From a virus, in IMG/VR virus record IMGVR_UViG_3300037258_000671, positions 1 through 20,625 of that record: DNA of 20,625 nucleotides; one strand, 5' to 3'. Position numbers and translations under genes: made by a program. Shown piece by piece: positions 1 through 20,625 of the stretch (positions within the stretch are counted from its first letter, which is position 1; the number at the start of each line of letters is the position of its first letter). The notes beneath the pieces were generated by a model. That model made no database searches, was not told the DNA's origin, and saw only the letters and a list, made by a program, of their open reading frames with translations.

Positions 1-32
1 CCGATAAGCTCTACGCGATTTAATGATGCCAT
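1..32 (-). CDS. ssb: Single-stranded DNA-binding protein, N-terminal fragment
   Basis: Only the first ten codons lie in the window; the gene runs off the left edge on the minus strand. They read MASLNRVELI followed by a partial glycine codon, which matches the usual opening of bacterial and phage SSB (the first beta strand of the OB fold). A strong ribosome binding site, AAGGAG, sits seven bases before the ATG. SSB coats single-stranded DNA during replication and recombination. As the last visible gene of an operon carrying an exonuclease and an annealing protein, it would complete a phage recombination set. The fragment is short, so the call rests on the opening motif plus context. Confidence 0.72.
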   Translation of the reverse strand, partial: MASLNRVELI

Positions 33-61
33 TGTCTTTCTCCTTTGCTGGGGTTGATCAA

Positions 62-361
62 TTACAGTTGATTTCTCAGTGCTCCTCGAATGCGTTCCAG
101 CCGGTCGAACAATTCCGGTCTGACATCTATCAGATCCGACGCGCGTTTCTCCATGCTCGCTATCGTCCGCCATCTTCGGCGCCCGAGTGCCTCGCCGATT
201 TCAGCTTGTGATGCCGTGGTAAATTCTTTGCAGAGCAGCACGGCGAGATGCCGAGGATGAGATAGGCGTGGATCGGTGCTGCGGCCACAAAGCTGCTGGC
301 CGGTGATCTGAAATTCCCCGGCGACGGCTGCGACTATCCGTTGGATGTCAGGAAATGGCAC
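62..361 (-). CDS. Stand-alone DnaA domain IV-like DNA-binding protein
   Basis: This 99-residue protein consists almost entirely of a domain resembling the C-terminal DNA-binding domain of the initiator DnaA. Visible features are an N-terminal helix (IQRIVAAVAGEF), the segment RLSHPRHLAVLLCKEF that matches the DnaA 'aR.iamyL.rel' helix, and SQAEIGEALGRRRWRTI in place of the signature 'S..eIG..fGgRDHsTV'. The signature is degenerate: the DHST part reads RWRTI. No AAA+ ATPase domain is present. The start is GTG, placed directly after an in-frame TGA and preceded by AGAAGGA. It is co-transcribed with ssb downstream and recT upstream. In the DnaA family this domain binds 9-bp DnaA boxes. Here it could compete with host DnaA or mark a phage origin, but that is inference. 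Confidence 0.75.
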   Translation of the reverse strand: MPFPDIQRIVAAVAGEFQITGQQLCGRSTDPRLSHPRHLAVLLCKEFTTASQAEIGEALGRRRWRTIASMEKRASDLIDVRPELFDRLERIRGALRNQL

Positions 362-390
362 TCATCCTTCTATTCTCCGCACCATGCGGG

Positions 391-567
391 TCAGTTATTT
401 ATGTTGGCAGTGAGATGTTCTGCCAGGACGGCTTTCTCTTTCTGGTCGCGTGTTATGCGAAGCTTGAGAAACTCGATTCTCTTTGCGAGTTGAGGCACGG
501 TCATTGCGTTCGGGTCTGTGACTTTGGCCTTGCGTCTCTCGAGCTTCGGCGGTGTTGGTGTGATCAT
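391..567 (-). CDS. Small conserved-type phage protein (58 aa)
   Basis: A short gene opens with MITPTPPKLE and ends with HLTANINN. It is preceded by a textbook ribosome binding site, CGGAGGAG, three bases before the ATG. The protein is charged; its middle (VPQLAKRIEFLKLRITRDQKEKAVLAEHL) should form one long amphipathic helix, possibly a coiled coil. It lies between the 60-aa gene and the DnaA domain IV-like gene on the same strand. No family is recognised and no function is proposed. Confidence 0.6.
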   Translation of the reverse strand: MITPTPPKLERRKAKVTDPNAMTVPQLAKRIEFLKLRITRDQKEKAVLAEHLTANINN

Positions 568-587
568 GGCTCCTCCGTTTTTGATGG

Positions 588-770
588 CTAAATCCGTTCG
601 TGCGATCTGTCCGGCAGGCAGATAGGGAGCGTGTTCGCAACCTTGTGCGCTTCCTGCACGGCGAGCAGGCAGCCGAGGTCGTCGCCGGATCTGATTGCGT
701 CGAGGCCGACGTCGAGCATCTGCATAATGCGGTCGGCGATTTCGTCGGCGCTTTTGTCAGGTGTCGGCAT
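588..770 (-). CDS. Small acidic phage protein (60 aa)
   Basis: The start MPTPDKSADEIADRI is chosen because its ATG overlaps the end of the recT-like gene by 14 bases and is preceded by GGAGGGGGAAGCC. A longer reading with eleven extra arginine-rich residues would lack this site. The body (ADRIMQMLDVGLDAIRSGDDLGCLLAVQEAHKVAN) is helical and acidic. Overlap with recT suggests translational coupling. No family is recognised. Confidence 0.62.
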   Translation of the reverse strand: MPTPDKSADEIADRIMQMLDVGLDAIRSGDDLGCLLAVQEAHKVANTLPICLPDRSHERI

Positions 771-1641
771 TGGCTTCCCCCTCCGTGATGGCGCGCGCCT
801 CAATAGCTGCTTTTGGCAATCCCACGTCGAGTGATGTCAAATCCGCGGTCTTATCTTCCTTGCGTCGTTGCAACGTCTCAATGTCGCGGGCTTCTTCGAC
901 GATATCGAGGCCGGATAGCACATCGCCGAATTTATCGCGAAGCGACCACGCGCGGGCGCGGTTGAAACACATGCGAGGGCCGTAGCCGCCAGACCATGGA
1001 CCAGATTTGCCGATGAGGTTCGCCCGTTCGGCGTCTTCAAATCCAAATTCGCGGGTAATGATTTCGGCGTCTCCCACGCGCTTGCACTGGAAGAAATGCT
1101 TGTAGCCTCCGGCCTTACCCTTAGACCAATCACCCTCGCTCCAATCCTTCCACCATTCCATTTTGCCGCTGTTCTGTACGAGAGCGTGGGCTGCGTCGCC
1201 CCAAACCGATGTGCGATTATTGATGATCATGATGTTGCTGATCGCCGTGACCGGAGCCAGACCGACCTCCATACCCTTCATGATGCCTAGGGCCACACGG
1301 GCGACAGTGCCTTTCTGATCGGCCTCTCCGCCTTTCGTAACGAGATTTCCGCTTGGGTCGCGCCGGACGATGTAGCTGTCCGGGGCCATGCCGGCCGCCA
1401 CGAAGCCGGTGGCGAGGCGGTAGGCGTCTTCGTAGGACTGGGGGATGATCGCCTGCACGCGGTTCCCTGCCAGGATTGGCGGCTTGGCCCTGTTTGCCCC
1501 AGGAAGCTTCCCCGGCTCCGGCGGTTCCTCGGTCGTTGGAACGGCAACCTGCGGAAGTTGTGGGGCTTCATTCGCCGCTGGCATCTTTGCCATTTCCCCG
1601 CGTCGTTGGGCGTCGATTTGTTCTTCAGTATCGGTGCTCAT
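757..1641 (-). CDS. recT: RecT-like single-strand annealing protein
   Basis: This 294-residue protein begins MSTDTEEQ; that ATG is preferred because GGAGAGAAAC precedes it, whereas the longer reading would begin at a TTG inside that same site. A low-complexity proline/alanine tail of about 60 residues comes first. The RecT-type core follows: a helix around SYEDAYRLATGF, the stretch GIMKGMEVGLAPVTAISN, INNRTSVWGDAAHALV, and near the C-terminus a GPWSGGYGPRMCFNRARAWS segment continuing RDKFGDVLSGL, the counterpart of the RecT 'NPW..yp..ML..RA...a.Rd.fpd.l.Gl' motif. RecT proteins anneal complementary single strands after exonuclease resection. The gene directly follows the exonuclease gene (19-base gap), the usual RecE-RecT pairing. 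Exact subfamily is uncertain. Confidence 0.8.
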   Translation of the reverse strand: MSTDTEEQIDAQRRGEMAKMPAANEAPQLPQVAVPTTEEPPEPGKLPGANRAKPPILAGNRVQAIIPQSYEDAYRLATGFVAAGMAPDSYIVRRDPSGNLVTKGGEADQKGTVARVALGIMKGMEVGLAPVTAISNIMIINNRTSVWGDAAHALVQNSGKMEWWKDWSEGDWSKGKAGGYKHFFQCKRVGDAEIITREFGFEDAERANLIGKSGPWSGGYGPRMCFNRARAWSLRDKFGDVLSGLDIVEEARDIETLQRRKEDKTADLTSLDVGLPKAAIEARAITEGEANADT

Positions 1642-1660
1642 GTTTCTCTCCAATGCTCGG

Positions 1661-2734
1661 TTAAAAATCAGGGCGATAAACGAAATCTTCGTCGGAAAGA
1701 CGCTCCGGCGGGGTGTTGTCTACCCACGGCTCACCGTCTGTGCCGTGCCTGTCGCGATGCTCGATGTAGACATGGATGGCTTGGTCGATCCGGTAACGGG
1801 CAACACTGCGCATGTTGTGGCAATCGTTGTAGAGATAGGTTCGTGCGACCGGCGCTCTGCCCGTCTGCTGAAAAACCCACCAAAATGCGTGGTCTTCCTT
1901 TTGCTCACCTAGCAGTCGGAGAAAGTCTTCATCTGGTTTATGCCGCCAATTGTCCGAGCACACGGTGATCTTTCCGTCGCGGGCAAATTCCGCTGCGTAG
2001 TGCCCAGCCTCGATGTAGTATTCAGCCTGAAACGGGTGTTCGTCGAACCGAATGCTTTTGGTTATCGCCTCTTTTATGGGGCGCCGCATTTTATTGTTGA
2101 AGCTCTTGAGGTCCGGGATGGCCGCAGGCTTCAGGTAATCCAGTCGAGCCCGGCGTTGCACCCCGTCCTTCGTCCAGATAACGACCACTTCCGCGTATCC
2201 ACCGGTAAAACACTTGCTGATATGAGGGTTTTGTTCAATCATGGCAGCCGCTCGGGCTATCCGGCTGAGGTATTTTTGGTCGAGAAATCCTTTTCCCTTG
2301 TGTTGCTCAGCGTATGATTCTTCGAGGACTGCCTTGATCTTGATGTCTGGTTTGGCGTCCAGCAGACGGTTGATGAGGATTGGTTTGTTGCCTCCGACTG
2401 GCAATTCCATTTCCCTTAGCACAGCCCTCAATTCGTCTGCGGTGTCGAGAGTGTCCTTCGGGCAAACAAGCTTCGGGGCGAAACGTTCATTCAGCGCATC
2501 AACACCCTCAAGTATTCTGGCGTGGTAGGCCCGCCCTAGCATTCTGGCGAATGTGTCTTCCTCGGTCTCTTCGTCGTCTGGTGCCGGGTTCATCCAGCTT
2601 TGCTCCCAATAATCCAGCGGAGAAATCAGAAGTTGCTTGACGTCGTGGGACGACACCATCGGCAGGGAATGATACCTACTTTCTTCCATGCCAAAGTAAA
2701 GACCGTCAGGGAGATTTTCTGCGTTACCGTCCAT
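1661..2734 (-). CDS. RecE-like PD-(D/E)XK exonuclease with an inserted SAP-like segment
   Basis: This 357-residue protein has the order expected of a RecE/RecB-type phage exonuclease. Residues 26-48 (SSHDVKQLLISPLDYWEQ) are the N-terminal helix motif, 67-77 (GRAYHARILEG) match the 'G...H..vLe' motif, D199 lies in RARLDYL, D208-L-K210 forms the DxK core, and QAEYY at 236-240 is the motif III-like helix. Such enzymes chew one strand of a double-stranded end to feed RecT. Residues about 98-127 (TADELRAVLREMELPVGG then NKPILINRLLDA) resemble a SAP DNA-binding motif placed between the first motif and the catalytic core. The ATG overlaps the previous gene by 11 bases. Confidence 0.82.
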   Translation of the reverse strand: MDGNAENLPDGLYFGMEESRYHSLPMVSSHDVKQLLISPLDYWEQSWMNPAPDDEETEEDTFARMLGRAYHARILEGVDALNERFAPKLVCPKDTLDTADELRAVLREMELPVGGNKPILINRLLDAKPDIKIKAVLEESYAEQHKGKGFLDQKYLSRIARAAAMIEQNPHISKCFTGGYAEVVVIWTKDGVQRRARLDYLKPAAIPDLKSFNNKMRRPIKEAITKSIRFDEHPFQAEYYIEAGHYAAEFARDGKITVCSDNWRHKPDEDFLRLLGEQKEDHAFWWVFQQTGRAPVARTYLYNDCHNMRSVARYRIDQAIHVYIEHRDRHGTDGEPWVDNTPPERLSDEDFVYRPDF

Positions 2735-2879
2735 TGTGCCGCTCGTTCGCTTTCTTGACGGGAACTTTCATTGCCAAAACCAGTCGGGGCATCGGCTTAT
2801 TCGGGTCGTTGTCGGGGAACAGCCCGTTCACGCCGAACAGCTGAATGTCACCGAGGTGTTTGTAGGCGTAGTCGGCCAT
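2724..2879 (-). CDS. Small phage protein (51 aa)
   Basis: The gene begins MADYAYKHLGDIQLFGVNGL and ends KKANERHNGR. Its ATG overlaps the stop of the upstream gene (TAATG) and its stop overlaps the exonuclease start by 11 bases, so it sits inside a translationally coupled chain. The first half is mildly hydrophobic, the end basic. No family is recognised; position just before the exonuclease suggests a recombination accessory, which is inference only. Confidence 0.55.
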   Translation of the reverse strand: MADYAYKHLGDIQLFGVNGLFPDNDPNKPMPRLVLAMKVPVKKANERHNGR

Positions 2880-3172
2880 TATTGTGCCTCGGGCTTTTCC
2901 TGCGGCAGGGGAGGGGTCTTCGCCCTCACGGCTACCGGCATCACCGCCGATGCTGGGACTGCCGAGGCAAGTTTCTGAAGTCCGGCGTTCAGTGCTTGGT
3001 GCTCGGACGTGCCCCCGCCAATCGTGACGGGATCAATCTGGATGTCGGCGTGGAAGTGACCTGTTTTCGCTGCGAGGCAGGACACGAGCAGGAGCACAAC
3101 GACAGCGGCGTTGAGTGTGAGGCTGGCGCGGAGTGCCAGGGTCTTTGATTTGGACTTGATTGCGTCGAGCAT
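2879..3172 (-). CDS. Putative small lipoprotein or membrane-anchored protein (97 aa)
   Basis: The N-terminus is lysine-rich (residues 1-15), followed by a hydrophobic stretch at about 17-31 ending in LLLVSC. LVSC at 29-32 fits a lipobox, so Cys32 could be lipid-modified after signal peptidase II cleavage; a plain transmembrane anchor is the alternative. The rest is proline- and alanine-rich with no recognised domain. AAGGGAGACAAAG precedes the ATG. An exported protein in a recombination operon is unexpected. An Rz1-like spanin role is not supported, because no lysis genes are adjacent. Function unknown. Confidence 0.55.
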   Translation of the reverse strand: MLDAIKSKSKTLALRASLTLNAAVVVLLLVSCLAAKTGHFHADIQIDPVTIGGGTSEHQALNAGLQKLASAVPASAVMPVAVRAKTPPLPQEKPEAQ

Positions 3173-3187
3173 CTTTGTCTCCCTTGG

Positions 3188-3454
3188 CTAGTGAATGGTT
3201 TCTTGATCTACAGGCTTGATCTTGGTGATTGACATTAGAGGGAAAGGGGCCTTGTCCTCCGGGCTGCGCGCCAGCTTGGCTTGCCATCCATGCTTGGCTG
3301 AGTGATCAAAGCCCATGATTCTGAAGATCGTGCCGTCGCCGCCGAGCTCTACGACGCGCTGGCCGTGAAAGAATTGGTGCAGGTCTGGCTTTTCATGTCC
3401 CACCCGCCAATCGCGGACGGCCTCCATAGCTTCCTCGAAGTCGCTGCTGCTCAT
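3188..3454 (-). CDS. Hypothetical phage protein (88 aa)
   Basis: The chosen start gives MSSSDFEEAMEAVRDWRVGH; its ATG overlaps the stop of the upstream microprotein in a TAATG junction. A longer in-frame reading with 41 more N-terminal residues would run through the microprotein in another frame and is less likely. The C-terminal half (FFHGQRVVELGGDGTIFRIMGF, then PFPLMSITKIKPV) alternates short hydrophobic strands and may form a small beta barrel. No family is recognised. Confidence 0.55.
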   Translation of the reverse strand: MSSSDFEEAMEAVRDWRVGHEKPDLHQFFHGQRVVELGGDGTIFRIMGFDHSAKHGWQAKLARSPEDKAPFPLMSITKIKPVDQETIH

Positions 3455-3540
3455 TACAGCCACCAGCAAAGAGCGCCCAAACCGACGAACAGCCAAAGGC
3501 CGTCGTGGATGGTGTTGAACAAAGAATGGTGATTCGTCAT
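3454..3540 (-). CDS. Membrane microprotein (28 aa), first gene of the leftward operon
   Basis: The reading MTNHHSLFNTIHDGLWLFVG continues LGALCWWL and ends at a TAA that overlaps the next ATG. Residues about 13-28 form one hydrophobic, tryptophan-rich helix. There is no Shine-Dalgarno sequence before the ATG, which weakens the call, although the downstream TAATG coupling supports translation through this frame. It faces the divergent promoter region. Function unknown; it could also be a leader peptide. Confidence 0.4.
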   Translation of the reverse strand: MTNHHSLFNTIHDGLWLFVGLGALCWWL

Positions 3541-3596
3541 GGTTGACTGAAATGTTTGAGGCACGTTCTGATAACATATCGAATACGGCAATCCGC

Positions 3597-3611
3597 TTAA
3601 CAAGTCATTAA
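3597..3611. promoter_or_regulatory. CtrA-type box, TTAA-N7-TTAA
   Basis: TTAA at 3597-3600 and TTAA at 3608-3611 are separated by exactly seven bases (CAAGTCA). This is the core consensus bound by the alphaproteobacterial cell-cycle regulator CtrA. It reads the same on both strands and lies between the two divergent early operons. At even base composition about 0.3 such sites would be expected in a window this long, fewer at this GC content, and no second perfect copy was found. Use by host CtrA or by the CtrA-like protein encoded at 5851-6219 is inference. Confidence 0.5.
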
Positions 3612-3624
3612 GAAACGGCGAAAG

Positions 3625-3674
3625 ATTGTTGCGTATTTTATTTATTGTAACCAATACGCTTATTGTAGTATTGT
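3625..3674. promoter_or_regulatory. Operator-like repeat cluster upstream of the Cro-like gene
   Basis: ATTGT occurs at 3625, 3644, 3662 and 3670. TTATTGTA is repeated exactly at 3642-3649 and 3660-3667 (18-base period). GCGTATT at 3631-3637 is inverted as AATACGC at 3653-3659, and TATTG at 3643-3647 is inverted as CAATA at 3652-3656. These repeats cover the likely promoter of the rightward operon and are good candidates for repressor binding sites. Which half sites matter cannot be told from one sequence. Confidence 0.5.
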
Positions 3675-3681
3675 CCGCGCA

Positions 3682-3882
3682 ATGAACAAGGGCGTCAAAC
3701 AATTTCTGGAGGAAGCGGCCGCCTACGTTAGGTCGTGCGGAGGTCAGGCGGCCGCCGCTAAGAAGCTCAAGATGAGCACCCAGTACCTGTGCGATATCAT
3801 AATGGGCCGACGTCCGATTTCGGAGAAATTTGCGGCGAAGCTTGGTTACGAATGGGTTCTTCAGAAGCGTGATCCAAAATGA
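3682..3882 (+). CDS. Cro/YdaS-like helix-turn-helix regulator
   Basis: This 66-residue protein has a single helix-turn-helix: GGQAAAAKKLKMSTQYLCDI followed by IMGRRPISEKFAAKLGYE. This is the layout of Cro/YdaS-type phage regulators, where the second helix (STQYLCDIIM) reads DNA and 'RPISEKFAAKLGYEW' packs behind it. It is the first gene of the rightward operon and faces the recombination operon, so it probably controls one or both divergent promoters through the repeats just upstream. No Shine-Dalgarno sequence is visible, consistent with a leaderless message. Its stop overlaps the methyltransferase start. Confidence 0.8.
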   Translation: MNKGVKQFLEEAAAYVRSCGGQAAAAKKLKMSTQYLCDIIMGRRPISEKFAAKLGYEWVLQKRDPK

Positions 3883-4439
3883 TGGACGCAACGGGTCTCG
3901 CCGATAGGCCTTCCAGACAGCCGCCAATGCGTTCGAACTCGCCGGACAATTTCCAGACCGAGCCGGCCGCGCTTGATTGGCTCCTTCCTCATGTCCCGAA
4001 AGATTGGAAGGTTTGGGAGCCTGCATGCGGCAATGGGAATTTGGTTCGGCGATTTGTTCAGGAGGGATTTTTCACAACCGGTACCGACATTCTAACTGGC
4101 GATGACTTCATGTGGGATCATCTGGCAGACGATCAATGGGACATGATTTGCACCAATCCCCCTTTCTCTATCAAGGAGAAATTCCTTGGTCGCTGCTATC
4201 ATTTCGGCAAGCCGTTCGCCCTGCTCATGCCATTGACGACGTTTGACGCCGTAGATCGCCGCCAATTGATGCGCGAGCATGGTGTGGAAGTCATTTTGCC
4301 GCCGCGCCGAATAAACTTCGAAACTCCAAACCACGCCAGGAATGTCGCCGAAGGCAAGCGAACTTCGGCTTGGTTCTATTCGGCTTGGTTCACATATGGC
4401 CTCGGTATCGGTCGGCAACTGGTGTTCACCGATGCCTAA
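3879..4439 (+). CDS. Phage adenine-specific DNA methyltransferase
   Basis: This 186-residue protein carries an S-adenosylmethionine-binding motif I, WEPACGNGN (residues 46-54), and a catalytic motif IV, NPPF (93-96) in DMICTNPPFSIKEK. Motif I before motif IV excludes the CcrM-type beta class. The NPPF tetrad indicates methylation of the N6 amino group of adenine. A target-recognition domain is hardly visible, so specificity cannot be read. ATG overlaps the stop of the HTH gene (ATGATG; the second ATG is equally possible). No restriction partner is obvious, although a Vsr/DUF559-like nuclease lies two genes downstream. Protection of phage DNA or epigenetic regulation are the likely roles. Confidence 0.82.
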   Translation: MMDATGLADRPSRQPPMRSNSPDNFQTEPAALDWLLPHVPKDWKVWEPACGNGNLVRRFVQEGFFTTGTDILTGDDFMWDHLADDQWDMICTNPPFSIKEKFLGRCYHFGKPFALLMPLTTFDAVDRRQLMREHGVEVILPPRRINFETPNHARNVAEGKRTSAWFYSAWFTYGLGIGRQLVFTDA

Positions 4440-4521
4440 CTCTGTCGCCAACCTTGCCGGCGCCATCCGCGCCATCGCTATCTTCACGCTTTTAGCCGTT
4501 CTCGTGCTTCTGACAGCATGA
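4432..4521 (+). CDS. Membrane microprotein (29 aa)
   Basis: The reading MPNSVANLAGAIRAIAIFTL continues LAVLVLLTA and stops. Residues about 10-28 are a single transmembrane helix. Its ATG lies inside the end of the methyltransferase gene (8-base overlap) and its TGA overlaps the next ATG as ATGA, so it is precisely fitted into the operon. That fit is the main evidence that it is translated. Function unknown. Confidence 0.5.
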   Translation: MPNSVANLAGAIRAIAIFTLLAVLVLLTA

Positions 4522-5030
4522 CGCTGCCAGAGGTTCTCCTCGTACTTGTCGCCGTCTATCACATGGTTTTCGCTCCGCAGCCAAAATTAGGTCCGAGGCC
4601 CAAGAAGCACAGGCACCCTCTCAATATCCGCGGCAGTCTTCCGCGCCGGGCGCTTCATCTCCGATACAGGACGCCGTCTCAAGAGCAACGGGATCGCGCG
4701 CACCGGTTTCGAACGCAGAATATTGAGCAGACTCGGTTCGCACAGCCGACACTCGCGCTTGTTGCCGCACTGACAAGCCTCTGCATCCAATTCAGGCAGG
4801 AAGAAATAATCTGGTACGACGGCGATAAGTTTGTGATCGTGGACTTCTGGTTGCCGAACGTGAGAAGAGGAATTGAACAGGACGGTTCGCAGCACCGGCT
4901 CCAACAGCGCTACGACATGCAAAAAGACGAGATGATATTCCATGTGACCGGATTTAGGATATTCCGGAAGGAGAATGCTTGGTTCCTCCGTCCGAACCTC
5001 ACCGAACGCTTAATCGAGATACTGCAATGA
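4518..5030 (+). CDS. Vsr/DUF559-like nuclease domain protein with hydrophobic N-terminus
   Basis: This 170-residue protein starts with a hydrophobic segment (residues 3-19, LPEVLLVLVAVYHMVFA) and a basic, proline-rich linker. From about residue 75 it has a DUF559/Vsr-like PD-(D/E)XK fold: LALVAALTSLCIQFRQEEII, VIVDFWLP (106-113) with the likely catalytic Asp109, GIEQDGSQH (118-126), YDMQKDEMI and GFRIFR (145-150). DUF559 proteins are related to the very-short-patch-repair nicking enzyme. The position after a DNA methyltransferase could mean a restriction or mismatch-repair pair, but DUF559 proteins also occur alone. The membrane-like N-terminus is unusual for a DNA enzyme. Confidence 0.65.
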   Translation: MTLPEVLLVLVAVYHMVFAPQPKLGPRPKKHRHPLNIRGSLPRRALHLRYRTPSQEQRDRAHRFRTQNIEQTRFAQPTLALVAALTSLCIQFRQEEIIWYDGDKFVIVDFWLPNVRRGIEQDGSQHRLQQRYDMQKDEMIFHVTGFRIFRKENAWFLRPNLTERLIEILQ

Positions 5031-5854
5031 CTCTCCGCCCGATCAAACCAATCCCTCTTGTTGGTCTGGAGCTTTCCGAAATCGCTTCGAGACCACCACG
5101 CTTCGAGTGGGCTGATCCCCAAACACTCTTGGTCGAGGACGAGTATCAGCGCCAGCTTACCAAGCGCGGCGTGACCTTGATCCGGCGCATCGCACAGAAT
5201 TTCAACTGGTTTCACATCAAACCGCCGATCTGCGCGCGGCGCGACGACGGCGCTCTCTGTGTCGTGGACGGCCAACACAGCGCGATTGCTGCCGCCAGCC
5301 GTGGAATTGCAAAGATCCCGGTGATGATCATCGATGCAGCCGAGGTGACCGACAGGGCAGGGGCCTTCGTCGCCCATAACACCGAGCGACTGGGGATAAC
5401 GCCGCTGCAGCTGTTCGCCGCACGCGTCGCGGCCGGTAACAAATCGGCCAAGGCAGCACATCGGGTATCTCGAGCCGCTGGCGTCGAGATTGTCCGGGTT
5501 CAGCCTGCGAATGGCATGTGGGAGGTTGGACAAACCATGGCCGCGGGCAGCGTCGAACGGCTCGTGGCGCGGTTTGGAGAAGAGAAGGCGACAAGGGTGC
5601 TGAAAACGCTCGTTGCCGCCAAGCGCGCCCCGGTAATGCAGCACGAGATCATGGCGGTCGAAGCCCTTCAGGGCGGGAAGCTCATCTGGCCACATTCCGC
5701 GGCCGATCTGGTAACCGTGATCCGATCGAAGACGGCGAACGAATGGAAACGGCTGATAATCGGTCGGGCCTCATGGACGCGAGAGGCCGGCCACGTCCCC
5801 CTGTGGCAGATGATTGCCGAGGGCTGGATCAAAGAGGCGAGGTCGTTCCTGTGA
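5027..5854 (+). CDS. ParB-like nuclease domain protein
   Basis: This 275-residue protein begins MTLRPIKPIP; the ATG overlaps the previous stop as ATGA. Residues 30-105 resemble the ParB/Srx fold: VEDEYQRQLTKRGVTLIRRI (entry strand and helix), then VVDGQHSAIAAASRGIAKIP, where DGQHS stands for the ParB-type DG.HR motif. The terminal arginine is replaced by serine. The C-terminal 170 residues are helical with no recognised HTH. Phage ParB-like proteins of this kind are found next to methyltransferases and replication genes; some bind or nick DNA or hydrolyse nucleotides. No parA is visible, so plasmid-type partitioning is unlikely. Confidence 0.7.
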   Translation: MTLRPIKPIPLVGLELSEIASRPPRFEWADPQTLLVEDEYQRQLTKRGVTLIRRIAQNFNWFHIKPPICARRDDGALCVVDGQHSAIAAASRGIAKIPVMIIDAAEVTDRAGAFVAHNTERLGITPLQLFAARVAAGNKSAKAAHRVSRAAGVEIVRVQPANGMWEVGQTMAAGSVERLVARFGEEKATRVLKTLVAAKRAPVMQHEIMAVEALQGGKLIWPHSAADLVTVIRSKTANEWKRLIIGRASWTREAGHVPLWQMIAEGWIKEARSFL

Positions 5855-6219
5855 TCAATTGGGAGGCGCGGGCGAAGGTTCTTGAAAACGAAAATGATCT
5901 CCTGCGAGCGGAGAATTGCCGCCTGCGCGAGCAGATCGGCTTGGCTGCGAAGCCTCCGCTGATGTTCGACCTCACGAGAAGCGAAGCGGCGATGTTTGGC
6001 GTCCTGCTGTCAAACCGAGCGCCACGCAAGGAAACCTTCATGGCGGCACTCTATTCGCTCAATCCGGACGAGCCGCCCGAAATCAAGATCGTAGACGTGT
6101 TCGTTTGCAAGATGCGCAAGAAGCTGAAGCCCTTTGGGATCGACATCAAAACCAACTGGGGCGAGTCCTATGAAATGCCCGAGCAAAGCAAAGCCAGGGC
6201 ACGGGAACTGATGGGTTGA
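5851..6219 (+). CDS. CtrA-like winged helix DNA-binding protein without receiver domain
   Basis: This 122-residue protein starts at GTG, overlapping the previous stop as GTGA. Residues 5-29 (EARAKVLENENDLLRAENCR) form a short coiled coil. Residues 38-110 are an OmpR/PhoB-type winged helix: FDLTRSEAAMFGVLLSN, then DEPPEIKIVDVFVCKMRKKL as recognition helix and flank, then IDIKTNWGESYEMPE as the wing. The recognition helix closely resembles CtrA (DEPELKIIDVFICKLRKKL from memory). The phosphoacceptor receiver domain is absent and replaced by the coiled coil, so binding would be free of phosphorelay control. It may dimerise and occupy CtrA-type sites, such as the box at 3597-3611. Regulator of phage or host genes is inferred. 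Confidence 0.78.
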   Translation: MINWEARAKVLENENDLLRAENCRLREQIGLAAKPPLMFDLTRSEAAMFGVLLSNRAPRKETFMAALYSLNPDEPPEIKIVDVFVCKMRKKLKPFGIDIKTNWGESYEMPEQSKARARELMG

Positions 6220-6294
6220 TTCGTCTTCGTTGCGAAATATCTGGAATTCAGTAATCTGGTCCGCTCATCGTGGAAATGTCTGGGTAGGATCGTC

Positions 6295-6987
6295 ATGGCT
6301 CAATCCCAATGCGGCAGCCGCTGGACCACTGGGCGGCGCGCTCTGCTCGCTGGTGCGGCTGGCAGCGTGCCATTCCATTCGACGGGTGCTGGCGCGGGCG
6401 ATTTCACGGCGTCCGGCGAACGTCTCACTCGGTTGTTGATCGGCATGAACGTCGAGGCGCTTTGGTTGGCGGGCTATCCGATCGAGTGGCGCAGCGGCCA
6501 GATCATCGGCCCACCTGAAACAACCCCGGGTGGACACACCCATTGCAGCGCGTTCGCCGCCGCGGTCGCAGACCGGCTCGGCATATACATTCTACGGCCA
6601 CCCGAGCATGGGCAGATGTGGCTGGCCAACGCTCAGGAACAATGGTTGAGCGGGGCCGACGCTGCGCGCGCGGCGGGATGGGCTCGGATCGGCTATCTGC
6701 GCGATCCTGGAGCCTCCGAGCGCGCGGTCGCGGCAGCGAACGCGGGCCACCTCGTGGTGGCGAGTTATTTCCAGCCGCCCATAGATGGCAGGCAGAGATC
6801 CGGTCATATCGCCATCGTACGGCCGAGCGATAAGCCGATTGACCGCATTCACGAGAACGGACCGGACGTCACCCAAGCTGGCAGCCGCAATTGGGTGCGG
6901 GTGGCAATGCGCGAGGGTTTCGCCTCGCATCGGACCGGCTGGAACGAGGGCTTGATCGAGTATTTCTGGAATCAGAGAACTGCCTGA
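6295..6987 (+). CDS. Putative exported cysteine peptidase/amidase-like protein
   Basis: This 230-residue protein has a twin-arginine-like N-terminus: GRRALLAGAAGSVPF at about residues 13-27, with a modest hydrophobic stretch. The body shows Cys84 in GGHTHCSAFAAAVADRLGI at the start of a helix and His171 in SGHIAIVRP, the Cys...His order of papain-like NlpC/P60 or CHAP hydrolases. The family is not firmly recognised. AGGAT lies four bases before the ATG. The gene closes the rightward operon, 75 bases after the CtrA-like gene and just before a strong terminator. A peptidoglycan hydrolase such as an endolysin or an envelope-modifying enzyme is possible, but catalytic activity is inferred from two motifs only. 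Confidence 0.5.
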   Translation: MAQSQCGSRWTTGRRALLAGAAGSVPFHSTGAGAGDFTASGERLTRLLIGMNVEALWLAGYPIEWRSGQIIGPPETTPGGHTHCSAFAAAVADRLGIYILRPPEHGQMWLANAQEQWLSGADAARAAGWARIGYLRDPGASERAVAAANAGHLVVASYFQPPIDGRQRSGHIAIVRPSDKPIDRIHENGPDVTQAGSRNWVRVAMREGFASHRTGWNEGLIEYFWNQRTA

Positions 6988-7061
6988 CAGGGCGCCCCCC
7001 TACCTCGACCGTCCGGTTTGCAGGCCCGTTGTCCTTCTCTTGCGGGCCAGAAAACTCTCAC

Positions 7062-7090
7062 GGCGCGCGGAGACTCCGCGCGCCTTTTTT
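7062..7090 (+). terminator. Strong intrinsic terminator of the rightward early operon
   Basis: A perfect 10-bp GC-rich stem (GGCGCGCGGA / TCCGCGCGCC) with a three-base loop GAC is followed by six T. It lies 75 bases after the cysteine peptidase-like gene. A weaker stem (GGCCCG at 7023-7028 with CGGGCC at 7043-7048) precedes it. The gene on the minus strand ends at 7110, so it could also use the stem, but no U run directly follows on that strand. Confidence 0.92.
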
Positions 7091-7109
7091 GCCGGTCATC
7101 GGTTGATGC

Positions 7110-7433
7110 CTATGGGCCGCGAAGACCGATTTCGAGGTCATCGACCCAATTGTCCGAGAATTTGATCGGCTCGACTTCACGCCCGGCAATTGCGTTCCGA
7201 AGCCGGCGCATCTGATCGGCACCGACAACGATGTTATCAAACGGCAGCCGGCTCAGGTTCGCTATGACGGCGCCGTCGGCGGCAAGGATGGCCGCCCGGT
7301 CCACTGCGCGCCTGAGACTTGCAGCGAAGCACAGGACCTGGCCGCCGTGACCCGTGACCACCCAGTCGGCGGTATCGTGCAGGATGGACTCGAGCTGTTC
7401 GTCGGTTTTGACGTTGGATTGTACGAGCTTCAC
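7110..7433 (-). CDS. Hypothetical protein (107 aa)
   Basis: The GTG start at 7433 is preferred because GGGAGGAGGAAGAG lies directly before it; it gives MKLVQSNVKTDEQLES. A longer in-frame reading from GTG at 7574 adds 47 residues but starts inside a DnaA-box-like sequence and lacks a ribosome binding site. The middle has short hydrophobic segments (WVVTGHGGQVLCFAASLRRA and AAILAADGAVIANL). It ends about 20 bases before the terminator of the convergent operon. No family is recognised. Confidence 0.5.
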   Translation of the reverse strand: MKLVQSNVKTDEQLESILHDTADWVVTGHGGQVLCFAASLRRAVDRAAILAADGAVIANLSRLPFDNIVVGADQMRRLRNAIAGREVEPIKFSDNWVDDLEIGLRGP

Positions 7434-7566
7434 CTCTTCCTCCTCCCGAATAAGGTTCCTCCCGCTCGTTACGATGGCACGGCTGATGCCAAACGTCTGT
7501 ACGATCGAATACAGAATGGCTGGAATGCGCGCCAATTTAATCAGGCATTTAATCGAGAAGGCTAAG

Positions 7567-7575
7567 TTATCCACA
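7567..7575. other. Perfect DnaA-box sequence
   Basis: TTATCCACA fits the consensus TTATNCACA exactly and lies in the gap between the leftward gene ending at 7433 and the rightward gene starting at 7665, next to an AT-rich patch (GGAATTTTATTTG). One such 9-mer is expected about 0.6 times by chance in a window this size, so function is unproven. It gains some weight from the DnaA domain IV-like protein encoded at 62-361. Confidence 0.3.
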
Positions 7576-7664
7576 GGAATTTTATTTGTCGCGTAGCGGC
7601 ATGATTACCTCGCGACTCAAAGTTGATACACCCGAGATGGCAGCGGACATGTTAATGGCAACCC

Positions 7665-8180
7665 ATGAGCGCCGTCCTCCAGCCCCGCGCGCCGTTTCAG
7701 CCTCGCCCGGACGCCGGTTGGCAGCCGAGCCCAGAGCTTGAACTGATTGCCCTCCGGCGGCGCCGGGACCGTCTGCGCGCACCTACCGAGCCGGAACTGG
7801 CCTTCCAGCGCATCCTCGATGGCCTGGGGCTTGAGCAATTCACCGACTATGAACCCGAAGTGATCGCCTTCTACCCCAAGAGCTTCGTCCTCTTCGACTT
7901 CCTGTGCCGGTCCCGGGGCGTGGCATTTGAAATCGACGGTTTCTCGATCCATGGCGAACCAGGTCAGCGTGCGCATGACGCCGGTCGGGACGCCTACTTC
8001 GCCTCCCTCGGCATCAGGACGGTAAGAATTCGCAATCGGTTTGTGATGACGCAACCGGAGGTTTGCGCGCGTGTGGTCAAGAGGGAATTGGGGATGTCGC
8101 GGCCCCGCAAGATACCTTCCCGGCCCGAGACGCTGTGGCAGTCGTTTTGGCGGCTCGTGCGCGGCGCGCTGCGTCGTTGA
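7665..8180 (+). CDS. Second Vsr/DUF559-like nuclease domain protein
   Basis: This 171-residue protein begins MSAVLQPRAP after a proline/arginine-rich lead. The nuclease-like part runs from about residue 40 to 135: TEPELAFQRILDGLGLEQFT, then FVLFDFL (74-80) with likely catalytic Asp78, VAFEIDGFSIH (86-96), RDAYFASLGI and RTVRIRNRF (118-126). These are the DUF559 motif order 'D(F/Y)...E.DG..H......R...L...G....R'. The C-terminal 40 residues are basic. It stands alone between a convergent TPR-like gene and a divergent hypothetical gene. It shares the fold but little sequence with the protein at 4518-5030. A DNA-repair-like nicking activity is possible. Confidence 0.65.
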   Translation: MSAVLQPRAPFQPRPDAGWQPSPELELIALRRRRDRLRAPTEPELAFQRILDGLGLEQFTDYEPEVIAFYPKSFVLFDFLCRSRGVAFEIDGFSIHGEPGQRAHDAGRDAYFASLGIRTVRIRNRFVMTQPEVCARVVKRELGMSRPRKIPSRPETLWQSFWRLVRGALRR

Positions 8181-8219
8181 TGGGGGGCCCCGAAGCTGGG
8201 CAGCGGGTGGGCCACCGTT

Positions 8220-8576
8220 TCACGACAGTTGGCCCGACTCAAATACATCCCTGCTTTGAGCCAGCAGATCGATTGCCCTCGCTCGCAAATGCCTCGCCAG
8301 CACCGGATCTCCTGCCTTGTCTGCCAGCCTCGCGCTCGCATGGAAAACCTTCGGGTCGTTAAAATGCACGGCGAGATAGCGGTCGAGCAGTTTCTCCGCC
8401 TTCTCGCGCTGGCCAAAATGCACGTAAAGGTTCGCTAAATAGATCGAATTTCCGCTCCCGAGGTCGTCGGCGACCGTTTCGAGGATCTCCGTGACCTCAG
8501 CGAAGCGCCCATGGCGTGCCAGCTCATCGGCAAGGCCGAGGGTGTCGAAGAGTTCAATTATCTGGTTGCCGTCCAT
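8220..8576 (-). CDS. TPR-like helical protein (118 aa)
   Basis: The gene has a very good ribosome binding site (CAGGAGGTCGCG) before ATG. The protein begins MDGNQIIELFDTLGLADELA and contains two to three helix-turn-helix pairs with tetratricopeptide character: GRFAEVTEILETVADDL, SIYLANLYVHFGQREKAEKL, DPKVFHASARLADKAGDPVL. TPR units bind proteins rather than DNA. It is convergent with the DUF559-like gene and lies just upstream, on the opposite strand, of the GIY-YIG promoter region. The partner is unknown. Confidence 0.62.
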   Translation of the reverse strand: MDGNQIIELFDTLGLADELARHGRFAEVTEILETVADDLGSGNSIYLANLYVHFGQREKAEKLLDRYLAVHFNDPKVFHASARLADKAGDPVLARHLRARAIDLLAQSRDVFESGQLS

Positions 8577-8635
8577 CGCGACCTCCTGAAATCGGTTGGA
8601 TGGTAGGAATTTTGGGGCCGGGTGTCACGCGTCCC

Positions 8636-8664
8636 TTGTACTTTCCGATTTGATTTGGTAATAT
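8636..8664 (+). promoter_or_regulatory. Sigma70-type promoter of the GIY-YIG/DUF1376 unit
   Basis: TTGTAC at 8636-8641 and TAATAT at 8659-8664 are separated by exactly 17 bases, a good housekeeping promoter. Transcription would start near 8671 and leave a leader of about 100 bases before the GIY-YIG ATG at 8771. Confidence 0.62.
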
Positions 8665-8720
8665 TCCTGAGTCCGTCACTGGACATGGGGGTTTCGCGGC
8701 TTGATCACCGCTTGGCCCTA

Positions 8721-8765
8721 CTCCTCGAAAGAGGGGCCGCCCCCGCCAGTGGCATCTTTCGAGGG
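8721..8765 (+). promoter_or_regulatory. Leader with two exclusive hairpins, one hiding the ribosome binding site
   Basis: The Shine-Dalgarno sequence GAGGG (8761-8765), five bases before the GIY-YIG ATG, forms the 3' end of an arm TCTTTCGAGGG (8755-8765). This arm pairs over 11 bp (one G-U) with TCCTCGAAAGA (8722-8732). The same upstream arm can instead fold on itself as CTCCTC-GAAA-GAGGGG (8721-8736), a GNRA-capped hairpin that leaves the ribosome binding site free. The first fold would block and the second permit translation. The fold is read by eye; no energy was computed. Confidence 0.5.
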
Positions 8766-8770
8766 TCTCA

Positions 8771-9184
8771 ATGTATACAGAAAATCAGTTCGCGGAATTT
8801 CCTCACCTGAGGCTATGGGAGGAATTGTATGGCGATGGATGGCGCACCGATATTGGCTACGGACCGGCTAAATATCAGTCCAAGGTTCCAAAATCATCTG
8901 GGATATATCTGTTCTCCCTCATCAAAACTCGGTGGAGCGATCATCCATTACCTGATGGAAGGGTCGCATATGTAGGGAAGTCCCTTAATCTATTTCGTCG
9001 ACACACCGGACATGAAGTCCGGCCAATTATTCGAGGAGACGTCGGCTCAGACTTTGATATCGATTTCTGGTTTAAGCGGCTGGCACCGGAGGAAATAAGC
9101 TCGGCCGAGGTATGGTGCATAAAAAAGTACGATCCTCTTTACAATATTATCCATCGGGTGAGGGGTATTCTCGCTCATGGATAG
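8771..9184 (+). CDS. GIY-YIG domain endonuclease-like protein
   Basis: This 137-residue protein has the GIY-YIG core: SGIYLFSLI (residues 43-51, GIY at 44-46), RVAYVGKSLNLFRRH (64-78) with YVG at 67-69 for the second signature and the catalytic-type arginine at 76-77, then EISSAEVWCIKKYDPLYNII with the metal-binding Glu113 and Asn125. Such domains cut or nick DNA and occur in homing enzymes, UvrC and small phage nucleases. No DNA-recognition domain follows, so it may be a compact phage nuclease rather than a full homing enzyme. It overlaps the DUF1376 gene by 8 bases. Base composition looks more AT-rich than the neighbouring genes. Its start site lies in a hairpin. Confidence 0.75.
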   Translation: MYTENQFAEFPHLRLWEELYGDGWRTDIGYGPAKYQSKVPKSSGIYLFSLIKTRWSDHPLPDGRVAYVGKSLNLFRRHTGHEVRPIIRGDVGSDFDIDFWFKRLAPEEISSAEVWCIKKYDPLYNIIHRVRGILAHG

Positions 9185-9707
9185 ACTTTTCCGGATCGAC
9201 TTTTACCCGCAAGACTGGCTTGTAAAAACTGGCGGTCTGACCCCTCAACAGTGTGGCGTGTATATCCAGATTATCGCGTTGATCTATGCTACCCGCGGAC
9301 CAGTAAAGAACGACCCACATAGGATTGCCGGTCTTTTGAGATGCTCCCCAAGATTAGCTCGATCAATAATTACCCAACTTGAAGGGGACGGCAAAATAGA
9401 GGTTCGCGATGGCTTCATTACAAATTCGAGGTGCGAAATTGAGCTCAACTCGAAGCGAGTTCACCTCGAAAACAGTGCGAAAGGCGGTCGAAAATCATCC
9501 GACAGAAGGACGAAATACAACAATAACAAAGACATGCCTTCAAGTGAAGGCAGTGGACCACAACCAACCTCGTACCCGTCCCCAACAGCGACAGCGAGGT
9601 ATTATAAAAACGGAGGAACGCATGGGAGAGGAAAAACAAGCGGCGAAGTCATTGCCGACTTTATCGACGGGGAGCGCGCTTCAATGCAAGGGCTGGACAC
9701 CAAATGA
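9177..9707 (+). CDS. DUF1376 (YdaU-like) phage replication protein
   Basis: This 176-residue protein opens MDRLFRIDFYPQDWLVKTGG followed by LTPQQCGVYIQIIALIYATR, the hallmark of DUF1376/YdaU proteins. These carry a winged-helix-like N-terminal domain found in phage replication genes (residues 1-90, ending DGFITNSRCEIE). The C-terminal half is polar and low-complexity (RRTKYNNNKDMPSSEGSGPQ), a probable flexible linker. It likely works with the next gene in phage replication initiation. Its last 86 bases overlap the next gene in another frame. Confidence 0.8.
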   Translation: MDRLFRIDFYPQDWLVKTGGLTPQQCGVYIQIIALIYATRGPVKNDPHRIAGLLRCSPRLARSIITQLEGDGKIEVRDGFITNSRCEIELNSKRVHLENSAKGGRKSSDRRTKYNNNKDMPSSEGSGPQPTSYPSPTATARYYKNGGTHGRGKTSGEVIADFIDGERASMQGLDTK

Positions 9708-10065
9708 CAGGATCACGGTAGCTACGGCCCTGGGCAAAGTATTCGACGTCCAAAAGCAATTCGGAAAAACGCCCGGGCAATTACATACCATCATCGAAGG
9801 TTTCTGCTGGGCGCTTCAGCGATATCCCGCCGAGCGAGTAGTCTCCGCTTTGGGAGAGTATATGCTTCTGCGCGCAGACATGCCCACGCCGTATGACATC
9901 CGGCAGATTGTAGATCCGATTCCTGAAACTCCGAAATGGGACAAAGCATATTACGTGCGGCTGATGAAGCTGCGCGAGGAGCACGGCCCCTATGCCTTGA
10001 ATGATGATGAGGAAGAATACGTTAAAGGGTACGAAGATCACGTCCGCATGCAACGGCCACAATGA
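9622..10065 (+). CDS. Phage replication-associated protein, possible helicase-loader-type partner
   Basis: The start at 9622 (MGEEKQAAKS) is chosen for its GGAGG site six bases upstream. The 147-residue protein has a helical core, GKTPGQLHTIIEGFCWALQR followed by YPAERVVSALGEYMLLRADM, then PTPYDIRQIV and WDKAYYVRLMKLREE, ending in an acidic LNDDEEEYVKGYE. Proteins with this 'fPTPaDI' and 'WDKA.Y..L' pattern are common beside DUF1376 genes in alphaproteobacterial phages. A role in helicase loading is inferred from position, not from a motif. Its 5' end overlaps the DUF1376 gene by 86 bases. Confidence 0.6.
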   Translation: MGEEKQAAKSLPTLSTGSALQCKGWTPNDRITVATALGKVFDVQKQFGKTPGQLHTIIEGFCWALQRYPAERVVSALGEYMLLRADMPTPYDIRQIVDPIPETPKWDKAYYVRLMKLREEHGPYALNDDEEEYVKGYEDHVRMQRPQ

Positions 10066-10232
10066 CCCGCAAAGACCGCGATCTCCTCCGGACCATCAAG
10101 CTTCTAAACGAGCGATATGGCGAAGCCTTGGCACGCCGCTCTCGGGGTGAACCTGCGCCGTCACTAGCGCGGCGTGCTCAAGTACCCACATCTCGTCGCA
10201 GTTCAAACGGCGCTGCAGGGCGAGAAGCGTGA
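10062..10232 (+). CDS. Small basic protein (56 aa), coupled to the replication gene
   Basis: The ATG overlaps the previous stop as ATGA. The first 40 residues (MTRKDRDLLRTIKLLNERYG, then EALARRSRGEPAPSLARRAQ) look like a real helical protein; the rest is arginine/serine-rich and may be untypical coding. The last 137 bases lie antisense to the well-marked gene at 10096-10299, so one of the two may not be translated. No family is recognised. Confidence 0.4.
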   Translation: MTRKDRDLLRTIKLLNERYGEALARRSRGEPAPSLARRAQVPTSRRSSNGAAGREA

Positions 10233-10299
10233 GGAAAACATAGACTTGCTCAGCGAAGGTTTCGAGCGCTTCGTAGTTATCGTCCTGATGGCTTTGCAT
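10096..10299 (-). CDS. Hypothetical helical protein (67 aa)
   Basis: A GGAGG site precedes the ATG, giving MQSHQDDNYEALETFAEQVY then VFLTLLALQRRLNCDEMWVL. A longer in-frame reading with 15 more residues lacks a ribosome binding site. The protein is mostly helical. The first part of the coding sequence is free of overlap, while its 3' part is antisense to the gene at 10062-10232. No family is recognised. Confidence 0.5.
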   Translation of the reverse strand: MQSHQDDNYEALETFAEQVYVFLTLLALQRRLNCDEMWVLEHAALVTAQVHPESGVPRLRHIARLEA

Positions 10300-10461
10300 A
10301 ATAATCCTCCGTCGTTTGAAATAAGCTTCTCCGATAATCTTCACAGTCTAAACTGACAGGGTGGATAAATCCTTTCCGGCCGGGCCGCCGGCAGGTTATT
10401 TCGTAAGGCATTTGTGTTAAATTCTCATTGACCGGGTCGATATTACTGTTACGAATCAGGA

Positions 10462-10770
10462 ATGACGCCTTCCGACTTTCTCGCCTTCCTGCGCCCCACG
10501 CTGCACCTCAACGTCTGCACCACGCGCCAACTTGCCATCCTGGCGCTTCTTGCCGAAGCAGGTGAGCCGATGGATTTCAAAGCAGCAGCCCTAAATCTTG
10601 GCATTAGCAAGCCTGCACTCACCCGGAACATGGACACGCTGCAAAGGCAAAACACCGCCTTTCGCACTTACATGGACCGTGCCTCGGGCGGTGACTGCCG
10701 TAAGGTGTCGATCGAGATCGTCGACGAAGGTTGGAAATTTCTGGATCGGATTGGGGTCCGCGCGATATGA
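10462..10770 (+). CDS. MarR-like winged helix regulator (102 aa)
   Basis: CAGGA precedes the ATG closely. The protein has a winged-helix core of MarR type: TTRQLAILALLAEAGEPMDF, then AAALNLGISKPALTRNMDTL as the DNA-recognition part, then the wing (TYMDRASGGDCRKVSIEIV) and the end helix DEGWKFLDRI. In MarR proteins 'GDRR' marks the wing; here it is GDCRK. It is shorter than free-living MarR repressors (about 140 residues), lacking part of the dimer helices. A short GACC-G-GGTC palindrome near 10431-10439 upstream could be an autoregulatory site. Target unknown. Confidence 0.68.
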   Translation: MTPSDFLAFLRPTLHLNVCTTRQLAILALLAEAGEPMDFKAAALNLGISKPALTRNMDTLQRQNTAFRTYMDRASGGDCRKVSIEIVDEGWKFLDRIGVRAI

Positions 10771-10843
10771 CCCCATCATCCCTCCCGAGGCCCTCAAAAA
10801 CCACATCGGCATAGTCGCGAAGGCCGGCGCCGGGCGTTGTTGA
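10751..10843 (+). pseudogene. Possible remnant of a HerA-like ATPase gene
   Basis: In a frame that overlaps the end of the MarR-like gene, the peptide YDPIIPPEALKNHIGIVAKA continues GAGRC and stops. This resembles the start of HerA/DUF87-type mobile-element ATPases, in which 'DPIIP...L..H.gi.GktGsGKT' leads into the Walker A loop. Here the loop reads AKAGAGRC, lacks the GKT/S and ends in TGA. The 130 bases that follow contain no continuation that I can align. It may be a broken gene or a coincidence. Confidence 0.28.
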
Positions 10844-10972
10844 TCTTGCCGACTGGGTGAGGGATTTGTTGTGATCGTTCGACACCGTCAACTTCCGAGG
10901 AAGCGCGAATACTGGGCGATGCTCTCACTGGTTGACAGAAGGCCCAGTGGACGTTGGACGCAAATGGGACGA

Positions 10973-11872
10973 CTATTTTCTGAGCACAATGTCCAGAGAC
11001 TTAAGGACACGTCTCAGGGTTAGTAGGACCGTGATTGATCCCACGAAGACGCAGGCCACGCCAATACTCTCGGTTGTAACTTCTTGCCCGAACAACTTAA
11101 TGTGGCTTACTGCGGTGGGCCCACCAAGAAAAGCGAGCCATATACCAAACACCCCAAAAAGTACACCGGCCAGGGCCCCCAAGATCGAAATAATCACGAG
11201 AGGGGGAGTTGCTGTTTTCACTCCCGACGGAGAAAGCACTATGCGTCTTTCCCGTGTACCAACCCTCCCAGCACTGAGCTCCTCTCTCGCAAATTTTGAC
11301 AGTTGCTTAATCAAGTCCTCTATATTGGAGATGAGCGCAGAATAGGCATCTCGGTATTGCTGAAATACACCAACATCGATCGGCGATCGTGAATCGATAA
11401 TAATCCTCAGATATTTTCCCCTTGCACTGAACGTCTTTCTGAAATCCTGATAACTATCTTCAAACAAATACTCATTTTTGATTGCTCCGAACGCTGTATC
11501 CGCCGCTTTCACTTTTTGCAATATTTCACGCGCGCATCTTTGTACTGTATTCCAAGTAGACGAGGAAGGATCGCCAATGTAACTGTTCATTGCAGGTAAA
11601 AAAGTCCAGTTTTGCCGCCTTGCCACTTCAGTGGAAGAGGTTACCAATTCGCTTAGCGAAACCCGGAGGCTCAAGATCTTGTCTGAATCTAGGGTGAGGT
11701 TGTCGACGCTCTCTAGCCGGAGCTCGTAGCTCAGTTTACTGATGTGATCAGCAAGTTGCAAAAAGCTATTACTAGCATCAACTACCATGGACTCGACGTT
11801 CGGATCGGAGGGCACTCTTTCTATTCCTTCGTGTTGCTTCTTGATGGCAGCCACTCGATTTCGTCGACCCAT
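10973..11872 (-). CDS. Membrane protein with helical cytoplasmic domain, probable accessory (moron-type) gene
   Basis: This 299-residue protein has a soluble, helical, charged N-terminal part of about 220 residues (for instance SFLQLADHISKLSYELRLES and YRDAYSALISNIEDLIKQLS). Two C-terminal transmembrane segments follow at about 224-249 (LVIISILGALAGVLFGVFGI) and 269-286 (SIGVACVFVGSITVLLTL), with a short loop between and a basic end. No family is recognised. The ATG has no ribosome binding site; a GTG at residue 20 has GAAGGA upstream and could be the true start. It is the only long minus-strand gene among rightward genes, and its base composition looks lower in GC, both typical of phage accessory genes. 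Superinfection exclusion or abortive-type defence is possible but unproven. Confidence 0.6.
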   Translation of the reverse strand: MGRRNRVAAIKKQHEGIERVPSDPNVESMVVDASNSFLQLADHISKLSYELRLESVDNLTLDSDKILSLRVSLSELVTSSTEVARRQNWTFLPAMNSYIGDPSSSTWNTVQRCAREILQKVKAADTAFGAIKNEYLFEDSYQDFRKTFSARGKYLRIIIDSRSPIDVGVFQQYRDAYSALISNIEDLIKQLSKFAREELSAGRVGTRERRIVLSPSGVKTATPPLVIISILGALAGVLFGVFGIWLAFLGGPTAVSHIKLFGQEVTTESIGVACVFVGSITVLLTLRRVLKSLDIVLRK

Positions 11873-12043
11873 TTACGGCATTTTGTTGGTGAGGTAAACA
11901 AACCGCCCTCCATGGATGAGCGCGATGGGGGATTCGCCGCCATGGAATGGGGATTTCGCCAAAGTGAGTGACAAATCCCACTTGCGTCAAATCAACACAT
12001 CTGCAATAAAGATCGACCTCCATCTGCCAATGTCTTCGCAGGC

Positions 12044-12340
12044 ATGCTCGCTCGCCGGTCTAACCTCCTCCCAGGATCAATAGCGCACGCGGCCCGAGCC
12101 GTTGCGTTGGAGCCACGCCGAACCGAACCGAAAATTTGCGGAATCTGGTATTCGTTTACCAAAGAGGAACGGCACGCTGAAGTCCGGAAGATCTGGTCGG
12201 GAACCGGAACGGTCAGCGATGCGGCCGACCGGCTTGGCTGCACTCCTTCGACGCTTTGCAATATCGCTCAGAAGCTGAAACTGCCACCACGCCGGCATGG
12301 CACGCTCTGGCGCCGCAAGCGCAGTCTGGTACCAGCATGA
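12044..12340 (+). CDS. HTH protein with GcrA-like N-terminal pattern (tentative)
   Basis: The recognisable part is residues about 37-84: YSFTKEERHAEVRKIWSGTG, then TVSDAADRLGCTPSTLCNIA and QKLKLPPR. This follows the order of the GcrA DNA-binding domain ('W..eRv..L..lW.eG.Sa..IA..Lg.vtrnaVigk..rLgL..R'). The N-terminal 36 residues look non-conserved and the ATG lacks a ribosome binding site, so the true start may lie further in. No later ATG is available before the domain. Its stop overlaps the next ATG as ATGA. GcrA acts with sigma70 at methylated GANTC promoters in alphaproteobacteria; sigma-like or generic HTH proteins are alternatives. Confidence 0.45.
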   Translation: MLARRSNLLPGSIAHAARAVALEPRRTEPKICGIWYSFTKEERHAEVRKIWSGTGTVSDAADRLGCTPSTLCNIAQKLKLPPRRHGTLWRRKRSLVPA

Positions 12341-13023
12341 AGCTCAGCGAAGCCCCAGCCTTCATCCGGGAGAAGCGAACTATTCCGGCCCGGCAACCGG
12401 CGCGCGCGGCGCTGAAGACAGCCCGGAAGCGCGGGAAGACGCAAGCGGTGCGCTTTGAGGGCGACACCGGCACGCCGGAGATGAAAAAAGCCCAGAAAGT
12501 CTTGCTGGAAGTACGCGAGCGTAGCTCAACCGGGCATGCCACTTCGATCGGCGCCCGCGTTGAGAGCCAGCTTCCGCTCGATCGCCACAAAAACCGCAAC
12601 GAACTCGACCCCACCAACGCATGGCGCAACCTCATGCTCTGGGAGGCGGCGGAACGGCTGCGCCGCGACTTCGAGGCATCGGGCATGGCGCCGAAGATCT
12701 GCGGCAGCTTTCAACCTCGGGTCACCGGCGGCAAACAAAACTGGGACTCCGATCATCAAGTCGATGCCCGAAAGCGGTATAAAGCCGCCATGAATGGGGT
12801 AGGTCAGACATTGCGCCCCATCTTGTTCTGGACAGCAATTGCGGGCGAGTCGGCCAATGATTGGGCACGGCGAAACGGCATGCTCCCGCAGGCTGGAATT
12901 ACCATACTTCGCATGGCTCTTTCAGAGTTGGCCCATCATTTCGGGATTATCAAATTGCCGGGATATGAGCCGCCTCCAAAGCCCAGCGTTACACGTGAAG
13001 CAATTCGAGAAAATACTAGATAA
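12337..13023 (+). CDS. DUF6456-type protein, candidate late regulator
   Basis: This 228-residue protein starts MKLSEAPAFI at an ATG overlapping the previous stop. The first 85 residues are basic and probably disordered. Residues about 91-203 resemble DUF6456: NAWRNLMLWEAAERLRRDFE, then GSFQPRV and a short glycine/polar linker, then DARKRYKAAMNGVGQTLRPI and GITILRMALSELAHHFG. DUF6456 is an alphaproteobacterial domain of unknown function, usually joined to DNA-binding segments. The gene is the largest between the replication genes and the late promoter/terminator pair, which is the place of Q-type antiterminators in lambdoid phages. An antitermination role is inferred from position only. Confidence 0.65.
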   Translation: MKLSEAPAFIREKRTIPARQPARAALKTARKRGKTQAVRFEGDTGTPEMKKAQKVLLEVRERSSTGHATSIGARVESQLPLDRHKNRNELDPTNAWRNLMLWEAAERLRRDFEASGMAPKICGSFQPRVTGGKQNWDSDHQVDARKRYKAAMNGVGQTLRPILFWTAIAGESANDWARRNGMLPQAGITILRMALSELAHHFGIIKLPGYEPPPKPSVTREAIRENTR

Positions 13024-13073
13024 GTCATTGATGCCTAATGGTAAAAAACGCAAGAAAGTTGCTCTGATTTTCA

Positions 13074-13102
13074 TTGTACCGATGCAACCATAGGACTATA
13101 GT
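13074..13102 (+). promoter_or_regulatory. Sigma70-type promoter before the small-gene cluster
   Basis: TTGTAC at 13074-13079 and TATAGT at 13097-13102 have a 17-base spacer. Transcription would begin near 13109, about 38 bases before the ATG at 13147. This promoter would drive three small coupled genes independently of the DUF6456 gene. Confidence 0.62.
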
Positions 13103-13146
13103 CAAATCATCAAGTCCTTCTGGACACCTCAACAACGGAGATGAAA

Positions 13147-13446
13147 ATGATCAGCAACACCCGCCAAAACTGGATCGTCGGCCACACCGTCCAAGTCGGC
13201 TTCATGAAGCTCAACGTTCGCGCCGTCATCCAAACGCCGGGCGACTATTTACCGGATGCCTACATCCTCTCGAACCTGCGCGGCGACAAGCTTTACAAAT
13301 TCGTCCCGCACAACGGCTGCCAAGCAATCACGATCGATGAAGCCAAGGAAATGATGGCAGATCAGGATGCTCTCGAAGCCAGCAACGCGCGCGCCGAAAT
13401 GCAGCAGATGATCGCCATCAATGCCGTTAACGCGGTGTTCGCATGA
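13147..13446 (+). CDS. Small phage protein (99 aa)
   Basis: The start MISNTRQNWI is chosen because CGGAG lies six bases before it; an ATG two codons earlier is too close to that site. The protein reads as a small beta-rich domain (NWIVGHTVQVGFMKLNVRAV, then YILSNLRGDKLYKFVPHNGC) followed by a helical tail (DALEASNARAEMQQMIAINA). The gene stands first after the promoter at 13074. No family is recognised. Confidence 0.62.
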   Translation: MISNTRQNWIVGHTVQVGFMKLNVRAVIQTPGDYLPDAYILSNLRGDKLYKFVPHNGCQAITIDEAKEMMADQDALEASNARAEMQQMIAINAVNAVFA

Positions 13447-13640
13447 CGCCAGAGGAAATCAAAGAGCTCCGCCACTCGCTTGGTCTCTCTCAAGCTGAAT
13501 TCCTCGAACAGCTAGGCATCACGGGCTGCAATCCTGATGCCGCGCGCCAGACGGTTAGCCGGTGGGAACGCGGAACGCGCAATCCGTCGGGGGCGTCAGA
13601 GGCATTATTGCGGCAATTGGCAGAAAAAAGGTTGCAATGA
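13443..13640 (+). CDS. XRE-family helix-turn-helix protein (65 aa)
   Basis: The ATG overlaps the previous stop as ATGA. The protein is a compact XRE/Cro-type domain: MTPEEIKELRHSLGLSQAEF, LEQLGITGCNPDAARQTVSR, then WERGTRNPSGASEALLRQLA. 'LR..LGLSQ.eF...LG...QTVSRWE.G.R.P' is a clear match to this family, with a three to four residue insertion (CNPDA) before the recognition helix. As a single-domain DNA-binding protein next to the late promoter it may regulate that promoter or the small-gene promoter. Confidence 0.85.
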   Translation: MTPEEIKELRHSLGLSQAEFLEQLGITGCNPDAARQTVSRWERGTRNPSGASEALLRQLAEKRLQ

Positions 13641-13858
13641 GGGCAGAATATCGCAGGCTCATAGATCGGCCGGTGAAGATTGGACGGCAAGCCCGGCGGC
13701 GTCTACGCGCAGCAAACCGAGAAGCGCAGCGACTGGTCATGATGAAACTGATACGGAATGCCAAGATCGTCCCGAGAGATGACGGGCTTGGCTTCGATCT
13801 TCTGTGCAAACTTTATGAGCCAATCCACTACGTAAGCGTTATGGTGACCGTTGATTAG
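13637..13858 (+). CDS. Small basic phage protein (73 aa)
   Basis: The ATG overlaps the XRE gene stop as ATGA. The protein begins MRAEYRRLIDRPVKIGRQAR with a strongly arginine-rich helix (residues 5-35) and ends in a short strand-rich tail (YEPIHYVSVMVTVD). Very basic small proteins at this place could bind RNA or DNA, but no motif is recognised. It ends 17 bases before the late promoter. Confidence 0.58.
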   Translation: MRAEYRRLIDRPVKIGRQARRRLRAANREAQRLVMMKLIRNAKIVPRDDGLGFDLLCKLYEPIHYVSVMVTVD

Positions 13859-13875
13859 GTCTTTTGCGAAACTTA

Positions 13876-13905
13876 TTGACGCAGCCTCACGCTCTGATGT
13901 ATAAA
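13876..13905 (+). promoter_or_regulatory. Candidate late promoter
   Basis: TTGACG at 13876-13881 and TATAAA at 13900-13905 with an 18-base spacer form the best sigma70-type promoter in the window (five of six consensus bases in each box). Transcription would start near 13912 and meet the terminator at 13931-13970 after about 20 bases. It is the last promoter-like sequence seen before the packaging and head genes. Confidence 0.65.
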
Positions 13906-13930
13906 TTCCATAAGCTCGATAAATATCTCC

Positions 13931-13970
13931 GCCGCTCGCCGCAGTAAATAACTCGGTTGGCGGCTTTTTT
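13931..13970 (+). terminator. Intrinsic terminator directly behind the late promoter
   Basis: GCCGCTCGCCG (13931-13941) pairs with CGGTTGGCGGC (13954-13964) with one mismatch and two G-U pairs, a loop of 12 bases and a run of six T (13965-13970). It would end both the small-gene transcript and a roughly 60-base RNA from the promoter at 13876. The packaging genes start right after it. Confidence 0.8.
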
Positions 13971-13998
13971 GTGCGCTTGGCGCGGGTTCCTGCACCTT

Positions 13999-14289
13999 AT
14001 GAGAGTTTCCATCCCCCGCATCTCATCAGTCAAGCTGAAGAACGGAGCAAAGCTTCACATCCTTCGGAATACCGCGGCTGAAGATTGCCGTCACGGCTTT
14101 ACCAAGGATTGCCAACACATTTTGAAAGCGAGAGGCCAGAATATGGCCGGTTTCGCAATCGTAGCATGGGCCGTTGACGGCAGCGTATCGACCGCGCTGC
14201 GAATCGCAGACAGCCGGCAGGTAGGCACCATGATGGCCCCCGATTTCGTTAAGACCGCGCTCATCGATTACATCGCTTCGGAGCCGTAA
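13999..14289 (+). CDS. Small phage protein (96 aa), first gene after the late terminator
   Basis: The start MRVSIPRISS is the first ATG after the terminator; no clear ribosome binding site is visible. The centre (NMAGFAIVAWAVDGSVSTAL followed by RIADSRQVGTMMAPDFVKTA) alternates strands and a helix. Small proteins with 'GF.iV.W..dGs..ta.r' in this place are common before terminase genes of alphaproteobacterial phages, with unknown function. It abuts the next gene (TAA directly followed by ATG). Confidence 0.6.
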   Translation: MRVSIPRISSVKLKNGAKLHILRNTAAEDCRHGFTKDCQHILKARGQNMAGFAIVAWAVDGSVSTALRIADSRQVGTMMAPDFVKTALIDYIASEP

Positions 14290-14463
14290 ATGTCCATTCA
14301 CATTAAGAAATCCCACGAAGGTAGGCTCCATCGCGCCCTGGGCGTACCCATGAGCAGAGAACTGACGATGGCGGAGATCAAAAAGGCCGAACACAGCCGC
14401 AAAGCTTCTGTGCGCAAAGAAGGCGATTTTGCTGCGCGCGCACGAGCTTGGAACCATCACTGA
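14290..14463 (+). CDS. Small basic phage protein (57 aa), pre-terminase
   Basis: The protein reads MSIHIKKSHEGRLHRALGVP then MSRELTMAEIKKAEHSRKAS and ends in AARARAWNHH. The pattern 'HIKpSH.G.LH..LGVp......i..ak' with a final 'a..WNh' is a small conserved protein found beside phage structural genes; its role is unknown. The ATG follows the preceding TAA without a gap, suggesting coupling. Confidence 0.65.
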   Translation: MSIHIKKSHEGRLHRALGVPMSRELTMAEIKKAEHSRKASVRKEGDFAARARAWNHH

Positions 14464-14489
14464 TCAAAGGGTTAGCCCACAGTTCAACA

Positions 14490-14816
14490 ATGAGCTTTCA
14501 AAAAGGCATATCAGGCAATCCAGGCGGCAAGAAAAAGGGCCGCCCGTGGCGAGACGCCATCGAACGCGCGCTCAAACGCCGTATTGCAGAGAACGATCTA
14601 CAAGGCATCGACAAGCTTGCTGATGCCTTGATCGATAAGGGCATCGCCGGCGATGTGATCGCGATCCGCGAAATCGGAGATCGGCTTGAAGGCAAGCCAG
14701 CGCAAGCCGTCGAACACAGCGGCATGATCGCAACCACACACGAAGAGCTCCTGAAACAACTCGATAGCGCGGATGACACCGACGGAGAGGTCGATACGGC
14801 TCCGGCTGAGGGATAG
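14490..14816 (+). CDS. DUF5681 protein, probable terminase small subunit
   Basis: This 108-residue protein begins MSFQKGISGNPGGKKKGRPW, the DUF5681 signature 'F.kGqSGNP.Grp'. A helical middle follows (GIDKLADALIDKGIAGDVIA, IREIGDRLEGKPAQAVEH), with an acidic tail. DUF5681 genes commonly precede large terminases, where they are thought to serve as the small, DNA-recognising subunit. The start is set by the family's usual opening; it lacks a good ribosome binding site, and a TTG at 14448 would add 14 unconserved residues. Its 3' end overlaps the large terminase by 44 bases. Confidence 0.75.
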   Translation: MSFQKGISGNPGGKKKGRPWRDAIERALKRRIAENDLQGIDKLADALIDKGIAGDVIAIREIGDRLEGKPAQAVEHSGMIATTHEELLKQLDSADDTDGEVDTAPAEG

Positions 14817-16206
14817 TTTTCCGTACTATGCTCCGCGATGCCTAAAGATTCGGACGAAGAACGGCAGCATTGCACCGTTCCGGCTTAATCGGCCGCAGCT
14901 CTATTTGCACGAAATGCTCGAACGTCAACGCGCTGCAACCGGTAAGGTTCGCGCGCTGGTTTTAAAGGGTCGGCAGCAAGGCGTATCCAGTTACACTGAG
15001 GGCCGTTTCTTCTGGCGTGTTACGCATCGCCAAGGGACAAGAGCATTTATCCTCACCCATTTGGACGACGCAACGAACAACCTGTTCGGGATGGCGAAGC
15101 GGTTTTACGAGCATTGCCCGGAGGTGGTGAGACCATCTCTGGCCGCGTCAAACGCGAAAGAACTGATATTCGACCAGCTTGATAGCGGCTACAAAGTCAG
15201 CACGGCTGGGAGCAAGGGAACCGGACGAAGCGATACTATCCAGCTTTTCCACGGCTCAGAGGCGGCCTACTGGCCTAACGCTGAAACCCATGTGGCCGGC
15301 GCGCTGCAAGCGGTGCCGGATGAGCCTGACACTGAAGTAATCCTTGAAAGCACCTCGGCTGGTCGCCAAGGTCTCTTCTACGAACGCTGCGCCGCCGCGA
15401 TGCGAGGTGAGGGCGAATACATCCTCGTCTTCATCCCGTGGTTTTGGCAACGGGAATACCGGAAAGCGGCGCCGGAGGGTTTTGAGCTCACTTCGGACGA
15501 GCTGGCCTACCAAGCCGCATATGGGCTCGACCCAATGCAGCTGGCGTGGCGCCGGGCCAAGATCGTCGAACTGAACGGCGTCCACAATTTCAGGCGCGAA
15601 TATCCCGCAACTGCGGAAGAAGCCTTCTCGGCCGAAGTGCCCGGCGCGCTGTGGCGGCGTGAGCAGATCGACAATCTGCGGGTCCTTGGGGGCATCCCGG
15701 AGCTCAGGCGCATCGTGGTGGCCGTCGATCCCTCGGGGGGCGACAGGGCGCGCAATGACGAAATCGGGCTCGTGGTCGTCGGCATGGACGCCCAGAAGCA
15801 TGGTTTCGTGCTCGCCGACCTTTCGGGCCGCTACAGCCCGGAGACCTGGGGCAGCAAAGCCGTTGCCCTCTATCGCCAGTTTAAGGCTGACAGGATCGTG
15901 GCCGAGGCCAACTTCGGCGGCCAGATGGTCGAAAGCACCATCCGGGTCGTCGGGCCGAGCGTGCCCGTCAAGCTCGTCCATGCAAGCCGGGGGAAGCAGG
16001 CGCGGGCCGAGCCCGTCGCGGCGCTCTACGAAACGGGCCGGATGCACCACTGCGGGACCTTCATCGGTCTCGAAGACGAGATGGTTACCTGGGTGCCGCT
16101 GACGTCGACGGACAGCCCGAACCGGGTCGATGCCCTGGTCTGGGCGGCAACCGAGCTTCTGATTGACGGTCCCGGAACTGCCGCGGTTTCCGCTTTGAGG
16201 ATCTGA
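14773..16206 (+). CDS. terL: Terminase large subunit
   Basis: This 477-residue packaging motor starts MTPTERSIRL and has the usual two domains. The ATPase part has a Walker A-like loop KGRQQGVSS (65-73), an acidic Walker B-like segment IQLFHGSEAAYW (156-167) and the coupling motif LESTSAG (191-197). The nuclease part has acidic residues D319 in VVAVDPSGGDRARNDE, E378 in IVAEANFGGQM and D453 in SPNRVDALVWA. It translocates DNA into proheads and cuts concatemers. The Walker A lacks the GK(S/T) lysine at its end, common in terminases where the lysine moves to the loop start (here K65). The part after about 15,640 appears richer in GC than the start. It overlaps portal by one base (TGATG). Confidence 0.93.
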   Translation: MTPTERSIRLRLRDSFPYYAPRCLKIRTKNGSIAPFRLNRPQLYLHEMLERQRAATGKVRALVLKGRQQGVSSYTEGRFFWRVTHRQGTRAFILTHLDDATNNLFGMAKRFYEHCPEVVRPSLAASNAKELIFDQLDSGYKVSTAGSKGTGRSDTIQLFHGSEAAYWPNAETHVAGALQAVPDEPDTEVILESTSAGRQGLFYERCAAAMRGEGEYILVFIPWFWQREYRKAAPEGFELTSDELAYQAAYGLDPMQLAWRRAKIVELNGVHNFRREYPATAEEAFSAEVPGALWRREQIDNLRVLGGIPELRRIVVAVDPSGGDRARNDEIGLVVVGMDAQKHGFVLADLSGRYSPETWGSKAVALYRQFKADRIVAEANFGGQMVESTIRVVGPSVPVKLVHASRGKQARAEPVAALYETGRMHHCGTFIGLEDEMVTWVPLTSTDSPNRVDALVWAATELLIDGPGTAAVSALRI

Positions 16207-17594
16207 TGACCGACGCCGTCCGCAAAACATCCGCAGCCGTCGATGAGATGGCTGAGGACTGGACGCTCATCGATACCCTGATGGGGGGCACCAAGGCCAT
16301 GAGAAGGGCAGGGAAGCAATATCTCCCACAATGGCCCGCCGAGGACGCGCAAAGTTACAAGGAGCGGCTAGCGACAGCGACGTTGTTCCCTGCCTATGCC
16401 AGGACGGTCTCGGTGCTGACCGGCAAGCCGTTTTCCAAGCCGATCAAAATCGGTGAGGACGTGCCGCCCCGCATCAAGGAATGGATGGAAGACGTCGATC
16501 TGGAAGGTCGAAATCTCCACGCATTCGCGGCCGAGGTATGCGCGGAGGGCCTGAGCCACGGTCTTTGCGGTATTCTGGTCGATTGCCCGCCCAATCCGAG
16601 CGCCAAAACGGTCGCCGATGAGCGTGCTGCCGGCGTCCGACCCTACTTCGTGCACATCCGCCACGGTCAGATCCTTGGCTGGAAGACCGAAAAGATTAAA
16701 GGCGGCCTGAAGCTGGTCCAGCTTCGGTTGCTGGAAAGCGTTGAATTGCCGGATGGCGAGTTCGCCACGAAATTCGTTGAGCAAGTCCGCGTTCTGGAAC
16801 CCGGGAAATGGACGGTCTACCGCAAGACCAAAGTCGAAAATGCCCCCGAGACATGGTCCATCTTTGAGCAGGGGCCTACGACAATTCCGATCATTCCGTT
16901 CGTGCCGATCTATGGCTTTCGCAAGGAATTCATGGTCGGCGTGGCGCCGATGCTTGAGCTGGCGCACGCCAACGTCGAGCACTGGCAAAGCAAGAGCGAT
17001 CAGCAGACTATCCTGCACGTGGCCCGTGTGCCGGTGCTGTTCACCAAGGACATTGGCGCCGACACCGCAATCACAGTTGGCTCAGGCACGTTCATCCGCG
17101 CCACCGGCGAACACGCCGACGCGAAGTATGTTGAGCATTCGGGCAAGGCAATCGAAGCCGGCCGTATTTCGATCCTCGATCTCGAGGACCGCATGCGCCA
17201 GATCGGCGCCGAGCTTTTGGTAATCAAACCGGGCAATATCACTGAAGCGCAGACGCTGGCGGACAACGAGCCAGGGATGTGCGACCTGCAGCGCATCATG
17301 GAGTCGCTCGAGGACGGGCTCGATCAGGCCCTTGATCTGATGGGGCAGTGGGTTGGTGAAAAGATCTCTGGTCACGTCACGGTCTACAAGGATTTCGGCG
17401 CGGCGACGCTGGCCGAAGCCTCCGCCGAATTGCTCTACAAGATGAGATCGTCAGGTTCGCTGAGTCTTGAAACGCTGCTGAGCGAATGCAAACGCCGCGG
17501 CATCCTGAGCCCTGATCTTGATCTCGATAACGAAATTCAACGCGCCAAAGCAGATGCGCCTGTGGAGACAACGCAGGTCAATGTGAGGCCGTAG
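16206..17594 (+). CDS. Portal protein (DUF4055)
   Basis: This 462-residue protein carries the DUF4055 opening: MGGTKAMRRAGKQYLPQWPA followed by YKERLATATLFPAYARTVSV and LTGKPFSKP, typical of DUF4055 portals. The centre (FMVGVAPMLELAHANVEHWQ, SKSDQQTILHVARVPVLFT) and the C-terminal helices (LLYKMRSSGSLSLETLLSEC, RRGILSPDLD) complete the family pattern. Twelve copies would form the ring at one capsid vertex through which terminase drives DNA. The ATG shares a base with the terminase stop, so the two are translationally coupled. Confidence 0.9.
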   Translation: MTDAVRKTSAAVDEMAEDWTLIDTLMGGTKAMRRAGKQYLPQWPAEDAQSYKERLATATLFPAYARTVSVLTGKPFSKPIKIGEDVPPRIKEWMEDVDLEGRNLHAFAAEVCAEGLSHGLCGILVDCPPNPSAKTVADERAAGVRPYFVHIRHGQILGWKTEKIKGGLKLVQLRLLESVELPDGEFATKFVEQVRVLEPGKWTVYRKTKVENAPETWSIFEQGPTTIPIIPFVPIYGFRKEFMVGVAPMLELAHANVEHWQSKSDQQTILHVARVPVLFTKDIGADTAITVGSGTFIRATGEHADAKYVEHSGKAIEAGRISILDLEDRMRQIGAELLVIKPGNITEAQTLADNEPGMCDLQRIMESLEDGLDQALDLMGQWVGEKISGHVTVYKDFGAATLAEASAELLYKMRSSGSLSLETLLSECKRRGILSPDLDLDNEIQRAKADAPVETTQVNVRP

Positions 17595-17681
17595 TACTTT
17601 GCCGCGGAGCGGATGCCGAGCGGGGCCAAGGGGTTGGATAACCCCAGAGACCGGGGGATCCCGGAGAAAGCGTAACCAACA

Positions 17682-18458
17682 ATGAAACTCAAACTTGATG
17701 ATAAGGGCGCCGTCGTCGTTCAAGACGACAAACCCGTCTATGTTGCTGACGATGGCAAGGAAATAGCCTTCGACTATCCAGCCACTCTCGCGACGATCGC
17801 CCGCCTCAACGGCGAGGCCAAAGGGCACCGGGAACGCGCCGAGGCGGCCGAGGTAAAGCTCACCGCCTTCGATGGCATCGAGGACCCCGAGAAGGCCCGC
17901 AAGGCCATTGATATCGTCAAAAACCTCGACGACAAGAAATTGATCGACGCGGGTGAGGTCGACAGAGTCAAACTTGAGGCTAAGGCGGCGTTCGACGAAC
18001 AATTGAAGGCCGTCGAGAAGAAATACCAACCCGTGACGGCAGAGCGCGACCAGTACAGAGATTCGCTCTTCAAAGAAATCGTTGGCGGGGCATTCAGCCG
18101 ATCGAAATTCATTACCGAAAAGCTGGCGATACCGTTTGATCTGGCCCAGGCCAAATTCGGCAATTCGTTCATCATCGAAGATGGCAAGGTCATCGGCAAG
18201 AACTCAGCCGGGGAACGAATCTTCAGTCGCGTCAAACCAGGAGAAATCGCCGATTTTGACGAAGCGCTTGAAACCCTCGTCGAGGACTATCCCTACCGGG
18301 ACAGCATCCTCAAAGGGTCAGGTGCTTCGGGAAGCGGCGCCGGCGGTTCCACGCGGATCGTTGGCGGCAAGAAGACGATGACGCGCGCGCAATTTGAAGG
18401 CCTTGGTGCCGCTGAAAAAATGGCGGCTGTCAAGGACGTCGCCATCGTCGACGAATAG
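17682..18458 (+). CDS. Capsid scaffolding protein-like
   Basis: This 258-residue protein is acidic and helical, and is located between portal and coat, the place of scaffold genes. It starts MKLKLDDKGAVVVQDDKPVY, followed by a long coiled-coil-like stretch (about residues 38-130: RLNGEAKGHRERAEAAEVKL ... LEAKAAFDEQLKAVEKKYQP). A compact C-terminal part follows with SGASGSGAGGSTRI as a glycine linker and a final helical piece (MTRAQFEGLGAAEKMAAV). It resembles scaffold proteins of P22-type phages in architecture and the DUF6651 family in the N-terminal half. GGAG lies about 18 bases upstream, so a better site is not obvious. Confidence 0.72.
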   Translation: MKLKLDDKGAVVVQDDKPVYVADDGKEIAFDYPATLATIARLNGEAKGHRERAEAAEVKLTAFDGIEDPEKARKAIDIVKNLDDKKLIDAGEVDRVKLEAKAAFDEQLKAVEKKYQPVTAERDQYRDSLFKEIVGGAFSRSKFITEKLAIPFDLAQAKFGNSFIIEDGKVIGKNSAGERIFSRVKPGEIADFDEALETLVEDYPYRDSILKGSGASGSGAGGSTRIVGGKKTMTRAQFEGLGAAEKMAAVKDVAIVDE

Positions 18459-18474
18459 GTTCCGAATCCAAGGC

Positions 18475-18500
18475 CCCGCTTGATGCGGGTGATTACCCGC
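18475..18500 (+). other. Alternative hairpins before the coat-gene terminator
   Basis: GCGGG (18485-18489) can pair either with CCCGC (18475-18479, loop TTGAT) or, extended as GCGGGT, with ACCCGC (18495-18500, loop GATT). The two folds exclude each other. Together with the terminator at 18508 this makes a row of small GC-rich hairpins between scaffold and coat genes. Confidence 0.45.
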
Positions 18501-18507
18501 AACCAAG

Positions 18508-18531
18508 CCCCGCATCCTGCGGGGTTTTTTT
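18508..18531 (+). terminator. Intrinsic terminator between scaffold and coat genes
   Basis: A perfect 7-bp stem CCCCGCA / TGCGGGG with loop TCC is followed by seven T. Its last T is directly followed by ATGGAGG, which holds the coat ribosome binding site. No promoter fits between the terminator and the coat start at 18544, so coat expression needs read-through or antitermination. Confidence 0.85.
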
Positions 18532-18543
18532 ATGGAGGAAGAC

Positions 18544-19713
18544 TTGAGTAACACCTTAACAAACCTATTTCCGACGATCTACGAAGCGCTGGACATCGTC
18601 TCGCGCGAGATGATCGGGTTCATCCCGGCCGTTGCTCGAAACACCTCTGCGGAACGAGCATCTCTTAACCAGTCGATCCTGGTCCCCGTCACGCAGGCTC
18701 AGGCTGCGCAAGACATCACCCCGGCCGTGATCCCACCCGATACCGGTGATCAGACCGTCGGCAGCGTGTCGATGACGATCAGCAAGTCCAAGTTCGTTCC
18801 GATCCGTTGGAACGGCGAACAGCAGCTCGGTATGAAGACGGCCGGGACATACGATGCAGTCCTGCGCCAGCAGTTCGCGCAAGGCTTCCGTACCCTTGCC
18901 AACCTGATCGAAACGGATTTGTTCACCGCTGCCTATCAGGGTGCCTCGCGCGCTACGGGTACGGCTGGCACCGCGCCGTTCGGCACCGCAGGCGACATGT
19001 CAGGGTCCGCGCTCGCGCGTCAGATTCTCGATGACAACGGCTGCCCGCAAAGTGACCTGCATCTGGTTCTCGGGTCGGCTGCAGTCGCCAATCTGCGCGG
19101 CAAGCAAACGATCCTGTTGAAAGCGAACGAAATGGGGTCAGCCGAATTCAGAAGGACCGGCCAAATCTCCGAAGTTCCACTCGATGGTTTCATGCTGCAC
19201 AACAGCAACTCCATCAAGCAGGTCACGAAGGGGACAGGCGCAAGCTATGTCACGTCGGGCTCCACGGCTCCGGGCGTCGAGTCCATTGCACTCGTCACCG
19301 GCACTGGCACCGTCCTGGCCGGCGATGTTGTGACTTTCGCAGCCGATGCCAATAACAACTACGTCGTGAACACAGGCGTTGCTGCTGCCGGTACGATCGC
19401 GCTCGGCACACCGGGCGCCAGGGTTACGATCGGCACTGCGAATGCCCTGACGATCGGCAGTTCCTACACCCCGAACGTGGCACTCCATCGCGACGCCGTC
19501 CAGCTCATCACTCGCGCTCCTGCGATGCCGATGGACGAAAGCGGAAGGCCTGCTGACTCGGCGGAAGACAGCATGCTCATCACCGACCCGATTTCGGGCA
19601 TCACGTTCGAGGTTTCGATGTACCGCCAGTTCAGGCAGCTTGCGTTTTTTGTGAGCGTTGCTTGGGGAACTGCCTGTATTAAAAACGATAACGTAGCAAT
19701 ACTTATTGGCTAA
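18544..19713 (+). CDS. Major capsid protein, P22 coat type
   Basis: This 389-residue protein is read from TTG at 18544 because GGAGG stands five bases before it and the product then opens MSNTLTNLFPTIYEALDIVS, matching the usual 'ManTLtnl.p.iyeal..vsre' start of P22-type coats. An ATG four codons earlier lies inside the ribosome binding site behind the terminator. Family features continue with REMIGFIPAVARNTSAERAS, the strand-rich region with FVPIRWNGEQQ, a beta domain with GDVVTFAADANNNYVVNTGV, and the ending MYRQFRQLAFFVSVAWGTAC. Many copies form the icosahedral shell. The last 25 codons are more AT-rich than the rest, next to an inserted endonuclease gene. Confidence 0.9.
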   Translation: MSNTLTNLFPTIYEALDIVSREMIGFIPAVARNTSAERASLNQSILVPVTQAQAAQDITPAVIPPDTGDQTVGSVSMTISKSKFVPIRWNGEQQLGMKTAGTYDAVLRQQFAQGFRTLANLIETDLFTAAYQGASRATGTAGTAPFGTAGDMSGSALARQILDDNGCPQSDLHLVLGSAAVANLRGKQTILLKANEMGSAEFRRTGQISEVPLDGFMLHNSNSIKQVTKGTGASYVTSGSTAPGVESIALVTGTGTVLAGDVVTFAADANNNYVVNTGVAAAGTIALGTPGARVTIGTANALTIGSSYTPNVALHRDAVQLITRAPAMPMDESGRPADSAEDSMLITDPISGITFEVSMYRQFRQLAFFVSVAWGTACIKNDNVAILIG

Positions 19714-19725
19714 TTCTATAGCCAA
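19706..19725 (+). other. Hairpin across the coat-gene stop
   Basis: TTGGCTA (19706-19712) and TAGCCAA (19719-19725) form a perfect 7-bp stem with a six-base loop, and the coat stop codon lies in it. No T run follows, so it is not a standard terminator; it may stabilise the coat mRNA 3' end. Confidence 0.4.
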
Positions 19726-19732
19726 ATAGGTC

Positions 19733-19761
19733 TTGTACTCAATTATCGAGACTGGCATTAT
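19733..19761 (+). promoter_or_regulatory. Possible promoter of the HNH gene
   Basis: TTGTAC at 19733-19738 and CATTAT at 19756-19761 with a 17-base spacer form a moderate promoter. The start would lie near 19768, inside the hairpin at 19764-19793. Such self-contained promoters are common for homing endonuclease genes. Confidence 0.4.
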
Positions 19762-19763
19762 TA

Positions 19764-19793
19764 GAGGGTCGGTGAAACAGAACATCGACCCTC
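19764..19793 (+). other. Strong hairpin upstream of the HNH gene
   Basis: GAGGGTCGGTG (19764-19774) pairs with CATCGACCCTC (19783-19793) over 11 bp with one G-U, around an eight-base loop AAACAGAA. No T run follows, so it is not a usual terminator. It ends ten bases before the HNH ATG and may restrict ribosome access or end the coat transcript with help of a factor. Confidence 0.6.
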
Positions 19794-19802
19794 GATGCCT
19801 GA

Positions 19803-20480
19803 ATGGACTATGCGAAAATCTACGCCAGCCTGATTGAACGGGCGAAGAACCGAAAGCTTACCGGTTACTCTGAATGGCATCACGTCGTGCCCGTATGCAT
19901 GGGCGGTGGTGATGAAGATGAAAACCTCGCGGAGCTGACGCCGGAAGAGCACTTCATCGCGCACAAGCTTCTGGTAAAAATTCATCCAGATAATTTCAAG
20001 CTTGCATTTGCTTTGCTTGGGATGTGTTGGGGCAAGAATGGCAATCGGCCAAACAATAAGCTGTTTGGGTGGGCCAAGAGAAGAGTTGCCGAAGCTCAAA
20101 GCGCGCTGCGGAAAGGCAAGAAAAGGGCTGCATGGGTGGTTCAGAAAATCCATATTGCACGGCTTGGACAGAGGCTATCCGAAAGCCATAAGACCAGAAT
20201 ACGGGCGGCACATAAAGGCCGAGTACATTCCGCAGAACACAACGCCAAAGTCAGCGCAGCACTGAAAGGCCGCAGCGACATCGGAATGTTCGGCCGGAGT
20301 CACTCCGAGGAAACGAAAGCGAAGATGCGCGCGGCGGCCACGCGTCGTCGGCATACGGTAAAGACCAGAAAGAAGTTAGAGGCTTACAACGCAACTCTCA
20401 CGCAGGAGCAGCGCAGCGCAAAAGCGTACAAAGCCTGGGAAACCAAACGCCGAAAGACCGCATTGATTGGTTCAACGTAA
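19803..20480 (+). CDS. HNH homing-type endonuclease with NUMOD3 repeats
   Basis: This 225-residue protein starts MDYAKIYASLIERAKNRKLT and has an HNH nuclease core at 22-56: YSEWHHVVPVCMGGGDEDEN, LAELTPEEHFIAHKLL, with His26/His27, Asn41 and His50/His54 as metal and catalytic residues. The C-terminal half is very basic and holds about three NUMOD3-type DNA-binding repeats, the best being FGRSHSEETKAKMRAA (163-178), with related units at about 124-137 and 140-155. This layout is that of free-standing phage homing endonucleases. No Shine-Dalgarno sequence is seen before the ATG. It splits the head-gene order between coat and the next structural gene and is probably a mobile intruder. Confidence 0.88.
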   Translation: MDYAKIYASLIERAKNRKLTGYSEWHHVVPVCMGGGDEDENLAELTPEEHFIAHKLLVKIHPDNFKLAFALLGMCWGKNGNRPNNKLFGWAKRRVAEAQSALRKGKKRAAWVVQKIHIARLGQRLSESHKTRIRAAHKGRVHSAEHNAKVSAALKGRSDIGMFGRSHSEETKAKMRAAATRRRHTVKTRKKLEAYNATLTQEQRSAKAYKAWETKRRKTALIGST

Positions 20481-20492
20481 CAGTTTATCGTG

Positions 20493-20522
20493 TGGTCGCG
20501 GGAGTGGTATGCCCCGCGACCA
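20493..20522 (+). other. Perfect 10-bp hairpin after the HNH gene, terminator-like
   Basis: TGGTCGCGGG (20493-20502) pairs perfectly with CCCGCGACCA (20513-20522) around a ten-base loop. A short TTTAT follows, so it may be a weak terminator for the HNH gene, but the U run is too short to be certain. Confidence 0.55.
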
Positions 20523-20527
20523 TTTAT

Positions 20528-20623
20528 CCAAGGAGAACGCGATGGCGAAGAAGGACGGCATAGACGAAAGAGAGCAGGAATCTGAGGAGCAAACCCCCAA
20601 GGAGAACGCGATGGCGAAGAAGG
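20528..20623 (+). repeat. 27-bp direct repeat holding a ribosome binding site and start codon
   Basis: The same 27 bases occur at 20528-20554 and 20597-20623. Each copy includes AAGGAGAACGCG, an ATG and the next codons for AKK. The period is 69 bases, exactly 23 codons, so the second ATG is in frame with the first. Confidence 0.9.
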
Positions 20624-20625
20624 CT
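20542..20625 (+). CDS. Start of a gene with duplicated translation initiation site (partial)
   Basis: The gene runs off the right edge. It begins MAKKDGIDEREQESEEQTPK and continues ENAMAKKA. AAGGAG precedes the first ATG at a good distance. An identical site and ATG follow 69 bases later in the same frame (20611), so two proteins differing by 23 acidic N-terminal residues could be made, or the second site could be the original start. The 23-residue stretch is lysine/glutamate-rich. Position after the coat gene suggests a head or tail-connector protein, but no family can be named from 28 residues. Confidence 0.55.
   Translation, partial: MAKKDGIDEREQESEEQTPKENAMAKKA

Follow-up and report, generated by a model that had tools for sequence, protein, structure and literature searches.

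A sigma70-type promoter followed almost at once by an intrinsic terminator lies directly before the packaging and head genes of a tailed phage, and we read it as probably a lambda/21-type late promoter at which read-through would depend on a GafZ-like phage antiterminator of the DUF6456 family. The window, i.e., the whole stretch of DNA analyzed, is an entire IMG/VR virus record of 20,625 bases and represents a fragment of the phage. Judging from sequence, the element is very likely a late promoter whose promoter-proximal terminator is overcome by processive antitermination. The DUF6456 protein is the likely antiterminator, by analogy with characterized relatives, and the combined reading is held with slightly less confidence than either part. 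Computed support comes from the signals of promoter and terminator, from the conservation of the pair, from conserved leader elements, from a co-resident DUF6456 gene, and from the lack of a known Q among the scanned open reading frames (ORFs); from these we infer the start site, termination, pausing, DNA binding, and read-through activity.

Promoter and Terminator Upstream of the Late Genes

The element and its parts are as follows.

13876–13905, + strand: sigma70-type core promoter TTGACG-18-TATAAA, from sequence and promoter scan
13882–13899, + strand: promoter spacer CAGCCTCACGCTCTGATG, a candidate site for antiterminator binding (QBE/ZBE position), from conservation in three phages
13911–13916, + strand: TAAGCT, a -10-like hexamer of the initial transcribed region and candidate element for sigma-dependent pausing, from a five-phage alignment
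13912–13970, + strand: predicted short leader RNA of about 59 nt, from the promoter and terminator positions
13924–13927, + strand: conserved TATC (TRTC), about +13 to +16, 19–20 nt past the -10 in all five phages
13931–13970, + strand: intrinsic terminator (hairpin 13931–13964, T6 13965–13970), -20 kcal/mol, with counterparts in L003, L006, L016, and L017

The promoter comprises a -35 hexamer TTGACG (13876–13881), an 18-nt spacer, and a -10 hexamer TATAAA (13900–13905), and shares with the terminator a 140-bp gap between a stop codon at 13858 and an ATG at 13999. The initial annotation had called it the best sigma70 promoter in the window, and it is indeed the sole promoter-like site on either strand that scores at least 10/12 with 16–18-nt spacing. 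An 11/12 site at 11296 exists but requires a 19-nt spacer. One promoter scan misses the TATAAA site because it accepts only -10 hexamers that end in T.

The hairpin starts 25 nt past the -10, and the leader folds at -20 kcal/mol (z -2.9). The T6 terminator had likewise been pointed out from the letters alone, with correct coordinates and distances, and so had the position of the pair ahead of packaging and head genes: terminase, portal, scaffold, and major head genes follow. Transcription would start at about 13912 and end at about 13970, which gives a predicted RNA of 59 nt, in agreement with the roughly 60 bases first proposed. Rfam matched no family within the element.

Conservation of the Unit in Related Phages

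A search with the large terminase subunit (TerL) recovered about a dozen close relatives among viral contigs, plus two prophage-like planctomycete loci. The promoter–terminator unit also stands upstream of the terminase gene in four diverged relatives (L003, L006, L016, and L017), at 555–1406 bases from terL and with neighboring genes that are not the same. Their promoters read TTGAC-16/18- with a -10 of TATAAA, TATGTT, TATACA/TATATA, or CATAAT; the TTGAC -35 and 18-nt spacing are retained in L003, L006, and L017, while L016 is ambiguous (16 or 18). Each terminator is a GC-rich hairpin with a T-run, and the predicted RNAs are 45–60 nt long. The L003 promoter overlaps the 3′ end of the DUF6456 gene. 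Two tRNA genes (L003, 3703–3870) lie directly past the late terminator of that phage, within the presumed read-through transcript, and were all that an Rfam scan of the relatives found.

We compared the element with chance expectation in 2000 dinucleotide shuffles of the window. Strict pairs, defined as a promoter scoring 10/12 or more and, within the next 20–90 nt, a terminator at least as stable as -15 kcal/mol, occurred on average 0.0015 times per shuffled window, and looser cut-offs gave 0.03–0.26. Among 62 representative terminase loci (one per near-identical DNA cluster), pairs on the coding strand are enriched in the 2 kb or less upstream of terL, with 8 in 105 kb vs. 10 in 942 kb elsewhere (P 1.7e-4). 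In 2.2 Mb searched on both strands, the composite TTGAC...TRTC pattern with its conserved spacing has just three other sites. On sequence grounds, conservation in relatives, beyond the shuffle statistics, is the decisive support for the reality of the element. Neither the region nor the DUF6456 protein had a match among phage GenBank entries.

The planctomycete loci L080 and L081 (L005, L009) are prophage-like regions of Limnoglobus roseus and Zavarzinella formosa with a terminase 81% identical to that of the window, which suggests, from sequence, a wide host exchange of the head module. DUF6456 is not found in these relatives, and L009/L081 has a weaker promoter-like site with a terminator. 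Separately, four relatives (L006 ~4500–4545, L007 ~3790–3850, L016 ~2850–2895, and L017 ~4456–4503) have a motif like GACAGCTGGAAAGACAGC, a short hairpin, directly 5′ of their first late gene; it was not seen in the window and is perhaps a packaging site or an RNA element.

Conserved Leader and Spacer Elements

We aligned the leaders of the window, L003, L006, L016, and L017, anchored at the -10. In the initial transcribed regions, 8 of 31 columns are invariant, compared to a mean of 1.4 in shuffles, and none of 5000 shuffles reached 8. The conserved positions include a hexamer YANGCT, 5–6 nt past the -10 (TAAGCT, CATGCT, CATTCT, CACGAT, and TACGCT), whose A2 and T6 are invariant at the sequence level in all five phages, as well as the TRTC and an invariant G at a fixed place. 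As a control, the 40 nt upstream of the -35 contain 3 invariant columns vs. 1.0 in shuffles, so a slight residual relatedness is present there.

The promoter spacer has nine invariant columns among the window, L006, and L017 (shuffle mean 2.8, P below 1/5000), a similarity not common to all five phages. An inverted repeat is notable only in L017, as a 13-bp near-palindrome; a clear spacer palindrome like that of the Caulobacter promoter was not found in the window. Scanning with the promoter-spacer pattern matched 15 contigs, and a promoter and terminator follow only in two already known phages.

A DUF6456 Protein as the Candidate Antiterminator

Two coupled genes upstream of the element are relevant to its regulation.

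12044–12340, + strand: small helix-turn-helix (HTH) protein gene, coupled to the DUF6456 gene; weak HTH_17 match
12337–13023, + strand: DUF6456 protein of 228 aa, candidate processive antiterminator (GafZ-like); PF20057, E 2e-15

The initial annotation predicted a phage antiterminator, and the prediction gains comparative support from a conserved upstream gene of the DUF6456 (GafA/GafZ) family, which is present in all five phages with the layout. The window protein matches PF20057 with 57 bits against a cut-off of 26. The listed ORF spans 12256–13023, and we placed the start at 12337 because of the relatives' proteins and an ATGA overlap with the preceding HTH gene, an overlap also seen in L094. 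Orthologues occur in L003, L006, L007, L016, and L017; the more distant ones, in L007 (34% identical) and L004 (21%), are from phages without the full layout. Wider searching for DUF6456 phages added none.

Outside these phages, a profile match was obtained to an alphaproteobacterial DUF6456 protein (E 6e-8), and Caulobacter gave the only DUF6456 match among 14 control genomes. A Methylobacterium match has no recognizable phage genes among its neighbors. GafA, which directly activates the gene transfer agent (GTA) of Rhodobacter, has BLAST matches and homologues annotated as DUF6456 (PMC9638019). The C. crescentus protein GafZ, a homologue of the C-terminal part of GafA, acts as a processive anti-terminator: it loads between the -35 and -10, associates with RNA polymerase and Nus factors, and enables polymerase to pass terminators (PMC11150451).

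The AlphaFold2 model of the DUF6456 domain has a mean pLDDT of 78. The full-length model superimposes on sigma region 4 over 61 residues (rmsd 1.5, TM 0.84 by target). Compared with phage 21 Q, the domain model gives Z 5.8 over 101–103 residues (rmsd 4.6–5.0), a score below 8 that is too low to stand alone and may reflect a common helical arrangement alone. A sequence search of solved structures gave no match for the protein, and a PDB fold search returned nothing at E 0.001 or better; published work found no structural likeness between predicted GafZ and known antiterminators (PMC11150451).

RDJL Phi 1 has been reported as a GafA-carrying phage (PMC6363796), and its protein at 22.8–23.7 kb matches PF20057. 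A consensus scan found no promoter–terminator pair before the late genes of RDJL Phi 1 or of phage R4C, both of which encode GafA-like proteins, but such a scan may miss promoters of this kind, because the Caulobacter GTA promoter has a degenerate -35 (PMC11150451).

Late Genes and a Second Terminator

Genes and signals downstream of the element are listed in order.

13999–14289, + strand: first late gene; 55–60% identical orthologues in L002, L003, and L007
14290–14463, + strand: small late gene; orthologues in L006, L017, and L003
14490–14816, + strand: probable terminase small subunit (DUF5681), from PF18932 (E 2e-11) and position
14773–16206, + strand: terminase large subunit; PHROG 979 (2e-24) and Terminase_6C
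16206–17594, + strand: portal protein; PHROG 145 (8.5e-125)
17682–18458, + strand: probable head scaffolding protein; PHROG 784 (unknown function, 3e-95) and PHROG 206 (scaffold, 2e-16)
18504–18531, + strand: second intrinsic terminator, within the late operon between the scaffold and capsid genes; -16 kcal/mol hairpin and T7
18532–19713, + strand: major head protein; PHROG 283 (1.7e-84)

The ATG at 13999 is supported by three relatives that align from residue 1; an orthologue search for this gene in viral contigs confirmed none. Terminators similar to the second one occur at the same place before the capsid gene in L005, L009, and L014. Since it intervenes, expression of the capsid gene from the late promoter would need a modified polymerase, and the GTA cluster likewise contains terminators to be bypassed for downstream expression. 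The scaffold–capsid gap of L003, L004, L006, L007, and L017 contains a conserved CCTGGATGGGG(A/G)..CGGAG element with no Rfam match. Midway through the early region, the window also has a very strong intrinsic terminator (7062–7090, + strand; 10-bp stem, T6).

Proposed Switch and Alternative Explanations

Early in infection, RNA polymerase would start near 13912 and halt near 13970, releasing an RNA of about 59 nt. As the DUF6456 protein (12337–13023) accumulates, it would bind the promoter between the -35 and -10 and join RNA polymerase; the probable place is a pause that TAAGCT, the -10-like hexamer at 13911–13916, would induce. The polymerase carrying it would be termination-resistant, and the terminase, portal, scaffold, and capsid genes could then be transcribed through the terminators at 13931–13970 and 18504–18531.

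The alternative that fares best keeps this switch and assigns it to another antiterminator, e.g., the HTH protein (12044–12340), a DUF1376 protein (9177–9707), a gene outside the fragment, or a host factor, and we regard it as unlikely. The window is only a 20.6-kb fragment, and three other terminase groups (L024, L053, and L060) have the same layout beside other genes, with no DUF6456 nearby; the layout alone therefore cannot identify the protein. The cis logic is thus general, and the protein assignment draws on synteny and the GafZ precedent. Against another antiterminator, DUF6456 is the conserved upstream gene in five of five phages, whereas the HTH gene is less conserved. The DUF1376 protein was rejected as a candidate: it does not track the layout, is absent from the 62-kb L003 record and the L016 record, and matches replication proteins. 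As a separate observation, L024–L027, L053, and L060 have a terminase gene preceded by a strong promoter with a terminator right behind it, and no antiterminator was recognized in them, which makes them candidates for more antiterminator families.

It is improbable that the short transcript is itself a regulatory small RNA and that the late genes use another promoter. Such an RNA would account for the leader being conserved outside the hairpin and for its having its own promoter and terminator, but the conserved part falls at the -10-like and pause positions, and packaging genes follow directly wherever the element occurs. The scans used detected no promoter of at least 9/12 between 13970 and terL, and the lack of an Rfam match also counts against this explanation. 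Still less probable is a cis-acting attenuator or riboswitch, whereby the leader RNA would choose between terminator and antiterminator folds. Attenuators usually have this layout, with a terminator near the promoter inside a leader, but only 19 nt precede the hairpin here, the terminator fold dominates the predicted ensemble, and neither an alternative fold nor an Rfam family was seen for the leader. Coincidence, with the terminator closing the upstream operon and the promoter being a chance match, is hardly credible: loose pairs reach 0.26 per shuffled window, but strict pairs are far rarer (0.0015), the unit is kept in four relatives despite differing genes just upstream, and the promoter of L003 reaches into the 3′ end of the DUF6456 gene.

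Comparison With Known Systems

A late promoter with immediate terminator under a GafZ-like antiterminator closely resembles pR′-tR′-Q of lambda and phage 21, as the initial annotation had suggested for lambda. The shared features are a sigma70 promoter before the late genes, an immediate intrinsic terminator, a -10-like element in the initial transcribed region, a short leader RNA, and an upstream regulator gene. Q depends on a -10-like sequence early in the transcribed region as well as on a site that lies between the -35 and -10 (PMC6606751). The likeness to the lambda layout holds for the arrangement, which recurs in four relatives and includes the -10-like element and a further terminator, but the likely antiterminator is not a Q-family protein. 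The ORFs scanned in this fragmentary record matched no Pfam antitermination family and no known Q family, and the candidate is instead DUF6456. The terminator of the window also differs in being only about 60 nt from the start.

The Caulobacter GafZ promoter and the RcGTA GafA system (PMC11150451, PMC9638019) share with the window a DUF6456 regulator, phage-type structural genes, and terminators that need bypass; their site between the -35 and -10 corresponds in position to the candidate spacer element of the window. GafZ binds the GTA promoter only and requires a palindrome between the -35 and -10 (PMC11150451). Unlike these systems, the window belongs to a free phage rather than a GTA, its -35 is near-consensus rather than degenerate, and a single intrinsic terminator sits directly in the leader. 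A GafY-like (DnaA domain IV-like) partner was not recognized; the coupled gene matches generic HTH families only. The switch would therefore work like lambda Q/pR′/tR′ while being filed with neither the Q systems, since no Q-family protein was found, nor the GafYZ systems, since no GafY partner was recognized. AlpA promoters of Pseudomonas aeruginosa (PMC7969949) also combine a promoter-embedded binding element, a downstream intrinsic terminator, and bypass by a processive antiterminator, but that protein is unrelated by annotation and governs a cell-lysis program rather than packaging genes.

These comparisons bear on whether the anti-termination of alphaproteobacterial GTA regulators originated in an ancestral phage. 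The proposed switch suggests that GTAs took over their regulation from the control of phage late genes. We propose tentatively, with slightly less than even confidence, that DUF6456 is a phage late-gene antiterminator family of the Q type, pause-loaded via an in-promoter site, and that GafA/GafZ were inherited from such a phage system. If so, this phage group would retain a switch of ancestral type, in which the leader holds a simple intrinsic terminator, and Q-type logic would extend to proteins whose family name denotes unknown function. A phage that combines a GTA regulator family, a compact switch, and a conserved pause-like leader is a small system, open to experiment, for studying how DUF6456 proteins load onto RNA polymerase.
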